From positions 340-64,339 of the forward strand of contig JAOAJN010000005.1 of the NCBI GenBank assembly GCA_026414165.1: 64,000 nucleotides of DNA, given 5' to 3'. The stretch comes from Candidatus Methanomethylicaceae archaeon. Lineage in GTDB: Archaea > Thermoproteota > Methanomethylicia > Methanomethylicales > Methanomethylicaceae. The notes beneath the pieces were generated by a model. The model did no database searches and was not told the DNA's origin. It worked only from the letters and a program-made list of their open reading frames with translations. The translations under genes and the position numbers were made by a program. This document shows, piece after piece, positions 1 to 64,000 of the stretch; position 1 is the first letter of the stretch; every line of letters starts with the position of its first letter.

Positions 1-973
1 GTCTAGACCAAGCTAGCCTACAGCCCCAACCACTGAAAATGCCACATCTGCGGCTTTTTATAGATATCGTTTCTGAAAAATAAAATAGGTATATTTTCAA
101 TCTTTGGAATTTTGGATTTCTGGACTGCTTGTTAAAAAGTGCGACATATTTTCTCCGATAAAATATCAAAAATATAAAGATACAAAGTAAAAACACGAGC
201 TCTATTAGTATTAACAGTTGTGTCAAATGGAGAAAGGAACTCTGTTCAACGTGAATATTTGCGCTATATACTTCAAACTCGCAGTATCCCTTGAAAGCCT
301 CTGTAAATATCTCAACATGTTTCAGCTTCACATGATCCAACTTGTAGTAGTCCATCATCTGCTGAATATATGGGATCAGGTTAATTCTGTAGTGCTTGTA
401 CTCACCGGGTTTTAGGTTGTCTGCTAGTTTGAACTGGGCAACAGAGTCGTTCCTCCATTCAAAGAACCACACTTGGTTCTTCTGAACATTGTCGCCATAG
501 TAGCTAAAGAACTGTAATTCGGTTTGGTAGCACTTTACCTGATAGTCTGTCTTGAAGCCGTCGAAGAATAGCACTATCGCTACATTAGTCGAGGAGTTAC
601 TTACCGTATAGTTAGCATAATTAACGAGCTTAAGATCTATCTCTAAAATCAAATCCCATGTCGGCAACCCCCTTTTTATCTCGAACTCGTTATCGAGTAG
701 GGCATAGCGCAGCCCCCAGTAATGAGGCATTAACCCTCTGGAAAGCTTGGCAAGCCCCCACGAACCAGACGTATCATTTATCCACATAACGAACTTAACA
801 TTTACGGGGTCGTAATAGGACTCGCCCGCAGCATCACCATTGAAACCTCCCCAGACCTCGTAGCGTATATTGTCTGGTAGTAGACTAAAGACTGTTGTAG
901 AGACGCCGACTTCAAAAACAGGAATTACAATTAAAAATAAGAGTAGTATTGGAACCCCTGTCCTAGCGCTCAT
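1..973 (-). CDS. Membrane-anchored surface protein, unknown family (runs off the window)
   Basis: The reading frame is open from an ATG at 973 to the left edge without a stop (324 codons), so the C-terminus lies outside the window. An in-frame ATG also exists at 1003. The N-terminus is a hydrophobic signal or anchor segment (about residues 6-25). A domain of roughly 200 residues follows, rich in aromatic residues, Asn and Thr, with several N-x-S/T sequons (for example NDTSG and NYTVS). A second strongly hydrophobic helix lies near residue 250-270 and leads into a basic cytoplasmic tail. This suggests a type I surface protein with an extracytoplasmic beta-rich domain that may be N-glycosylated by the AglB encoded at 54 kb. 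I do not recognise the family. The function is unknown. Confidence 0.6.
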   Translation of the reverse strand, partial: MSARTGVPILLLFLIVIPVFEVGVSTTVFSLLPDNIRYEVWGGFNGDAAGESYYDPVNVKFVMWINDTSGSWGLAKLSRGLMPHYWGLRYALLDNEFEIKRGLPTWDLILEIDLKLVNYANYTVSNSSTNVAIVLFFDGFKTDYQVKCYQTELQFFSYYGDNVQKNQVWFFEWRNDSVAQFKLADNLKPGEYKHYRINLIPYIQQMMDYYKLDHVKLKHVEIFTEAFKGYCEFEVYSANIHVEQSSFLHLTQLLILIELVFLLCIFIFLIFYRRKYVALFNKQSRNPKFQRLKIYLFYFSETISIKSRRCGIFSGWGCRLAWSR

Positions 974-1153
974 GTGGACCCGCCTTATAATCAATTTGCA
1001 CATCCTCAAATTAACAAATAACGTTATTACCCTTGTACAGGAGGTTAACGATTTCGATACGCTTTGAAATTAGAAGACTGTAAAGCTCTAAGACATAATT
1101 ATTTTATAAACCAAAAGCAAAATTGTTTAAAAATATTATTTAATGATGCTTGG

Positions 1154-1239
1154 CGCCGGGAGGGGGATTTGAACCCCCGAGTCCATTGCTGGACACGGGC
1201 TTAGCAAGCCAGCCCCCTACCAGGCTAGGGTATCCCGGC
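1154..1239 (-). tRNA. tRNA-Ser (GCT)
   Basis: The minus strand folds as a class II tRNA. The acceptor stem starts GCCGGG and closes with CCCGGC. The anticodon loop is TTGCTAA, giving anticodon GCT (AGC/AGU codons), and there is a long variable arm and a GGTTCAAATCC-type T arm. The discriminator is G, as expected for serine. It is followed by an encoded CCA at 1153-1151. No intron is apparent. Confidence 0.95.
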
Positions 1240-1310
1240 TCCAACAGAGGAATTAAGCAACGTCATATATTTTAGTTCAACGGTAGGCTTCTATATCACA
1301 CTTGTATGAA

Positions 1311-1633
1311 TGGTGCGACAGCCCCCTTGAGGTGGATGGCCCATTCCCTCAGAGCACTCGGGTGGTCGACATCCATCCCGTTATCCCGCGAACGGCGCTG
1401 TCTGGACTTAGGGCTGCTCCCTTCCGGGCCTAACCCGGTTCGCCCAGTATGCGGGGAGCCTGCCCCTCCGAGCAGACCCTTGCCGCGCCAACGCCCCCGC
1501 GGGGCGAGACTTCTACGTCGACGCCCCTAAACCCTGAGGGTGGAACCACCGCCCCCAAAGGTTACTGGTCCTACCATGACGACCGTTTGTAGTAGAGAGG
1601 AGGCCGAGCCCTCCGACCCTACCTGTCGCACCA
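1311..1633 (-). ncRNA. 7S signal recognition particle RNA
   Basis: The two ends pair perfectly: TGGTGCGACAG at the 5' end (1633-1623) with CTGTCGCACCA at the 3' end (1321-1311). This is the closing helix 5 typical of archaeal SRP RNA. The helix 8 region near 1415-1440 carries the SRP54-binding signature, a GGCCCGGAAGG stretch followed by GAGCAGCC. A length of about 323 nt and high GC agree with archaeal 7S RNA. It scaffolds SRP19 and SRP54 for co-translational membrane targeting. It lies downstream of no gene on its strand, so its own promoter should lie to the right, at about 1650-1665. Confidence 0.93.
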
Positions 1634-1689
1634 ATCTGATCAATCAAAAGGTTGCTAATAAAATTACTACTCTACAGAAGAGGTTCGCC

Positions 1690-2625
1690 TCATTTGAGGC
1701 GCATCTCTGAGCTCAGGCCTAGTATAGAGAGAAGTTCGCACATACGGCAAACTTCCCGGCCAGAGGGGGAACCACACTTTTGGCAATATTTTACTTCTCC
1801 AAGATCTCCTTTTAATAGGCTTCTAAGCTTATCTGCCGCCCCCACAATAGAGAATTTTGTGCCCGGGTGTCTCTGTTCTATCCTATTGAGTATGTCTCGA
1901 ACCTCATCCCTTAGAGATGCTCTGACATATGGGCACTCTCTTTCATAAAGTGGGTGCCCCTTCAAATACACGTATATCCCGATTTCCTTCTCAGGTATAT
2001 ACCTCAAAGGCTTTACCCTTGGAACAAAACCTTCTCTAACTTTTAATGGCCTTGCGCCTAGTCTGATCATCCTTGCCACATCACCACGCATTAGATTTAT
2101 GAAGACCGTCTGAGCTTCGTCGTCGAGATTATGTCCGGTGGCTACCTTTGTAGCACCGAATTTTATGGCTGCCTCATTAATCAATCTCCTTCTAAGAACT
2201 CCGCAAAATGTACACCCAAGAAGTTTGACACCTTTGGAGTTAGCTAGGTTATAGATCTCTTCCAATGAATTACCATACGCATCCTTAAAACTCACAACAT
2301 GGTGTTCGATGCCAAGCTCTCCTGCAACTTTTTTCGCTATTTTCAGGCCTTCCTCCCTGTAACCTCTCACACCCTCATCTATTGTCACAGCAAAGATCTC
2401 AGTATCATACTTTCTCTCTATTTTGGATAAAATGCATAGGAGCGCTATGCTATCCTTTCCTCCGGATAAAGCTACCATTATTCTGTCTTTTGGCTCGAAG
2501 AGATTTTCTCTCTTTATGGTTCTTAGGACGGTCCTCTCAACACTTCTCATGAAACACCTTTTGCATAATACCTCTCCAGAGTGCCTCCTCAAATAAAATG
2601 CATCTCTTCCACAATTGCATTGCAT
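1690..2625 (-). CDS. TtuA/Ncs6-type tRNA 2-thiolation enzyme
   Basis: PP-loop ATPase of the TIGR00269/TtuA family, which adenylates and thiolates U54 or the wobble uridine of tRNA. Visible features are an N-terminal zinc finger (Cys 3, 5, 21, 24), the pyrophosphate loop SGGKDS at residues 54-59, the catalytic CTFCG cysteine pair near 140, the GHNLDDE motif near 167, and a C-terminal zinc ribbon with CQKCG and CRMCE. I place the start at the ATG at 2625 because MQCNCG begins the zinc finger as in relatives. An in-frame TTG lies 9 nt upstream at 2634. The gene follows the site-2 protease with about 20 nt between them, so the two are likely co-transcribed. Sulfur donor and target base are inferred from the family. 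Confidence 0.88.
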   Translation of the reverse strand: MQCNCGRDAFYLRRHSGEVLCKRCFMRSVERTVLRTIKRENLFEPKDRIMVALSGGKDSIALLCILSKIERKYDTEIFAVTIDEGVRGYREEGLKIAKKVAGELGIEHHVVSFKDAYGNSLEEIYNLANSKGVKLLGCTFCGVLRRRLINEAAIKFGATKVATGHNLDDEAQTVFINLMRGDVARMIRLGARPLKVREGFVPRVKPLRYIPEKEIGIYVYLKGHPLYERECPYVRASLRDEVRDILNRIEQRHPGTKFSIVGAADKLRSLLKGDLGEVKYCQKCGSPSGREVCRMCELLSILGLSSEMRLK

Positions 2626-2646
2626 GACCGTCAACTGTGGGCGCCT

Positions 2647-3816
2647 CTATCCAAACTTGAATGAGGGAAATACCATAAAACTCAAAGATATATTTAAAAC
2701 CAATACCATAAGGCAAGTCCACCTCAACGCCTGCCCAATCTTTTCGGAAAGATCCCTTCTCTTGAAGACGAAGTTTATCATGATCTCTGCAAGTTTATCT
2801 CCGTCTAGAGCCGTGACGGGCATCATATTAATCAATCCGACGTTCAAAGATAGAATATATATCCACGAAAGTGATCCTAGGGCATAAAACGGAATAAACG
2901 ATGGGACAAAACTGTACTTTGGTTTATAATAAGGATAAGTGTATATGCCAATGTAAGAAGAATTAGTTGTTGGCGACTGACCGAGTTTGAACTCTACTAC
3001 AAGACTCTCACCATCTCTTATTATAGTGATAGGCACTGATGAGTTTGGAGTTATCCCCTTCAATATCTGCTCCAAATCGCTGGCATTTCTAACTGACGAT
3101 CCGTTTATACTGATTATTGCGTCCCAAGCCTTCAAAACTCCGTCAGCTGGAGAGCCTGGTATAACCTCTGTTATCTGAACTCCCGATGGTGTAGTGTCAT
3201 ATAATGGGGAAATTACCAACGTTCCATTTGTTAGCAACGAAAGTGCAACTAGCGCGATCAATATATTTGCCGTAGAACCTGCAGCATAAACCCTTGCTTG
3301 GGCGGACTTCTTGGCTTTTTTAAGATCTTCTTCATCAGGCTCGACAAATGCGCCAGGTATTATGGCGAGCAGTAATAGCCCTGTGCTCTTCACTTTTATC
3401 CCTTCAGCCCTCGCAGCAACGCCATGGGAAAACTCATGTGAAATCAGAATGATCACTATTGAGATGCTGAAGAAAAATAAAGTATTAAATGTCGGACTTA
3501 AGGTCAAGCCTGGAATGAGTAGTGAAACTGGAGAAGCTTCTTCAACTTTGAAGAACAGGAAGAAAAGATTTCTGGCGAGTATGTATGTAATATATAAGGA
3601 TCCCCCTATTGACACGGCTATCCCAATAGTCCATACGACCTTCCAGAATGGTCTTAGCCTTGCTCCTGCCCTTTCAATAAGTAAGTTAAACTTCGTAGTA
3701 CGCCATATCAAATAAAAGGGACGAACTTCTACACTCTTTGGCAAAAAATGTTTTGCCATTAGCAAGACCGACCAAAATGCTAAAACAATTGCAAGGAATG
3801 CCACCCATTGATCCAT
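2647..3816 (-). CDS. Site-2 protease family membrane metalloprotease with PDZ domain
   Basis: 389-residue M50 intramembrane protease. The zinc-binding HEFSH motif is at residues 127-131 inside a hydrophobic segment. The second metal motif, MPVTALDG, lies near residue 345 in another membrane helix. A PDZ-like domain (about 210-290, with IPGSPADGV) is inserted between them. Hydrophobic segments near 5-20, 60-85, 110-130 and 170-200 indicate a polytopic protein. Homologues cleave membrane-tethered regulators or signal-peptide remnants. The substrate here is unknown. It is upstream of the TtuA-like gene on the same strand and divergent from cutA. Confidence 0.88.
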   Translation of the reverse strand: MDQWVAFLAIVLAFWSVLLMAKHFLPKSVEVRPFYLIWRTTKFNLLIERAGARLRPFWKVVWTIGIAVSIGGSLYITYILARNLFFLFFKVEEASPVSLLIPGLTLSPTFNTLFFFSISIVIILISHEFSHGVAARAEGIKVKSTGLLLLAIIPGAFVEPDEEDLKKAKKSAQARVYAAGSTANILIALVALSLLTNGTLVISPLYDTTPSGVQITEVIPGSPADGVLKAWDAIISINGSSVRNASDLEQILKGITPNSSVPITIIRDGESLVVEFKLGQSPTTNSSYIGIYTYPYYKPKYSFVPSFIPFYALGSLSWIYILSLNVGLINMMPVTALDGDKLAEIMINFVFKRRDLSEKIGQALRWTCLMVLVLNISLSFMVFPSFKFG

Positions 3817-3876
3817 CTCTTCCGCCTCAAACCATAATTATCTTTTTGACATGTATATTATCTGGTGATACATGGG

Positions 3877-4194
3877 ATGTATGCTGTGGTTTTTATAACT
3901 GTCGGAAGTAAAGAGGAGGCTAAGAGAATTGCTCATGAACTTGTAGATAAAGGTCTGGCGGCATGCGTTAATATAATAGGTGGTGTGGAGTCGGTATTTT
4001 ATTGGGAGGACAAAATCAATACAGCCCATGAGTGTCTCCTTATTGTCAAGACTACAAAGGAGAAGTTAGACCTTCTTGTGAAGAGAGTTAAGGAACTTCA
4101 CAGCTACTCTGTTCCAGAAATAATTTGGGTAACATTAGATGGAGGATTCGAAGGGTATCTCGATTGGGTTAAAAAAAGTATCGAAAGGGCGTGA
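3877..4194 (+). CDS. cutA: Divalent-cation tolerance protein CutA1
   Basis: 105-residue CutA1-family protein, normally a very stable trimer with a ferredoxin-like fold. The family signature is visible as ACVNII followed by SVFYWEDKI, and the C-terminal half ends in an aromatic stretch around YLDWV. The start is ATG 3877 rather than the upstream in-frame GTG at 3865, because GTG overlaps a good Shine-Dalgarno GGTGAT at 3864-3869 that sits 7 nt before the ATG. The cellular role of CutA in archaea is not settled; copper or divalent-metal tolerance is the historical assignment. The nucleotidyltransferase gene follows 6 nt downstream, suggesting co-transcription. Confidence 0.92.
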   Translation: MYAVVFITVGSKEEAKRIAHELVDKGLAACVNIIGGVESVFYWEDKINTAHECLLIVKTTKEKLDLLVKRVKELHSYSVPEIIWVTLDGGFEGYLDWVKKSIERA

Positions 4195-4200
4195 AGGGAG

Positions 4201-4926
4201 GTGGCAAAGAAAGTCTCGCCAGTTTACGAGATAAGGGAAGTATTTTACAACCAAGAGCGGTGGCTAATTCTTAAAAAACTAAGGGCGGTCGCTATTGACA
4301 TTCTTAAGGCGCTAAAAGGCAGAGGAATTGAAGGGATAGTTCACGGAAGCATTGCCCGTGGCGACGTAAACGAAAAGAGTGATGTAGACGTATTTATTCC
4401 TGAGGTCTTCCCTTCCTACATAGTAGAGGGCGCATTACACGATGCTGGCTTCCAAATATTAAAAAGAGAGCTCACACAAGCCACGCCAAACCATGTTGTT
4501 AAAGCTATAGTATATCTGGACGAGAACGTCAAAGTCACATTCCCTCTTTTATCTTTAAGACAGAGAGAGCGAGAGTTTTACAAATTTGGCGGAGAGATTG
4601 GACTTAGCGATCTGCTAGAGGGACGGAGGACTCCCGGCGTCGACAAAAGACTTATGCTGATATTTCCAACCAACTATGGTCACTATGAATATTCAATCAT
4701 ATATAACACCGTGGAGGTCTCAAGGCTAATTGGAGTCAGTTTAGAGCTAATAAATGAACGCATAAGGGTCCTGACTAGAAGGGATGAGATCGGAAGAACT
4801 GGAATATATTTTAAAACAGAACTTCATGATGATGAAAACTTTGAGGAAAAATTGAGAGAGCGCGCAGCAAAGGATCCAAGTCTCAGGAGGCTTTTATCGC
4901 AACGTGGTATGAAATTTATATATTGA
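4201..4926 (+). CDS. Predicted nucleotidyltransferase (minimal NTase fold)
   Basis: 241-residue protein with the polymerase-beta-like nucleotidyltransferase signature GSIARGD (49-55) followed by SDVDVFI (60-66), where the two aspartates are the metal ligands. The remainder has no repeat or membrane segment. Family members transfer nucleotides to small molecules, proteins or RNA, but the substrate cannot be told from sequence. The GTG start at 4201 lies directly behind AAGGGAGG. It follows cutA by 6 nt and precedes a small membrane protein by 19 nt. A standalone gene in this context is more likely housekeeping than a toxin-antitoxin NTase, since no partner HEPN-like gene is adjacent. Confidence 0.75.
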   Translation: MAKKVSPVYEIREVFYNQERWLILKKLRAVAIDILKALKGRGIEGIVHGSIARGDVNEKSDVDVFIPEVFPSYIVEGALHDAGFQILKRELTQATPNHVVKAIVYLDENVKVTFPLLSLRQREREFYKFGGEIGLSDLLEGRRTPGVDKRLMLIFPTNYGHYEYSIIYNTVEVSRLIGVSLELINERIRVLTRRDEIGRTGIYFKTELHDDENFEEKLRERAAKDPSLRRLLSQRGMKFIY

Positions 4927-4945
4927 ACCTTTTTAGGGGGACCGC

Positions 4946-5260
4946 TTGAGGACTCGTATAGTTACATTAGTGATTCTTATTTTTTCACTCTTATGCATTT
5001 TTGTAAGTCCAGTCTGTGCAGAGAGTGTACAAGAAAAGTTCCAAAATACGATAAACAGTTGGATGCAATTTTTTGAGACAAACCTAGAGTGGCTCTCACT
5101 CACCCTAAACGAATTCCTAAAGAGGATAATTAAGATTACATACTTTACTATAGGTCTTGCAGGGTTTGTTCTATGGGCTTCTGGTTTTTCTAAGTACACT
5201 GGAAGAAGGCTGATGGTCGGTGCTCTGATAATGGCCTTCGTTGCTGAAATACTCCTATAG
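4946..5260 (+). CDS. Small secreted/membrane protein with VirB2/TrbC-like topology
   Basis: 104-residue protein of unrecognised family. Residues 1-25 form a classic signal peptide ending at a C-A-E junction. The mature part of about 79 residues has an amphipathic stretch and then two hydrophobic helices (about 62-80 and 88-104) separated by a short basic loop, SKYTGRR. A signal peptide plus a helical hairpin with a basic turn is the layout of VirB2/TrbC-type pilins and of the pilins of archaeal DNA-import systems, but the match is topological and I cannot show homology. The start is TTG 4946 behind AGGGGG. The 3' end overlaps the radical SAM gene by 20 nt, implying co-translation. Confidence 0.55.
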   Translation: MRTRIVTLVILIFSLLCIFVSPVCAESVQEKFQNTINSWMQFFETNLEWLSLTLNEFLKRIIKITYFTIGLAGFVLWASGFSKYTGRRLMVGALIMAFVAEILL

Positions 5261-6335
5261 TAAGGGCAGACTTATTAGTTATTTACTCAAACATCCTCAT
5301 ATGACCAAACTCCTCCCCAGAGGATGCGAGCTCTGTCTGAAGGGTGCCAAACTCGTCCTATTTATCACTGGACTTTGCGATCATTGGTGTTACTACTGTC
5401 CTTTGGGCGAGACACGAAAGGGAAGGGATGTTGTTTATGCAGATGAAATACTTGTAGAAAAAGACCTTGATATAATCCTTGAAGGTAGGGCGATAGACGC
5501 CGAAGGCACAGGGATAACAGGAGGCGATCCACTTATCCGTTTAAATAGGACTCTAAAATATATCCAGATGCTCAAGGATTTTTTTGGAGAAGGTCATCAC
5601 ATCCATTTATACACCAACGGCATGTATGCAAGCAGAGACACTCTCGCAAGACTTAAGGAGGCAGGGCTAGACGAGATTCGATTTCACGTAACAGAATCCA
5701 ATAGAGAGAAAATCAGAAATGCCAAAATTTTGGGACTCTGTACAGGTGCCGAAGTCCCTGCAATCCCTGGAGAAGAGCGCCAGCTTAGAGATTTGGTCTT
5801 ATATTTACGGCAAATTGGGGCAGACTTCTTGAACATTAACCAGCTAGAATTCACTCCACAAAATGCTTACCAATTAAAAGAGAGGGGCTTCGAGCTCGAA
5901 GGTTCGGTGGCGGCAAAGGGTAGCGAAGAGGTTGCTCAGAGCGTAATTCAATGGGCTGAGTCTGAAGGGATTGATCTCCCAATACACTATTGCTCATCAA
6001 GTGTAAAGGATAAACTACAATTGAGAATGAGGCTGCTTAGGCGACTTAAAAATGTGATCCGTCCATACGAAGAGATCACGGACGATGGACTCATCGGAAA
6101 GTTTTTGGTAACACCAAAAACAGTCTCTCCTAGTGAATTACGACGCATGCTGATGCTGGAGCTTGGCATCCCTCCTCATATGTCTGGGGTTTCTTTCGAT
6201 GGGCAGTCTTTGGTCATTCACAGAAAATTCTTGGAAAGTGTGCTCAAGATCTATCCACACTCACGCGAAGTCTATGTAAAGGAGTACCCGACCGGGATCC
6301 GGGAGAGAGTAGCCGAAATTCCACTAAGATATTGA
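5241..6335 (+). CDS. Radical SAM protein related to pyruvate formate-lyase activating enzymes (COG2108-like)
   Basis: 364-residue radical SAM enzyme. The cluster-binding CxxxCxxC is Cys 46, 50 and 53 (LCDHWCYYC), with an additional CxxC at 29/32. A GTGITGGDP stretch near 95 is the glycine-rich SAM contact. This arrangement is typical of archaeal proteins related to PFL-activating enzyme whose substrate is unknown. The start is TTG 5241, overlapping the preceding small membrane protein. The gene converges on pelota with a 12-nt overlap of the two stop regions. The two Cys before the core could bind a second metal site; that is inference. Confidence 0.82.
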   Translation: MLKYSYSKGRLISYLLKHPHMTKLLPRGCELCLKGAKLVLFITGLCDHWCYYCPLGETRKGRDVVYADEILVEKDLDIILEGRAIDAEGTGITGGDPLIRLNRTLKYIQMLKDFFGEGHHIHLYTNGMYASRDTLARLKEAGLDEIRFHVTESNREKIRNAKILGLCTGAEVPAIPGEERQLRDLVLYLRQIGADFLNINQLEFTPQNAYQLKERGFELEGSVAAKGSEEVAQSVIQWAESEGIDLPIHYCSSSVKDKLQLRMRLLRRLKNVIRPYEEITDDGLIGKFLVTPKTVSPSELRRMLMLELGIPPHMSGVSFDGQSLVIHRKFLESVLKIYPHSREVYVKEYPTGIRERVAEIPLRY

Positions 6336-7397
6336 GAACCTGAGCAACGCGGCTATCCCTCCAAGGTTAAAGAGTTGAAGCCCCTTCTCATGCTCTGCGC
6401 CTATGAAGTAAACCTTTCCCCCATACTCCTCCGTTTTTTTACACATTTCTTCTAGCATGCTCCTCTCCTCCGGAGCAACGTTCTTCATAAGACGCCCTGA
6501 TACCAATAATGATTCTACAGCCCCGCGCTCAACAGCCTCCTTGACTTCTTTAATGCCATATGCCACTAAAGAGGGCTTATTCGCTAAACGGAAGAGAAAC
6601 TCCTCTACAAGTTCAGAATCACGGATCAACAAAGAGTTTTGCAAGATTCTGTGTATTGCTCCCCGCCTCAAGATCTCTCTAGCTCCTGAAGGTCCTATTG
6701 ACGAGGCATTCTCTTCGACAGCGTTAATGTTCTTAAACTTCTCTTTAAGTATTGATAGCAATTCGCTCTTAGTAAAGCCAGGCCCTCCCACAATAACAAA
6801 GGCCTTTTCCTTCTCAGCAAGCCGCCCTAGTTCTTCTGCGACCTTAGATAAATATCTCGACTTTTCAGCTGAGCGTCCGCCAAATTCAAAATATTTTCCC
6901 GAAACGTGGGATTGAATGTTAAAAAGGCGCTCCATTGAATATTCTTTAACAAGAAAGATCTCAGCCTCCTGATCATCGATCGTCACTACGAGGGCTCTTG
7001 GATGTTCCTTTTTTTGGGCAGCCTTAAGGCGTTCCTCATGGAAAGACAACCAAACTTTTTTCGAGATCTTTATCCTGTCTCTCTCCTTTAATGAAAAAGT
7101 GTGATACTGCCCCTGAATATGCATATCCTCTGGTCCAGATACCACCTTGCCTCTTATTCTCAAACTCTCCGTAAAACTTTGGAAATAAAGATCCTCAACT
7201 TCAATACATAGGTATACTTTCCTCCTCCCTCCTCGCTCCTCGCTTCCGTCCCCCCTCGAAACCCTGACCTCCCTAAACGTCTGCCCACATACAGTGTCCC
7301 CGATATCTATTATGTTGTAAAGGTGCCAAAGGTCCTCTCTATCCTCCACTTCAACTTCAAAAATTTTGCGCTCCAAATCCTTCTCGAGAACGTTCAT
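6324..7397 (-). CDS. pelA: Pelota/Dom34 mRNA surveillance factor
   Basis: 357-residue Pelota homologue. It has the expected three-domain eRF1-like layout: an N-terminal Sm-like domain (1-130), a central RNase H-fold domain (about 135-260) and a C-terminal L7Ae-like domain (about 265-357, containing LLVSGRLMK and the VYFIGAEHEKG region). It lacks the GGQ motif of release factors. Pelota works with archaeal EF-1A to rescue stalled ribosomes. It reads leftward and overlaps the convergent radical SAM gene by 12 nt. The start is ATG 7397. Confidence 0.93.
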   Translation of the reverse strand: MNVLEKDLERKIFEVEVEDREDLWHLYNIIDIGDTVCGQTFREVRVSRGDGSEERGGRRKVYLCIEVEDLYFQSFTESLRIRGKVVSGPEDMHIQGQYHTFSLKERDRIKISKKVWLSFHEERLKAAQKKEHPRALVVTIDDQEAEIFLVKEYSMERLFNIQSHVSGKYFEFGGRSAEKSRYLSKVAEELGRLAEKEKAFVIVGGPGFTKSELLSILKEKFKNINAVEENASSIGPSGAREILRRGAIHRILQNSLLIRDSELVEEFLFRLANKPSLVAYGIKEVKEAVERGAVESLLVSGRLMKNVAPEERSMLEEMCKKTEEYGGKVYFIGAEHEKGLQLFNLGGIAALLRFSIS

Positions 7398-7451
7398 CTG
7401 TCCTCAGCCATCAATAGGAATATTTGACACTCTGCTATAATAATCCCTGTT

Positions 7452-7901
7452 ATGTTTACCAATTCTATTGAAGTCAGAGATGCAACTTTAAAAGATTTAA
7501 ATGAGATATACGCGATTGAAAAGGAATCGTTCCCGGATCCTTATCCCAAACCCCTCCTAAAGGCATTCTTTTACCATCCTGGTATCTATATAGTTGCCGT
7601 TATTGGAGGGGAGATCGTGGGCTATGCCATAGGAATAATTAGATTTAGATCTTTGGGGCATATAATATCGATAGCTGTTCGAAAGGAATCTCGTGGGAGG
7701 GGCATCGGCAAAAAACTTCTAAAAGAATTGATAAAACGACTTTCTGCAATGGGTGCCAAAAAAATACGGATAGAGGTTAGAGAATCAAATGAGATTGCCA
7801 TTAATTTATATAAAAAATTTGGTTTTGTCACAAAAGAAAAAATATTTGGGTATTACCCTGATGGCGAGGCTGCCCTTGTTATGTTTATTGACTTGCCATG
7901 A
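7452..7901 (+). CDS. rimI: RimI-type N-terminal acetyltransferase
   Basis: 149-residue GNAT protein with the acetyl-CoA-binding motif RGRGIGKKLL (about 79-88) and the downstream ESNEIAINLYKKFGF stretch typical of RimI/Naa10-type protein N-terminal acetyltransferases. It is single-domain and of normal length for the archaeal N-alpha-acetyltransferase. The start ATG 7452 follows an AT-rich region without an obvious Shine-Dalgarno, consistent with a leaderless transcript. It is divergent from pelA and converges on dnaG with a 17-nt overlap of coding ends. Confidence 0.88.
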   Translation: MFTNSIEVRDATLKDLNEIYAIEKESFPDPYPKPLLKAFFYHPGIYIVAVIGGEIVGYAIGIIRFRSLGHIISIAVRKESRGRGIGKKLLKELIKRLSAMGAKKIRIEVRESNEIAINLYKKFGFVTKEKIFGYYPDGEAALVMFIDLP

Positions 7902-9162
7902 GGTCTTCAAATGTAAGAATTGTTATCCCTTGGGGTCTCTTTGCAATATTTCCTATCCTAGCACCTATTACAAAGCTAACCCCTTTATTACTTGAAATGT
8001 CTAAGAGTCTTTGTGTCACCACACCATCAAACACTATTCCATAGATCTTATCGTTTATGCTCTGTAAAACATCAGCCAATTCTCTGACTGCAACTTTCTG
8101 CTTAATCTCCCAAGCTTCGTCTAATAAGTTCGCCTCTAGACTTCCTTGTAACTGCCCGATCATCTCCCTCACTTTAGCCAAGTCTAATCCTGGAGGGGTT
8201 GGATGCTCTTTCTCCACCTTAGGGGGGGCCCTCTCAACAAACTCAACAGCTCTTTCTTTTTCTACCTCCTCTGTGATGGTCTCAGGGTAAGCTTCTTTCT
8301 GCACCGTCTCATGCCTTGAGGGCTCCTTTCTCTCGGGTACTGTCAACTGATACTGCTCCACAGGTATTTTACTGCGTAAACATTTCGCTATCTCTTTGCC
8401 TGTGAGCTCCTCCACCTCTTTTCCAGGGGGCGCCCTCGCTATGTAGTCTATATCTGCAACCTGTAACAACTCCCTTAGGATCAACTCGCCGCCTCTATCC
8501 CCGTCAACAAATGCTATAATTGTCTTCTTTTTACTTAGATCCTTTATTGTGTCTGGGACCGACGCACCTTCCATTCCTATGACATTTTTGTAACCATGAC
8601 GCAGCATATTTATTACATCTGCACGGCCTTCCGTCACAATAACAGTATCTGATTTATCCACATCAGGTCCTGCTGGCAGATTATCTGGTCCATACTTGCT
8701 AATCTCATGGACCCTAACGGACTTCATTATCTCCTCAGAAAGTTCCTTTATCTCGAAAGTACTTTCCGTCTCCCAATGGATGAGAATCTCTCTGGCGCGC
8801 TCGATTATCTTACGTCTCTTCTCTTCTCGAACATCCTCTATCTTTTTAATATAGACCTTGGCCGAACATGGTCCAACTTTGTCAATGGTCTCAATAGCTG
8901 CTGCTATAATCGCAGTCTCTACCCTATCTAAGCTCGAGGGTATTACCATCTCTCCGTAAGATCTGCCGGACTTCGACTCTAGCTCAACTTGGATTCTGCC
9001 TATTCTCCCGCTCTTTTGAAGTTCTCTAAGATCCAACTCCTCGCCCAAGAGACCCTCTGTTTGACCGAAGATAGCACCAATGACGTCTGGTTTATCTACA
9101 ACACCATCAATCTCTATTCCGGCATATATAGTGTACTTTGCAGTAGTTGGCGTTCCACCCAT
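7885..9162 (-). CDS. dnaG: Archaeal DnaG-like primase (exosome-associated)
   Basis: 425-residue archaeal DnaG. The TOPRIM domain spans about residues 165-260, with the conserved glutamate in IVTEGRAD and the metal-binding DGDRGG. It is followed by a Pro/Glu-rich linker (about 285-320) and a C-terminal domain. In archaea this protein is a stable subunit of the RNA exosome and can also make primers in vitro. The start is ATG 9162 behind a strong GGAGGTGA. The minus-strand leader contains an AGCCC/GGGCT hairpin about 30 nt upstream of the start. The exosome partner Csl4 is encoded at 63 kb. Confidence 0.94.
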   Translation of the reverse strand: MGGTPTTAKYTIYAGIEIDGVVDKPDVIGAIFGQTEGLLGEELDLRELQKSGRIGRIQVELESKSGRSYGEMVIPSSLDRVETAIIAAAIETIDKVGPCSAKVYIKKIEDVREEKRRKIIERAREILIHWETESTFEIKELSEEIMKSVRVHEISKYGPDNLPAGPDVDKSDTVIVTEGRADVINMLRHGYKNVIGMEGASVPDTIKDLSKKKTIIAFVDGDRGGELILRELLQVADIDYIARAPPGKEVEELTGKEIAKCLRSKIPVEQYQLTVPERKEPSRHETVQKEAYPETITEEVEKERAVEFVERAPPKVEKEHPTPPGLDLAKVREMIGQLQGSLEANLLDEAWEIKQKVAVRELADVLQSINDKIYGIVFDGVVTQRLLDISSNKGVSFVIGARIGNIAKRPQGITILTFEDLMASQ

Positions 9163-9345
9163 AACCGCTCACCTCCAAAAAACTTATCAAGCCCTCCATC
9201 GGGCTATGGGTGTTGCCTTTACACTACACATTTTACCTAATATATGAGTTAACATAGTAAGCGTGACACCTCATCCTATTAACTAATTAAATTTGATTTA
9301 GTAAAAATTAAAAATCTCGACTTAAAAACCTTCCTATTCGCACTT

Positions 9346-10410
9346 TCATCTTAGCTGTTGCATTAGATCCTGCGCTTCTTTGTTCTTGCTAAAGTATTCT
9401 CTGACAGGCACAAGCATTCTTGAAAGTTCTTCGGATACTGCATTCTTGAGATCTAATGGGTGAATCTTTCCTTGAGAATAAATCGTCACCAACGCCTCTG
9501 CAGACTCGATAATCAAATCCCCTCCATACCTTGCGTCCCTCTTAATTACAAACCCTTCATTCCTGTTCAATATTATGCGAGTGGCAATGTCCAACACTGG
9601 GTTTCCTTGGACGACCGCGGGGGGGCAATATGCTTTATTTATCTTTGACTTGATCTCCTCCTGAGAATCATGAATGAAGATACAAGTCTCTGGCTTAGAT
9701 TTACTCATTTTTTGCTCAATCATTGCCTCTTCCTCTGAGAGATTCCCCTCCATTCTTCCTTTACCCTGCAAGCCTGGAAGAAGGGGGGTGTGTATTGCGA
9801 TAGGTTTTTTATGCGAATAAACTTCTGCCACTTCCCGCGCCAAAACATGCGCCCTTCTTTGATCCATTCCGCCTAAACAAATATCAAGATCTAGGAAAAA
9901 TATGTCCTCTACTTGCATGCAAGGATAAATGAGTTTTGAGAAATCAACAACAGACTCGTCTTCCTTTCTACCCATTATCGTAAAAGCCCTCTTTATTCTT
10001 GATAATGAAAGAGTCTTTGCGATCTTCAGAAGACCTTCCCAATATTCTTTCTTATCAATTAATTCGTCAGCCTTTATAAGGTTCAGCCTATCAACGTCTA
10101 CCCCTAATGCTCTAAGGCAATGTTCTATATAATTCGCACACGCATTTATCTTGGATAGATCTCCGCCGAATTTATCGTTTATCCACGCATGCCAAGTAGC
10201 CTCCAAAAGCGTCATTTTAACACCAACATCCATCAAATCCTTAAGCTTGTTGACCCATATTACCCATCCTAAGTGGAACAAACCAGAAGGCTCGACCCCT
10301 ATGTAACCTTTGGGTGAAGTATTTGTCTCGAATAACTCTTGGAGATCCTTTCTTGTTATAACTTCTTGTGTGTTTCTTACAACTTTTTCCACTTTTGTCA
10401 TGACGTCCAT
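9346..10410 (-). CDS. tyrS: Tyrosyl-tRNA synthetase
   Basis: 354-residue class I synthetase. The HIGH-type motif is HLGW in PSGLFHLGW near residue 43, the GGMDQRRAH stretch is the tyrosine-specific active-site signature, and KMSKS lies near residue 235. Length and lack of a C-terminal S4 domain fit archaeal TyrRS. Two in-frame ATGs exist (10410 and 10401). AGGGGG lies 10 nt before the first. No promoter is obvious between the gene and the structured RNA at 10432-10537, so the mRNA may carry that RNA as a leader or be processed from it. Confidence 0.93.
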   Translation of the reverse strand: MDVMTKVEKVVRNTQEVITRKDLQELFETNTSPKGYIGVEPSGLFHLGWVIWVNKLKDLMDVGVKMTLLEATWHAWINDKFGGDLSKINACANYIEHCLRALGVDVDRLNLIKADELIDKKEYWEGLLKIAKTLSLSRIKRAFTIMGRKEDESVVDFSKLIYPCMQVEDIFFLDLDICLGGMDQRRAHVLAREVAEVYSHKKPIAIHTPLLPGLQGKGRMEGNLSEEEAMIEQKMSKSKPETCIFIHDSQEEIKSKINKAYCPPAVVQGNPVLDIATRIILNRNEGFVIKRDARYGGDLIIESAEALVTIYSQGKIHPLDLKNAVSEELSRMLVPVREYFSKNKEAQDLMQQLR

Positions 10411-10431
10411 TATTTAATGCCCCCTAGTATT

Positions 10432-10537
10432 GGGCAAGCCGCCGTGTTGCCCGATGCTAACACCCGGCCTCATCGAAGGACTTTTCATCCAGCTCAGGCG
10501 GGCTCTCTCTCATCGGGATCTATCCGGCGGCCTGCCC
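10432..10537 (-). ncRNA. Candidate H/ACA-like guide RNA A, enclosed by an outer helix
   Basis: The minus strand folds into a long interrupted hairpin. The outer helix is 13 bp (10525-10537 with 10432-10444, one G-U). A 7-bp helix follows (CCCGATG with CATCGGG), then an internal pocket (AGAGAGA, 10504-10510, opposite GTTAG, 10457-10461), then an upper helix that contains CTGA opposite GATGA, the sheared-pair pattern of an L7Ae kink-turn. An ACA (10447-10445) lies exactly 14 nt beyond the upper helix, the archaeal H/ACA spacing. A TATA-like GTTAAATAA at 10567-10559 is centred 26 nt upstream of the 5' end. The pocket arms would be the guide. The target is unknown. The outer helix beyond ACA is unusual. 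Confidence 0.5.
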
Positions 10538-10574
10538 GTGAATCTAATTAAAACTTCCTTATTTAACTATTTGA

Positions 10575-10670
10575 GCCGTGAGGCTGTTGCGGGTGTGGGT
10601 TAGGTCATGTTCATCGCTGAGCAACGCTCGACTCACTTGACCCCTTCGACCCGCTCTTTCACCTCACGGC
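10575..10670 (-). ncRNA. Candidate H/ACA-like guide RNA B, same architecture as RNA A
   Basis: This is the second structured RNA just upstream of RNA A on the same strand. The outer helix is 9 bp (GCCGTGAGG, complement of 10662-10670, with CCTCACGGC at 10575-10583). A 6-bp helix follows (GCGGGT with ACCCGC), then a pocket (CGAAGG at 10643-10648 opposite TAACCCAC at 10595-10602), a GGTCA/TGACC upper helix and a kink-turn-like TGAG opposite GATGA, capped by GAGC-GTT-GCTC. ACA (10587-10585) lies 15 nt past the upper helix. A TATA-like GATATAAG (10702-10695) is about 28 nt upstream of the 5' end. The sequence differs from RNA A, so the shared plan is architectural. Targets are unknown. Confidence 0.48.
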
Positions 10671-10805
10671 GCTCGGCTCCCACCTCATCGCAATCTTATA
10701 TCTGTAATAACCTAAAGATAAACTTTGCAAAAATCAAAAATTGACTTTTTGTTTTCATAGATGCTAATCTTAAACTGCACTATGTGTAGCAATCCGTCCA
10801 TTTCA

Positions 10806-12452
10806 TCAATGTCCTAACAATGATGAAAGATCACATTCTAATGCTCCAACAGGAAACTCAAGACCGAACTTCACCAGAACTTGAGGTGATATCTCCCCGA
10901 CCACGCCGATCTCGTCACCATCGAGTATAATCTTTGCCGTTCGCCCTTCTAAGAATGGAGCCTTATGATATGGCTCAAATTTTATGGACTTAGATAGGTT
11001 AGTAAACAAAGAGGCAGCCACCGCCTGTATATCCTCATAGCTCACCTTATGGTCTGCAATAGCTGCTGCCAAATGCGTTGAAACTTTTGGCAACCCTCCC
11101 TTAACAAAAATCACATCGCCGCACTCGAAAATGCGCTGTGGGTATGCATGGTGTGTGTTCTGTCCCAAAAATTGCAAGAGTTTGGGCAAAATGCAATCCC
11201 TTAAGACTGCAAACTCGGAAGATACTGGGTTTATCAGTTCCACGAGATCCCTTTTATCCATGAGTACCTTATCTTCCAAGACCGATTTGTTACTAAGTAA
11301 GTATGTAATCACTTCTTGAAAGCCCATGCCAATCATTATGTCCCTTATTCGTTTTCTGATCCTGCTCCCTTTAAGTGGTCTCCCTATAGTTGCAACTTTA
11401 GGCGTCTCTGGCTCTATATTATTTAAACCAAGTGCAATTACAATATCTTCAACTAAATCAACCTCATGAATAATGTCTGCTCTATAAGGGGGCGAAAATA
11501 CAACCAGCTTCCCTCCTTCTTCTTCAACGTCATGCCCCATCCTCCTTAGAAGACCTAAAATCTCATCCAGCTTTAAGTCTAGACCTGCAACTTCTTTTAT
11601 CTTAGATGGACTTAGCTCAGTACGTACACGGTCCAGTTTTGGTGTAATAATCTCGCGCCCTCCATACAAAACCTCCGCCTGCTGGAGCACTCCGCCCCTT
11701 TCCATCAACGAAGTTACCAAAATATTTAAACAAAGATTTATTGTACGCTCCTCGGTACCTGTTACATCTATTATAATGTTTTTAGTCTCTTCTGTTACCT
11801 TTGTGTCTTCACTGTTTATTATGGGCGGCATTGAAAGAACCCTTCCTTTGGAGTCGCTGAGCAGTGGATATCTGCTCTTTCCCTCTAATATCCAAGCATA
11901 CTCGGCTCCCTTTGGAGTTCTTTTCAATATTTCGAAACCATTCATAGTCTCATTGAAACCTAATGGTGTAAATCTTATTTCATCAGGAGGGAGTGCCGCG
12001 TATACAAGTGGAGGGCATACCTTATCTATATCGTATATGCCGATTGACCCTTTTTTCCTGTTAGAGCAGTAAGTGCTATGAAGTTTCTCCTGAAGCTGCA
12101 TCATTTGAACCAAAGCCTCTTCGTCCAAAGTCAAATCGCGAACAACCGCGGACACTATATATGGTCGGACTTCTGACACAGAGGGATCCACTCTTATAAT
12201 AACAGGTTTTGCACCTTGGTAATGCCTAACCTTCAGTCTTGGTCCACTGTGGTAGAGTCTTATTCCTCGTGCAATTCCTTCACAACTGAAAAAATCGGGT
12301 CTATCTGATGTGACTTCCAAAGTTATCTTGTCTCCAACTATTTGCTCTGGTTCGCATTTCAATGCGGAGAGCGTATCATAGATTGTGCCATCATCAAGAT
12401 TGAGACTAATGAGCCGCTTAAGATCTTTCATGTCGATATTTATTGTAGGCAT
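10806..12452 (-). CDS. pheT: Phenylalanyl-tRNA synthetase beta subunit
   Basis: Archaeal/eukaryotic-type PheRS beta subunit of 548 residues, with the B3/B4 editing region in the N-terminal half (the SDRPDF motif near 50 and RPYIV near 100), a B5 DNA-binding-like domain (about 270-340) and a catalytic-like core at the C-terminus (near 360-545). It forms a heterotetramer with PheS. The ATG at 12452 (MPTINID) is preferred over the in-frame GTG at 12464, which lies inside the end of pheS. The ATG falls 2 nt after the pheS stop, with GGGTGG upstream, so translation is coupled. Confidence 0.95.
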   Translation of the reverse strand: MPTINIDMKDLKRLISLNLDDGTIYDTLSALKCEPEQIVGDKITLEVTSDRPDFFSCEGIARGIRLYHSGPRLKVRHYQGAKPVIIRVDPSVSEVRPYIVSAVVRDLTLDEEALVQMMQLQEKLHSTYCSNRKKGSIGIYDIDKVCPPLVYAALPPDEIRFTPLGFNETMNGFEILKRTPKGAEYAWILEGKSRYPLLSDSKGRVLSMPPIINSEDTKVTEETKNIIIDVTGTEERTINLCLNILVTSLMERGGVLQQAEVLYGGREIITPKLDRVRTELSPSKIKEVAGLDLKLDEILGLLRRMGHDVEEEGGKLVVFSPPYRADIIHEVDLVEDIVIALGLNNIEPETPKVATIGRPLKGSRIRKRIRDIMIGMGFQEVITYLLSNKSVLEDKVLMDKRDLVELINPVSSEFAVLRDCILPKLLQFLGQNTHHAYPQRIFECGDVIFVKGGLPKVSTHLAAAIADHKVSYEDIQAVAASLFTNLSKSIKFEPYHKAPFLEGRTAKIILDGDEIGVVGEISPQVLVKFGLEFPVGALECDLSSLLGH

Positions 12453-12454
12453 GT

Positions 12455-13927
12455 TTAAACCCACCCCTTCTCCCTTAGCATTCCTAAGTTTGATGTATGA
12501 AGTTCACGAATATCGTCAACTCCGAGCCTAATCATTGCTAGCCGGTCTATGCCAAATGCCCACGCTATAACAGGGAAATCTATACCAAGCGGTTTTGTTA
12601 CCTCTGGTCTGAAAAGTCCAGATCCCAAACACTCTATCCAACCAAGCGTTGGATGCCTAACATATGCCTCTATACTTGGCTCCGTAAATGGAAAATAGCT
12701 AGGTTTGAATTTTATCTCGTTGAACCCGAGTTGCATCGCAAATTCGTTAAGAATTCCTAGAAGGTGTCTAACGTTTATTCCATGATCACCCATTATCCCA
12801 TCAAGCTGACAGAACTCTACCATATGCTTCGAATCGATTACGTCTGGTCTGAATACTTTTGAAAGACAAAAAGCCTTGACCGGAGGGGTCCTGTGTTGCG
12901 ACAAATACCTAACAGAGACAGACGTTGTCTGACTTCTCAGGATTGGTCGACTTGCTATCTCTCTGCTCCACTTGTAGCCCCACCCCTTCGATCCGGTGCC
13001 CCCTCCGTTTTCATGGACTGCTTTGACCTTTGATATTACATCCTCGGAAGCATCGATTTGATGTATAACTCCTTTGACTTGGAAGCTGTCGTGTATTGCT
13101 CGTGCTGGATGATCTTGTGCTTGGAAGAGCGCATCGAAATTCCAAAACTCGCTCTCCACGTAAGGTCCAGAAGCTTCTTCGAAACCCATGGCAAATAGGA
13201 TCTCCTTGACTTCTTCCAAGAACTCTAAGTATGGGTGCTTTTTGCCGATGATAATCACCGGAGGCGAAGCTCTCACATCATAATGTGATAACCTCAAACT
13301 GCGCCATCTTCCAGACTTTAAAATATCAGATGTAAGGACTCTGCAGGTCTCCAATTCTTGAACGGATGCTTCTTTCACGAGCTCGACAACAAGGGTCTTT
13401 GAAGTCCTTAAGGACACTAATCCCCTCTTCTCCAACTCTTTAACCTTCTCCAACTCTTGGGGTGAGAGTGACGCCTTCTCAGGTCTGTCAGAGATCTTTT
13501 TGATCAAATCTTCGAGATCCGGAATTGCTTTCTTCTTGAGTAAAACCTTGGGCGTCCTGCCAGTTCTGTCAATTTCTATCACACCGCACCTCTTTCCCCA
13601 GCCCAAAGCTGCTGAGAATTCCCTTTCATCAAAATTTCTCTTGAGTTCATCAAGCTCGACTCCTCCCTCCTTAGAGCCTAACATGTTACAAAGTCGAGTC
13701 TCTGGCAGACCTATCTCTACACACTTCTTACCCTCTTCAGTAAGTTCATACCACTCCTTTATGATCTCTTGGGTTTCTACGTACCCCTTATCCCTTAAAA
13801 GAGATGATAATGGAAAGATGGACGAGATTGGCTCATTAAGAGCTGCTGCCAAAGAGGCAGCATCTGCCCTCCCGCCCAACTTCTTCAATGATTCGAGAAG
13901 ACGCACCTCGGATGAACTTAAGGACAT
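12455..13927 (-). CDS. pheS: Phenylalanyl-tRNA synthetase alpha subunit
   Basis: 490-residue archaeal PheRS alpha. N-terminal winged-helix repeats (about 1-200) precede the class II catalytic core, with motif 2 (around RSQTTSVSVRYL and KAFCLSKVFRPD) and motif 3 at the C-terminus (WAFGIDRLAM). Two adjacent ATGs exist. The second, at 13927, is 6 nt behind GGAGGT and is taken as the start, although 13930 is possible. pheT follows immediately. The gene upstream on this strand, PPAT, ends 12-15 nt before it, so PheRS lies in one operon with CoA and DUF1512 genes. Confidence 0.95.
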   Translation of the reverse strand: MSLSSSEVRLLESLKKLGGRADAASLAAALNEPISSIFPLSSLLRDKGYVETQEIIKEWYELTEEGKKCVEIGLPETRLCNMLGSKEGGVELDELKRNFDEREFSAALGWGKRCGVIEIDRTGRTPKVLLKKKAIPDLEDLIKKISDRPEKASLSPQELEKVKELEKRGLVSLRTSKTLVVELVKEASVQELETCRVLTSDILKSGRWRSLRLSHYDVRASPPVIIIGKKHPYLEFLEEVKEILFAMGFEEASGPYVESEFWNFDALFQAQDHPARAIHDSFQVKGVIHQIDASEDVISKVKAVHENGGGTGSKGWGYKWSREIASRPILRSQTTSVSVRYLSQHRTPPVKAFCLSKVFRPDVIDSKHMVEFCQLDGIMGDHGINVRHLLGILNEFAMQLGFNEIKFKPSYFPFTEPSIEAYVRHPTLGWIECLGSGLFRPEVTKPLGIDFPVIAWAFGIDRLAMIRLGVDDIRELHTSNLGMLREKGWV

Positions 13928-13941
13928 CATTCAACCTCCGA

Positions 13942-14418
13942 TTAGGCTTGACTTTTGAGTAGATTACCTTTTTCATCTATTTCTCTATTTCTAATTCTCG
14001 TAGATGAAATTGGGATACCATCCGAGGCCCTTACATAATCCACAACATATACCTTCATCCTCTTCATCCCTCGCTCCTCTCGTATCCTATTTGCCTCCTC
14101 GGCACGATGTACAGTTTCCTTGGTAACTACTATCCCCTCGATAGAAGGATCTGAGATGGTTGGACCAAAAGGATCCTCTAATTTAACTATACTCGCGCGC
14201 TCCATGAATCCTTTGCTCTTGAGGAACTCGATTAGTCTGGAAACTCTGACTCTAAAATCTTGGTCATGTGATTTACACACCGTTTTAAGAAACTCGTCAG
14301 AGGTCACTCCTATGATAACAAACTCACCCCTCTCAAAAGCATTAGAGATCAACCACTCATGCCCTAAGTGAAAATGGTCAAATGTACCACCAACGGCCAC
14401 AATCTTATTTTTTGGCAT
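13942..14418 (-). CDS. coaD: Phosphopantetheine adenylyltransferase, archaeal type
   Basis: 158-residue cytidylyltransferase-fold enzyme of the archaeal/eukaryotic PPAT family (COG1019). It transfers AMP from ATP to 4'-phosphopantetheine to give dephospho-CoA, the penultimate step of CoA synthesis. The signature GGTFDHFHLGH is at the N-terminus (residues 9-19, with the HxGH triad), and SSTRIR near the C-terminus is the second nucleotide-binding motif. The ATG at 14418 is chosen over upstream in-frame codons because those lie within the preceding gene, whose stop is at 14426-14424. The earlier CoA steps are encoded at 38-41 kb, so the pathway is split between two loci here. Confidence 0.92.
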   Translation of the reverse strand: MPKNKIVAVGGTFDHFHLGHEWLISNAFERGEFVIIGVTSDEFLKTVCKSHDQDFRVRVSRLIEFLKSKGFMERASIVKLEDPFGPTISDPSIEGIVVTKETVHRAEEANRIREERGMKRMKVYVVDYVRASDGIPISSTRIRNREIDEKGNLLKSQA

Positions 14419-14423
14419 CTCGC

Positions 14424-14792
14424 CTAATCCTTCTTTATCGATATGGCGTATATTGCACGTATGTATGAGGTGCCTGAGCACTTCTTGCAAGGTCCAATCT
14501 CTTTAAAAACATAATCGCCCTCTGAAAATGGTCTTTCTTCTCTAATGTCGCAACCTTTACATCCTATCACCGTAATCACGTTCTCTGTTGCGACCTCTGC
14601 CCTCTGTAAAGAACGCCCTCCGATAAAGTATATCCCCCATGATGCCGCAAGCAGTGCTAGCCCTGCTACCATCAGAACGTTGCTATAGTCGGATAGAGAG
14701 TCTACTATGGTTGCTAGCACGAACAAAATAAAGGCCCCCACAGTCAGAAGTATGGAAATCATTGCAAATTTTGGTTGCCGCTCTCTTTGCAT
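14424..14792 (-). CDS. Two-TM membrane protein with C-terminal zinc ribbon, unknown
   Basis: 122-residue protein. Two hydrophobic helices (about 12-30 and 40-58) are joined by a short loop, followed by a cytoplasmic domain with CKGC (near 78) and CKKC (near 102), a four-cysteine zinc ribbon. I do not recognise the family. It sits 5 nt upstream of the PPAT start and 12 nt downstream of DUF1512, inside an apparent five-gene leftward operon that ends with pheT. The function is unknown. Membrane-tethered zinc ribbons of this size occur often in archaea. Confidence 0.7.
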   Translation of the reverse strand: MQRERQPKFAMISILLTVGAFILFVLATIVDSLSDYSNVLMVAGLALLAASWGIYFIGGRSLQRAEVATENVITVIGCKGCDIREERPFSEGDYVFKEIGPCKKCSGTSYIRAIYAISIKKD

Positions 14793-14804
14793 TATAAATC
14801 ACCA

Positions 14805-15932
14805 CTACTGCCCGATTCCTATGGTATTACCAATACCTGCTATTATTACTACGTCTCCTTCCTTTGTCCTCTCTGCGATCGCCTTCTTTATCTTTTCTAT
14901 TATGACGTCTGAAGCCTCAACGATCTCCTTCTTCATTGTTGTTAAAGCCTCCTCAAGGTCCATTTTACAGACAATTGCATCAAGGGGAATCTTATACTTC
15001 GTAGCGACCTCCTCTATCTTATACTTTTCAGGACCTGGGTCGCCTATAGCCGCTCCAACACCCTCAACAACCTCTCCTGTATTCTCGCCCTCCAACTTCG
15101 AGGACGCATCCACCATGAATATTCTTGCGACCTTTCCGCCCATCTCTTCCACAAGCCTCTTCACAGCCTCTCCTGGCTTTCCAAGCAAGCCTCCAGGGCC
15201 TTCGGCCTTCAAAACATAAGCCTTTCTATTCGAAATGTTCGTCTCTGAACAGACTATGTCTTCAGCTATAACTCTCTTAGGTAGCCCATACATCAATTTT
15301 GAGGCTACTAAGGGGCCTAACCCATCACCAATGGGTTTTCCTGCCGAGAAGGTTTTCTGCGCATTAAAATACGCCTCTGCCATCTTCATTATAAGAGGCA
15401 ATTGCATATCCAACTGAACGAAAATCATCAGACTTTTAGTTTTTTTGCCCAGTATTAGAAAATGCCTTACAACCTTGAATATAAAGTTCAATGCCATTGC
15501 GGCTTCGAGTATGTCTTCAGTATTTGCTGCCTCCGCTTTTCCAGCTTTGGGCGCTATCTGGGCTACAAATGCCTTGAATCTGTCCCTACGATTATCCAAC
15601 AGATGCTCCAGTCTATTTAAGACGCCGAACGGGTCCCTATCTACAGGCTCTATTGTGAAAAAATCCAGAAATGCCGTAACTTGAGAACGGACATCTGTAT
15701 TTTCCTGTGCATATTTTTGTACGCTCTTCAGTGCCTCTTCTCTACTCTTATCTGCCAACATCTGCAGTTTAACCGTTGCTTTTTCCACATTCCTTTGGTA
15801 AGTCCATATCTGGAGTCTCTGATTGAAGAGTAAGATCATAGAAAAGAAAAATACCACCCATAGTATATTCAAAATTATTGAGGATAGATCATCGCCTATA
15901 GGAAATAGCCCCTGACCAACAGGAATTGCCAT
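14805..15932 (-). CDS. DUF1512 family membrane-anchored protein
   Basis: 375-residue member of the archaeal DUF1512 family. One N-terminal transmembrane helix (about 18-38) is followed by a charged helical region and a long soluble domain. The C-terminal part has glycine-rich stretches (GPGGLLGKPGEAV and the terminal IAGIGNTIGIGQ) that look like ligand-binding loops. The function is unknown. The ATG at 15932 is used; an in-frame TTG exists 21 nt upstream at 15953. It is the first gene of the apparent operon DUF1512-zinc ribbon-PPAT-PheS-PheT, with the 5S rRNA gene upstream on the same strand. Confidence 0.85.
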   Translation of the reverse strand: MAIPVGQGLFPIGDDLSSIILNILWVVFFFSMILLFNQRLQIWTYQRNVEKATVKLQMLADKSREEALKSVQKYAQENTDVRSQVTAFLDFFTIEPVDRDPFGVLNRLEHLLDNRRDRFKAFVAQIAPKAGKAEAANTEDILEAAMALNFIFKVVRHFLILGKKTKSLMIFVQLDMQLPLIMKMAEAYFNAQKTFSAGKPIGDGLGPLVASKLMYGLPKRVIAEDIVCSETNISNRKAYVLKAEGPGGLLGKPGEAVKRLVEEMGGKVARIFMVDASSKLEGENTGEVVEGVGAAIGDPGPEKYKIEEVATKYKIPLDAIVCKMDLEEALTTMKKEIVEASDVIIEKIKKAIAERTKEGDVVIIAGIGNTIGIGQ

Positions 15933-16016
15933 TTTTACCACAACAATGTTCAAGAGAATAAATATGTGAGATATATTTATTTCTAATTAGACTTCTAGAC
16001 AAAGTATTAAACAAGA

Positions 16017-16142
<126 letters not shown>

Positions 16143-16181
16143 AAATAGTAGAAAAAATATTGGTTTTTAAAGTTTACTATT

Positions 16182-16415
16182 CTACTGCTCCATGACTATC
16201 ATGGTCATCGTGGAGCGGACCTTGTCCAGCTGCCTTATCTTTTTCGTAACAGTCTCTCTTAGTTTCTCCAAGGTTTCGGACTCTAACATCACGATGATGT
16301 CATAGACGCCGTAGACCATGTATGCCTGCTTCACTTCCGGCACTTTCTTAATATTATCGAGAACCTCTTTGTCAGTCCCTGCTTCCACATTTACCAATAC
16401 AAAAGCAAGTGGCAT
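16182..16415 (-). CDS. Stand-alone Lrp/AsnC ligand-binding (RAM) domain protein
   Basis: 77-residue protein consisting only of the Lrp/AsnC C-terminal RAM domain (alpha-beta sandwich, with the GVYDIIVMLES stretch). No helix-turn-helix is present and no upstream in-frame DNA-binding domain exists. Such solitary RAM proteins form oligomers, bind amino acids and may modulate full-length Lrp regulators. The start is ATG 16415. It lies between tRNA-Trp and 5S rRNA on the same strand. Confidence 0.88.
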   Translation of the reverse strand: MPLAFVLVNVEAGTDKEVLDNIKKVPEVKQAYMVYGVYDIIVMLESETLEKLRETVTKKIRQLDKVRSTMTMIVMEQ

Positions 16416-16535
16416 TCTTACACCCTATTATGATATCGACGATTTAACTTATAACTTCTTTGGACCGATTTATGCAAATTCTATAGAAAACCTAGATGGT
16501 GGGGCTGGAGGGACTTGAACCCCCGACATGCGGGT

Positions 16536-16600
16536 CGCCCCGCTCTAGCAGCTCCAGAAGACAATCATCCCCCAAAGGGTCAAATTCTAGTGCTAGACCT
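16536..16600 (-). other. Canonical tRNA-Trp intron (position 37/38), guide-like
   Basis: 65-nt intron at the canonical archaeal site. It contains TCTGGAGC, a perfect complement of the exon anticodon-loop sequence GCTCCAGA. In other archaea the tRNA-Trp intron acts as a box C/D guide for methylation of positions 34 and 39. A GATGAT stretch before the antisense element could be a degenerate box C, but the boxes are not perfect. The intron also begins with GGTCTAGCAC after one base, an exact copy of ten bases in the exon D arm. Confidence 0.7.
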
Positions 16601-16609
16601 CTGGAGCCC

Positions 16610-16639
16610 TTAACGAGACGAAGGTACTGCCTTCGTCTT
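16610..16639 (-). other. Non-canonical tRNA-Trp intron in the anticodon stem
   Basis: 30-nt insertion between tRNA positions 28 and 29. It forms a perfect 9-bp hairpin, AGACGAAGG with CCTTCGTCT around a CAGTA loop. Removing it restores the GCGGG anticodon stem. The exact splice points could shift by one base because flanking G residues are ambiguous. Confidence 0.7.
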
Positions 16640-16735
16640 GCCGTCATACCGTGCTAGACCACAGCCCCACCGAGAAGACATGGGTGCACCCGCATTATAT
16701 AAATTTTTAGAAATGACATCACAGGAAAATAAGGA

Positions 16736-16821
16736 AGCCCCAGGCGGGGTTTGAACCCGCGACCACCGCCTCTTTGGGTGGTTTACCAAGGCGGTGCTCT
16801 ACCAGGCTGAGCCACTGGGGC
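16736..16821 (-). tRNA. tRNA-Thr (GGT) with a 12-nt intron
   Basis: The acceptor is GCCCCAG with CTGGGGC and discriminator T. The anticodon stem is CCGCC/GGCGG with loop TTGGTAA after removal of 12 nt (16783-16772) at position 37/38, giving anticodon GGT. The T arm reads GGGTTCAAACCC. The CCA end is not encoded. The intron is near the small end of known archaeal tRNA introns. Confidence 0.92.
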
Positions 16822-16962
16822 TTGTGGTAAATCTCCACATGAGATGGTTAATTAATTTTTTTATACCTTCGACATTAAACCCTGTGGGTTTGGTCTTCCA
16901 TAAATCTCTATTGAGTTTCTTTTATATGGTAGTGGTTATATATTATTATATAGGGTGAGGGG

Positions 16963-17781
16963 ATGGCAAAAACGCTGAGGGATGAATTCCCAAGCGTTAT
17001 TGATATCTCTTATCAAGAATACCTCAAACATAAACACATCTCAGACATAATGACAAAAGACCCAATCTTCATTGACAGTGGAGCTACCATGCTCGAGGCT
17101 GCCAAGCTCATGGGTGAAAAACATATCGGGAGCCTACTCGTCAAAGGCACAGACAGACCTGCAGGGATCGTAACAGAAAGAGATCTGCTGACCCGTGTTA
17201 TAGCTGCAGAAAGGGATCCCAAAGAAGTCAAAGTATACGAAGTTCTCTCTCCAAGGCTAATAACCATAAAACCTCAAGCTACGATCAAAGAAGGAGCAAG
17301 AACAATGATCAAGGAAAAAGGCCGGCTAGTAGTCACTGAGGGTCGGAAAGTAGTTGGAATTGTAACTGCCTCCGATCTTATAAAAGCCTTGCCTGACGCT
17401 CCCGAAACCTCCGTACCTGTTCAAAAATTCATGACAAAGCGTGTAGAATGTGTAGACCCTAACACAAAGGTATGGGATGTTGCTAAGAAGATGGGCAAAG
17501 AGCGGATAGGATCTGTTATCGTGAATAAAGATGGAAAGCCTTGGGGGATCTTCACAGAGAGGGATCTTTTGAGCAAGGTTCTCTACAAAGAAGCAGATCT
17601 CCAGGACCCCGTCTCTCGATACACGTCTGCACCCTTGGTAAAAATTTCCCCAGATTACAGCATACACAAAGCAGCAATGACAATGGCTACCAAACATATT
17701 CGCAGGTTACCTGTTTTCAAAGATGAACAACTCGTCGGCATAATAACTGCCAGAGACCTTGTAGAAGCCTACGCTCTATGA
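16963..17781 (+). CDS. Protein with four CBS domains
   Basis: 272-residue protein made almost wholly of four CBS motifs (about 28-85, 90-145, 155-210, 220-272), each with the IMTKD/FMTKR/IGIxTxRDL-type signature, so two Bateman modules. Such modules bind adenosyl ligands (AMP, ATP, SAM) and act as energy sensors. No catalytic or DNA-binding domain is attached, so it may act on a partner. ATG 16963 follows GGTGAGGGG. The upstream sequence is AT-rich with TATA-like TATATTATTATATAG. Neighbours give no hint to a partner. Confidence 0.88.
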   Translation: MAKTLRDEFPSVIDISYQEYLKHKHISDIMTKDPIFIDSGATMLEAAKLMGEKHIGSLLVKGTDRPAGIVTERDLLTRVIAAERDPKEVKVYEVLSPRLITIKPQATIKEGARTMIKEKGRLVVTEGRKVVGIVTASDLIKALPDAPETSVPVQKFMTKRVECVDPNTKVWDVAKKMGKERIGSVIVNKDGKPWGIFTERDLLSKVLYKEADLQDPVSRYTSAPLVKISPDYSIHKAAMTMATKHIRRLPVFKDEQLVGIITARDLVEAYAL

Positions 17782-17815
17782 TTTTTATCTTGAACCTTAC
17801 AATGATTCCATCAAT

Positions 17816-17885
17816 AGAGTAGGGAGTTCGCCTTTGCTATAATTATCTCAAGCTATTGCCGAATCTTTCTTTTTTTGCCTACTCT
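17816..17885 (+). repeat. Inverted repeat around a 54-nt loop, possible small RNA or terminator
   Basis: AGAGTAGG (17816-17823) pairs with CCTACTCT (17878-17885). The interior ends in an oligo-T run (17870-17876). It lies between the CBS gene, which ends at 17781, and the convergent GNAT gene. It could be a 3'-UTR structure serving both transcripts or a small RNA. No known RNA family is evident. Confidence 0.25.
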
Positions 17886-17943
17886 GCGAGGTTTGATCCT
17901 TTTCCTTATAAAATGGATAAGCGCTTTGCCAACCTGTGATAAA

Positions 17944-18474
17944 TTAGAGTGAAAACTGATAACTGACCAAATCTAATTTTTTGCCCCAAGGCGCATCAAT
18001 AGTGTATTCTTCAATTTTTTTGAAACCATTATTCTCGTAGAATCTTCTTGCATGAAGTTCATCCTTACCTGCATTTACGACGACTTTCTTAAAACCTCTT
18101 TGCTTTGATTCTTTAATTGTGTATTGAAGTAAACTAGTTCCTATACCCTTCCTTGTGAATTCAGGAAAGATTATAATGCGGTCCAACTCTATAGTGTCCT
18201 CATCTATTATCATTGTTTGAGCGAAACCGATTATGGTTTTACAATAATCCTCCATAGCTAGGTAGAATTTTGCCTTTCCCATGTTTCTCATTTTTAGTAA
18301 GTTCTCTTCAATAAATGCCCTTTTGACGTATTCCTTCGGTATTCCAAACTTTGCAACATTCTCTTGATAAATTTCTCCATTTTCATCCTCTAAGATCTTC
18401 ATTAGCATTCTGCTAAGATTTCTTATAGCTTCTTCATCAGCCTCAACTATTTTAACCAAATTCTGATACCACAA
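17944..18474 (-). CDS. GNAT family acetyltransferase
   Basis: 176-residue GNAT protein. The core acetyl-CoA motif is FTRKGIGTSLLQ (about 110-121) followed by the ARRFYENNGFKK stretch near 145-156. The N-terminal third is helical and has no recognisable substrate signature. The substrate is unknown. The AT-rich codons (Lys, Ile, Asn and Glu are abundant) differ from the more balanced codon use of neighbouring housekeeping genes, which may point to later acquisition. The start taken here is 18474. It is transcribed in the same direction as, but separate from, the arsM-like gene upstream. Confidence 0.8.
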   Translation of the reverse strand: MWYQNLVKIVEADEEAIRNLSRMLMKILEDENGEIYQENVAKFGIPKEYVKRAFIEENLLKMRNMGKAKFYLAMEDYCKTIIGFAQTMIIDEDTIELDRIIIFPEFTRKGIGTSLLQYTIKESKQRGFKKVVVNAGKDELHARRFYENNGFKKIEEYTIDAPWGKKLDLVSYQFSL

Positions 18475-18560
18475 GGATAGTTTTGCATTTAATGTAATTA
18501 AAAATCTTCGTGACTTTTCCTAAAAACCATCACTTTTGGTGGACTGCTTATGTCGCCTTG

Positions 18561-19313
18561 CTATTTATGCGCCTCTACTTTGACGCTCAAGATCTTTCCT
18601 ATTAATTCTCTAGAAACATCTATAGTATAAGGTGTTTCCGATACGATCTTGACATTTTTGAAGCCTGCCTTTCTTATTATTTTCAAGTACTCATTCTTCT
18701 CAAGTGCGCCTGCCACACAATTCGCCCAAGCATCAAAACTCTTCCTGAGACTTTCGGGCAATACTCCTTCAGTAACCAGGTCAGAGATCATCATTCGCCC
18801 TCCAGGCTTTAGAACCCTGTAAGCCTCTCGAAAAACCCTTTCTTTGTCAGGTGAAAGATTTATCACACAATTGCTAATGATGACGTCGACGGATTCGTTC
18901 TCAACAGGCAAATTCTCTATTTCACCTAACCGGAACTCAACATTATCATATCCATATTTGGACGCAACTCTCTTGGCTTTATTGACCATCTCCTCTGTCA
19001 TATCGACACCTATGACTTTACCTTTGGGTCCGACTCTCTTCGCAGCCAAAAATACATCAATCCCGCCGCCAGAACCTAGATCTAGGACTGTCTCCCCCTC
19101 CTTTATACTTGCCAATGCGACAGGGTTCCCGCAACCTAACCCCATAATAACCTCTTCTGGTAGATTATTAAGATCATTTTCAGTGTATCCTATCTCTAAC
19201 GCCACATCTTTCGGATCAACACCACAACCACATGACGGGCAACAAGATCCTCCGTCTTTAGCAAGTTCGCCGTATCTCTTCTTTACAAAACTCTTTATAT
19301 CTTTCTCAGACAT
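18561..19313 (-). CDS. arsM: Arsenite S-adenosylmethionine methyltransferase
   Basis: 250-residue class I methyltransferase of the ArsM type. The N-terminus carries the cysteine cluster CCPSCGC (Cys 24, 25, 28, 30). Next come the SAM loop DLGSGGGIDVF (about 77-87), GVDMTEEM, and the ISNCVINLSPDK stretch that carries the catalytic-type cysteine of ArsM, with another cysteine in ANCVAG. These are the arsenite-binding residues in characterised ArsM. It likely methylates As(III). ATG 19313 has GAGGGG 5 nt upstream. It is divergent from a Cys-rich PadR-like regulator across a 76-bp gap. Confidence 0.85.
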   Translation of the reverse strand: MSEKDIKSFVKKRYGELAKDGGSCCPSCGCGVDPKDVALEIGYTENDLNNLPEEVIMGLGCGNPVALASIKEGETVLDLGSGGGIDVFLAAKRVGPKGKVIGVDMTEEMVNKAKRVASKYGYDNVEFRLGEIENLPVENESVDVIISNCVINLSPDKERVFREAYRVLKPGGRMMISDLVTEGVLPESLRKSFDAWANCVAGALEKNEYLKIIRKAGFKNVKIVSETPYTIDVSRELIGKILSVKVEAHK

Positions 19314-19389
19314 GCTTACCCCTCATTAAACAATGACTACCTTATCCTACCAAAAATATATAAATATATTGGGCATACGATATTAAACC
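19314..19389 (+). promoter_or_regulatory. Shared divergent promoter/operator of arsM and the PadR-like gene
   Basis: A near-palindromic AATATATAAATATATT at 19355-19370 is positioned to be a TATA element for both directions. It lies about 25 nt before the regulator ATG at 19390, and on the other strand about 45 nt before the arsM start. CTACC occurs twice, at 19337-19341 and 19347-19351, exactly 10 bp apart on the arsM side, a candidate operator. The regulator would be leaderless. arsM has a Shine-Dalgarno. The operator function is inference. Confidence 0.45.
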
Positions 19390-19725
19390 ATGAGTGCTTG
19401 TTGTCCAGAATTACCTAAGTGTTGTGATATGCGGGGCATGTTATCCTTCTATATACTCTGGCTTCTCTCAAATAGATCTATGAACGGACAGGAGTTGTGT
19501 AAGGAGCTGGCGAGGCGAAGAGGCAGCAAACCTTCTGCTGGCACTATATACCCGGCGCTTAGGAGTCTTAGGGAGAATGGTTTGGTAAATATGGAGAGGC
19601 AAGGTAGGGCAACCATATATTCTATCTCAGAAAAAGGTCGAGATGAACTAGAAAGGGCATGCAAGTACTTTTGTAGCGTTTTTGGGGAGATTTTACAGGA
19701 TCATATAAAGAGTACGCATAAGTAA
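19390..19725 (+). CDS. PadR-like winged-helix regulator with cysteine-rich N-terminus
   Basis: 111-residue winged-helix protein of the PadR type (the QELCKELARRRGSKPSAGTIYPALRSL region is the recognition-helix half and GLVNMERQGRATIYSISEKG is the wing). Two Cys pairs precede the fold (Cys 4, 5 and 11, 12). Cys 37, 91 and 95 are also present, with 91/95 spaced CxxxC in the dimerisation helix. Thiol-rich termini plus a divergent arsM suggest an As(III)-responsive repressor, but arsenic sensing is inferred from context. It appears to be leaderless, with a TATA about 25 nt upstream. Confidence 0.78.
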   Translation: MSACCPELPKCCDMRGMLSFYILWLLSNRSMNGQELCKELARRRGSKPSAGTIYPALRSLRENGLVNMERQGRATIYSISEKGRDELERACKYFCSVFGEILQDHIKSTHK

Positions 19726-19932
19726 ATAGCATTTTCGAAGAAATTTTTGTATAACCAACAATGATTTCCTGATCATTTTTAAGCTTTCAGCGAGTTTACA
19801 AAATCCTTCTGTAAATTATTGTGTTTTTATCTTTAAAATCTTTCATAACAGAAATTATTCTCTGATCTTGAACGTCCAGTAAGTATAAATTGACTTTCAA
19901 CATTTTTAAATCTAAAGGATTGTGAAGTTTGT

Positions 19933-20373
19933 ATGAACCTTCCTGAATATGTTTCAGTTGAAGAAGTCAGGAATGTATGTAAAAAACTCGGAATTAGGGA
20001 CTGGACCACCATGAAAAAAGCCGAAGTTACAATCGAGGAGGCTAAAAAGATTTTGGCGGAGCTTGAGACGGGCAATATGGTAATAGATTTGGAGGATTTC
20101 AGAATAGGATTGGAGGTGGAACTCGAGCATGGCATAAGATATCCAGAGGCCAACGTAACCAACAATCATCCAATCCTGACAGGCAAGATTGTATTAGCAC
20201 ATCTCAAAGAAACTCTTGACTACTATCAGCGGCTTGAAGTGGCCGAGATCGAAGGAGACCTCCTTAAAGCTCTCCTAAATAAGGATTATGAAAAATTAGC
20301 AAGACTTTACGAGAAACTTGTTAGAGCAAAGCAAAAGCTGGCTCATACTGAATTAATGGCTCTCAAAACCTGA
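19933..20373 (+). CDS. DUF5661-like protein
   Basis: 146-residue soluble, mostly helical protein. The GLEVELEHG stretch, the NVTNNHPILTGKIVLAHLKE block and the DYYQRLEVAE tail resemble the conserved core of the DUF5661 family. The function is unknown. The start is ATG 19933, in an AT-rich region without a clear Shine-Dalgarno. The preceding 207-nt gap from the PadR-like gene contains only AT-rich sequence. No operon partner is adjacent. Confidence 0.65.
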   Translation: MNLPEYVSVEEVRNVCKKLGIRDWTTMKKAEVTIEEAKKILAELETGNMVIDLEDFRIGLEVELEHGIRYPEANVTNNHPILTGKIVLAHLKETLDYYQRLEVAEIEGDLLKALLNKDYEKLARLYEKLVRAKQKLAHTELMALKT

Positions 20374-20433
20374 ATTTATTGGTTATGATTTCCAAATATT
20401 GAGGGAGGGTCGTAACAATAATTAAGATATAAG

Positions 20434-20518
20434 TGCGGGGGGAGGGATTTGAACCCTCGAAGGCCTACGCCACAAGGTCCTGAGCCTTGCGCCTTTGACC
20501 TGACTTGGCGACCCCCGC
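20434..20518 (-). tRNA. tRNA-Leu (CAG)
   Basis: Class II tRNA. The acceptor is GCGGGGG/CCCCCGC with discriminator A. The anticodon loop is CTCAGGA (anticodon CAG), the variable arm is long, and the T arm reads GGGTTCAAATCCC. CCA is not encoded. No intron is seen. Confidence 0.93.
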
Positions 20519-20570
20519 CCGCTCTCTTATTCTGTAAATCCTAAATATATCTTTAATATCTTACTTCCCT

Positions 20571-21371
20571 ATGAGCCTACAACTATTAGAGGGACTATGT
20601 CGGGAAGAGATGAAAGCTATAGCCAAATTGTCGCCCAAGTCTTCCTCTAAGATTGTAAAAATAGGTGCTGGAGGGGATCGCACCAAACTTATAGATGTTG
20701 TAGCAGAGGAGGCCGCGATCTCATATCTTACATCGACTGGCTTTGAGGGCAAGTTAATAAGCGAGGAGCTTGGCGAGAAACAATTCGGCAACAAGGAAGA
20801 TCCGATCTTGATACTTGACCCGATAGATGGAACGACCAACGCGGTCAGGGGAATTATCCCTTACTCAATATCTGCAGCACTATCTTCTGGTTCGAATCTA
20901 AAAGACATATACGCGGGCATAGTCATGGAGCTTCCTTCTGGTAGAATCTACAAAGCACTCAGAGGTGGAGGAGCATACCTCGACGACCAAAAGATCTCCA
21001 TAAACAATACGCCCGCCCTCAGACATGCACTGATAGGTATCGATGTAAACGTACGTAGAGATAAGACAAAAATAGAGCAGGTCCTTCCACTACTAAAGGA
21101 GGCTAAACAGATAAGGGTCATGGGCACCGCAGCCTTGGAGCTCTGCTATGTGGCGAGCGGCGGTTTGGATCTATACTTTGACAATAGAGGGCTCTTGAGG
21201 GTTACTGATATTGCTGCCTCTTATATAATACTCAAAGAGGCGGGTGCCTCAATATTGCGACTCGACGGCTCGTATCTCGACTCTCCTCTAAGCCTATCCG
21301 AAAGAGTTTCATTGGTGGCTGGTAATTACAACCTTTGTATTGAGGCACTATCAAAAATAAAAAGATTTTAG
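20571..21371 (+). CDS. Inositol monophosphatase/fructose-1,6-bisphosphatase family enzyme
   Basis: 266-residue sugar phosphatase of the archaeal IMPase/FBPase family. The metal ligands are visible as EELGE (about 66-70), DPIDGTTN (about 84-91) and the later VTDIAA. Archaeal members often hydrolyse both inositol-1-phosphate and fructose-1,6-bisphosphate. The TATA-like TAAATATAT (about 20542-20550) is 25 nt before ATG 20571, so the mRNA is probably leaderless. The pyr operon begins 139 nt downstream, with its own promoter. Confidence 0.88.
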   Translation: MSLQLLEGLCREEMKAIAKLSPKSSSKIVKIGAGGDRTKLIDVVAEEAAISYLTSTGFEGKLISEELGEKQFGNKEDPILILDPIDGTTNAVRGIIPYSISAALSSGSNLKDIYAGIVMELPSGRIYKALRGGGAYLDDQKISINNTPALRHALIGIDVNVRRDKTKIEQVLPLLKEAKQIRVMGTAALELCYVASGGLDLYFDNRGLLRVTDIAASYIILKEAGASILRLDGSYLDSPLSLSERVSLVAGNYNLCIEALSKIKRF

Positions 21372-21405
21372 ACTCCCTTGTCAAACCATTCAACCGCAAA
21401 AGAAA

Positions 21406-21510
21406 TTTTTAAATACGCCGTCCTCCTGAGTTTGTGACGGGTTAATTTCTCACAAAGAACGGAATTTGCCTTCCAAGGGAAGCGCCATTCCCCCTCCTGG
21501 GGGAGACAGA
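21406..21510 (+). promoter_or_regulatory. pyr operon promoter and structured 5' leader
   Basis: A TATA element, TTTTTAAATA, is at 21406-21415, so transcription should start near 21432-21438 and leave a leader of about 75 nt. TTTGTGA (21431-21437) and TCACAAA (21450-21456) form a 7-bp inverted repeat. CCCCC (21490-21494) and GGGGG (21499-21503) form a tight stem with TCCT loop that includes the GGGGGAG Shine-Dalgarno (21499-21505) of pyrB, 5 nt before its TTG. Sequestering the ribosome site suggests translational control. The ligand, if any, is unknown. Confidence 0.5.
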
Positions 21511-22458
21511 TTGAATTTTGTGAATAGAGACATAGTCTCCATAAAAGACTTTACAAAAGAAGAGTTGGAACATATCTTCAAAACCGCTGAAAAAATGGAA
21601 AAGGATGGATACGACGACACCCTTCTTCGCACCAAAAAGATAGGACTCTTATTCTATGAACCAAGCACTAGGACGAGGATGAGCTTTGACGCGGCCGCGC
21701 ACGCCCTCGGAGCCGAGACTATCTGGTTTGCGGGGGTAGAGGGTACTTCGGTAATGAAGGGCGAGTCTCTTAAAGACACTATAGAGACCGTGGCGAACTA
21801 TGTAGACCTGATAGTGATGCGTCATCCATTTGACGGATCGGCAAGATGGGCTGCAGATATTACTACGAACAGGACAAAGAGAGGACACAAAAAAGTCCCG
21901 ATAATAAATGGTGGTGACGGCAAAAATGAGCATCCCACCCAGACAATGCTGGATCTTTACAGCATCAGAAAGACCCAAGGGCGCATAGACGGTCTAGAGG
22001 TCGCAATGGTTGGCGATCTTAAATATGGCAGGACGGTCCACTCTCTCTCCTATGCGCTGTCCATGTACGGCTGCAAATTGATGTACGTAGCACCCGACTC
22101 TTTACAGATACCTGAACATGTCGAGACCTTCTTGAAAAGGAATCATGTACAATTCGCCAAACACTCTAAAATCGAAGACATAATCTCAAGTGCCGATGTG
22201 ATATACATGACGAGAATACAAAAGGAAAGATTCCCTGATGAGAACGAATACAACAAAGTTAAGGGGATCTTCAAAATAAACCGCACTCTCCTATCAAGGG
22301 CAAAACTCACGGCGCGCCTAATGCACCCGCTGCCGCGTGTGGACGAGATCTCTGTGGATGCTGATGACGACCCGAGGGCTTACTACTTTGAGCAAGCAGG
22401 CAATGGTGTGCCCATCAGGGCTGCCTTACTCTCACTGATAATGGGGGTGATTGAGTGA
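21511..22458 (+). CDS. pyrB: Aspartate carbamoyltransferase catalytic chain
   Basis: 315-residue catalytic subunit of ATCase, joining carbamoyl phosphate and aspartate in UMP synthesis. The carbamoyl-phosphate motif is EPSTRTR, HPLPRVDEI is the C-terminal active-site signature, and MRHPFDGSAR resembles the HPxxG loop. The start chosen is TTG 21511, 5 nt behind GGGGGAG. A GTG at 21520 is an alternative and any longer form would include the leader hairpin. The stop overlaps the pyrI ATG (TGATG), so the chains are translationally coupled. Confidence 0.93.
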   Translation: MNFVNRDIVSIKDFTKEELEHIFKTAEKMEKDGYDDTLLRTKKIGLLFYEPSTRTRMSFDAAAHALGAETIWFAGVEGTSVMKGESLKDTIETVANYVDLIVMRHPFDGSARWAADITTNRTKRGHKKVPIINGGDGKNEHPTQTMLDLYSIRKTQGRIDGLEVAMVGDLKYGRTVHSLSYALSMYGCKLMYVAPDSLQIPEHVETFLKRNHVQFAKHSKIEDIISSADVIYMTRIQKERFPDENEYNKVKGIFKINRTLLSRAKLTARLMHPLPRVDEISVDADDDPRAYYFEQAGNGVPIRAALLSLIMGVIE

Positions 22459-22940
22459 TGGGGGTAACGAGAATTTCAAAGGGTACAAAGAATGGACTGA
22501 TAGTAAGGCCAATAAAGGACGGGACGGTTATAGACCACATACCTCCGGGAAAGGGCATAAAGATAGCGGAGATGTTGAATCTATTTCGCCAAGATTCTGT
22601 GATTATAATTGGGCAGAACTTGGAGAGCACAAAATACGGTAGAAAGGATATCATAAAGGTCGAGAACCGGTTTCTGAGAAGCGATGAATACAACAAAATA
22701 TCTCTGATAGCTCCCAACGCCACGATAAACATCATAAAGGACTATACAATCCAAGAAAAGAAGAGGGTCACCATTCCTGACGTCCTCGAGGATGTGGCAG
22801 TTTGCATAAACGCCAACTGCATATCAAACAAAGAACCCGTTCCTTCACGCCTATATGCCGTCAGCAGAGATCCTCTAGCGCTCGTATGCCATTACTGCAA
22901 CTTTGAATGCAAGGAGGATCTGATAAGGCTGAAGACATGA
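22458..22940 (+). CDS. pyrI: Aspartate carbamoyltransferase regulatory chain
   Basis: 160-residue regulatory subunit. The N-terminal nucleotide-binding domain includes VRPIKDGTVIDHIPPGKG. The C-terminal zinc domain has the four ligands in CINANC and CHYCNFEC. It mediates CTP/ATP allostery when bound to PyrB. ATG 22458 shares its A with the pyrB stop codon. It lies directly before pyrC with a 15-nt gap. Confidence 0.95.
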   Translation: MGVTRISKGTKNGLIVRPIKDGTVIDHIPPGKGIKIAEMLNLFRQDSVIIIGQNLESTKYGRKDIIKVENRFLRSDEYNKISLIAPNATINIIKDYTIQEKKRVTIPDVLEDVAVCINANCISNKEPVPSRLYAVSRDPLALVCHYCNFECKEDLIRLKT

Positions 22941-22955
22941 TTCTGGTGAGATCCC

Positions 22956-24233
22956 TTGTCCTTGCTGATAAAAAACGGCACCATCCTTACACACCGTGGT
23001 CACTTTAATGCCAATGTCCTACTCTGGAAAGGCAAGATCGCTGTATTCACGAAGAATGAACCAAAGGCGGACGAAGTCATAGATGCAAGCGGGAAACTGG
23101 TAATGCCTGGTGTGGTCGACCCACACGTCCATTTCAGACAACCAGGAATACCTTCAGAGGATTGGGCATCAGGATCAAAGGCAGCACTGGCTGGTGGTGT
23201 TACAACCGTAATAGATATGCCAAATACAAAACCTCCCACAACAACATTGTCGCGACTTGAGGAGAAGAAAGCATTAATCAGCAAAACTGCACCAGACGGT
23301 CCGTTGGTAAACTACGGTCTTCATTTTGGTGTGACAGTCGAGAACCTAGAAGAGGTTTTTAGGGCTGTGGGCTGGGGAAATCCCACACCCTTGGCAGCCT
23401 CTGCAAAGGTGTTTATGGGCAGCTCGACTGGCGACCTTCTCGTCCGAGACCTTGAAGTCATAAGGCAAGTAGTAAGAGGTTCTAGACTCGTGAGCGTTCA
23501 TGCGGAGGACGAAGATATCATATCAACGTATTCCGATAAGCCAGACCACTTCTCTAGGAGGCCTAAGTTAGCCGCAATCTCTGCCATAAAAAAACTAATA
23601 TCTGTCGCCCAGCAGGGGAGAGTCTACGTACTTCATGTGACATCTTTGGAGGAGGCTGAACTCGCTTCCGCCTTCTACAGGGAGGTCACCCCACACCACC
23701 TATTTCTTAACTCCTCGATCTTAAAGGAGCTTGGAAACTATGCTAAGGTAAATCCGCCCCTCCGTGAAGAGAGTGATAGGAGATCACTATGGCAAGCCCT
23801 CCTGAACAACATGATCGAGACTATTGGTTCCGATCATGCACCACATCTTAAGGATGACAAAATGAGAGAAAACGCTCCCTCGGGCATGCCTGGGGTGGAG
23901 ACATCGCTCCCACTGATGATTAATGCCTCCCTTAACGGTCTCATAGGTCTTGAGAAGGTCGTGGAGCTTATGTGCTATAATCCATCAAGAATATTCTCTA
24001 TCAAAGATAAGGGAAAGATGGAGCTCGGGGCTGATGCTGATATTACCATTATTGATCCGAATCTAGAGAAGAGGGTGACTGCTGATGAGCTCCACTACAA
24101 ATGCGGATGGACACCCTACGAAGGAATGCGATTGAGGGGTTGGCCTATTATAACCATAATTGGTGGGAAGATCGCATTCAAGGAAGGAGAATTCTTCCCA
24201 GTACGGGGCAAGGAGGTCTCTTATGCGATTTGA
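22956..24233 (+). CDS. pyrC: Dihydroorotase
   Basis: 425-residue amidohydrolase of the dihydroorotase type. The metal-binding DPHVHFRQPG is near residue 49. AKVFMGSS probably carries the carboxylated lysine, and VHAEDE, LHVTSLEEA and IGSDHAPH supply the remaining ligands and the catalytic aspartate. It cyclises carbamoyl aspartate to dihydroorotate. TTG 22956 follows GGTGAGATC by a few bases. The 3' end overlaps the pyrDK start by 11 nt. Confidence 0.93.
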   Translation: MSLLIKNGTILTHRGHFNANVLLWKGKIAVFTKNEPKADEVIDASGKLVMPGVVDPHVHFRQPGIPSEDWASGSKAALAGGVTTVIDMPNTKPPTTTLSRLEEKKALISKTAPDGPLVNYGLHFGVTVENLEEVFRAVGWGNPTPLAASAKVFMGSSTGDLLVRDLEVIRQVVRGSRLVSVHAEDEDIISTYSDKPDHFSRRPKLAAISAIKKLISVAQQGRVYVLHVTSLEEAELASAFYREVTPHHLFLNSSILKELGNYAKVNPPLREESDRRSLWQALLNNMIETIGSDHAPHLKDDKMRENAPSGMPGVETSLPLMINASLNGLIGLEKVVELMCYNPSRIFSIKDKGKMELGADADITIIDPNLEKRVTADELHYKCGWTPYEGMRLRGWPIITIIGGKIAFKEGEFFPVRGKEVSYAI

Positions 24234-25848
24234 GCTTCCAAAGGATAGGCTTGTAATCCCCTCGGGCATAGTGGTATCTTCTCCTGACATAATCAAAAGA
24301 CTTGAAGATGCCGATGGTCTTGGTGTAATAACAACTAAGAGTATAGGGCTTTCAGAGAGAGATGGCTATAAGGAACCAATAATGGCTGGAATCTATGGGT
24401 CTCTCATAAATGCTGTTGGCTTATCGAACCCTGGCATCGATGCCCACATCAATGAGATAAGGAATTTCTACCCGTTTAAAAAAGTCCTGATGACCTCTAT
24501 TTTCGGATCAACACCCGAGGAATTTGCCTCCCTCGCATCTAGGGTCGAAAGATATACCGACTGGATAGAACTAAACCTCTCCTGTCCACACGCAAAGGGA
24601 TACGGTGCCGCCATAGGGACTTCACCATCAATCGTTAGGGAGGTCGTCTCATCGGTTCGGGAAGTCACAGATCTGCCGATATTCGCCAAACTGGTTCCGA
24701 GCCCTGGGTCTATCGGTCTAATAGCTAAGATAGCAGTCGATTCGGGGGCAGATGGCATAACTGCAGTCAACACAGTAGGTCCTCTGAAATTTATAGACGA
24801 GAGGACTGGCACCCCTATCCTTTCAAACATTTATGGGGGGCTTTCAGGGATTGCCATAAAGGAGATCGCACTCAAATGCATTATGGAGGTGCGTGAGAGC
24901 GTCTCTGTGCCGATAATAGGGATGGGTGGAATCACGGAATCCTCTGACATTGCCGCATTCAACTCTGCAGGCGCCACACTCTTCGGCATAGGTACCGCCC
25001 TCACTGGAATGAGTACACAAGAGCTGATGACCTTCTTTAAAGAGTTCACGTCGGGCACAAAAAAGTCTAAACATATACGTGTCCCTCTTTCATACAAGGA
25101 ATTTCATGTAGAGGAGGCTTGGGGATCCTCCTCTAGGGTTTTGGTGCTTGACGGGTCGATAGATGCCGTGCCAGGACAATTCGTATTTTTATGGTTGCCT
25201 GGGATAGGTGAGAAACCATTCTCTTTAGCTCTGAACGATCCCATTACGCTACTAATCAAGAAAAAGGGTCCTGTATCATCATCCCTCGCTTCTCTTGAAG
25301 AGGGAGATACTATCTTGCTCAGGGGTCCCTACGGCAATGGATACATTCCAAAAGGGAATGTAAATCTGGTTGGCGGGGGGTCGGGCGTCGCACCAATCTA
25401 TTTCATTGCAAAACTCTTCCGCGAACAAGTGACATCAATCTTCATTGGCGGAAAGTCTGCCTCAGATCTTCCACTTTATGAGGGACTACGGGAAGTGGCT
25501 GACGTCAAAGTCTCAACCGAGGATGGAAGTTTGGGCACACGCTCAATGGTTACCGACATTTTGGATCTAACGAGCTTGAATTGTGAGTTCTTTAACTGTG
25601 GTCCTGAGCATATGTTGGTGATGGCGGCCGAAATGGAATCCAGAGTAACAAATCCGGATAAGATCTTCTGTGCCTTGGAGCGTTATACCAAATGCGGCGT
25701 TGGAATATGTGGTAGCTGTGCCATGGACGGGCTGAGGGTATGCGTGGATGGGCCTGTATTTCAATACTCAGTACTTAAAGAAGGCACAGATTTTGGAAGA
25801 TGTAAGAGACGCCCAAGCGGCAGGAGGGTTTCGATTAATGAGTGTTGA
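24223..25848 (+). CDS. pyrDK: Fused dihydroorotate dehydrogenase: PyrD catalytic and PyrK electron-transfer domains
   Basis: 541 residues in one frame. Residues 1-290 are class 1B PyrD: WIELNLSCPH has the catalytic Cys 121, and GMGGI and the C-terminal GIGTAL stretch hold FMN phosphate. Residues 290-541 are PyrK: a flavodoxin-reductase-like beta barrel (KPFSLALN as FAD motif), a GGGSGVAP nucleotide loop (384-391) and [2Fe-2S] cysteines 491, 496, 499 and 507. In characterised class 1B enzymes these are two separate subunits. The fusion allows NAD(P)-linked oxidation in a single chain. ATG 24223 lies just behind AGGAGG. Confidence 0.92.
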   Translation: MRFELPKDRLVIPSGIVVSSPDIIKRLEDADGLGVITTKSIGLSERDGYKEPIMAGIYGSLINAVGLSNPGIDAHINEIRNFYPFKKVLMTSIFGSTPEEFASLASRVERYTDWIELNLSCPHAKGYGAAIGTSPSIVREVVSSVREVTDLPIFAKLVPSPGSIGLIAKIAVDSGADGITAVNTVGPLKFIDERTGTPILSNIYGGLSGIAIKEIALKCIMEVRESVSVPIIGMGGITESSDIAAFNSAGATLFGIGTALTGMSTQELMTFFKEFTSGTKKSKHIRVPLSYKEFHVEEAWGSSSRVLVLDGSIDAVPGQFVFLWLPGIGEKPFSLALNDPITLLIKKKGPVSSSLASLEEGDTILLRGPYGNGYIPKGNVNLVGGGSGVAPIYFIAKLFREQVTSIFIGGKSASDLPLYEGLREVADVKVSTEDGSLGTRSMVTDILDLTSLNCEFFNCGPEHMLVMAAEMESRVTNPDKIFCALERYTKCGVGICGSCAMDGLRVCVDGPVFQYSVLKEGTDFGRCKRRPSGRRVSINEC

Positions 25849-26509
25849 AAGACTTGAATCTAACTTCTCCAGATTCCTTCTTGAAATAGGTGCTGTAAAA
25901 TTCGGCTCGTTCAGGCTGAAGAGTGGTAGAATCTCGCCATACTTCGTTAACCTCGGTGTGGTGGGCGAGGGTAGCTCAATTTGGCGGCTCGGAGAATTCT
26001 ATGCCAAAGCCTTAGTGGAGTTTGGTCTCGTCAATGAAATAGATGTTCTCTTTGGTCCATCATACAAAGGAATTCCCATAGTGGTTTCTACATCAATAGC
26101 TCTTCACAAACTCTTCAATATTTCTAAGAGGTTTGCATTCAACAGGAAAGAAGCAAAAGACCACGGGGAGGGAGGGTTTATTATAGGCAAAGTAGACGAG
26201 GGTGACAAAATAGGCATACTTGACGATGTCATGACCACTGGAAAGACAAAAGAGGAAGTCCTTTCGGTCTTATCCTCTATTGGAAACGTGAAGATCAAAT
26301 TTGTCTTGATTGCTTTAGACAGGCTAGAAAGGGGCGAGACAGAATACATTGCAACTGTTGAGTTCTGCAAGAGATATGGAATCCCAGTTAAGTCGATAGT
26401 CACCGTTCAAGATGTGGCAAAAAAAGCTCTTGAGGGCGGCTCAATAACTGTGAAAGAAATGGAAGAAATTACAAACTATTTAAAGACTTATGGGGGGAAG
26501 ACTCTTTAG
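25838..26509 (+). CDS. pyrE: Orotate phosphoribosyltransferase
   Basis: 223-residue PRTase. The PRPP-binding motif is ILDDVMTTGKT near residues 128-138. GPSYKGIP is the PPi loop region. ATG 25838 overlaps the end of pyrDK by 11 nt with GGAGGG 10 nt upstream; an upstream in-frame start would lie deep inside the pyrDK gene. It adds ribose-5-phosphate to orotate. The C-terminal 60 residues extend beyond the shortest archaeal forms, resembling bacterial OPRTase length. Confidence 0.92.
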   Translation: MSVERLESNFSRFLLEIGAVKFGSFRLKSGRISPYFVNLGVVGEGSSIWRLGEFYAKALVEFGLVNEIDVLFGPSYKGIPIVVSTSIALHKLFNISKRFAFNRKEAKDHGEGGFIIGKVDEGDKIGILDDVMTTGKTKEEVLSVLSSIGNVKIKFVLIALDRLERGETEYIATVEFCKRYGIPVKSIVTVQDVAKKALEGGSITVKEMEEITNYLKTYGGKTL

Positions 26510-27215
26510 GAGAATAACTCAAGAGAAGAGCATCGTGATAGCTTGCGACGTCAGCTCTATCGAAAGACTACAGGAGATCGTTGTGAATTCCTGCGACTTA
26601 GATCTAGTTGGAGCTTACAAAATAGGCTTCAGCCTTGTCCTTCGGTTCGGTCTACCCAAAGTCGTCTCCGTAATACGGAATTATTCCGAAAAACCGATAA
26701 TATACGATCACCAAAAAGGCGCAACCGATGTCCCGCATACTGGCATAATCTTCTCCGAAGCGCTATCCGAAGCAGGGGTGGACTACGCAATAATCTTCCC
26801 TTTTAGCGGTCCCTCGACCCAGATCGCTTGGATCGAGTCGCTTAAGAAGTCTGGAGTCATTCCGATCGTAGGTGGAGCTCTAACCATTTCTGATTTCTTG
26901 AACAGCAATGGAGGTTATATAGCAGAAGAGGCTGCATTGAAAATATTTAAGGTTGCGTCAAACATGGGCGTAGAGGATTATGTGCTCCCTGGTAACAACC
27001 TCCAACTCTTAAACCACTACAAACAAAATATAGACTTGATAGTGAAATCGCCTATCTACTATCTTCCTGGATTAGGCGCTCAAGGCGGAGATATCAGGCT
27101 ATGCGGAAAAATAATGGGAAGGCACTGGCACGCAATTGTAGGCAGATCTGTCTATACAGCAAAGGACATAAAGTCCGCCCTAATGACTTTGATATCCGAC
27201 TTACAAACAGATTGA
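26490..27215 (+). CDS. pyrF: Orotidine-5'-phosphate decarboxylase
   Basis: 241-residue TIM-barrel decarboxylase that completes UMP synthesis. The first active-site Asp is in VIACDVSS. The catalytic Lys/Asp network is in YDHQKGATD rather than the more familiar DLKxxDIP, a variant seen in a distinct archaeal subgroup (family recall). The phosphate loop is GALTIS and the C-terminal VGRSVY. The 5' end overlaps pyrE by 20 nt. It is the last gene of the operon and converges on UPF0147. Confidence 0.9.
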   Translation: MGGRLFRRITQEKSIVIACDVSSIERLQEIVVNSCDLDLVGAYKIGFSLVLRFGLPKVVSVIRNYSEKPIIYDHQKGATDVPHTGIIFSEALSEAGVDYAIIFPFSGPSTQIAWIESLKKSGVIPIVGGALTISDFLNSNGGYIAEEAALKIFKVASNMGVEDYVLPGNNLQLLNHYKQNIDLIVKSPIYYLPGLGAQGGDIRLCGKIMGRHWHAIVGRSVYTAKDIKSALMTLISDLQTD

Positions 27216-27232
27216 CTGTGTGCAAAAATATT

Positions 27233-27487
27233 TCAATCTTTTATCTGCTCTAGGGCACTGATAGCCTGCCATATTGCAGTTCTGGCGAAGAGAGGCATAT
27301 TCGGATCTTGACTACACTCCTCCAAAATACTAATGGCATTCGAGGCCTTGACTGCGTTAGTATAGGTTGTGCCCTGCAATACCTTTATCGCCTCAGAAGC
27401 CGCCCTCCTTATATTCCTGGGGACTCCTGTATCCTCGGCTATCCTGTGAAGGATGCTGATTGCTTGAGCCATTTTATCGCCACTCAT
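27233..27487 (-). CDS. UPF0147 family protein
   Basis: 84-residue all-helical protein that matches UPF0147 (ISILHRIAEDTGVPRNIRRAA core with ISILEECSQDPNMP repeat). It is an ARM/HEAT-like double repeat, and conserved proline-containing turns are visible. The function is unknown. It is convergent with pyrF, with 17 nt between stops. Confidence 0.88.
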   Translation of the reverse strand: MSGDKMAQAISILHRIAEDTGVPRNIRRAASEAIKVLQGTTYTNAVKASNAISILEECSQDPNMPLFARTAIWQAISALEQIKD

Positions 27488-27563
27488 AAATAATCACCAG
27501 TCCTTTAGCAAATAGAATATAGTCCTATTTATATTATTATTTTCATATAGTTAATATCTGGTA

Positions 27564-27923
27564 ATGGAAATGAAGACTCGTGACGATGTTGCTAAAAAGG
27601 GGGCAGAACTCCTAAGGGCAGGAGCTGTTATGCTTCAGACACACTGCCCTGACTGTAAGACCCCGTTATTTCAGCTGAGTAGTGGGGAAGTGATCTGCCC
27701 TGGCTGTGACCGCAAGGTGGTTTTTGTCAAGTCCGACGAGGACGAGAAGGAAATATTGGAATTAATGAAGGTATCTGAACTAGAGGGTGACCTAATAAAG
27801 AAGATTGAACAACTCAAAGAAAAGATGAGCAAAACAGACGATCCTGCAGAGCTGGATAAAATGGCTAAGTCTCTTTCTTCACTTTTGGATCTTCTTGGGA
27901 AGTTGCGCCAAAAGAAGTCTTGA
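27564..27923 (+). CDS. UPF0148 / Sjogren's autoantigen p27-like zinc-ribbon protein
   Basis: 119-residue protein with an N-terminal helix, a zinc ribbon with CPDC and CPGC cysteines (about 28-50) and a C-terminal coiled coil (about 65-115). This matches the archaeal UPF0148 family, related to the human SSSCA1/p27 autoantigen. The role is not established. Its C-terminal 59 nt overlap the convergent XPF nuclease, so the ends of both proteins are encoded on opposite strands of the same DNA. Confidence 0.85.
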   Translation: MEMKTRDDVAKKGAELLRAGAVMLQTHCPDCKTPLFQLSSGEVICPGCDRKVVFVKSDEDEKEILELMKVSELEGDLIKKIEQLKEKMSKTDDPAELDKMAKSLSSLLDLLGKLRQKKS

Positions 27924-28605
27924 TGCCGTAGGCTCCGGTTACGGCTTCTCTTATCCGCTTTGCCTTCTTCGGTCCTATCCCCTCTACCTCCATCAACTCG
28001 CGCTCACTGGCAGTGAAGACCTTTTCAACACTTCCGAAGAATGACAGGAGTCTCTTTGCAGTAGCTGCCTCAACCATTGGCAGGCTTGCAACTATGTACT
28101 CCTTCTCCTCATCTGGTGTCTTTGCCCGCCTTCTATCTTTTAGCGATATTGAGCGCAAGTCCCCCCTCTCTTCTCTTTTGGCTATTGTCATTATGATCTT
28201 CGCACTCTCAACAGCATCATTCACCCATATCACTGGTATGCCGAGGTCCATTACTAATGAGACCAGCGCACCTGTAATCGCCTCTTCGCGAATTTCCCTC
28301 ATTAGCGGTCCCCTGCCTTCCAAAATTATAAGCGGTTTGCTATAGGTGGAGCGAAGGGCTCTGGCTTGCTCAAACAACCTCCTATCTATAATAGAATTAG
28401 CGAAGTCTTCCATGGTCTTCCTCTCGATCGCTACGCATTCGGATATTACATAGTCTCCAACACTCAGACTCCTAAACTCAAGCTCTGCTCCGAGTCTTAT
28501 AAGTTCTTTAACCGTTAGTGAAGGTCTTTCTCTATGATCGACCAAAATCTTCAACGACTCCTTGCCTTGAGATATAAATGAGAGCAAAGTGCCATGCCCG
28601 CTCAT
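27865..28605 (-). CDS. XPF/ERCC4-type structure-specific nuclease with C-terminal HhH
   Basis: 246-residue short archaeal XPF. The nuclease motif is GDYVISECVAIERKTMEDF, the GDXnERKX3D signature. The C-terminal helix-hairpin-helix pair (SFFGSVEKVF and VEGIGPKKAKRI) binds DNA. Unlike euryarchaeal Hef it has no helicase domain and resembles crenarchaeal XPF, which needs PCNA. PCNA is encoded at 60.6 kb. ATG 28605 is used, with GTG 28617 a longer alternative. GGTGATC lies just upstream of the ATG. Confidence 0.9.
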   Translation of the reverse strand: MSGHGTLLSFISQGKESLKILVDHRERPSLTVKELIRLGAELEFRSLSVGDYVISECVAIERKTMEDFANSIIDRRLFEQARALRSTYSKPLIILEGRGPLMREIREEAITGALVSLVMDLGIPVIWVNDAVESAKIIMTIAKREERGDLRSISLKDRRRAKTPDEEKEYIVASLPMVEAATAKRLLSFFGSVEKVFTASERELMEVEGIGPKKAKRIREAVTGAYGIKTSFGATSQEDPKVKKET

Positions 28606-28718
28606 TTGGATCACCACAGTAGTGCCTGAACTTTATTGACCCTCAACTATTGGCAACCTCTATCAAGCAAGAATTCTATGGATAAAAATATAACAGTTTC
28701 CGCAACATATCAACCATC

Positions 28719-29327
28719 ATGCACAAAAATAACAAAGGCTTCTTCATTGCCATAGATGGAATAGACGGGGCGGGATCTTCAACCCAAACAAAACTATTGG
28801 TGGATCGTCTCAAAGAGGTAGGATATGACTCTGTGCTAACAAAAGAACCAAACCCTAAAGGAAAGATAGAAGCCGTGATAAGGTCTTTCCTAAAAGAACC
28901 TACTATTGTGCCCGAGCTGGACGCCCTTCTCTTCGCGGCAGATAGGATCCACCACATTGCCTGTTTCATTAGACCTTGGCTAGATGAGGGTAAGGTTGTG
29001 GTCACCGACCGATACTTGGAATCCTCGATAGCTTACCAGACTTCTCAAGGTCTGGACGAGGAATGGGTCCTAACAATCAATAAGGGCGCCATAAGCCCCC
29101 ACCTGACCATTATATTGGATATTGACCCTGAAATATCTCTTGTGAGAAAGGGAGCGCTCCATGATCGTTTCGAGAATGTAGAATTCTTAAAGAAGGTCCG
29201 GTCAAAATTTTTGGAACGCGCTCGTAAGATGTGCTACAATGTTGTAGATGCAAGTAAGCCAATAGAAGAAGTACATAAGGAGATCTTTAGCTTGGTAATT
29301 AATGCTATGGAAAAGTCTAATCAATAG
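28719..29327 (+). CDS. tmk: Thymidylate kinase
   Basis: 202-residue P-loop kinase. GIDGAGSSTQ (about 13-22) is the P-loop and DRYLESS near 94 is the DR(Y/H) motif. It phosphorylates dTMP to dTDP. The archaeal SST variant of the P-loop end is notable but not unusual. It is divergent from the XPF gene and overlaps the end of the HD gene by 7 nt. ATG 28719 has no clear Shine-Dalgarno and AT-rich sequence upstream. Confidence 0.92.
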   Translation: MHKNNKGFFIAIDGIDGAGSSTQTKLLVDRLKEVGYDSVLTKEPNPKGKIEAVIRSFLKEPTIVPELDALLFAADRIHHIACFIRPWLDEGKVVVTDRYLESSIAYQTSQGLDEEWVLTINKGAISPHLTIILDIDPEISLVRKGALHDRFENVEFLKKVRSKFLERARKMCYNVVDASKPIEEVHKEIFSLVINAMEKSNQ

Positions 29328-30598
29328 GAGAGCATGGCAGAGTCTGGCAATTTGCCCAGAACTCTTTCCGCCGCCTCCCTAACCCTATCTCTGTACTGCT
29401 CGTAAGTGTAAACCCTAACAATGTTTACAAACCCTCTCAACACCTCTATGGTCTTCGAAAGCTTGGTCGCCTTCAACACTCTCCTAACGCCCCCCTCCAC
29501 ATCAACTATGGGTATCTCCATGGGATCAAAATCCAAAGCATGTCTATATGGGATGGAGGGTAGAGATGGTGTGTCTATGAATACCTCCTCTGGACTCAAG
29601 CCTGCAATCGTGGCGATCTCCTCCTCCATCTGCCTCCTTATCCCCTCAAGCCCAAACAGACTAGCCACTGCCTTATCCTCCGCCTTTACCTCCCGCTCAT
29701 AAGCACACTTTAAAAGCCTCCTTCTCTCCAAGTCCTCCATGATCTTACGTGACGCGTTACACTGTTTGAGTGTATACCACATACTATAATCATCCATCCG
29801 CAGGTACTCTTCTGGAGTATTGAATTTGCAGATCCCTGTCTCCTCATCAGCCGCCTCCATGGCCTTCACTAGTAGTATCTGTGCGGCCCTTGCAGTCTTG
29901 TGGTAATATATCGCCTTGAAGGATTCGACCCGAGCTATTAGAAAAGCTTCTAGTGTTGCGAGGGCAGAGCTGTCCACTACAAGCTTGTCGTCCACAACAT
30001 CCATGGTGTAAATCAGCCTATGTATGTCCACCTTTCCGTACTCCGCCCCGGTGTGGTGCGTGTCCCTGACCAAAAAATCCATCTTGTCCACATCAACTGC
30101 ACTACTCAAAATCTGGCTTAGAAAACTCTTGCCTTTCTTCAACCTCCCCACAGCCAGCTCAGCGATATCGTCTACTGGTTGCCCATGCCTCTCTAAAACC
30201 TCTTTTAGTTCGGAGTTTCTAATTATCCATGGCGCCAGGTCCTCGTGACTTTTATTCAGTTTCTTTATGAGGAGTTCCTCAAAAGTATGCGAAAATGGAC
30301 CGTGACCGACATCATGGAAGAGACCTGCCAATCTAACATTCTGTACCTCTTCATTTGTCATATCCACTGGGAGCACGCTTCCCAAAACTCCGGCTAGGTG
30401 CATAACACCAACAGAATGTTCAAACCTCGTGTGATTTGCTCCTGGGTAGACAAGGTCAGCAAATACGAGCTGCTTTATCCTTCTCAGCCTTTGTAAAGGC
30501 AGCGTATCAATAACATCCTTTTCCAACTTAGATATATGGACATATCCATGTATTGGGTCCTTTATCATTCCCCAAGGTTTCTCTACCTTCAACCGCAT
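29321..30598 (-). CDS. HD-domain phosphohydrolase (SAMHD1-like)
   Basis: 425-residue HD protein of the deoxyguanosinetriphosphate-triphosphohydrolase/SAMHD1-like family. The metal site is formed by HTRFEHSVG (about 56-64), LFHDVGHGPFSH (about 92-103) and a later VDKMDFLVRD stretch. The ATG at 30598 shares its A with the stop of the aconitase-X small subunit (TGATG). Coupling to the mevalonate module is therefore translational, though the substrate is unknown; a nucleotide triphosphate is the family expectation. It could be an unrelated passenger. Confidence 0.85.
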   Translation of the reverse strand: MRLKVEKPWGMIKDPIHGYVHISKLEKDVIDTLPLQRLRRIKQLVFADLVYPGANHTRFEHSVGVMHLAGVLGSVLPVDMTNEEVQNVRLAGLFHDVGHGPFSHTFEELLIKKLNKSHEDLAPWIIRNSELKEVLERHGQPVDDIAELAVGRLKKGKSFLSQILSSAVDVDKMDFLVRDTHHTGAEYGKVDIHRLIYTMDVVDDKLVVDSSALATLEAFLIARVESFKAIYYHKTARAAQILLVKAMEAADEETGICKFNTPEEYLRMDDYSMWYTLKQCNASRKIMEDLERRRLLKCAYEREVKAEDKAVASLFGLEGIRRQMEEEIATIAGLSPEEVFIDTPSLPSIPYRHALDFDPMEIPIVDVEGGVRRVLKATKLSKTIEVLRGFVNIVRVYTYEQYRDRVREAAERVLGKLPDSAMLSY

Positions 30599-31011
30599 CA
30601 CCCCTTTCTAACTACAACCTTCCCTTCCCTTCCATCCACAACCACATAATCCCCACTACTGATGGCGGTTATTGGATCTACCTCAAGCCTGTCGACCAAC
30701 GGGATCTCCGCAAGGATGCATCCGGTTGCTATTATGGCCTCTGTCTCAACATTAATTATCCCTGCTGGGGCGTGACCATTTTTTTTGAGTTGGTAGAGGA
30801 CATAAGATCCTACCGTGCTACCCTTTCCCTTCGGAAATACAAGGACTTTCCCTGTAACATCCTGACCGCACAGATCATGCCCCTTCTCCCTAACCAAACC
30901 CGTTACAGGGTCAACCCCGCCGAAGAATGAGATCCCCTGTCTCGAAACCAACGCCCTCCCTTCTCCTAAAAACTTGGCCACCCCCCTTCCTCTGTAAACC
31001 CGTTCTAACAT
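30598..31011 (-). CDS. Aconitase-X swivel domain (phosphomevalonate dehydratase small subunit)
   Basis: 137-residue DUF126/AcnX small subunit. The ISFFGGVDPVTG and GHDLCGQDVTGKVLVFPKGKGS motifs define the swivel domain, whose serine binds substrate phosphate. With the large subunit it dehydrates 5-phosphomevalonate to trans-anhydromevalonate 5-phosphate in the archaeal mevalonate pathway. It overlaps the large-subunit gene by 1 nt and the HD gene by 1 nt. Confidence 0.93.
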   Translation of the reverse strand: MLERVYRGRGVAKFLGEGRALVSRQGISFFGGVDPVTGLVREKGHDLCGQDVTGKVLVFPKGKGSTVGSYVLYQLKKNGHAPAGIINVETEAIIATGCILAEIPLVDRLEVDPITAISSGDYVVVDGREGKVVVRKG

Positions 31012-32195
31012 TATCGCCCCTCCATAATGCTTTCCAATACTAAATAAGTCTCAGTTACGGTGGCCCTCAAACCAGAGGTCGAAGGTACATAATGTGCCGC
31101 CTTGCAAGAATTTGATACCATGTGCGTATAGCCTGACTTCTCAAGTGGGCATACCACCATACATGTGTCTGTAAATACCTTGCCGCCCGCACCCTCTATA
31201 ACGCTCAGATACCCTCGATCTTTTGCCTCATCGTAAACTCCATTGGAGGTCCAAACCCAAAGAGCACAACCTTTCTTAACTTTTTTACCCTTAACTGCCC
31301 TTGCCAGATCCTTGAGTTCCTGAAGACTGCAATGCGGGCATCCTATGCATGCAAGGTCTGGTTTCCCTTCTGATGAGAGCTTCTCACGAGAAAGTTCGAG
31401 CTCCCTCTGGTCCACACAAACCTTCTCCAATTTATCTGCAGCTCGGAGCCTGCCCCCACTATGGAACATTGCTATACCGCCAGAGGCAGCGAGAGCTGCC
31501 GACATTATCTTCAGCCTGTCTAGATCTGCTCCTGAAACTCCCTTTAGGTAAGGTATTCCTGAGCCCAGAATTCTACCGACGGTATACCCTAGAAGGCTGA
31601 AGTCAAATATGGACCTCATCCTTGCCTCAACCTTCACAATAGCTGTCGGTTCCCTGTTATCTTCGATATGTAGGCCGTAACACGGCGTCCTTCCTGTAAT
31701 AGCGGCAGCCAGGGCTGATGGCCCCCCTTCCCTATTTGTCCTCGCGCCTAGAACAGAGTTTGCAAAAACTACTGCAGAAGACTCTGACCATGCTACATGC
31801 GCCCCGAACCTCGGTCTATTACCTACCAAGTAAGGGGTGCATGTACAAGTGATCTCCACGCCCATCTTTTCAAAAGCCTTGAGAATCCTTATTTGTTTTT
31901 TATAATATTCGCCATCTACTCCCATCTCCTGCCACTTATTAAGGTCCATCCCCGCTGGATTCAGAGTAGCCTTCACCCTTACCTTCCCTCCAAGGTTTGC
32001 CCAGTCTTCCAAGAACTCCATCCCGGCATCCCCAATATTGCCGTAAGACACTCCTGCTATTTGGGCACTCTCAACCTTCACCATACGCTCTGCCCCGAAG
32101 ACCTCTCCAAGCGCTGTTAATAGTTGCATGGCCTTCTGGACTGCGGCCCCCTCCTCTCCTGATAGCATCCTCTCCTCTTCCCTACTAAGGTACAT
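31011..32195 (-). CDS. Aconitase-X catalytic domain (phosphomevalonate dehydratase large subunit)
   Basis: 394-residue DUF521/AcnX large subunit. Visible are the NIGDAGMEFLEDWA region near 52, TCTCTPYL, the NREGGPSALAAAITGRTP loop (about 154-171), and cysteines in CIGCPHCS and a later VVCPLEK that would ligate the Fe-S cluster. The neighbouring UbiD-type decarboxylase supports assignment to phosphomevalonate dehydratase rather than to another AcnX role. TTG/ATG alternatives were not separable, and the start at 32195 is used. Confidence 0.92.
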   Translation of the reverse strand: MYLSREEERMLSGEEGAAVQKAMQLLTALGEVFGAERMVKVESAQIAGVSYGNIGDAGMEFLEDWANLGGKVRVKATLNPAGMDLNKWQEMGVDGEYYKKQIRILKAFEKMGVEITCTCTPYLVGNRPRFGAHVAWSESSAVVFANSVLGARTNREGGPSALAAAITGRTPCYGLHIEDNREPTAIVKVEARMRSIFDFSLLGYTVGRILGSGIPYLKGVSGADLDRLKIMSAALAASGGIAMFHSGGRLRAADKLEKVCVDQRELELSREKLSSEGKPDLACIGCPHCSLQELKDLARAVKGKKVKKGCALWVWTSNGVYDEAKDRGYLSVIEGAGGKVFTDTCMVVCPLEKSGYTHMVSNSCKAAHYVPSTSGLRATVTETYLVLESIMEGR

Positions 32196-32208
32196 TCAAC
32201 CCCCCCAT

Positions 32209-33504
32209 TCAGGGTATCCTTGCCTTCTCGAACTTCTCCTTGGGCTTATTCCAAGGCATTGTGGCGTCTATACCAACCTTACAAGTCAGGATCTTTTCTT
32301 GGTCGGACGAGGGATCCAAACTTGATCCCCTCGCCTTTCTTATCAATATAATGTCCTCGTCGCCTTGGAACCTCGTGGCTACTGCCCACTCCACTTCAGA
32401 CATATCGTCAATGTTTATATCATCATCAACGACGATAACATGTTTAACACTCGGATTCGCACCGAATGCTGCCATTATAGCGTTCTTTGCGTCCCCTTCC
32501 GCCTGCTTCTTTATGGAAACTACAGCATTGAACCAACATGCTCCGCCCAAAGTCAACCTTACTCCTTTTACCTCTGGAACCGCCCTCAAAATACCTTCGA
32601 ACATTCTCGCCTCCTTTGGCATACCCATCAAAAGTTTATGTTCCGAGCCACCAGGCAGTATCGCTTGGTAAATGGCGTCCCTTCTCCGCATGACTCTTGA
32701 GACCTCTAGGACTGGCTGCTTTCTTACGATGTCATAAGTGCCTGTCAGATCAACGAATGGCCCCTCGTCCACTAATTCGTCTCTTTTGATGACCCCCTCG
32801 ATCACGATCTCTGAATCGACTGGAACCTTAACGTCTACACTTTTACACTTTACAACCTTCAACCTTCCGCCCAGCATGGCATTGGCAACCCAAAGCTCGT
32901 CTACCCCATACTTTGGGCCTGTGTTCACAGCCACCATTACTGCTGGATGTGCCCCAATTACTACCGCCACTTGAAGATCTTCCTCCCTCTTTTTTGCCTC
33001 TTGATGTAGAGAATAAAGGTGTCTTGGCACTATCCTGATCGCCATTCTCCTTTTATCCAACACTAGGAGTCTATGTATCGATGAATTCTGGAACTTTCCA
33101 TCAGGACTTCTAGCCACCACTATGCCTGCGGTTATGTAAGGTCCTGCATCTTTTTCGTAATGTGTTAAAACTGGCAAGCTGCTCAGGTCGCTCTCCTCAA
33201 CCTCAAAAACAGGTCCATACTCGACAATTTTCGGCTCGAGCGGGTTAGAGGTTGCTGAGATTATCTTATCATAATAATTTTGCAGGTTCGCTCCAATCCC
33301 TCTGAGGATCCTCTCCCTAGTGCCGCATACTCCTGAAATCACCTCTAGTCTACTTCTCTTTACCTTTCTAAACCAGAGTAGAGGTCCATTATCGTATTGC
33401 CTCATAATCCTTGGGATCTCATACCTAGGGGAGAGCTCCTCTTTTACCTCTAACAACTCGCCAGGTAATTTCGCCTCAGCATCCAAAAACTCCCTGAGAC
33501 TCAA
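32209..33504 (-). CDS. UbiD-family decarboxylase (anhydromevalonate phosphate decarboxylase)
   Basis: 431-residue UbiD-fold protein using prenylated FMN. The mid-protein stretch TAGIVVARSPDG and the FQNSSIHRLLVLDKRRMAIR block are conserved in the family. The adjacent AcnX subunits (13 nt downstream) identify it as the archaeal anhydromevalonate phosphate decarboxylase, which makes isopentenyl phosphate. It starts at TTG 33504 behind GGAGGGCG and is the first gene of the leftward operon. The flavin prenyltransferase is not in this window. Confidence 0.9.
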   Translation of the reverse strand: MSLREFLDAEAKLPGELLEVKEELSPRYEIPRIMRQYDNGPLLWFRKVKRSRLEVISGVCGTRERILRGIGANLQNYYDKIISATSNPLEPKIVEYGPVFEVEESDLSSLPVLTHYEKDAGPYITAGIVVARSPDGKFQNSSIHRLLVLDKRRMAIRIVPRHLYSLHQEAKKREEDLQVAVVIGAHPAVMVAVNTGPKYGVDELWVANAMLGGRLKVVKCKSVDVKVPVDSEIVIEGVIKRDELVDEGPFVDLTGTYDIVRKQPVLEVSRVMRRRDAIYQAILPGGSEHKLLMGMPKEARMFEGILRAVPEVKGVRLTLGGACWFNAVVSIKKQAEGDAKNAIMAAFGANPSVKHVIVVDDDINIDDMSEVEWAVATRFQGDEDIILIRKARGSSLDPSSDQEKILTCKVGIDATMPWNKPKEKFEKARIP

Positions 33505-33595
33505 TACTCGCCCTCCATTAAACCATAATAATCGTTTGGGATGACTAAAACCTTTTGGATTCGAAAATTTTAAATCATATCATCACTGTAAATCA

Positions 33596-35527
33596 TTGGT
33601 GCATTTTTTGCTTAAAGAAAGCTGGAGATTCTTCCCATACCCTTCTTTTAAGCCAAATCAGGAGCAACTTCTATCGGTCGTTTACAAGACAATCAACTCC
33701 CGCTCCCACGCAATAATCGATGGAGCTAGCGGTTTGGGAAAAACCGTGGGCTCACTTGCTGGAGCTCTTCAGGCAACCAAGGAGCATGGTTTGTCGATTC
33801 TTTATGCTGCCAGAACCTACAAGGAGCTCGACAGAGTCGTCGAAGAACTCGAAGCTATAAACAGAAAGGAGCAAGTCTCAGGGCTATCCATCCGCGGCAG
33901 GTCGGAGATGTGCGTCAATGAAGCTGTATTACGGTTCTCAAACGATCCGCGGACCGTAATGGAACTATGCTCAGACCTGACAAAGAGTGGCAAATGCGAA
34001 TATTCTGAGAATATGGAAGATGTTGGCATGGTCAGGGGGTTAATGGACGACTTACTGCGCACACCAACAAGTGCCTCCACACTGATCTCAGAATCGAAGA
34101 GGCTCAAAATCTGCCCGTATGAGATGGCTAAGCTTCTACTACCACATGTAGATGTGATCGCACTAAACTATGCATATCTTTTTAGCAGTAACATAAGGGA
34201 GAATTTCATCAAAAAACTTGGGAGACCTCTTTCCGAACATGTACTGATATTAGACGAGGCACATAATCTCCCCGAGATAGCAAGCGAGTTCGAGAGCGAT
34301 CACCTATCGATCTCAACAATAAATGCATCTATCGAAGAGTCCGAAAAGTACGGTAAACCGACCGTCAAGAGGTTCTCTGACTCGATCTTGGAGATTTTGA
34401 TTGGCATGGGTGAGGGTGAACATATTCTTGATTTCAAGTCAATCGTTAAAGACACACTTCGCTTAGCACACATCGACGAGGATCCTCATTATTTTTTAGA
34501 AGATATCCATGCCTTTGGCGAGTCGATAAAAATGCTCCAGTTATCAAAAGGGAAAGTCCCCCGTTCCTACATACACCGATTGGCCGAGTTCTTCCTCCGG
34601 GGCGTCGAGACGTCTGGAAGAAGTGATTTTGTTCACATTCTGACAAAAGGCGAGGATATACAACTAAGGTTGGACATAATCGCTCTTGATCCAAGAACTT
34701 CCACGTCAGAAGTCCTTAATTCTGTGGCCGCTACAATATCCATGTCCGGAACACTTGAGGATATGGAATCTTATCGCGCAGTTATGGGACTCCCTGAGAA
34801 CACCATTAAGACTACACTGCCTTCTCCCTTTACCGAGGAACAAGTTTTAGTCCTTTCATGTAAGGGCGTCTCAACCCTCTATGAAAAGCGCTCACTAGAC
34901 ATTTACAAGAAGATGGTTTCTAAGATCTCTGAAGTGGTCCGATCGACGCCTGGAAATACTGGCATATTCTGCTCTTCCTATGAAGTTATGGATGGTCTTT
35001 TGAGTGCTGGACTACAAACCTCAATAACCAAACCACTATTCGTAGAGAAGCAAAGAGCAAGGTCTTTGGAACAAGATCGTCTATTGGAGGAATTTAAGCA
35101 GATGTATAAATATGGAGGTGCGGTCCTTCTAGGGGTAATGGGTGGCAGGTTCAGCGAGGGCGAGGACTACCCTGGCGACGAAATGAACTCAGTCATCATT
35201 GTTGGGGTTCCCTATCCAAAGCCCAGCGCAAAGGTGAGTGCACAGATAAATTATTACGAATCACTCTTTCCAAGTAAGGGCATGGAGTATGGCTACATCA
35301 TCCCTGCCATGAGAAGGGCCTCTCAGGCCGCTGGGAGACCCTTCAGGAATCTTGACGACCGAGGAGTTGTAGTATTTTTGGACTACCGTTTTTCAACAAG
35401 GTACCTTAAAAAGTTTCTACCGTGTTGGATCTCCTCAAGACTTAAAACAGTAGAAGATTGTGATGGAGTGCTTGAAGAAGTCATTCAAAAATTCTATTCA
35501 AAATATTCCAATGACCGTCGGTACTAA
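33596..35527 (+). CDS. XPD/Rad3 superfamily 2 helicase
   Basis: 643-residue XPD-like helicase. Walker A is GASGLGKT (43-50), the iron-sulfur cysteines are 106, 125, 134 and 173, the DEAH box is DEAHN at 220-224, and the C-terminal helicase motifs are GRFSEGEDYPG and QAAGRPFR. The 4Fe-4S domain and length fit archaeal XPD, a 5'-3' helicase in repair. TTG 33596 and GTG 33599 are both possible starts. A TTTTAAAT element about 28 nt upstream suggests a leaderless mRNA. It is convergent with the RNase H-fold gene. Confidence 0.92.
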   Translation: MVHFLLKESWRFFPYPSFKPNQEQLLSVVYKTINSRSHAIIDGASGLGKTVGSLAGALQATKEHGLSILYAARTYKELDRVVEELEAINRKEQVSGLSIRGRSEMCVNEAVLRFSNDPRTVMELCSDLTKSGKCEYSENMEDVGMVRGLMDDLLRTPTSASTLISESKRLKICPYEMAKLLLPHVDVIALNYAYLFSSNIRENFIKKLGRPLSEHVLILDEAHNLPEIASEFESDHLSISTINASIEESEKYGKPTVKRFSDSILEILIGMGEGEHILDFKSIVKDTLRLAHIDEDPHYFLEDIHAFGESIKMLQLSKGKVPRSYIHRLAEFFLRGVETSGRSDFVHILTKGEDIQLRLDIIALDPRTSTSEVLNSVAATISMSGTLEDMESYRAVMGLPENTIKTTLPSPFTEEQVLVLSCKGVSTLYEKRSLDIYKKMVSKISEVVRSTPGNTGIFCSSYEVMDGLLSAGLQTSITKPLFVEKQRARSLEQDRLLEEFKQMYKYGGAVLLGVMGGRFSEGEDYPGDEMNSVIIVGVPYPKPSAKVSAQINYYESLFPSKGMEYGYIIPAMRRASQAAGRPFRNLDDRGVVVFLDYRFSTRYLKKFLPCWISSRLKTVEDCDGVLEEVIQKFYSKYSNDRRY

Positions 35528-35688
35528 AAATAAATCAGTAATGCTATTTATATGGACGAATTATGGTCTTCCTTCATTACGACAATAAAAATCATTTAAT
35601 AAGATCGAGCGATATTTAGTTAGATCCTCTCGGTACACATTAAAGCAAAATTCTATGGGGAGGTCATGCATTATTTTTCAATAAAAAT

Positions 35689-36291
35689 TCATGAAGGGCG
35701 ATTGACTGCCCCGCTGAGTGCAATTATGAGTGCAGACCTCGCATCTTTTGACAACCTCTTTATCCTGTACTTTGTTGGCAGGGACATTTTTGTTTCATGA
35801 ACAAACTCGACCTTGGCTCTTCTATCCTTCTTTATTTGAAGGATTGTCCCATCTGGAACTGTTCCCTTTCCAACCCTAAATACAATGGAGCGCGTGGGAT
35901 AGTCTTCCAAGATCTTAATTATCTCTCTTTCCAACACGCCTTCAGGAACGGTATATGCTTCAATCAGTTCACCATCAGCTAGGATTGCTATGCCCGTCCT
36001 TCTTCCAGGATCTAATCCTATAACAACAACATCAAAATACTCCTTCATTGAGGTGTTTGATGGGTTCGAAAAACAAAGCGCCCTTAATATAGTCCTCCTA
36101 GTATTGCCGTCATATATCACCTGCTTAACACCCTTCTCTGTTTTAGCTTGAAATGCTATCACAGCACCGACAAACTCGGGGATGGGCTCATTTGGATCCA
36201 ATAACACAAAAGGTATTCCCATCCTCTTCATCTCTTTCACTAGATCGTAAGAAGCCTTTATATCCTCCATCAAGATACCTAGAGATCTCAA
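35689..36291 (-). CDS. RNase H-fold protein (RuvC/YqgF-like), unknown
   Basis: 200-residue protein. The core VVVIGLDPGRRTGIAIL (about 88-104) is a RuvC/RNase H-fold first strand with a metal-binding Asp. The C-terminal LSKDARSALIIAL stretch supplies a further Asp. It resembles the nuclease-like domain of archaeal COG2433/DUF460 proteins, but I see no coiled-coil region. Activity is not demonstrated. The start is TTG 36291 (strand LGILMED is expected at the N-terminus); ATG 36270 would cut that strand. It is head-to-head with RadB, with 23 nt between starts. Confidence 0.65.
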   Translation of the reverse strand: MRSLGILMEDIKASYDLVKEMKRMGIPFVLLDPNEPIPEFVGAVIAFQAKTEKGVKQVIYDGNTRRTILRALCFSNPSNTSMKEYFDVVVIGLDPGRRTGIAILADGELIEAYTVPEGVLEREIIKILEDYPTRSIVFRVGKGTVPDGTILQIKKDRRAKVEFVHETKMSLPTKYRIKRLSKDARSALIIALSGAVNRPS

Positions 36292-36314
36292 GACAGTCTC
36301 TCCGGGGTTTTAAT

Positions 36315-37004
36315 TTGCACTCAAGCGAGATTAAAACATTAAGTACTGGTTGTAACGATTTAGATCTTTTACTGGGCGGCGGCATACTGCCCGGAGAGAT
36401 CCTCTTAGTATATGGTGAGAGGGGAAGTGGGAAGACTACTTTTGTATTTCAGACCCTAATAAGTGCCGCCATCAAAGGACTCAGATCAATTCTTTTTCTA
36501 ACAGAGGCTTACGCTTCACTACGCAGACTGAAAAGCATGGCCTCATCAAGTTGGCTCGAACTTAGCGATCGCATCTTGGTCTTGAAAGTAAAGGAATTCC
36601 AAGAACAGGATTCCATAGTAGAGAACCTCGAGCTCACTCTCCCTTCCGATGTTGTCTTGGTCGCTTTCGACTCGATAACATCTTGCTACCGCGCAGCCCT
36701 CAAAGAAAAAGAGAACAACATAATTTTGAATAAAATATTGAATCGTGAACTTGCTATAATAAAAGACCTGTCTATGAGGAGGCACCTTGCTACCGTTATA
36801 ACAAGTGATGTGACTAGCCAACCAGAAGACAAGGAAATTCAGCCAGTAGCTGCTCAAATACTCAAATACTGGTGTGATCGGATAATTCGCCTAGATAGAC
36901 TGCGGGGCGAAATAAGGCGGGCAGTAGTTATAAAACCATCTCCTGCAAGGGAATGCATAATCAAGATGGGCTCGGAGGGACTCACCGGATTAAGTGGGGC
37001 ATGA
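36315..37004 (+). CDS. radB: RadB-like RecA family ATPase
   Basis: 229-residue RecA-fold protein. The N-terminal LSTGCNDLDLLLGGGILPGE precedes Walker A GERGSGKTT (about 34-42). Walker B lies in VVLVAFDSI. The C-terminal RLDRLRG resembles RadB/KaiC-like proteins. It lacks the N-terminal helix-hairpin-helix of RadA, so it is RadB-like, an accessory recombination mediator. The start is TTG 36315 behind GGGG; longer forms run through the divergent gene. Its stop overlaps the ATG of carS (ATGA). Confidence 0.85.
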   Translation: MHSSEIKTLSTGCNDLDLLLGGGILPGEILLVYGERGSGKTTFVFQTLISAAIKGLRSILFLTEAYASLRRLKSMASSSWLELSDRILVLKVKEFQEQDSIVENLELTLPSDVVLVAFDSITSCYRAALKEKENNIILNKILNRELAIIKDLSMRRHLATVITSDVTSQPEDKEIQPVAAQILKYWCDRIIRLDRLRGEIRRAVVIKPSPARECIIKMGSEGLTGLSGA

Positions 37005-37489
37005 CAATGGTCGATCTCTTTAACATCGTCCTCTCATCCTTCATACTAATATCTCCTGCCTATGTCGCAAACTCAGTTCCAGTAATCCTGAAGGGCAAAA
37101 AACCCATAGATCGCGGTAGGAACTTCATTGATGGTAGAAGGTTATTCGGAGATGGTAAAACAATAGAGGGGTTCCTATCGGGTCTATTCTGCGGGACCAT
37201 CCTAGGAGCGATATTTGGCTACCCTCTTCACTCATTTCTTCTATCTTTGGGCGCACTAATCGGAGATCTCATTGGAGCATTTATCAAAAGGCGACTAGGG
37301 ATGCCAAGGGGTCACCCAGCACCTATACTCGATCAGCTGGACTTTATAATCGGCGCATTAGCCTTCATATCTATAATATATCCAGTGACACTTGAGCAAT
37401 TTCTTTTTCTTGTTCTAGTAACCCCGCCAATACACCTTATTGCAAACTTTATTGCCTACTTATTAAAGCTGAAATCTCATCCTTGGTAG
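37001..37489 (+). CDS. carS: CDP-archaeol synthase
   Basis: 162-residue membrane protein of the CarS/DUF46 family. It has four or five hydrophobic segments. The core DGRRLFGDGKTIEG (about 40-53), GDLIGAFIKRRLGMPRGHPAP and LDQLDF are conserved. It condenses unsaturated archaetidic acid with CTP to give CDP-archaeol, the activated archaeal lipid precursor. ATG 37001 overlaps the RadB stop; ATG 37007 is a shorter alternative. Confidence 0.9.
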   Translation: MTMVDLFNIVLSSFILISPAYVANSVPVILKGKKPIDRGRNFIDGRRLFGDGKTIEGFLSGLFCGTILGAIFGYPLHSFLLSLGALIGDLIGAFIKRRLGMPRGHPAPILDQLDFIIGALAFISIIYPVTLEQFLFLVLVTPPIHLIANFIAYLLKLKSHPW

Positions 37490-37541
37490 TCTTTTATTTC
37501 AATAATGCCTTATGCTGATAAATTGAACTATGTCTTCATTT

Positions 37542-37901
37542 TTAATGGAACTTTACCCAAAGCAAATATTCCATGAGCCCCAAAGATATCAGCACTAGGA
37601 TAACCGCCACCAAATACTTCATCTTGGCACCACTTAAATCAAAAGTCTTTCTCAGGGCTTCTTCTAAGAATATAAAACCTGCGACCCCTATGAGCGTCAG
37701 GAAGAACGACGCAAAAAACTCCATACGGGTCTGGTTTGTGCTAGATCTTGCTATAAAACTGGTTCCTGTGATCGTTTGAACCGCGTCACCTGGCTGCATT
37801 ATTATGAGATATATTCCGCCACTCGTGAGCATTATCATAAACAATGTTCCCAAGATTGCCAAAACTTTCTTGTTTAAGAGACTCTCGAACACTGGGTTCA
37901 C
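37542..37901 (-). CDS. Three-TM protein resembling OSTC/OST3 oligosaccharyltransferase subunits
   Basis: 119 residues with three hydrophobic helices (about 12-34, 62-82, 95-115). The first ends SGGIYLIIMQP, and the second is preceded by NQTRMEFFASFFLTL and followed by GVAGFIFLEEALRK. By eye this matches human OSTC, which has a TGGIIYDVIVEPP-like helix 1, a [22 protein letters not shown]-like helix 2 and a similar third helix. OSTC/OST3 are non-catalytic subunits of eukaryotic oligosaccharyltransferase. The match is recalled, not computed. AglB, the catalytic subunit, is at 54 kb. The start is ATG 37901. Confidence 0.55.
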   Translation of the reverse strand: MNPVFESLLNKKVLAILGTLFMIMLTSGGIYLIIMQPGDAVQTITGTSFIARSSTNQTRMEFFASFFLTLIGVAGFIFLEEALRKTFDLSGAKMKYLVAVILVLISLGLMEYLLWVKFH

Positions 37902-38057
37902 CTGATTGTGCTTTTATCATCTTTCCTCCCTTTCCTTTATTATCTTAACGGTCCTATTCTGTATGTAAATTACATGTAGAATCTGAAAAACACATTTTAT
38001 GCTTTTTACTAACATAAATTACATAAGTCTCCGTTCATTCTTCAAAATTGAATCAAT

Positions 38058-39287
38058 ATGGATCACCCCTCAAAAGACATAATGTTCACAAAGAGTAGGT
38101 TGCTTGAAGGTAAAAGGATCGCCCTATGCGTTTGTGGCAGTGTTGCGGTTATAAAGGCGCCTGACCTCGCCAGAGAGTTGATGCGAAACGGGGCAGAAGT
38201 CTTCACAATAATGTCGCCCTCATCCCAAAAATTGATCTCTCCAAGCCTCTTGGAATGGGCAACAGGAAACCCTGTAGTAACTGATCTCACAGGCAAAATC
38301 GAGCATGTACTCTTTGGGGGCAAGGGTGGCGTAGATCTTGTCCTAATCGCCCCTGCTACAGCAAACACAATCGGTAAGATAGCAGCCGGAATAGACGACA
38401 CCCCAGTCACTTCTCTAGCAACCACCGCGATCGGCTCTGGTATCCCCATAATGATATTGCCCGCGATGCACGGTAGCATGTATCGCCACCCAATTGTGTC
38501 CGATAACCTTAAGAAATTGTCATCTTTAGGAATAAAGATAATCTCTCCAGAGATTGTTGAGGACAAGGCAAAATTCCCCGAAATATCTGTGGTTGTTGAG
38601 GAGGTTCTGGCAGTCCTATCCAAAAAGGATATGGCGGGAATCTCTGTCATTGTGACAGCAGGTCCTACAAGGTCTTATATGGATTCCATCCGCTACCTCA
38701 CAAACTCCAGCTCTGGAAAGATGGGATACGCCTTTGCATATGAGGCTTCTGCAAGGGGCGCAAGGGTCACACTCATATCTGGTCCCACAGATCTGTCCCC
38801 CCCAAGGGGTATCAATGTAATTCCCGTCCAGACGACAGAGGAGATGCTCGAGGCTGTTAATGAAGCGCTTTCTAAGGAAAAGTACGACCTATTCATAATG
38901 GCAGCCGCCCCGCTTGACTTCGCAATTGCCGAAAGATTTGAAGGAAAGATCTCGAGCGCATCCCAACTAACTTTAACGCTGAGGCCCTTGCCGAAGATAG
39001 TAGATACCGTGAGGGAGAAATCCAAAGACCTATTCGTAATAGGCTTCAAGGCAGAGTACGGACTATCCCCTGAGGATCTTATCTCAAGAGCAAGAAGTAG
39101 GCTCTTGGAATCTGGTATGGATCTGATAGTCGCTAACGATCTATCTGGTCCGCTGACCGGATTCAGGGCGGATACAGACGAAGTATACGTCCTCGATAGG
39201 GAGGGTTTGGTTCTCCACATCCCGCTCTCCTCAAAACGTGAGATCGCAAGAAAGGTAATTGACTTATACATAGAAAGGAGAGGATAA
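38058..39287 (+). CDS. coaBC: Bifunctional CoaBC (phosphopantothenoylcysteine synthetase/decarboxylase)
   Basis: 409 residues. The N-terminal flavoprotein half (about 1-190, with CGSVAVIKAPDLAREL, PATANTIGKIA and PAMHGSMY) is the FMN decarboxylase. The C-terminal half (about 195-405, with TAGPTRSYMDSIRYLTNSSSGKMG and IVANDL) is the CTP-dependent CoaB. Together they convert 4'-phosphopantothenate and cysteine to phosphopantetheine. ATG 38058. It is directly followed (1 nt) by pantoate kinase, so CoA genes cluster. Confidence 0.94.
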   Translation: MDHPSKDIMFTKSRLLEGKRIALCVCGSVAVIKAPDLARELMRNGAEVFTIMSPSSQKLISPSLLEWATGNPVVTDLTGKIEHVLFGGKGGVDLVLIAPATANTIGKIAAGIDDTPVTSLATTAIGSGIPIMILPAMHGSMYRHPIVSDNLKKLSSLGIKIISPEIVEDKAKFPEISVVVEEVLAVLSKKDMAGISVIVTAGPTRSYMDSIRYLTNSSSGKMGYAFAYEASARGARVTLISGPTDLSPPRGINVIPVQTTEEMLEAVNEALSKEKYDLFIMAAAPLDFAIAERFEGKISSASQLTLTLRPLPKIVDTVREKSKDLFVIGFKAEYGLSPEDLISRARSRLLESGMDLIVANDLSGPLTGFRADTDEVYVLDREGLVLHIPLSSKREIARKVIDLYIERRG

Positions 39288-39288
39288 A

Positions 39289-40260
39289 ATGCAGAGGCAA
39301 ACACACGTACAAAATGAATCACTACCGGGTTCAAACAAATATTACGGGGAGGCTTACGCCCCTGGGCATATAACTGGATTTTTCACTATACACATCTCCG
39401 AAGATCCGGTCTTCACTGGTTCCAAAGGTGCCGGTATATGTTTAGAGGCTGGCGTGACCACTCGAGTAACCATCAGGAAGAGCGACAAGGCTGAGTTCAC
39501 ACTGCTCTGGAACGATATGCCACTGAGCGATTCTAAGGTCTCTAAGTCTGTCCTTAGAAGGTTTTTTGATCCAAATACTCGGCTATCGATCGTGGTGGAG
39601 CAAAGTTCAATTCTCCCCTTAAATTACGGCTACGGAGTTAGCGGGGCATCTGCCCTAAGCCTTGCTTTGGCCATAAACAAGGCGCTAGGCTCCCCTCTGC
39701 CAAGAGATAAGGTTGGGGAGATCGCCCACTTAGCAGAGGTTGAGAACCTCACAGGACTTGGAGACGTGTCTGCCCAAATGGTTGGAGGATTCGAGGTCAG
39801 AGTAGTTCCTGGAGCTCCCACCGTAGGAAAGATTCAAAGTTTACATAATCCTGAAGAATATCTAATAATCACAACCCCAGTTAAGCCCATACCAACAAAT
39901 AAGATGATCTCGGACCATTTCGTCAAGATAAACGAACAGGGCGAAATCGCGATATCATCTTTTATGAAATCACCAACCATAGAGCGCTTCATAGAACTTT
40001 CAAGGAGTTTCTGGGAGAATATATGGTCGATCGATATAGAAATGGCAAAGGTATTGAAAAAGTATGAGTTATTTGGGATAGGGCTTGTTTCGCTCAAAAA
40101 GGGTCTTGTTTACGGTCTAATTCATGAGGATGATGTAGAGAAGGTTCTTGGAAGGATCTCTCAAAAAACGTCCAGAATGGAACTTCCGCTTTTGATACAC
40201 GATCCGTCGATCGGTCTGCCAATAATTGCCACCAAAATATCCTCTAGGGGTGCCTACTGA
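39289..40260 (+). CDS. Pantoate kinase
   Basis: 323-residue GHMP-family kinase. LNYGYGVSGASALSLALAINK (about 111-131) is the GHMP P-loop, APGHITGFF (about 24-32) is the first motif. Archaeal PoK phosphorylates pantoate to 4-phosphopantoate. The next gene is phosphopantothenate synthetase, its established partner. The stop overlaps the next ATG (TGATG). Confidence 0.9.
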   Translation: MQRQTHVQNESLPGSNKYYGEAYAPGHITGFFTIHISEDPVFTGSKGAGICLEAGVTTRVTIRKSDKAEFTLLWNDMPLSDSKVSKSVLRRFFDPNTRLSIVVEQSSILPLNYGYGVSGASALSLALAINKALGSPLPRDKVGEIAHLAEVENLTGLGDVSAQMVGGFEVRVVPGAPTVGKIQSLHNPEEYLIITTPVKPIPTNKMISDHFVKINEQGEIAISSFMKSPTIERFIELSRSFWENIWSIDIEMAKVLKKYELFGIGLVSLKKGLVYGLIHEDDVEKVLGRISQKTSRMELPLLIHDPSIGLPIIATKISSRGAY

Positions 40261-41039
40261 TGGGAATCCATCTTAAAATACCAAGAAATCATGTAAGAGC
40301 AATCTCCCTCAAAAAGAGGGAGGCTATAATTAGAGCCGAGGAGAAAGGGATACTTGCTAAGGCTGGTCTGATTGCCCATGGCAGGGGAGAGGCTTTTGAC
40401 TATCTAATTGGAGAGACTTCAATACCGCCTGCGATATTTGCCACCAAGGCAGCAGTGGCCTCTATGCTCCTAGCGGCCCGTCCTGTGATATCGGTAAACG
40501 GAAACGTTGCTGCTCTGGTTCCAAGGGAAATCGTCCGCCTATCGAAAGCACTGAATGCCCCCCTTGAAGTAAACCTCTTCTTCAGGACGAGGAGGAGAGA
40601 GGAAGCCATAAAGTCGGTCCTCCTTAAGGCTGGGGCTAAAGAGGTACTGGGGGTCGGAAGGGATGCTAGTGCTACAATCCCTGAACTCTTCAGCGAGAGG
40701 CGGCGCGTCGACCCTCGCGGGATCTACTCAGCCGATGTTGTGCTTGTGCCACTGGAGGATGGGGATAGGACTATGGCATTGAAGAGGATGGGGAAGTTTG
40801 TCATTACAATTGACTTGAACCCGCTATCGAGAACATCTCAGAGCGCGGATATAACTATCGTGGACGACATCGTCCGCGCTGTGCCAAACATGATCAAGGC
40901 TCACAAAGAGCTAAAAGACCTTTCCAGAGAGGAGTTGGCTTCATTGTTGGCAAGGTTTGACAACCGGAAGAACCTCTCTGAAGTCATCCTCCACATAAGA
41001 GATCGTCTTACAATTCTAAGCGAGGATGGGCACCTTTGA
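40260..41039 (+). CDS. 4-phosphopantoate--beta-alanine ligase (phosphopantothenate synthetase)
   Basis: 259-residue DUF137 archaeal phosphopantothenate synthetase that condenses 4-phosphopantoate with beta-alanine. Typical stretches are RAEEKGILAKAGLIAHGRGEAFDYL near residue 21-45 and VSVNGNVAALVPRE-type nucleotide site near 75-90. With PoK it replaces bacterial PanC and CoaA. It overlaps the ECF gene by 4 nt. Confidence 0.92.
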   Translation: MGIHLKIPRNHVRAISLKKREAIIRAEEKGILAKAGLIAHGRGEAFDYLIGETSIPPAIFATKAAVASMLLAARPVISVNGNVAALVPREIVRLSKALNAPLEVNLFFRTRRREEAIKSVLLKAGAKEVLGVGRDASATIPELFSERRRVDPRGIYSADVVLVPLEDGDRTMALKRMGKFVITIDLNPLSRTSQSADITIVDDIVRAVPNMIKAHKELKDLSREELASLLARFDNRKNLSEVILHIRDRLTILSEDGHL

Positions 41040-41641
41040 GCATTAACCGGAGCCGTACATCACTACTCTCCCACATAGCAGTATTGGGCGCTCTGTCAAT
41101 AATAATGAGTTCCATAAAGGTTTCATTTCCACTTGGAAACCCTAACTTGGGCTCGACTCCAGTCTCGCTCTCTGCAGTCCTCTGTGGAGGTTATGCTGGT
41201 TTTTTAGTCGGAATAATAAAAGGTCTTGGCGTCTCACTCTGGACCGGTCAGGCGATCTTAGAGATCCCTGCAGGGATAGGCGACGGACTAATGGCAGTCT
41301 TCACCAACGCTCTGTCCAAGAGGATCGGTCCATTTTATGCGATCTTATTGGGTCAGATCTCTCGCTATATCTTCACATCGGGCATGATCGCTTTGGTCTT
41401 GGGCACGGTTGCCACTCTATCCCCGAACCTTCTCGGTGCATACGCCATATTCTCAAAGATCACCTCATCAGCCGCATATGCGTCGCCTGACTGGATCCCT
41501 CTTCTAATTTCAAACATCGGGCTGGTATGGGTCGCAATGCTCCCAGCAATAACTGCATCGGTCGTTGCTAACGCTGCCCTTTCGGCCGCGGTTGTTTTGG
41601 GTCTTAAAAAATTGGCACCATCGTCTTTAAAGAAAGTTTAA
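41036..41641 (+). CDS. ECF-type transporter S (substrate-specific) component
   Basis: 201-residue integral membrane protein with about five or six hydrophobic helices and the ECF S-component layout (N-terminal AVLGALSIIMSSIKVSFPLG, then GGYAGFLVGIIKGLG). The substrate cannot be read from sequence. Translational coupling (TTGA overlap with the CoA synthesis gene) makes a CoA precursor or a biosynthetic B-vitamin plausible. No ATPase or T-component genes are nearby, so it would use shared energising modules. Confidence 0.8.
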   Translation: MSINRSRTSLLSHIAVLGALSIIMSSIKVSFPLGNPNLGSTPVSLSAVLCGGYAGFLVGIIKGLGVSLWTGQAILEIPAGIGDGLMAVFTNALSKRIGPFYAILLGQISRYIFTSGMIALVLGTVATLSPNLLGAYAIFSKITSSAAYASPDWIPLLISNIGLVWVAMLPAITASVVANAALSAAVVLGLKKLAPSSLKKV

Positions 41642-41693
41642 ATCTTGGTCATGGATCTATATACTTGCTCCAAAAATCTTAGGGGTCTTTGCC

Positions 41694-43163
41694 TTGGAGA
41701 CTGTATCAACAATTCAGCTCCTAAGGCAATTTGTTGAGGCTCCTGGCGCGCGTGCCCTATTGAAGGGACTTTCATCATACTGCAACAAAGACAAAAAATC
41801 AAGGTTGGAGGTAGCACTAGAGCTTTACCTGGGTCTGAGGGATAACGCCTGCCTAAAGTGCAAGTTGGCAGAGAAGTCTGTTTCCACCCTCTTAAAGGTT
41901 GGAGGTGGTGCCTTCGGAGCTACCGAGGAAGCAATGAAGTCGAAGTTCAAAGATCCATACTGGCGGAGGGGGTTAATGAGTGTAATAAAGGGTCTGGCAC
42001 TCTTTGGCGTCACGAAGCCCTTTGTCCCTGGCGCCCCATTTCAGGTAGTATGGAACATAACCTACAAATGTAACCTCCGATGTAAGCATTGCTATGCCGA
42101 GGCTGGCGGGTCTAGCTATTACGAGATGGGCACCGAAGAAGCAAAGAGTTGTATAGACAAACTGGCGAAGTGGGGAGTCGTGATACTTGCATTCTCGGGC
42201 GGAGAGCCTCTCATACGCCGGGATATTCTAGATCTCGTGAGACACACAAATGAACACGGAATATACGCCGCCATAGCAACAAACGGCGTCCTACTCACCA
42301 AAGAACGATGCAGAGAGCTCAGATCTGCTGGCGTAGAGTATCTTCAGATAAGCCTCGACGGTGCGACTCCTGAGACCCACGACACATTCCGCGGCGTCCC
42401 TGGCATGTTCGATAGGACTGTTCAGGGCATAAAGAACGCGGTAGCAGAGGGCTTCTTTGTGAATGTCGCCACGACCGTTACCCAACACAACCTCAAGGAA
42501 GTCCCTCAAATAATAGATTTATGCGAGTCTTTGGGCGTGAAGTGGTTCATGATGTACAACTTCATACCTACAGGTAGGGGTCGCTTCATAATAGCTAACG
42601 ACCTATCGCCCCAAGAACGAGAGGAACTACTCAAATTCCTCTGGGAGCGCCTCAAAAATAGCAAGGTGAGCGTCCTCTCAACAGCTCCGCAGTTTGCAAG
42701 GGTCGCCCTTCAGACAGAGGGTGCTGGTTGCACCAAGGTGCCCACCCACTTCCTGAATAGCGATCTCCCGGACAAGCTCAAATCACTTTCAGACTTCATC
42801 GGCGGATGCGGCGCCGGGCGGTTCTACATTGCAATGAACCCCAACGGTGATATTACTCCCTGCGTATACTTCCCCATGGTCGTCGGAAATATCTTCAAGG
42901 ACGACCTAGAGGTGCTTTGGACCGATCTGAAGGAGTTCGCCGAACTTCGAATGCGGGACACACTCAAGGAGCATTGTGGTATCTGCGAGTACAGGTATGT
43001 GTGCGGAGGATGTAGGGCAAGGGCTTATTGTTACGCTGGGGACTACAACTCGCCTGACCCAGGCTGCATCCTCAACAGGGATGTTTATAATGGACTATTA
43101 ACTAAATATCAATTAGTTTACTCCCATAAAAATTTAGAAATCCTTAAAGAAAAAGTTTATTAG
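41694..43163 (+). CDS. Radical SAM protein with SPASM domain
   Basis: 489 residues. A helical N-terminal region (about 1-110, with CxxC at 53/56) precedes the radical SAM core with CxxxCxxC at 126, 130 and 133 and GGEPL near 165. The C-terminal SPASM domain has cysteines in TPCVYFP, CGICEYRYVCGGCRARAYC and CILN. Relatives include the haem-synthesis enzyme AhbD/NirJ and peptide-modifying enzymes. No adjacent haem or peptide gene identifies the substrate. TTG 41694 follows AGGGG. Confidence 0.82.
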   Translation: METVSTIQLLRQFVEAPGARALLKGLSSYCNKDKKSRLEVALELYLGLRDNACLKCKLAEKSVSTLLKVGGGAFGATEEAMKSKFKDPYWRRGLMSVIKGLALFGVTKPFVPGAPFQVVWNITYKCNLRCKHCYAEAGGSSYYEMGTEEAKSCIDKLAKWGVVILAFSGGEPLIRRDILDLVRHTNEHGIYAAIATNGVLLTKERCRELRSAGVEYLQISLDGATPETHDTFRGVPGMFDRTVQGIKNAVAEGFFVNVATTVTQHNLKEVPQIIDLCESLGVKWFMMYNFIPTGRGRFIIANDLSPQEREELLKFLWERLKNSKVSVLSTAPQFARVALQTEGAGCTKVPTHFLNSDLPDKLKSLSDFIGGCGAGRFYIAMNPNGDITPCVYFPMVVGNIFKDDLEVLWTDLKEFAELRMRDTLKEHCGICEYRYVCGGCRARAYCYAGDYNSPDPGCILNRDVYNGLLTKYQLVYSHKNLEILKEKVY

Positions 43164-43219
43164 ATGAGCCTATCACCTTTTTTCCCTGAAAAAATAAAAA
43201 AATTTTAGAGGGATGAATT

Positions 43220-44425
43220 TTGGTAAGCAAAATTGTTCTTGCATATTCTGGTGGTCTTGATACTTCTGTCGCTATAAAATGGCTACACGAGAAGTACAGT
43301 GCTGATATTGTGACACTCACCGTGGACTTAGGTCAACAAGAGGATTTCAAAAGCATAGAGGAAAAAGCCTACAAAGTTGGTGCAATTAAGCACTATACCA
43401 TCGACGCCAAAGAAGAGTTTGCAAGGGATTACATCTTTCCTGCCATAAAGGCTAATGCCATGTACGAGGAGAAATACCCGGTCTCCACGGCATTAGGCAG
43501 GCCGCTCATTGCGAAAAAACTTGTTGAGATTGCACACCGCGAAGGTGCTGACGCCGTGGCACACGGTTGCACAGGTAAGGGGAACGATCAGCTCAGGATT
43601 GAGATCTCTGCAAAGGCTCTAGACCCGTCTCTAACCGTTTTGGCTCCTACTAGGGACTGGGGCATGAGCAGAGATCAGGAGATAGAGTACGCTAAAAAAC
43701 ACGGGATCCCTGTATCCAAAGCTGCAAAGAAGTACAGCATAGACCAGAACCTCTGGGGAAGATCGATAGAGAGTGGACCATTAGAGAATCCTTGGAATGC
43801 CCCCGAAGACGATGTCTGGGAGTGGACCACTGCGCCGGAGAAGGCCCCAAACGAGCCAACATTCCTCGAAATAACCTTTAAGGGCGGAGTCCCGATCAAA
43901 GTCGATGGTAAGTCCTTTGATCCAGTCGCCCTGATACAACACGTAAATAAGATAGCAAGCTTGAACGGGATCGGAAGGATAGACCATATGGAGGACAGGA
44001 TCGTTGGCATAAAATCGAGGGAGACTTACGAATGTCCTGCGGCAGTTACAATAATAGAAGCCCATAAAGATTTGGAGAAACTAGTACTGAACAGGAGAGA
44101 GCTCTCCTTCAAGAAACTCGTTGACGACAAGTGGACCTTCTTGGTATATGCCGGCCTATGGGAGGATCCATTAAGGGAGGATCTTGAGGCGTTCATCAAC
44201 AAGACCAACGAGCGCGTCGAAGGCAGGGTCAGATTGCGCCTTTATAAGGGCACTGCCATGGTGGTGGGAAGAGATTCTCCATACTCTGTATACGACTTCA
44301 AGACCGCAACCTATGACTCCTCGTCAACATTCGATCAGTCCTTATCAAGGGGGTTTGTGCCGCTCTGGGGTCTCCAGACAGTGGTCTCCAGAAAAGTTCT
44401 GTCTAGAAAAAGTGAGAGTCCTTGA
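43220..44425 (+). CDS. argG: Argininosuccinate synthase
   Basis: 401-residue enzyme joining citrulline and aspartate. The N-terminal PP-motif is AYSGGLDTSV (about 8-17); AHGCTGKGNDQ (about 114-124) is the citrulline-binding loop. Length is normal. TTG 43220 follows a GAGGGATGA site. Its stop overlaps the argH start (TTGA), so the two are coupled. Confidence 0.95.
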   Translation: MVSKIVLAYSGGLDTSVAIKWLHEKYSADIVTLTVDLGQQEDFKSIEEKAYKVGAIKHYTIDAKEEFARDYIFPAIKANAMYEEKYPVSTALGRPLIAKKLVEIAHREGADAVAHGCTGKGNDQLRIEISAKALDPSLTVLAPTRDWGMSRDQEIEYAKKHGIPVSKAAKKYSIDQNLWGRSIESGPLENPWNAPEDDVWEWTTAPEKAPNEPTFLEITFKGGVPIKVDGKSFDPVALIQHVNKIASLNGIGRIDHMEDRIVGIKSRETYECPAAVTIIEAHKDLEKLVLNRRELSFKKLVDDKWTFLVYAGLWEDPLREDLEAFINKTNERVEGRVRLRLYKGTAMVVGRDSPYSVYDFKTATYDSSSTFDQSLSRGFVPLWGLQTVVSRKVLSRKSESP

Positions 44426-45876
44426 AGATAACAAGAGGCGGACGACTGTCAGGCGACTTGGCACCCGAGGTTGCAGACTTTACTTCATCGTCTAAACACG
44501 ACATTTACATAGCAGACGAGGTAGTAGAGATAAATTTAGCCCATCTCCTATGCCTAGTCCAAGCTGGTATAATCACTCGTGAAGATGGAAGGCTACTGGC
44601 AAGAGCTCTTAAAGAGATCAAGATCTCGGCGATCCCTCCGGACATGGAAGACGTTCACATGGTTGTTGAGAGCGAGCTCATCAAGAGGGTTGGTGAGGAA
44701 ATTGGCGGAAAGATCCATACTGGGAAGAGCAGGAATGATCAAGTAGCTGCTGCCCTCAGAATGCGTCTTAGGAGATTCATAATCGAGATATGTGGTTGCC
44801 TGATAGAACTTCAAAACGCCCTTCTGAAAAAGGGTGAGGTCTACATTGACACTGTAATGCCAGGCTACACTCACCTCCAACATGCGCAACCGATCTCCGT
44901 ATCTCACCACATGCTTGCATATTTTGATATGTTCGACAGACACCTCGCACGCCTGCTATCCTGCTACAAGCGGGTGAACCTCTCTCCTATGGGGTCTGCA
45001 GCGCTTGCTGGCACTGGTTATCCGATCGATCGGGTGAAACTTGCTGAATATCTTGGGTTTGAAGGACTCGTAGAGAATACTCTTGATGCCGTCTCGACAA
45101 GGGACTTCTCTCTTGAGACCGTTGCAGCCCTTTCGATAATGATGGTAGACGTAAGCAGGATCGCAGAAGAGCTTGTTATATGGGCATCAAACGAATTCGG
45201 TTATGTCGATCTACCCGACGACCACTCATCCACTAGCAGCATCATGCCACAGAAGAAGAACCCTGTGACCGCTGAGGTCTTGAGGGCGAAATGCGGAGAC
45301 GTTCTCGGCGATCTGGTCTCAATGGTTGTAATAATGAAGTCGCTCCCCCTCGCCTACAATTTAGACATGCAGGAGTTGACTCCCCACCTTTGGAACGCCT
45401 GCGAGATCTCTAAGAGATCTTTGAAGATCCTTGCTGACTTGATTACAAAGATACGATTCAATGAAGCGCGTCTTAAGTCCTCAGTGGTAAAGGGATCGTC
45501 AGTGGCTACCGAGCTTGCCGATACTCTCGTCAGAAACCTGGGTCTGCCATTCAGGGCAGCTCATCGAATTGTGGGGGAGATCACCAAAGAGCTCTTCCCC
45601 GCCTCCCTCTCTGAGGTGCCCCCAGAGAAGATCGCGGAGCTCATCTATAAAAAGACGGGCAAAATGTTGGATATTCGCCTAATTCAGAGCGCAACTGATC
45701 CTGCATTCAACATCAATGTAAGATCCACTACAGGCGGTCCTGCCTCAAGGGAGGTCGAGCGAATGATCTCCACCAGGAGAGAACTGCTTAAAAAGAACAA
45801 GCAGTATGTAGAAGGTCTTACGGCTAAACTCTCAGATAAGAGCGTTCTACTAAACTCTCTTATCGACTCTCTCTGA
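44422..45876 (+). CDS. argH: Argininosuccinate lyase
   Basis: 484-residue member of the fumarase/aspartase superfamily. The signature SSIMPQKKNP is near 272, HTGKSRNDQ near 97 contains substrate-binding residues, and GYTHLQHAQP is the helix-loop near 149. It cleaves argininosuccinate to arginine and fumarate. TTG 44422 overlaps argG by 4 nt. The last 17 nt overlap the convergent small zinc protein. Confidence 0.95.
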   Translation: MKITRGGRLSGDLAPEVADFTSSSKHDIYIADEVVEINLAHLLCLVQAGIITREDGRLLARALKEIKISAIPPDMEDVHMVVESELIKRVGEEIGGKIHTGKSRNDQVAAALRMRLRRFIIEICGCLIELQNALLKKGEVYIDTVMPGYTHLQHAQPISVSHHMLAYFDMFDRHLARLLSCYKRVNLSPMGSAALAGTGYPIDRVKLAEYLGFEGLVENTLDAVSTRDFSLETVAALSIMMVDVSRIAEELVIWASNEFGYVDLPDDHSSTSSIMPQKKNPVTAEVLRAKCGDVLGDLVSMVVIMKSLPLAYNLDMQELTPHLWNACEISKRSLKILADLITKIRFNEARLKSSVVKGSSVATELADTLVRNLGLPFRAAHRIVGEITKELFPASLSEVPPEKIAELIYKKTGKMLDIRLIQSATDPAFNINVRSTTGGPASREVERMISTRRELLKKNKQYVEGLTAKLSDKSVLLNSLIDSL

Positions 45877-46093
45877 TGAGGTGCTCTGCAACCTCCTTTA
45901 TCCAACTACCCGTCCTCTCATTCTTTAAAATTTCAATCAAGTAGTCCTCCCAGCCTATGCACTTCCTTTCCTTCCAAATCTGGAAGTGTTCCTTGAGTCT
46001 TCTAAGAGCCTCCTCATGGAATTCGCAAAACTCCTTCGTTGATACTCTGCCGCAGATCTTACAAATATTTTTTCTTAGAGGGGCATTCTTCAT
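45860..46093 (-). CDS. Small zinc-ribbon protein, unknown
   Basis: 77 residues. The N-terminal half has a CxxC (CKIC, 11-14) and CEFH (about 23-26) as a likely zinc knuckle. The rest is helical with many charged residues. I do not recognise the family. Its 5' end overlaps the topoisomerase gene by 35 nt and its 3' end overlaps argH by 17 nt, so almost no non-coding space is left. The short length and overlaps make it less certain than its neighbours. Confidence 0.65.
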   Translation of the reverse strand: MKNAPLRKNICKICGRVSTKEFCEFHEEALRRLKEHFQIWKERKCIGWEDYLIEILKNERTGSWIKEVAEHLIRESR

Positions 46094-48104
46094 TTATACA
46101 GAACCTCCACTTTCTCCATCCATTCCTAACCTCAATAACTGGAAACCCGCAAAAATCACAATCGACCTTACTCCTCGAGACCTTTCCCTCCTGTGGTAAC
46201 GGACAAGAAAAATTACATAAATTCGGGTAATTGTCGCAGCCGATGAACCTCTTGCCAGTTTTCCTCGATTTTACGATCCGCATAGAGCCGCTCCCGCACC
46301 GGGGGCAGGGTCCTAATATATTTATTCTCAACTGCTCCATGACCTCAAGCAACTCTTCTCCGATCTCCTCATACTTTGTTATTATCCTCTCGAATACTGG
46401 TTTTATTGCGTCTATAGCCTTCAATACTACCTCTACATTATCTTTCCTTCCTCTCTCAATATCCATCATCTCCTCCTCAAGGGCGCTGGTCATCTTCACC
46501 GAGACTAACTCCGGGAAAAACCTCTTTAAGATATCTACCACCGCAAAGCCCAGATCGGTTACCCTAACCTCTTTTCCTTCAATATAGTCCCTCTTGTAAA
46601 GGTTGTCTATGATCTCAGCCCTAGTAGATTTTGTCCCCAAACCCTGCCTTTCCATATATGCTATGAGCTTGCTGGCGGTGTACCTATCAGGGGGGGACGT
46701 GAACTTGTCCTCAACATCGACCTTTTCTATTAGAGCCTCATCAGCAGCCTCGAACCTCTCTCTTTGACCTTCTGCCTTCCCCCATAATATGTAAGGACTG
46801 TAGTACTCCATCCAGCCCGACTCTACAAGGTCCCTAACCCTGACCTTGAATAAGTCTCTCTCATTTACCTCCACAACCGCCTCTCTCTCCTCTAAAATTG
46901 CCTTCTCTCCAAAAGTTGCAAAGAACCTCCTAACTATCAGATCGTATACCTTAACTTCTTCCGCGCTCATCCTACTCGGCAAGGTTCCTGTGGGGTGTAT
47001 TGCGGGATGTGCTAAGTCCGTGAGCTTCCCCTCCCTGGGTTTAAGCATGCCCCTTTCTAGGATCCTGCTGACCACTTCCCTATACCTCTCTATCCGCCCC
47101 AACTTCTCAATTATCCTTCTTAGCCCCAACGACTGGGGCAACTTCTGACTGGAGGTCCTCGGATAAGATATCGCCGCGCTCAAGTAGAGCCTTTCTGCTA
47201 TTCTCTGAGTTTTCGAAGGAGAATACCCGAACACTCTGTATGCCTCTCTTTGCAGATCCCCCAAATTGAAGGGCGGAGGAGGTGGTAAGATCCTTTTCTT
47301 GACCAGCAAATCCTTCACATGTCCCTTCTTTCCCTTGCAGCGCTCAGCCACATCCTCAGCATCCTTCTTGGAGAAGAATTCCTTCACCTTGTACTCGGCC
47401 GGATACTTTATGCCCCTTATTACAACCTCGCTACTGAGCGTCCAGAAAGGATCAGGAACGTGCAAATTTATAGCAACTTCCCTTTTGTAAAGTGCATATA
47501 AGGTCGGACTCTGAACCCTCCCCGCACTTAATATCTCAAAGCCACCACCAACACTCCCCAAAGCATCCATCAATGCCCTCGAAGTATTAACGCCAAATAT
47601 CCAATCAACCTCGTGACGGACTTTCCCCGCATATACCATCTCGTAGTCCAGCCGATCCTTTGAGTTTGCATATGCTGCCCTCAACTCCTCCCTTGTGAGC
47701 GTCGAAAACTTCATCCTTCTAGCCTTGATGTCTGCACCTCCACACGCGTATCTTAGGATTGTATACCCTATGAGGCTACCCTCGATATCGTAGTCACAGG
47801 CACAGACATAAGAGTCCGCCCCTTTTGCTATTTCTGAGATGGCTTCTATCCATCTCCTCTTCCTGCGATCCTTAAGCGGTGCCCACCTCAAATCAAATAT
47901 GGGAAAGCTCCAACCAATCGAGTTCTGCTCTGCCCCATAAAGGTGCCCTAGGGCTGGGACCACTGCCGCTCTCTTCCCCTCCAAGTCAACCCAAAATACT
48001 GGGAGCCCCCTGTACCACCTCTTCTTCACGCGCATGCCTCCGAGCGCATATGCTATCTTCATCGCAGCGCTTGGCTTCTCGCATATAATCAGTTGATAAG
48101 GCAT
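46059..48104 (-). CDS. topA: DNA topoisomerase IA
   Basis: 681-residue type IA topoisomerase. The N-terminal TOPRIM includes DYDIEGSLIG (about 110-119), ISYPRTSSQ (near 317) has the active tyrosine, and the C-terminus has two four-cysteine zinc motifs (CPRCG..C and CDFCG..C). It relaxes negative supercoils. No reverse-gyrase helicase domain is present. ATG 48104 is used, with a TATA-like TTTAATAAAT about 25 nt upstream, so leaderless. TTG 48116 is an upstream alternative. Confidence 0.93.
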   Translation of the reverse strand: MPYQLIICEKPSAAMKIAYALGGMRVKKRWYRGLPVFWVDLEGKRAAVVPALGHLYGAEQNSIGWSFPIFDLRWAPLKDRRKRRWIEAISEIAKGADSYVCACDYDIEGSLIGYTILRYACGGADIKARRMKFSTLTREELRAAYANSKDRLDYEMVYAGKVRHEVDWIFGVNTSRALMDALGSVGGGFEILSAGRVQSPTLYALYKREVAINLHVPDPFWTLSSEVVIRGIKYPAEYKVKEFFSKKDAEDVAERCKGKKGHVKDLLVKKRILPPPPPFNLGDLQREAYRVFGYSPSKTQRIAERLYLSAAISYPRTSSQKLPQSLGLRRIIEKLGRIERYREVVSRILERGMLKPREGKLTDLAHPAIHPTGTLPSRMSAEEVKVYDLIVRRFFATFGEKAILEEREAVVEVNERDLFKVRVRDLVESGWMEYYSPYILWGKAEGQRERFEAADEALIEKVDVEDKFTSPPDRYTASKLIAYMERQGLGTKSTRAEIIDNLYKRDYIEGKEVRVTDLGFAVVDILKRFFPELVSVKMTSALEEEMMDIERGRKDNVEVVLKAIDAIKPVFERIITKYEEIGEELLEVMEQLRINILGPCPRCGSGSMRIVKSRKTGKRFIGCDNYPNLCNFSCPLPQEGKVSRSKVDCDFCGFPVIEVRNGWRKWRFCINEECPSKKKYL

Positions 48105-48148
48105 TTCAGGACTCAAGATTTATTAAATGTTCCAGAATATTAATCCAT

Positions 48149-48730
48149 GTGTCATACATACAGAGATTAAGGGCAAAAATACTTCTGCTGACAATTTCCC
48201 TCTTTTACGATGTAACCTTCATTGATCGAATTTGGACTGACCCAGAGCTCTCTAGAGCATATGTAGGTCTAGCAGGTCTGCTAATAGCAGGGGTATCGGG
48301 CGTCTTGTACTCCGTGGAGTGCTTCCTAAGTATCCCTGTATCTCCTTTGCCTTATTCTACAGCGATCCTCGTCGGGGCTCTTATGTTTCTAGTGGGCGGA
48401 TTCGGTAGGAGGATACGCCTAACATTTGATACCGTCGTATCCCGAGAGAACATCCTGTCGAGGGGCACAATGCTTTGCTTGGTCTCAGACACAAAGCAAT
48501 CCTCATCAATAATAGAGCTACTGATCTTTTCCATCAGCCAGTGGGACGAGGACCGCCTGACGGAAGCTGAGCCCTTCCTCATATTTGCTCACGAGATCTG
48601 GCGAGAATCCTTGATGAGGAAAGGACTGAGCATAATCGGTCAGGTTCCATTACCAAAAGATTTGGCATCAAAAATAAAATTTCTGCAAATTGACCGTAAC
48701 AAGCGAACAAAACGACTCGACGATCAGTAA
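48149..48730 (+). CDS. Membrane protein of unknown function
   Basis: 193 residues. Two hydrophobic helices (about 38-58 and 68-86) precede a mixed soluble region with a VSDTKQSSSIIELLIFSISQWDEDR stretch near 112-136. I do not recognise it. GTG 48149 is the likely start, about 25 nt after a TTTAAAT-like element (a leaderless mRNA), and no earlier in-frame start fits. It is divergent from topA with 44 nt between starts. Confidence 0.6.
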   Translation: MSYIQRLRAKILLLTISLFYDVTFIDRIWTDPELSRAYVGLAGLLIAGVSGVLYSVECFLSIPVSPLPYSTAILVGALMFLVGGFGRRIRLTFDTVVSRENILSRGTMLCLVSDTKQSSSIIELLIFSISQWDEDRLTEAEPFLIFAHEIWRESLMRKGLSIIGQVPLPKDLASKIKFLQIDRNKRTKRLDDQ

Positions 48731-48835
48731 ACAGTCATTAATCCAAAAAACCTAAATTCCTCCCCTTTGAATTTATGACTGTAAGGATCCGCAATCGGAC
48801 CTTTCATTTAAATGATCTTCAAATGAGGTGAGACG

Positions 48836-49042
48836 TTGGCAATCAGAATTATCTGTCATCAATGCAAATCTGTTCTTTATGAGGACAGCGAATTGATCTC
48901 CCCCCGCGAAATTTTAGATAAATACGACTCCAAATGTCCAAAATGCTCCGCCTTCCTTTCTTTTGATCCAACAAAACTCAACATATACGTGAATGAAAGG
49001 ACGCAGCGCGGAATCTTCAAGATCTTTCAGAAGGGGACCTGA
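48836..49042 (+). CDS. Small zinc-ribbon protein
   Basis: 68 residues with CHQC (7-10) and CPKC (34-37) as a four-cysteine ribbon and a basic C-terminus. This size and shape fits archaeal ribbon proteins of unassigned role. TTG 48836 lies 4 nt behind GAGGTGAG. It precedes gcvH by 75 nt in the same direction. The function is unknown. Confidence 0.72.
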   Translation: MAIRIICHQCKSVLYEDSELISPREILDKYDSKCPKCSAFLSFDPTKLNIYVNERTQRGIFKIFQKGT

Positions 49043-49116
49043 GCCAACCAAATGATTTACAGAATGATTTAACTTTTTATATGTCCGCCCTCAATTACCA
49101 ATAGAGGTTGCCCATT

Positions 49117-49521
49117 ATGTCCTCTTACATTAAGGTTGGCGAGAACGTCATAAACACCAACTTCATGTACTCTAAGACCCACGAATGGGTCGCCGTAAAA
49201 GAATCTCCTGCCCGCATCGGGATAAGCGATTACGCGCAGCGAAACCTTCACGATCTGGTTTATGCAGAGCTCCCGAAGGTCGGCTCCACATTCAAAAAAG
49301 GGGACGTCCTTTGCACATTAGAGTCTATAAAAGCCGTCGCTGAGGTCTACGCCCCTGTAGACTGCACAATCGTTGAGGTCAACTCTGCCCTGCTCGATAA
49401 GCCCGAGCTTATAAATAAGGATCCCTACGGCGAAGGTTGGTTAGTTAAGGTAAAGATCGAGGGCGGAACGGACTCTCTGATGTCCCCCGAAAGCTACGCA
49501 AACTTCATCAGAGAACTTTAG
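49117..49521 (+). CDS. gcvH: Glycine cleavage system H protein-like lipoyl carrier
   Basis: 134-residue lipoyl domain protein. The lipoylation site is LESIKAVAE with the lysine near residue 72. The HEWVAVK motif near 22-28 and the DPYGEGWLVKVK C-terminal motif fit GcvH. No P-, T- or L-protein gene is nearby, so the system may be encoded elsewhere or the carrier may serve another lipoyl enzyme. ATG 49117 is preferred over the TTG at 49108. Confidence 0.88.
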   Translation: MSSYIKVGENVINTNFMYSKTHEWVAVKESPARIGISDYAQRNLHDLVYAELPKVGSTFKKGDVLCTLESIKAVAEVYAPVDCTIVEVNSALLDKPELINKDPYGEGWLVKVKIEGGTDSLMSPESYANFIREL

Positions 49522-49571
49522 AACTTTTTTCCACAACCTTGCTTTGATTTGCGGGCTTAGGATCTATCTAA

Positions 49572-50693
49572 CTACTTTACCATCATCATCTTAAAGACCC
49601 CATAGTCAATCAAAACCTTTAAACCGCCTTGAAATAACCTGTCCACCTCAGGGTCTCCCGTATCGATCCTCAGGCATTCGATGCCCTCAAGCTTCTCTCT
49701 TGTGGAGATAACCAAAACATTTTCCTTCCCGACCGCCTTCAGCACCCTTCCGCTTATCTGTTGATTGCCCCTTCCAAATATGAATCCCTGCCTCCCTATG
49801 GGGGATACTATCACACTTGCCCTGCTCCCAGTTATCGCCTCAAGTATCTCCCTCTCACCAACATCTCTACCAATCAATTTCTTATTAGCCACGAGATCCA
49901 CCCCTAATAGTGTACCTTCTAGCCCCAACATCTCCATGATGGACTTTACAGTGGTCCCTGGTCCGAGTATGTAAATGACGTCATCCTCCATATTGTCTAC
50001 AACCCATCTCGCTATGGCTTCCATGTTTTCTTCTACGTCATCCCTGATTGGTGTGGGCGCTTTCATTCCCTGTATATATTCCGGCTCATATGGCGTCAAA
50101 AGATACCCATAAAGCCTTGCTGATAGTCTCCCCTCTCTGAATGCCTCTTCGTCCACATCCGCCACCTCTGCCTCCTTGAGAGGCACCTCGTCCCAAAGGA
50201 ACTTTATTAGTAGCTCGGCAGCCGCCTTGGGCGTGACTGCAAACACTCCACTTTGCATCTTGACGCCCGACGGGACACCAAGCACTGGGATATTCATGTC
50301 AACCGAATCTAAGATGTCCCTTGCTGTTCCGTCGCCCCCGCAGAATACTATTATGTCTAGGTTTTGCTCGAGCATATATCTCGCAGCCTGCTTTGTGTCT
50401 TCCGCCCCCGTCTTACCTCTTCTTCCTGGGATCACCGTACACCTAACCCCTGCCCTTAAAAACACCTCTTCCCCCATACTCTCTGGGCAAGTCCAGAATT
50501 CTATTGTTTGTGACACTGCTCCAAGTGCTCTCAAAAACTCCTCCGCCCGCCTCAGCGAGACTCTCTCCGCACCCAACTTAATGGCTCTCTCCAAAATTTC
50601 CTCACCGTCTGTGCCCTTGAGTCCCACTGCCCCTCCCATACCTGCAATGGGGTTCACGATAAAGCCGACCCTTCTCAAGCCATATGCCCCCAT
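49572..50693 (-). CDS. Archaeal ATP-NAD kinase (COG3199)
   Basis: 373-residue NAD kinase of the archaeal subfamily. GGDGTARD (about 119-126) is the diacylglycerol-kinase-like nucleotide loop. FIVNPIAGMGG (about 11-21) is the N-terminal family motif. GPGTTVKSIM is another conserved stretch. It makes NADP. ATG 50693. It is downstream of ileS on the same strand, with a 36-nt gap. Confidence 0.9.
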   Translation of the reverse strand: MGAYGLRRVGFIVNPIAGMGGAVGLKGTDGEEILERAIKLGAERVSLRRAEEFLRALGAVSQTIEFWTCPESMGEEVFLRAGVRCTVIPGRRGKTGAEDTKQAARYMLEQNLDIIVFCGGDGTARDILDSVDMNIPVLGVPSGVKMQSGVFAVTPKAAAELLIKFLWDEVPLKEAEVADVDEEAFREGRLSARLYGYLLTPYEPEYIQGMKAPTPIRDDVEENMEAIARWVVDNMEDDVIYILGPGTTVKSIMEMLGLEGTLLGVDLVANKKLIGRDVGEREILEAITGSRASVIVSPIGRQGFIFGRGNQQISGRVLKAVGKENVLVISTREKLEGIECLRIDTGDPEVDRLFQGGLKVLIDYGVFKMMMVK

Positions 50694-50729
50694 CTTCCCC
50701 TTGCCGCTCTCTAATTAACCATTCACATT

Positions 50730-53700
50730 CTATTGTGATCGATCTTCCTCTATCCCTATGAAGAACTCTTCTCCATCGATCTGCCACCCGTCCTTGTATG
50801 CTCCCTTTTCTATGCCGCCTATGCTCACATACATCTCTTTTGCCCTGACCTCTGCTGAGATCTCCTTTATTTTATCCATTATCAGCCCCTTGATCTCTTC
50901 AGAGGGCACACCTATCCAAACCTTAATATACGCGTCCACTTTAAGGGCTGCCCTCTTTCTCATCTCTTGGATCCTTCTTATAACATCCCTCATCAACCCT
51001 TCCGAAATTAGTTCCTTGTCCTTCGTCGTATCTATATAGACGGTACCAAACCTGCAGCCCGCACCTTTGTAACTCTCAGGCACACTCTCTTGAACAGTCA
51101 CGTATTCCTTCTTGAGCTCAAACTTTTCTCCATCAACCTCAAAAATCACCGTTTTGCCATCCCTCAGACTTCTCAAGACTTCTTTGCCATTCAAAGCACC
51201 TATTATCTCAGCCACACTCTTGGTCTTCCCTCTAAAGATTGGTCCGATGACGGAAGGGTTGGCTACTAACTTGATCTCCTTCATCTTCTCCTCTTCCTCT
51301 GGCGAGATTACTTCTACCTCCTTCACATTAGCCTGATCTAGAACAATCTTCTTGAGTCTCGAGATCGCACTTATGACCCTCTCATCCTTTGAGACCACCC
51401 TCAGCCTCCTCAAGGGCTGCCTTGTCTTCATTCTGGCTGACTGCCTTGCGCTGTAAGAAGCCTCTACAATCTCCTTCACTACCTGCATATCCTCTTCGAG
51501 CTTAACATCGCGCCATTTCTCCTCAAAGGAGGGCCACTCGAGCATGTGGACGCTGATGGGCATATCAGGTCTTGTCCTGAACATCTCTTGGTATATCTTC
51601 TCTGAGACGAAGGGCACTATTGGTGCAACCATCTTTAGATAATTGAACAAAACCTCATAGAGCGTCGCATACGCTGCTATCTTCTCAGGGTCCTCCGTCT
51701 CCGTCCAAGTCCTCTTCCTGATCAGCTTAATGTACCATCTGCTCAACTCCTCCTTCATGAAATACTCCAACTCCCTGACCGCCTCAAAGACTCGTAGCCC
51801 ATTCATGGAGCTAGTCACGTTCTTTATGAGGCACTCCAACCTCGAAAGGATCCACCTATCTTCATCCTTAAGCCAGCCTGAGACATTGCCAAGGCTGTAC
51901 CTCTCTGGGGAGAACTTGTCCAGGCTCATGTAAAGGCTTGCGAAGTAATAGGTGCTCCAGAGAATTCCCATAAACCTTGAGGTCTCCTCCACACTCTTCC
52001 AAGTAAATTTTAGATCCTCCCAAGTAGTGCACCCTAGCTCATACCACCTTAGCGTATCCCTTCCGTACTTGTCTATGACCTCCTCAGGGTATACAACGTT
52101 CCCAAGAGACTTATGCATCGCCCTTCCATCTTGGTCTATTGTAAACCCATGCATCAAAACCCTCCTGTACGGCACCGAGTCGAAAGCTATTATACCGCAA
52201 ACCATAAGGGTATAGAACCAGCCCCTTGTCTGGTCGTGCCCTTCGAGTATCATGTCCACGGGCCACCACTTCTCCCACTCCTTAGACTCTGATGGGTAAT
52301 ATAGCGATGCGAATGAGGCTGAACCCGAGTCCATCCAAACGTCCGCAACATCGCTAACCCTTTCCATTTCATGCCCACATATGCACCTTATCTTTACATA
52401 GTCCACCCAAGGTCTGTGGAGATCAATCTCTACAATCTTATCAACCGCCTTCTCTTTGAGCTCCGAGAATGAACCTATAACTTCGTACCTGCCGCATTTG
52501 TTACAGACCCATATGGGTAGCGGAACCCCCCAATACCTCTGCCTTGAAATGACCCAGTCCTTTGCGTTCTTTATCCAATTTCCGAACCTTGCCTTGCCCG
52601 CCCACTCGGGCACCCAGTCAACCTTTTCGTTCTCCTCAAGCATCCGCTCCTTTATCTCTGTGACCTTTATGAACCATTGAGTCGCAAGCCTCAATATCAG
52701 TGGGGTCTTGCACCTCCAGCAGTGCGGGTACCTGTGCCTTGTCCTCTCCATCTTTAGTAGTAACCCTTTCCTTTTGAGATCCTCTATGATCTCCCTATTT
52801 GATTCCCTCACATCCTTGCCTGCATACTTCCCACCATCTGCAGTGAACCTCCCTCTCTCGTCAACTGGGCAGAAATCTGGGAGCCCGTAGATTTCGCCCA
52901 CTTCATGGTCTTCCTCACCATGCCCTGGAGCGGTGTGGACGCATCCAGTGCCCTCTTCCAGAGAGACGTAGAGATCACTCAAAACGACGAAGTGTGCTGG
53001 ATAGAGCTCTCTCTGCTTAGGAACCTCTTCAAGGAGCGGGGGTATGTACTTCAAGCCGCTGAGTTTGCTGCCTGGGATCCTCTCCACAACTTCATACTTC
53101 TCATTCCCGAATACTGCCCCCACCCTATCTTCTGCCACTATGTAGGTCTCGTCCCCCACACTTACCTTGGCATACATGAAGTCTGGGTTTACCATGACTG
53201 CCACGTTCGCGGGCAGAGTCCACGGCGTGGTGGTCCATATCACAATGTACTCTTTCTCCTTACCTTCGAGCCTAAACTTCACGTAGATCGAGTCGTCTTC
53301 TATCTCCCTGTACTCATCAGTAGCCTCGTAGCCAGCTAACACAGTCTCGCATCTCGGGCACCAGTGGACTATTTTATTTCCCTTCTCCAATAGCCCTCTC
53401 TCATTCGCCCTCTTTATGAGCCACCAGACCGACTCAATGTAGCTATTATCCAAAGTTCTGTACGGATTCTCCCAATCCATCCAAACCCCCAAATTCTGAA
53501 ACTGGGATGTGGCCACCTTCAAGTTATCAAGCGCAAAACTCTTACACGCATTAACAAAGTTCTCTATTCCTAGAGCTTCGATCTCTTTTTTTGTCTTTAT
53601 GCCTAGCTTCTTTTCAACCATAACCTCAATGGGGAGCCCGTGCATATCGAAACCGGGCTGGTCTCTAACTTGGTACCCCCTCATCCTGAAGTACCTTATG

Positions 53701-53903
53701 TAGGCATCCTTTAGGGACTTATTCCAGGCTGTCCCTACATGAATTGGGTTTGTCACATATGGCGGACCGTCTAGAAAGTAAAACTTCTCATTACCCTTCA
53801 GCCTTGCCTTTTCTGAGATCTTTTCCTTCTTCCAGAATTCGAAAATCTCCCTCTCAAAACTCTTGGCATCGTAGTCTTTTGGGATCTCCCCGATCATACT
53901 CAT
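50730..53903 (-). CDS. ileS: Isoleucyl-tRNA synthetase
   Basis: 1057 residues. Near the N-terminus is PPYVTNPIHVGTAWNK with the HIGH-like HVGT. The KMSKS equivalent is AMHKSLGN near 590. WWPVDMILEGHDQTRGWFY is a family signature. The CP1 editing domain and a C-terminal anticodon domain are present. ATG 53903 follows GGTGGTAATC. An in-frame start at 53957 would extend 18 residues and lacks homology to the usual N-terminus. Confidence 0.95.
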   Translation of the reverse strand: MSMIGEIPKDYDAKSFEREIFEFWKKEKISEKARLKGNEKFYFLDGPPYVTNPIHVGTAWNKSLKDAYIRYFRMRGYQVRDQPGFDMHGLPIEVMVEKKLGIKTKKEIEALGIENFVNACKSFALDNLKVATSQFQNLGVWMDWENPYRTLDNSYIESVWWLIKRANERGLLEKGNKIVHWCPRCETVLAGYEATDEYREIEDDSIYVKFRLEGKEKEYIVIWTTTPWTLPANVAVMVNPDFMYAKVSVGDETYIVAEDRVGAVFGNEKYEVVERIPGSKLSGLKYIPPLLEEVPKQRELYPAHFVVLSDLYVSLEEGTGCVHTAPGHGEEDHEVGEIYGLPDFCPVDERGRFTADGGKYAGKDVRESNREIIEDLKRKGLLLKMERTRHRYPHCWRCKTPLILRLATQWFIKVTEIKERMLEENEKVDWVPEWAGKARFGNWIKNAKDWVISRQRYWGVPLPIWVCNKCGRYEVIGSFSELKEKAVDKIVEIDLHRPWVDYVKIRCICGHEMERVSDVADVWMDSGSASFASLYYPSESKEWEKWWPVDMILEGHDQTRGWFYTLMVCGIIAFDSVPYRRVLMHGFTIDQDGRAMHKSLGNVVYPEEVIDKYGRDTLRWYELGCTTWEDLKFTWKSVEETSRFMGILWSTYYFASLYMSLDKFSPERYSLGNVSGWLKDEDRWILSRLECLIKNVTSSMNGLRVFEAVRELEYFMKEELSRWYIKLIRKRTWTETEDPEKIAAYATLYEVLFNYLKMVAPIVPFVSEKIYQEMFRTRPDMPISVHMLEWPSFEEKWRDVKLEEDMQVVKEIVEASYSARQSARMKTRQPLRRLRVVSKDERVISAISRLKKIVLDQANVKEVEVISPEEEEKMKEIKLVANPSVIGPIFRGKTKSVAEIIGALNGKEVLRSLRDGKTVIFEVDGEKFELKKEYVTVQESVPESYKGAGCRFGTVYIDTTKDKELISEGLMRDVIRRIQEMRKRAALKVDAYIKVWIGVPSEEIKGLIMDKIKEISAEVRAKEMYVSIGGIEKGAYKDGWQIDGEEFFIGIEEDRSQ

Positions 53904-54013
53904 TTGATTACCACCAGTACCATAGTTAAATCTCAATATTAAAGTTTCATAAATCAACCATAGGGTTTAAATGTTTCTCTTCAGAAAGAATTCTGTCTTG
54001 TAGAGGTCCTATT

Positions 54014-56038
54014 ATGCGTCTAAGTTTACCATCGCGGACAAGCATCACGAAGACCGACGTTCTCGTTTATTCCACACTCATATCGATAATTGCCCTCTCG
54101 ATGGCCATCCGCCTTCTTCCAATTCAATGGGGCGTATATCTGGACGAGTTCGACCCATACATACAATACAAAGGGGCAAAATACGTGGTCGAGAACGGTT
54201 TTACCGCCTGGTTCTCTTGGTTCGATCCAACTAGGTGGGCGCCTTGGGGAACTGATGTCCCTTCTCAGGCACAAATGGGTGTACCGTTCACGGGCGCCGC
54301 TTTCTACCTCATCCTGAAATCTTTGGGTCTCAACATTTCACTTTATGAAGCCTTGGCATTCTTCCCTGTCATTTCCGGAGGAATACTGACCTTATTGGTC
54401 TTCCTTTTGGGAAAAGAGCTGGTAGGTCGGGGTGTAGGTCTTCTTGCATCGTTTATATTTGCAATTGACCCGACCTCCATACAGCGAACCAGCCTTGGCT
54501 TCTTCGACACGGAGGCTACTGGGCTGTTGGGTATGTTCATAGCACTGTTATTCTTCATGAAGGCGCTGAAAAAGAGAACTATTCTATATTCAATAATATC
54601 TGGTCTGGCGCTCGCTTATATGGCACTATGTTGGGGTGCCTACCTTTACCCGCTGAACCTCTTGGCTCTCTACTCAATCATACTGGTCTTGACTGGAAGG
54701 TGGAGCAAACAGCTGTCCATAGCCATAACAATTGTCTCATCAATCACAATGCTGGGGATGGCATTCGCCCCGAACATCGGTGTTGATGATGCCATCTCCC
54801 CCTACACCGTAGTCCCCATGACCGCCTTCATAACATGTGTCGTGATGTCCGCAACGTCCTTCATCCAAGACAAGGAGATGCGGAAGAAAGCCTCTATTGG
54901 GGCAGTTATTGGCATACTGGTCATAGCGGGCGCCGTCACGCTGAGCGGTTTGTTGGGTCCTCTAGCAGGGAAGTTCCTATTCTTCGTAAACCCATTCTCG
55001 CGAGCAGCCTCTCCCATAGTCGGAACCGTGGGCGAGCAGTTCCCTGCCATCTGGTCGACCTTCTTTACAAACTACCACATACTTGTGATCTTGGCACCTG
55101 TGGGAGTATATTTTGCACTGAGGCGAATGAAGTATAAGGACATATTCATTGTACTCTTTGCGCTTATGGCAGTCTGGGGGGCGGGCTCATATGTACGGCT
55201 TTTGATAGTGGTCGCGCCCGCCCTCGCCATGCTTAGCGGCTTAGCCCTCACCACCCTCTTCAGCAGCATCTCTTTGACCAAGAAGGCTGAGGCGGACAAA
55301 AAAACCCGTGCGCGCCAACTGGGGCGGGTCTACGGTATTGTGGTGATCGCCATAATATTGGCTGGCACAACCCCTCTGATATACTCAAATCTGAGAGCCG
55401 CGAACAGACCTGCCATGATAGTCTCCGCCTCTACTGGCTATGCCGCTGAGATCGACGATTGGTTGGATGCGCTGGAGTGGATGCGCACCAACATCCCACC
55501 TGAGAGCATCATCGGGTGCTGGTGGGACTACGGCTACTGGATAAATGTCGTTGCAAACAAATCGGTGATCGCCGACAACTCCACAACAAACGGAACGCAG
55601 ATAAAGCTGATTGCAGAGGCGTTCTTGAACAATGAGACGTATGCCCTCGACGTATTCAGAAAGATGAAGGTGGACTACGTGGTTGTATACGAGCCCTGGA
55701 TCTTTGCATCAACAGATCCGCTCATAGGGCTGCCGCCATGGTCGGTCATTGGCGACTTTGAAAAATCCACGGCAATGATGGCAATCGCTGGCTATAATAC
55801 CTCTGACTACATCAAGGGCGTGCCTCTGAGCACTGGAACGTCTACAATAAACTATCCTCTTCCTGCTGGACCTAAAGCCTCTGAGACCCTCCTCTACCAA
55901 CTTCTCTTCTATCCCTTCAGGGATGGATATAGCTCCCTGCTTGGACTGAACATAACCGCACCACAGCACTTTGAGCTAGTTTACCATTCCGACAACCTGT
56001 GGGTATTGATCTACAAGATCAACTACCCAACACAATGA
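54014..56038 (+). CDS. aglB: Oligosaccharyltransferase STT3/AglB
   Basis: 674 residues. DEFDPY (about 43-48) is the acidic motif in the first external loop, WWDYGYW (about 502-508) is the sequon-binding motif, and about 11-13 hydrophobic segments lie between. It transfers glycans from dolichol to N-x-S/T sequons. The short C-terminal domain after WWDYG is typical of small archaeal AglBs. ATG 54014. It is divergent from ileS with a 110-nt gap. Confidence 0.94.
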   Translation: MRLSLPSRTSITKTDVLVYSTLISIIALSMAIRLLPIQWGVYLDEFDPYIQYKGAKYVVENGFTAWFSWFDPTRWAPWGTDVPSQAQMGVPFTGAAFYLILKSLGLNISLYEALAFFPVISGGILTLLVFLLGKELVGRGVGLLASFIFAIDPTSIQRTSLGFFDTEATGLLGMFIALLFFMKALKKRTILYSIISGLALAYMALCWGAYLYPLNLLALYSIILVLTGRWSKQLSIAITIVSSITMLGMAFAPNIGVDDAISPYTVVPMTAFITCVVMSATSFIQDKEMRKKASIGAVIGILVIAGAVTLSGLLGPLAGKFLFFVNPFSRAASPIVGTVGEQFPAIWSTFFTNYHILVILAPVGVYFALRRMKYKDIFIVLFALMAVWGAGSYVRLLIVVAPALAMLSGLALTTLFSSISLTKKAEADKKTRARQLGRVYGIVVIAIILAGTTPLIYSNLRAANRPAMIVSASTGYAAEIDDWLDALEWMRTNIPPESIIGCWWDYGYWINVVANKSVIADNSTTNGTQIKLIAEAFLNNETYALDVFRKMKVDYVVVYEPWIFASTDPLIGLPPWSVIGDFEKSTAMMAIAGYNTSDYIKGVPLSTGTSTINYPLPAGPKASETLLYQLLFYPFRDGYSSLLGLNITAPQHFELVYHSDNLWVLIYKINYPTQ

Positions 56039-56189
56039 TATGAAAACACTAAATCCAAATTTCCTCAAATCGGCATCTTAATTGCAAGATTTACTAAACA
56101 AATTTAAATTTTATTTGTCAATGAGCCGCCCATTTAAGGCAAACAACTTCTGAATATTAAAATTATTATCACTCTGTCCTTCTTCTAAC

Positions 56190-56366
56190 CTATCCTCTGT
56201 CCTTACGGGCGGACATTCTAAGGGCTAGCCTGTACTTACTGTATTTGTCCTCAGGCGAAAACCTTGCGGGATGCGGATTCCTCAGCGCTCCGCCACAGTA
56301 CGGACACTTATCTTCTTTTAAGGTATACTCTCCACAGACGCTGCACTTCTTGATCATTCCCTTCAT
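56190..56366 (-). CDS. nop10: H/ACA RNP protein Nop10
   Basis: 58-residue protein read on the minus strand (ATG at 56366-56364, TAG at 56192-56190). Zinc ligands are Cys 8, 11, 20 and 23 in KKCSVCGEY and CPYCGG. RNPHPARFSPEDKYSKYR is the conserved Nop10 core. It is part of the H/ACA pseudouridylation complex. It lies 4 nt downstream of eIF2-alpha in the supercluster. The H/ACA-like RNAs near 10.5 kb would need this complex. Confidence 0.95.
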   Translation of the reverse strand: MKGMIKKCSVCGEYTLKEDKCPYCGGALRNPHPARFSPEDKYSKYRLALRMSARKDRG

Positions 56367-56370
56367 TAAA

Positions 56371-57156
56371 TCACCTTGTGAAAATGCCCGAACCTCCTGC
56401 CTTGGAAACCTTCTCTATTATCGTCTCTGCCGTTTCCTTCAGGATCTCCTCAGCAGTTCGATAGTCTTTGGCTGTGACTTCAATCCTATACCTGGGCGCA
56501 CCCAAATAAGTTATCTCCAGTTTTCCTCCTTTACTGCGTGCCCTCTCTTCTCCTCCCAATAACGCCCTCTTTATGTCCTCTATTCCTTTTGGTTTGGTTG
56601 AGTTCAACTGAAGAACTCCAGTCACCTGGACCATTGGGGGCTCTATGTGTTCTTTGGCTGCATCCTGAATTGCCTTTGCCCACAATTCTGGGATGCCCGC
56701 ATTCACTAGGACTTTATACCCTTCCGCCACGGCTGCCTCCATGGCTGTGTATAGGTCTCCAAACTGGTCTTCTAGCGGGATTCCTACTTTTTCCAAAGCC
56801 TCCGAAAAGTCCTTCTTGAGCATTGATGCAACTTCTTCCAAGATCTTCTCTGCTCTCTTTGCTCTCTTCCATTGTATGAGCTTCTCCTTCTTCTCCCTCT
56901 CTGTGACTTTTTTGAGTGATAGGTCTATGTGTCCCTTCTTCTCGTCGACACGTATGACCTTCAGCACTACTTTCTGCCCTTCCTTGATGTAATCCCTGAT
57001 GTTCTTAACCCATGTGGATGCGATCTCACCGATGGGTATGTAACCAGTCTTGTTGAACTCGTCCAGATTGACATAAGCCCCATGATCCTGTATCTTGACT
57101 GCTGTACCGATTACGAACTCACCTATCTCTGGGTACTCTCTCTTCCTAAGCCCCAT
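56371..57156 (-). CDS. eif2a: Translation initiation factor 2 alpha subunit
   Basis: 261-residue archaeal aIF2-alpha. It has an N-terminal S1 domain (about 10-85, with the GAYVNLDEFNKTGYIPIGEI stretch), a helical middle and a C-terminal alpha-beta domain (about 175-255). It forms aIF2 with beta and gamma subunits. ATG 57156 is 6 nt from GGTGATC. A TATA element is at 57194-57203, so it has its own promoter as well as upstream genes. Confidence 0.94.
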   Translation of the reverse strand: MGLRKREYPEIGEFVIGTAVKIQDHGAYVNLDEFNKTGYIPIGEIASTWVKNIRDYIKEGQKVVLKVIRVDEKKGHIDLSLKKVTEREKKEKLIQWKRAKRAEKILEEVASMLKKDFSEALEKVGIPLEDQFGDLYTAMEAAVAEGYKVLVNAGIPELWAKAIQDAAKEHIEPPMVQVTGVLQLNSTKPKGIEDIKRALLGGEERARSKGGKLEITYLGAPRYRIEVTAKDYRTAEEILKETAETIIEKVSKAGGSGIFTR

Positions 57157-57193
57157 CTTTGATCACCATTTTAACGAGTAATAAAATAACCGC

Positions 57194-57203
57194 TTATATA
57201 AAT
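57194..57203 (-). promoter_or_regulatory. TATA element for eIF2-alpha
   Basis: The minus strand reads ATTTATATAA here, about 38-47 nt before the eIF2-alpha ATG. Transcription should start near 57172-57175, giving a short leader that retains the GGTGATC Shine-Dalgarno. The 57204-57285 stretch up to the S27e stop has no recognised gene. Confidence 0.5.
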
Positions 57204-57285
57204 GGGTGCCTTTAACCTCGGGTCGGCTCTAAGTCCTGAACCGTTAACGACTCGTATCCACCAGTAAAACTCAGGGAAATGAAGC

Positions 57286-57483
57286 TTAACCTATCTCTTT
57301 GACTTTGTCTGATAGGATCTTGCTCTTTCCACCTGTTGGCAGAGCCAAATCCCTACCACAGATGTTGCACTTAACCCTTGTAGCAATATTCGAAAATACC
57401 GTCTGCTCATTACCGCAGTCCGGACATTGAACCCTAAGGAACTTGCTCCTAGGGGTTGGCGTTAGTATCTCTTTTCTCTTCAA
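57286..57483 (-). CDS. rps27e: Ribosomal protein S27e
   Basis: 65-residue S27e with the zinc ribbon CPDC (27-30) and CNIC (44-47). TTG 57483 lies 6 nt behind GAGGTG and gives the usual archaeal N-terminus, MKRKEIL; longer in-frame forms run into L44e. It is a small-subunit protein with a single zinc. It sits 10 nt downstream of L44e. Confidence 0.93.
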
Positions 57484-57493
57484 TAAAAACACC

Positions 57494-57769
57494 TCATACA
57501 ATCTCAAGCTTCTTGAGCCTTATACCTCTTCTCTGATTTTGATAACCGCACTTCTTACACTTCAACTTCAAACTCATCTTCTTTGTAGTCTTAGCAGTCC
57601 TCTTCTGGACAGGCTTCCTTGAGCTACCGTAACCCTTCTTTTTCCTCTCGTATCTCCTAGTGCCCTCTGCTAGCCTCCTCTCCTTACTCTTCTTGTAAAG
57701 AGTGACAGAATGGGCTGTATGTGTCTTGCATCTAGGACAGTATGTGTTTATCTCCTTCGGGACTTTCAT
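57494..57769 (-). CDS. rpl44e: Ribosomal protein L44e
   Basis: 91-residue L44e. Zinc cysteines are CPRC (11-14) and CKKC (about 72-75). The basic loop KGYGSSRKP near 45-53 is typical of the family. It lies at the large-subunit E site. It is located 4 nt after GINS. Confidence 0.95.
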
Positions 57770-57773
57770 TTTA

Positions 57774-58250
57774 TCACACCTTCCTTTGTATCATCATAGC
57801 TATACCTCTATTTATCAGAGCCTCCGCGTTCTGTGCTGGTAATAGCACCACATCCTCTGTCTTGTAGGGACCATAGGTCCTCATATCTGCCCCTACGAAT
57901 GATGGAACATCTCGTAGCACCCTAACTAATATCTTTTTCGCACCCTCATCCTTGGCTTCTTGCTTCGTCGACCCAAGCAACCCCAACTCATCCTCAAATA
58001 ATGCGCCCTCTATAGGCGCCCCCTCCAGTACCATCCGACAGATCTTCTCCCTCCTAAGAAGCCTTATCCTCTCCATCATCCAAATGATCCGCCCTCTCTC
58101 AGCCTCCCTCAACTTTTCGGGAAGCCCGTTCTCCCCTTTGCTCAACACCTCAAGATAGGCCTCCACTTGGTTGACGAACCCGGGCGGAGGTCTCTGAAGA
58201 TCCCTTTGCTCCCTCTCACCAATTAAAAACTCGAGGACCCTTTTGTACAT
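57774..58250 (-). CDS. GINS complex subunit (Gins51-like)
   Basis: 158-residue GINS protein. The N-terminal A domain is helical (about 1-95). The C-terminal small B domain, LRDVPSFVGADMRTYGPYKTEDVVLLP (about 112-138), fits archaeal Gins51. Together with MCM and Cdc45/GAN it forms the replicative helicase complex. It is 4 nt downstream of priS. A second GINS gene (Gins23) is not in the window. Confidence 0.88.
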   Translation of the reverse strand: MYKRVLEFLIGEREQRDLQRPPPGFVNQVEAYLEVLSKGENGLPEKLREAERGRIIWMMERIRLLRREKICRMVLEGAPIEGALFEDELGLLGSTKQEAKDEGAKKILVRVLRDVPSFVGADMRTYGPYKTEDVVLLPAQNAEALINRGIAMMIQRKV

Positions 58251-58254
58251 AATG

Positions 58255-59484
58255 TCATTCCCTCAACTCTGCTGCACCCTTACAGAGGAGGTATATCCCG
58301 AGCCCCTCGGGAACCTCCAATTGGACATCCTTCATTGGTCCCACCTCATAATCCCCTATTCTCACTCGCGGAGCCTCTTTCACATATACTTTAATACTGC
58401 CCGACTTAAATACGACGGCGTCTTTTAGGGGATCAAAGCTCTCCAAGTCACTATAGGAAACCTTGGCGGCTTTGAGCCCAGACTTACCATGTAATGTATT
58501 CGGGTACCTTATTAGCCTCTTGACATCTATAGTCACCCTCTCGTCTATGTTGCAGAGAACGTCTCTTACGGCAGCCTTCGCAATCCTTATTGTTCTGCCT
58601 AGTTCTACTCCCCTCAAGCCCATCCAAGATGGAGGGTTGGCCATTATCCCCCTCAATAACCTCTCCTTATTTCTCATTATAATATTGGCAACATCGTCTG
58701 AACCCACGACCACCTTTAGCTCCTCAAAAGTGCACCTACTCAAGTATGTGTATACAGACTTTGCAAACCTCCCCCTCCACCCCCCATCCCTTAGGTCTGG
58801 TCCAGTTATCGACCCATCCCTCATTATCCTGAATCCTTGGTGTCTGGGATCGAGCCCAACTCCCCTGACATAGTCGGCGATCTCCCTTCTGCCGTCTGTG
58901 GTTAGCATTTTCAAGTCCTCCGTCTGTACGTGCAAATGATAGCCCCTATGCCCTGAGAAACAGACCTCCACATCCTTGAGGCTTACCCCGAAGTCCGGAA
59001 TGAGGTACTCATCGATCAGCTTGAATACCTCCTCCTTTGCGACCTCAAGACACCTGTCACAAACCCAGGTTGTGGTCTCTATCCTCTTCATGCTGCATTT
59101 TGGGCAAATCTCGGGAGGAAAGCCTGCTCCCTTCGTAGCACAATCGAGACAGGTCCACGTGTCATGATCTGCCTTGCATGGCGTGGGTATATGATCTGCA
59201 TCCACATCAAATATGAGATCTGCTCCCTTCCATCCCTTCTTATTCATGTCTGGCGATTGAGGCTCCTTGTAATAAGCCGATGAGTAGTATAAGTGGGCTG
59301 GCACATTTTCCACCAGATGCTCCTTCAAGGCGATCGTTTCCGGAAATGCCATGTGTCTTATCATCGTCTCATGCCCGATAGGTATTAGTGCGATCTCCCT
59401 CTCTTGGAGGTCCTTGACAACCAGTTCGTTCACGTCTAACGTTTGATAGTACTCCTTGAACGCCTTGGCAACCTCTTTATGCAC
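58255..59484 (-). CDS. priS: DNA primase small (catalytic) subunit
   Basis: 409-residue PriS. Catalytic acidic residues are in FDVDADH near 90-96. The zinc knuckle cysteines follow (CLDC near 113-116, CPKC near 126, and CDRC). SGHRGYHLHV near 175-184 is the family motif. GTG 59484 overlaps the priL end by 8 nt. PriS with PriL makes RNA/DNA primers. Confidence 0.94.
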   Translation of the reverse strand: MHKEVAKAFKEYYQTLDVNELVVKDLQEREIALIPIGHETMIRHMAFPETIALKEHLVENVPAHLYYSSAYYKEPQSPDMNKKGWKGADLIFDVDADHIPTPCKADHDTWTCLDCATKGAGFPPEICPKCSMKRIETTTWVCDRCLEVAKEEVFKLIDEYLIPDFGVSLKDVEVCFSGHRGYHLHVQTEDLKMLTTDGRREIADYVRGVGLDPRHQGFRIMRDGSITGPDLRDGGWRGRFAKSVYTYLSRCTFEELKVVVGSDDVANIIMRNKERLLRGIMANPPSWMGLRGVELGRTIRIAKAAVRDVLCNIDERVTIDVKRLIRYPNTLHGKSGLKAAKVSYSDLESFDPLKDAVVFKSGSIKVYVKEAPRVRIGDYEVGPMKDVQLEVPEGLGIYLLCKGAAELRE

Positions 59485-60541
59485 CCTTCTCCCATCCCTT
59501 CTTTCTCTTTATCTCCCTTGCCCTCATTTTATAATACTGTAAGGGGTGCCTCACTTTTTTACAATATGCGTCCCCACCGATACAGAGCCCGAAGGATCTT
59601 AAAACATCACACTTTGGAGGCACGTATTTTGTCTTTGAGCCTATTAGGCCCGCTATATGCTCTACTTGATACCTCGCTTTTCCCTCATCAAAGTCCGCAA
59701 CATTACTGAAGTACTTGAGAACATTTTCAACACTCTCTCCAGTATTAATGAGAAATGTAGTCACAGTAAATCTCGCCATGTGCGATAAACTCTTTCCATC
59801 AGCCAAGTCCTTTAGTAGCGCAACGATACAGGGGGGCTTTGCCTCTTCAATGATCTCTACTGCGGCATCTTCATCATAAATTTTAATCTCCTTGACTAGC
59901 TTCTCAAGTCCCTCCAATTTCGACAGGAGCCTCTCTGGCATCTGGAATTTCTTTATATATTCCTCCTCTGCCTTCCTGAGGATCTTTAGCTTTAAAGCCT
60001 CTGAGAGCAACCTTGCCGCTTCAACTTGCTTGAGATAGACCCTCCCCCCAGTCACATGCCTATTCACAAGCTTCCAATCTGGAGAATGAAAGCTCGGTGC
60101 TACCTCCAAGTAGTTCTCGACTGGCAGGCTGAAGTCGAACAAAGCCCCGCTTACCATAAGCTCTGTACCTTCTAAGTCCCAATCAAAGCCGTCCTTTCCC
60201 ACCTCCGCAACCTTGTCCTTATCTTCGTTCTTCAGTAGCTCAAAGCACCTCTTCTGTTCCGAGTTAGCGAACCTCCTTACGACCCATCCCTGCCTCAACC
60301 CATAAACAAATGCGAGAGCAAGTGGGTATGAGAGGATCTCTGTCTCAGGATCCACAACATTTAACTCTGCCCATCTTCCCCTGATTCCGCACTTGACCCT
60401 CTCCACCGCCCTTTGCACCACGTAGTAATACTCATCGTTGACTAAATCTTGAAAAGTTAGACCGTAGCTCTCTACGAAAGAAGAAGCCTTTCTCAAAAAA
60501 GGGTACTTTGCCAGATCATCTATTGTTAGCATCTCTCTCAT
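59477..60541 (-). CDS. priL: DNA primase large subunit
   Basis: 354-residue PriL. The C-terminal Fe-S domain cysteines are visible in PPCIVALL near 237, CDVLRSFGLC near 317-326 and AYCKKVRHPLQYY near 331. This protein needs the 4Fe-4S cluster to start primers. ATG 60541 begins MREMLTIDD. It is co-transcribed with priS. Confidence 0.93.
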   Translation of the reverse strand: MREMLTIDDLAKYPFLRKASSFVESYGLTFQDLVNDEYYYVVQRAVERVKCGIRGRWAELNVVDPETEILSYPLALAFVYGLRQGWVVRRFANSEQKRCFELLKNEDKDKVAEVGKDGFDWDLEGTELMVSGALFDFSLPVENYLEVAPSFHSPDWKLVNRHVTGGRVYLKQVEAARLLSEALKLKILRKAEEEYIKKFQMPERLLSKLEGLEKLVKEIKIYDEDAAVEIIEEAKPPCIVALLKDLADGKSLSHMARFTVTTFLINTGESVENVLKYFSNVADFDEGKARYQVEHIAGLIGSKTKYVPPKCDVLRSFGLCIGGDAYCKKVRHPLQYYKMRAREIKRKKGWEKGA

Positions 60542-60576
60542 CCAATAAAAACGAGAGAAGGTTGTTAAAGGTTCCT

Positions 60577-61329
60577 CTACTCAGCTTCCATACGAGGAGC
60601 CAGATAATACACGATCCTCCCGCCATTTGGCAGGTTGAAGTCCAGCCTAAGCGGCATATCTGTCGAGAACATGAGTATCGCTATGTCAGAGAGGTCGGAT
60701 GCGACCATCATCTTACTCAGGTATGTGAGGCTGTAGAGCGCATGCACATTCTCTTTCAGCTCCACCGAAAGGAGCTCTCCGCCGTCCTTTGTTATCTCCA
60801 CCTCAACCTCTCCTCTGTCCCCACTCGCTGTTACCTTCAACTTCTCATCTTCCGCGGTGATCTTAACGAAGTCGCTAACTACTTCTGCATCCTTGATGGC
60901 ATCCATAAGGGTTGCGGCTGGAAGCTTAACTGTCGCTAGGAATGAGATCCTTGGGACCGAGAGTTCCTCCTTACCTAAGTCAAGTAATGGGAGAGAGAAT
61001 GTTCTCGAAGTCTTTCCCCTAAACCTTATCTTCAACCTTGCCTCTTTCTCCAGTTTCTCCAGCTCGAGTTTCTCATTTACTCCTGCCCTCTTCATTATAT
61101 TCTTCATATCGTCAAAATTTACCCCGATCGGCATCTCCTCAGCGCACTCATATGACTCGAATGATGTTTTTGGCAGTTCCATATCTACCATGGCCACTCT
61201 TGAAGGATCCATCGCCCTCAACCTGATCCCATTAGGATCGGCGATGAAAACTCCTTCCTCTACAAGGGTTGATATGGACTCTATAATATTCCTCCAAATT
61301 CTGCTATCTGCAAGTACTGCTTTAAACAC
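60577..61329 (-). CDS. pcn: PCNA sliding clamp
   Basis: 250-residue clamp with two similar halves. RAMDPSRVAMVDMEL near 39-53 is the family signature and the C-terminal LAPRMEAE is typical. It is a single homotrimer-type PCNA; no other copy is seen. GTG 61329 follows GGAGGT. It is a processivity platform for polymerases and for XPF. Confidence 0.95.
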   Translation of the reverse strand: MFKAVLADSRIWRNIIESISTLVEEGVFIADPNGIRLRAMDPSRVAMVDMELPKTSFESYECAEEMPIGVNFDDMKNIMKRAGVNEKLELEKLEKEARLKIRFRGKTSRTFSLPLLDLGKEELSVPRISFLATVKLPAATLMDAIKDAEVVSDFVKITAEDEKLKVTASGDRGEVEVEITKDGGELLSVELKENVHALYSLTYLSKMMVASDLSDIAILMFSTDMPLRLDFNLPNGGRIVYYLAPRMEAE

Positions 61330-61403
61330 AAAAACAACCTCCGGTACCCTTTATAATAAATCCGAATACTTAAGATCTACTACTTCTTGATCGCCTAAGC
61401 CGT

Positions 61404-61730
61404 TCACTCATACTCTCTCCAAGTGTGGTCGCACTTGGTGCACCTGTAGAACCTTGTTGGCGCTTCGTCAGCCCTCCTCGTCTGCATCATCCAATAATAC
61501 GCCTCCGTGTTTCCACACCGTCTACATTCAGCCTTGGTCACTGGCAAAACCCTGTCTTCAGCTCTATCGGAATGCTTCACTATCACCGTCTCCTTCGGCG
61601 GGTTTATGGACTCTCTAAACCTCTGCTCCCCGCACCCCCCTGCGTCTTCATACCCGCATTTTTTACAGACAAGGATCCCTCTCTTCCTGTCAGGGAGGAG
61701 AACGCTGTTGCAGCTGGGACAGAACTTCAA
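61404..61730 (-). CDS. tfs: Transcription factor S (TFIIS/RPB9-like)
   Basis: 108-residue protein. The N-terminal zinc ribbon is CPSC (4-7) and CKKC (about 19-22). The C-terminal ribbon is CRRC and CTKC, with RRADEAPT carrying the acidic tip that stimulates RNA cleavage by RNA polymerase. TTG 61730 is the start. It is upstream of PCNA in the same transcript. Confidence 0.94.
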   Translation of the reverse strand: MKFCPSCNSVLLPDRKRGILVCKKCGYEDAGGCGEQRFRESINPPKETVIVKHSDRAEDRVLPVTKAECRRCGNTEAYYWMMQTRRADEAPTRFYRCTKCDHTWREYE

Positions 61731-61746
61731 AGTGCTTCCCCGACCA

Positions 61747-62136
61747 TCAAACTTTGGTCGGTGATTTTAACTTATCGGTCTGTGCCTCCACATCATGAAT
61801 TAGCCAATGCCTGATGCCCTCTATTATCGCCTCTGCGTCGCACCTGTTTCTGGGCGAGAGGCTAACCATTGGCATTCCCAGATTTTTTTCGCCCAAGTCC
61901 CCTCCAATCGCGCCCCTAAACCCCTCGCCAAATGCTATGCCGGAAACCTCCTCGAAATACCCTGTCTCCCTTAGCCAGGTAACCAGTTCTCCAAGGCCCT
62001 TGAGCCCTCTCTTCATTACAATGGCATCTATCCATCCGCCTCTAAATACGAATAAAACCAGCATCCCTCCGCCCTCTCGGATATACTCCACATACGCCTT
62101 TCTAGCCTCTCTCTTCTTTTGGCTCCTCTCCCTCAT
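61747..62136 (-). CDS. DUF99-like (endonuclease V-related) small protein
   Basis: 129-residue protein, tentatively compared to DUF99. The FVFRGGWIDAIVMKRG segment and the later GIAFGEGFRGAIGG and MPMVSLSPRNRCDAEAI stretches recall the DUF99 core, but the protein is shorter and divergent. No intact catalytic Asp cluster is clear. ATG 62136 follows GGGAGGGAGG and overlaps the upstream gene by 35 nt. It is located between tfs and the RNase III-like gene. Function is unknown. Confidence 0.5.
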   Translation of the reverse strand: MRERSQKKREARKAYVEYIREGGGMLVLFVFRGGWIDAIVMKRGLKGLGELVTWLRETGYFEEVSGIAFGEGFRGAIGGDLGEKNLGMPMVSLSPRNRCDAEAIIEGIRHWLIHDVEAQTDKLKSPTKV

Positions 62137-62527
62137 AACCTCCCTCCCTAATTCTCTTGATCGCCAAGCGGAGAAGATCTGAAAATGCTCTTGCGGCGCC
62201 CTCCACCTCACAAGACCTACTCTCGAAGTTGATCGCAGCTACCCTAACGAATAAAGTCTCTGCCGCTTCTTCTAAGGATATCAAGTGGTTTGACCAAGCA
62301 TATGCCAGTATGGCCTCAACGACGTCACCTTTCTCACCGGCGGTCATCCTGCTTACTTCTACGGTCTTTGAGATGTCAAGCGCCTTTGAGAGGACCTTGT
62401 CTGGAACCCTTTCCCCAATTGGTCTACCAACCGCTTTCGTCTTGGCCATCGAATAAGCCAGGTTTACAAAAGAGTCTCCGAGTCTCGCCCAGTCCTTACT
62501 CCTCGCGATTACCTTTAAATCGTTCAA
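62102..62527 (-). CDS. Helical protein resembling archaeal RNase III-family proteins
   Basis: 141-residue mainly helical protein. LGDSFVNLAYSMAKTKAVGRPIGERVPDKVL-type stretch (about 16-46) recalls the archaeal RNase III-like family, in which GD(x)xxN replaces the usual catalytic motif. Activity is unproven. TTG 62527 lies behind GAGGAGAAG. It is co-transcribed with rpoL and overlaps the DUF99-like gene. Confidence 0.62.
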   Translation of the reverse strand: MNDLKVIARSKDWARLGDSFVNLAYSMAKTKAVGRPIGERVPDKVLSKALDISKTVEVSRMTAGEKGDVVEAILAYAWSNHLISLEEAAETLFVRVAAINFESRSCEVEGAARAFSDLLRLAIKRIREGGYEGEEPKEERG

Positions 62528-62538
62528 GAACTTCTCCT

Positions 62539-62817
62539 CTACTTGAGGAGATCGCTGAGTTTTCCCTGCAACTCCTTTGCGTCCTCTTCAATCTTGGCAA
62601 GAGCCTTTAAAATAGCCTCTCTTGGCTTCTCTTCTCCGTCAGTATAAACGACCAGCTTTATACCACCAGTGAGTGGGTGTATTATCTGATACCCTGCCTG
62701 CTTAACATGTTTATCCAGTAGCAGAGTCGTCCTTAGTAGATTTCCCATCGTGTGGTCCTCATCTTTCAGCTCCAGCTCAAGTCTGTGGCTATCCTCTTTT
62801 ACTATCTTTACCGACAT
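62539..62817 (-). CDS. rpoL: RNA polymerase subunit L (Rpo11)
   Basis: 92-residue Rpo11, equivalent to eukaryotic RPB11. DHTMGNLLRTTLL (about 20-32) is the conserved assembly motif. It dimerises with Rpo3. ATG 62817 overlaps the end of csl4 by 29 nt and follows GGAGGGATC. Confidence 0.95.
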   Translation of the reverse strand: MSVKIVKEDSHRLELELKDEDHTMGNLLRTTLLLDKHVKQAGYQIIHPLTGGIKLVVYTDGEEKPREAILKALAKIEEDAKELQGKLSDLLK

Positions 62818-63385
62818 AAGATCCCTCCTTTAACAAGTAATGAATTGAGACCTTCCTCCTCTCAAAGGTCTTATCCCTGTTACAAAAGAGTCTCCCCCTT
62901 TTCAGGATCAACTCCCCCCCACATTTGGGACATGTGGCGTATATAACACCAAGCTCATCATCTGCAGTGGACAGCTGATAGGGTGGCCAGTCAGTCACGA
63001 CCTTAGCGAGAACCCAGTCATTAAACCCAACGGCATCAAAAATTGTATCAACATAACCCTTTGCGGCTTGGGATACATGTAATATTCCAGTAAATACGCC
63101 TTTCAAACTTCGCTTTCCCTTTATTCTTAGGATCTCGACTACCGTGGAGTCCTCCCTCATCGGACCTATCACAACTCCTTCGACAATGTCTCCGATCTCC
63201 GGGACTGACACCTTCGTGCTGGGGCTTATCCCTAACTTCTTGCTCTTCGGATCGATGACTAGGTTCCCCAGGGTTGAAGAATAGAGCTTGCCCTCCTCAA
63301 CATATACTCCTTCTCCTGGGATGAACTCCTCCTCAACCCCGAGCTTCTCTCCTGGGATCGCCACTCGTGTTTTCCCTTCACTCAT
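62789..63385 (-). CDS. csl4: Exosome RNA-binding subunit Csl4
   Basis: 198-residue Csl4. It has an N-terminal domain (about 1-65), an S1 domain (about 65-140) and a C-terminal zinc ribbon, CPKCGGELILKRGRLFC (about 153-169). It forms part of the exosome cap and recruits DnaG, encoded at 7.9-9.2 kb. ATG 63385 overlaps the methyltransferase stop (ATGA). Confidence 0.93.
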   Translation of the reverse strand: MSEGKTRVAIPGEKLGVEEEFIPGEGVYVEEGKLYSSTLGNLVIDPKSKKLGISPSTKVSVPEIGDIVEGVVIGPMREDSTVVEILRIKGKRSLKGVFTGILHVSQAAKGYVDTIFDAVGFNDWVLAKVVTDWPPYQLSTADDELGVIYATCPKCGGELILKRGRLFCNRDKTFERRKVSIHYLLKEGSYVGKDSKRG

Positions 63386-64000
63386 TGCTTTACCCTCACT
63401 ATTCTGTAAAGATCTGCCTCAAAGAGGTAAAACCTCTTCCTATGAAAGTGGTAGGTTGGAGGCAGTTTTATCTTTAACGGAAGGACCTCATCAACCTTAC
63501 CTCCAACATCTCCCACAAACCTGAATATAAACCTGCGTACGCTCTCCCCTCCCCTATGGAGGGAATAAACCTTTGGGGCTATAGACAAACCCGCGACAAT
63601 AAAGGCTCTGTCGGCCTCCCTTCTCCTAACCCCGAAAGGAGGGTTCTGTATGACGACATCTGCCCTGAGTCCGAGGAACCTCACATCGCCGACCACAAAA
63701 TCTGACCTCATACCCAAACCTAGCCTAATTGCGGTCTTCCTCGCATCACTTATGGCATTTTGGTCAATGTCTAAACCTACTACGTATTCTGCGCCCAAAA
63801 GGGCAGCCCCGAGAGTTAGCATTCCCGTTCCGCACCCTAGATCCACTATTGTTTTCCCCTCAACATCATTATGGCGGAGATGCGCATACCACAATATCTC
63901 GGCTGCTACTGGTGCTGGCAGCCTGTACTGCTCAAAAAACAATTTAGGCTTATTGAAGGTCCCGACCTCCTCCAGCGTCTTCTCAAGTTCGACCTTGGAG
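63382..64000 (-). CDS. METTL5-like rRNA adenine methyltransferase (5' end beyond the window)
   Basis: The frame is open from 63382 to 64000 (206 codons), with the true start beyond the right edge. The N-terminus of the visible part ends EEVGTFNKPKLFFEQYRLP, matching the N-terminal helix of METTL5-like enzymes. DLGCGTGML is the SAM loop and NPPFG (near the middle) the catalytic N6-adenine motif. Family members methylate an adenine in small-subunit rRNA. It is co-transcribed with csl4. Confidence 0.88.
   Translation of the reverse strand, partial: SKVELEKTLEEVGTFNKPKLFFEQYRLPAPVAAEILWYAHLRHNDVEGKTIVDLGCGTGMLTLGAALLGAEYVVGLDIDQNAISDARKTAIRLGLGMRSDFVVGDVRFLGLRADVVIQNPPFGVRRREADRAFIVAGLSIAPKVYSLHRGGESVRRFIFRFVGDVGGKVDEVLPLKIKLPPTYHFHRKRFYLFEADLYRIVRVKQ

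Follow-up and report, generated by a model that had tools for sequence, protein, structure and literature searches.

The window, by which we mean the whole 64,000-nucleotide stretch of DNA analyzed here, carries two minus-strand elements, E1 and E2, between pheT (10806-12464) and tyrS. The identities of both flanking genes exceed curated cut-offs, and the closest relatives of tyrS come from bins of Candidatus Methanomethylicota (Verstraetearchaeota). E1 is the upstream element (about 10691-10575), and E2 (10537-10432) adjoins tyrS, with its end 21 nt 5' of the tyrS start. The two elements are very probably small RNA genes, predicted to guide the conversion of uridine to pseudouridine in the ribosome. 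We note that genes for SRP RNA (1315-1629) and 5S rRNA (16018-16139) lie on the minus strand of the same window.

Structure and covariation of E1 and E2

An earlier note on this DNA had described two minus-strand RNAs built on one fold plan. This was borne out by minimum free energy folds, which recovered the plan at z = -5.35 for E2 and -5.27 for E1, and by covariation across 17 genomes. In each element, an outer helix (13 bp in E2, including one G-U, and 10 bp in E1) encloses a basal helix, an internal pocket and an upper helix (Table 1). In the upper helix, a K-turn follows a GA stem of some 10 bp, which inspection of the alignments resolves into 10 positions with a mismatch at position 6 in both elements and a basal G-U in E2. 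These parts are the ones expected of an H/ACA RNA, as is an ANA box located 14-16 nt downstream of the upper stem; the spacings of 14 nt (E2) and 15 nt (E1) given in the earlier note were conserved. Published archaeal H/ACA rules match the ACA spacing and GA stem of both elements, and of the published fold rules E2 resembles 10/5/9 and E1 10/6/9 (PMC4652768). The pocket arms of E2 are complementary to the two sides of a uridine of the 23S rRNA (U1921), and Cbf5 is encoded in the genome. The H/ACA reading is supported by structure, covariation, homology and target tests.

Table 1. Positions of E1, E2 and associated features in the window
Feature	Position	Strand	Evidence and remarks
Promoter-like element AAAGTTTATCTTT, upstream of E1	10714..10726	-	Conserved as GNAAAGYTTATYTY in 13/17 relatives; predicted function
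E1 5' extension GCGATGARGTGGGAGCYGAGC	10671..10691	-	K-turn/K-loop-like, GCGATGA..CCGAGC; in 13/17 family relatives
E1 outer helix, 5' strand	10661..10670	-	Two-sided change in 7/10 pairs, 17 genomes
E1 basal helix P1, 5' strand	10649..10654	-	100% of cells paired; 1 pair two-sided, 4 invariant
E1 5' guide arm (pocket) CGAAGG	10643..10648	-	Distant homologues GACGG(A), complementary to 23S CCGUC 2590-2594
E1 upper stem and K-turn	10603..10642	-	Fold, covariation; GA stem 10642-10633; Kt-n TGA 10635-10633, Kt-b GATGA 10615-10611
E1 3' guide arm (pocket) TAACCCAC	10595..10602	-	Near-invariant, 17 genomes; AACCCA complementary to 23S UGGGUU 2580-2585
E1 basal helix P1, 3' strand	10589..10594	-	Covariation
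E1 ACA box	10585..10587	-	Invariant 17/17; 15 nt past upper stem; abuts outer helix
E1 outer helix, 3' strand	10575..10584	-	Covariation with 5' strand
TATA-like element TTAAATAAGG, between E1 and E2	10557..10566	-	In only part of the family; predicted function
E2 outer helix, 5' strand	10525..10537	-	Two-sided change in 10/13 pairs
E2 basal helix P1, 5' strand	10511..10517	-	Covariation
E2 5' guide arm (pocket) AGAGAGA	10504..10510	-	3' end pairs 23S UCUU 1923-1926
E2 upper stem and K-turn, GA stem from 10503	10462..10503	-	Alignment, covariation, fold, Rfam HgcG alignment; Kt-n CTGA 10497-10494, Kt-b GATGA 10474-10470
E2 3' guide arm (pocket) GTTAG	10457..10461	-	Invariant 17/17; pairs 23S CUGAC 1916-1920
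E2 basal helix P1, 3' strand	10450..10456	-	Covariation
E2 ACA box	10445..10447	-	Invariant 17/17; 14 nt past upper stem; abuts outer helix
E2 outer helix, 3' strand	10432..10444	-	Covariation with 5' strand
tyrS, tyrosine--tRNA ligase (neighbor, outside the RNAs)	9346..10410	-	NF006330, 452 bits, above cut-off

Searching relatives at the DNA level recovered the E1/E2 region in most genomes of the family, and covariation was assessed in alignments of 17 Methanomethylicota orthologues per element. For E2, 94.1% of cells pair and 20 of 33 pairs show two-sided change, with a covariation score of 0.400 compared with 0.190 in shuffles; pairing fell to 33%-49% when partners were slid. Two-sided change was found in 12 of 28 pairs of E1, seven of them among the 10 pairs of the outer helix. 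Pairing in both elements was far above chance against shuffled and slid alignment controls, and two-sided changes occurred in outer, basal and upper helices, so that the helices proposed in the earlier note do covary across relatives.

The E1 gene probably extends past its outer helix, at which the earlier note had placed its 5' end, as the conserved GCGATGARGTGGGAGCYGAGC precedes that helix. The helix itself stands, except that it is missing or weak in two of the 17 relatives (L013 and L017). The extension (GCGATGA..GAGC) is absent from L006, L007, L013 and L017, and several distant genomes have a comparable GCRATGA..GAGC ahead of E1. The conserved promoter-like element upstream of E1 is AAAGTTTATCTTT and not GATATAAG, which had been put forward as its TATA-like element. 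Independent transcription of E1 and E2 is a plausible prediction from the sequence. The GUGGG loop of GCGATGARGTGGGAGCYGAGC is also complementary to CCCAC in the 3' arm of E1.

Homologues, the outer helix and the tyrS neighborhood

Neither element matched Rfam at gathering score. The one meaningful cmscan match was between E2 and stem III (positions 202-266) of HgcG/Pab40 (RF00064), at 23.8 bits (E 5.7e-5), compared with a gathering threshold of 77 bits that is set for the whole three-hairpin RNA. Judged by this alignment, E2 is a homologue of HgcG/Pab40 stem III and not a full member of RF00064. With a covariance model of E2, matches were obtained in 60 of the 200 Thermoproteota genomes searched, and many of them include the outer helix. 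Several of these homologues scored 28-48 bits against HgcG (maximum 47.9), which connects E2 to HgcG. The E1 model gave matches in 19 of the 200 genomes, two of them beyond the family (G022 and G081), and in both of these E1 and E2 are again adjacent. Reading of the sequences found an E1-like hairpin with arms GACGG and UACCCA directly preceding many distant E2 homologues.

The outer helix after the ACA, recognized in the earlier note as lying outside the standard archaeal design, proved to be strongly covarying. When 50 E2 sequences were aligned by fitting to the model, all 13 outer pairs showed two-sided change and 90.1% of cells paired. Because such an alignment is biased toward the model, we also ran an independent shuffle test on 50 distant homologues, measuring in each the longest helix that the sequence 3' of the ANA box forms with the flanks of the basal helix. 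With anchors set by pattern, a few of them off by 1-3 nt, the helix beat shuffles at p<0.01 in 27 of 50 homologues and at p<0.05 in 33 of 50; it begins no more than 3 nt from the ANA box in 22 of the 27. It was not found in some lineages, such as L240, L241, L076 and L077. Swapped-flank controls were uninformative, since the flanks are related and GC-rich, and were set aside in favor of shuffles.

In many distant genomes, the first outer helix has its 3' strand directly against the 5' strand of the second, and the E1-like and E2 units there thus resemble a single RNA. Base changes in the short first outer helix compensate one another between genomes (CCCGCC/GGCGGG and CCCACC/GGTGGG), a pattern seen by eye and left uncounted. 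Desulfurococcales-type E2 sequences (L228, L044, L054, L056 and L060) have a longer 5' strand of the internal loop, and ACAACCCCG or CGCCGCCCC recurs in them between the outer and basal helices.

Archaeal H/ACA RNAs as published terminate at the ACA and are drawn with it as a free 3' end. E1 and E2 depart from this, with a covarying outer helix directly following the ACA. We class them as an H/ACA variant because the free 3' ACA is a published description rather than a demonstrated functional requirement. An ACA within a closed internal loop is not known to bind Cbf5, and searches covering part of the field's literature located no description of such an outer helix.

The linkage to TyrRS, which the earlier note had called unexplained, is real and phylum-wide. 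We surveyed 67 tyrS loci outside the close relatives for an E2 match at E below 0.001, and 26 had E2 nearby: 25 within 250 nt of the start (7-246 nt) and one (L108) at 1452 nt. E2 was co-oriented with tyrS in 16 of these 26 loci and on the opposite strand in 10. About 400 nt separate E2 and tyrS in L034 and L017. Further, tyrS lay in the small flank of ten E2 homologues that had been found without reference to it. The E2-tyrS linkage is an ancient synteny across much of the phylum. It may reflect a promoter region common to both, or the gene order may simply have been retained.

Predicted targets in 23S rRNA

Targets were scored on the rRNA of relatives, since the genome bin came without it, with the 10-position GA stem setting the pocket edges. 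Nearly all of these rRNAs have GGGAGUAACUCUGACUCUCUUAAGG as their helix 69. With the two arms of E2 paired there as in Table 1, U1921-C1922 are left in the pocket. Among the 371-641 LSU uridines of each genome, U1921 (E. coli numbering) comes first or second in 15 of 17 genomes scored, although the guides are related and these ranks are non-independent tests. The complementarity of E2 itself is modest, at 5 bp (one U-G) plus 4 bp (one G-U). Each LSU contained a looser helix 69 motif once, and this motif turned up in 8 of 1000 shuffles. The Desulfurococcales-type arms UAUAAGA and UUUAAGA pair even better at U1921.

Some homologues of E2 differ in register. Those with GUUAC/GGGUCA arms, L240 (in genome G157) and L077, fit U1915, and in G157 this site ranks first and has the register of Pab40.3; the guide thus appears, from its complementarity, to have been retargeted within helix 69. 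The G156 homologue fits neither U1921 nor U1915, and that of G028 has a possible fit at U1923 (rank second). A GGUCA 3' arm that might address U1923 is present in L238 (G028), L052, L055 and L069. Family f4 (L195, L199 and L200) has a GAUCG 3' arm, with its best 5' duplex at LSU GGGCGAUC[UA] and no clear target found. There was no convincing pairing between the guides and the 30 tRNA loci of G007, and no target motif in the SRP RNA, the 5S RNA or the window itself.

For E1, the likeliest target is the peptidyl-transferase loop around U2586, a prediction from complementarity that is weaker than the case for E2. In distant E1 homologues, ACCCA(G) and GACGG match the CUGGGU and CCGUC that flank UUAGA (2585-2589). 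UGGGU..CCGUC, the E1-type motif, is present once in each LSU, and UUGGGU..CCGUC was found in 7 of 1000 shuffled rRNAs. In the window's family, the paired AACCCA would place U2586 in the pocket; the 5' arm pairs poorly at this site, which ranks from 3rd to 86th under a loose score. The earlier proposal that the arms pair around an rRNA uridine therefore holds for E2 and is less convincing for E1. An SSU candidate for E1, 'GUGUUGGGU[UG]', was rejected, as it needed an implausible pocket edge and was absent in G012. Certainty is lowest for the exact uridines, that of E1 in particular, and for retention of the outer helix in the mature RNA.

Interpretation and comparison with known guides

We consider it highly likely that E1 and E2 are two H/ACA guide units, each clamped by an outer helix, with predicted 23S targets in helix 69 and the peptidyl-transferase loop. 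The structures, covariation, homology, complementarity and synteny can be read from the DNA itself, and we infer transcription, protein binding, modification and a role for the outer helix. L7Ae would bind each K-turn, and Cbf5-Nop10-Gar1 would bind the GA stem, pocket, basal helix and ACA. Paired with 23S rRNA, both strands of the pocket would offer a single uridine to Cbf5 for pseudouridylation, with E2 placing U1921 of helix 69 in its pocket and E1 a uridine of the peptidyl-transferase loop, most likely U2586. The outer helix would probably close and stabilize the RNA ends, and in many relatives it may join two units head to tail. Both rRNA regions are among the functionally most loaded parts of the LSU, and their guides in Thermoproteota have been poorly known. 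The covariance models locate the guide in dozens of genomes, and a specific pseudouridine, U1921, is predicted.

The published targets of the homologues (1915/1917; PMC2584109; PMC4652768) raise the alternative that E2 guides U1915 and/or U1917, like Pab40.3 and Haloferax HP2, and not U1921. GUUA also pairs UAAC 1911-1914, AGAGAG pairs CUCUCU if more target nucleotides are left unpaired, and the G157 homologue described above has this register. We nevertheless regard U1915/U1917 as an unlikely target, as the contiguous two-nucleotide register at U1921 is best or second in 15 genomes, whereas U1915 comes without a 3' duplex. In addition, the U1921 register is the only one in which the Desulfurococcales-type UUUAAGA pairs perfectly with 1923-1928. 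The 3' arm also carries G as its fifth base, which matches C1916, and not the C that matches G1910. It is also doubtful that the outer helix is a processing stem, removed in maturation to leave ordinary ACA-terminated H/ACA RNAs. Archaeal rRNA and tRNA processing does use enclosing stems, and the helix is absent from some homologues. However, it is kept in many lineages, directly abutting the ACA, and the internal loop, with strands of 6-7 and 4-5 nt at the same level, lacks the geometry of a bulge-helix-bulge, on which ground processing of that kind was rejected.

Two further readings would deny that the elements are guides. That they are cis-acting leaders of tyrS, riboswitch-like or L7Ae-responsive, draws on the closeness of E2 to the tyrS start in the window and in 25 distant loci, and on a precedent in Sulfolobus, where L7Ae regulates mRNAs via K-turns (PMC5539422). 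A leader should always lie upstream and co-oriented, and the occurrence of E2 in both orientations argues against one, as do the gap in L034 and L017, the conserved pockets and ACA, which suit a guide, and the occurrence of E1 and E2 elsewhere away from tyrS; we consider this reading very improbable. E1 and E2 are GC-rich relative to their immediate flanks, as chance hairpins in GC-rich intergenic DNA would be, but that explanation has a negligible probability and is refuted by covariation in 17 and then 50 sequences, together with fold z-scores near -5 and phylum-wide model matches.

A broader proposal, which we put forward tentatively and at somewhat less than even chances, is that Thermoproteota hold a distinct H/ACA class in which an outer helix clamps each unit and the ACA lies in a closed internal loop. 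This class would derive from a two-unit guide ancestral to the phylum, whose helix 69 unit has shifted its target within that helix (1915, 1921, perhaps 1923), and function would have kept it next to tyrS, for instance through a common promoter region or coordinated expression. The clamped E1 and E2 call into question the rule of a free 3' tail for archaeal ACA boxes, the E2 family suggests how a guide may retarget by a few nucleotides along one helix, and the long-lived tyrS linkage is a testable oddity of archaeal gene order.

E1 and E2 would be the Thermoproteota form of Haloferax HP1/HP2, and E2 also that of Pab40 stem III. HP1 and HP2 guide 2621 (E. coli 2586) and 1956/1958 (E. coli 1915/1917), respectively, and HP2 is a homologue of Pf7 stem III, with HP1 apparently that of stem II (PMC2584109). 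Toffano-Nioche et al. likewise list Hvo1-L2621 and Hvo2-L1956/L1958, with Pa40.3 and Af4.3 at the 1915 equivalent (PMC4652768). In Haloferax volcanii HP1/HP2 (Hvo1/Hvo2), as predicted for E1-E2, the peptidyl-transferase loop guide comes first and the helix 69 guide second, and by published order and target regions the two pairs appear to match. E1 and E2 differ from HP1/HP2 in their outer helices, the U1921 register and the genomic neighborhood. Stem III of HgcG/Pab40/Pf7 and A. fulgidus Af4.3 share with E2 a K-turn, a GUGUUA 3' arm and a target, predicted for E2, in the helix 69 region, and Af4.3 shares its basal G-U by published description (PMC4652768). Pab40.3 targets L2016 (the U1915 equivalent) with a GUUAC-type 3' arm, whereas E2 has GUUAG/AGAGA arms that fit U1921; the published descriptions of Pab40 that we searched contain no outer helix, unlike E2. 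No paper on these RNAs in Methanomethylicota was located in searches covering part of the literature. Given homology to HgcG/Pab40 stem III and probable homology to HP1/HP2, the elements have precedent, and their novelty is limited to the outer helix (a stem-clamped architecture), the target register and the neighborhood with its phylum-wide tyrS linkage.

Yeast and human H/ACA snoRNAs (snR191/U19, and the guides for the 1921/1923 equivalents) modify helix 69, the predicted target of E2, and are likened to it by target only; they are two-hairpin H-box/ACA RNAs without K-turns. Yeast psi2264/2266 would presumably be the 1921/1923 equivalents. The 1915/1917 equivalents are psi2258/2260 (PMC2584109). 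Pyrobaculum sR201-sR210 are, like E1 and E2, non-canonical H/ACA variants of Thermoproteota, but they mostly lose the lower stem, whereas E1 and E2 retain it and add a second enclosing stem.
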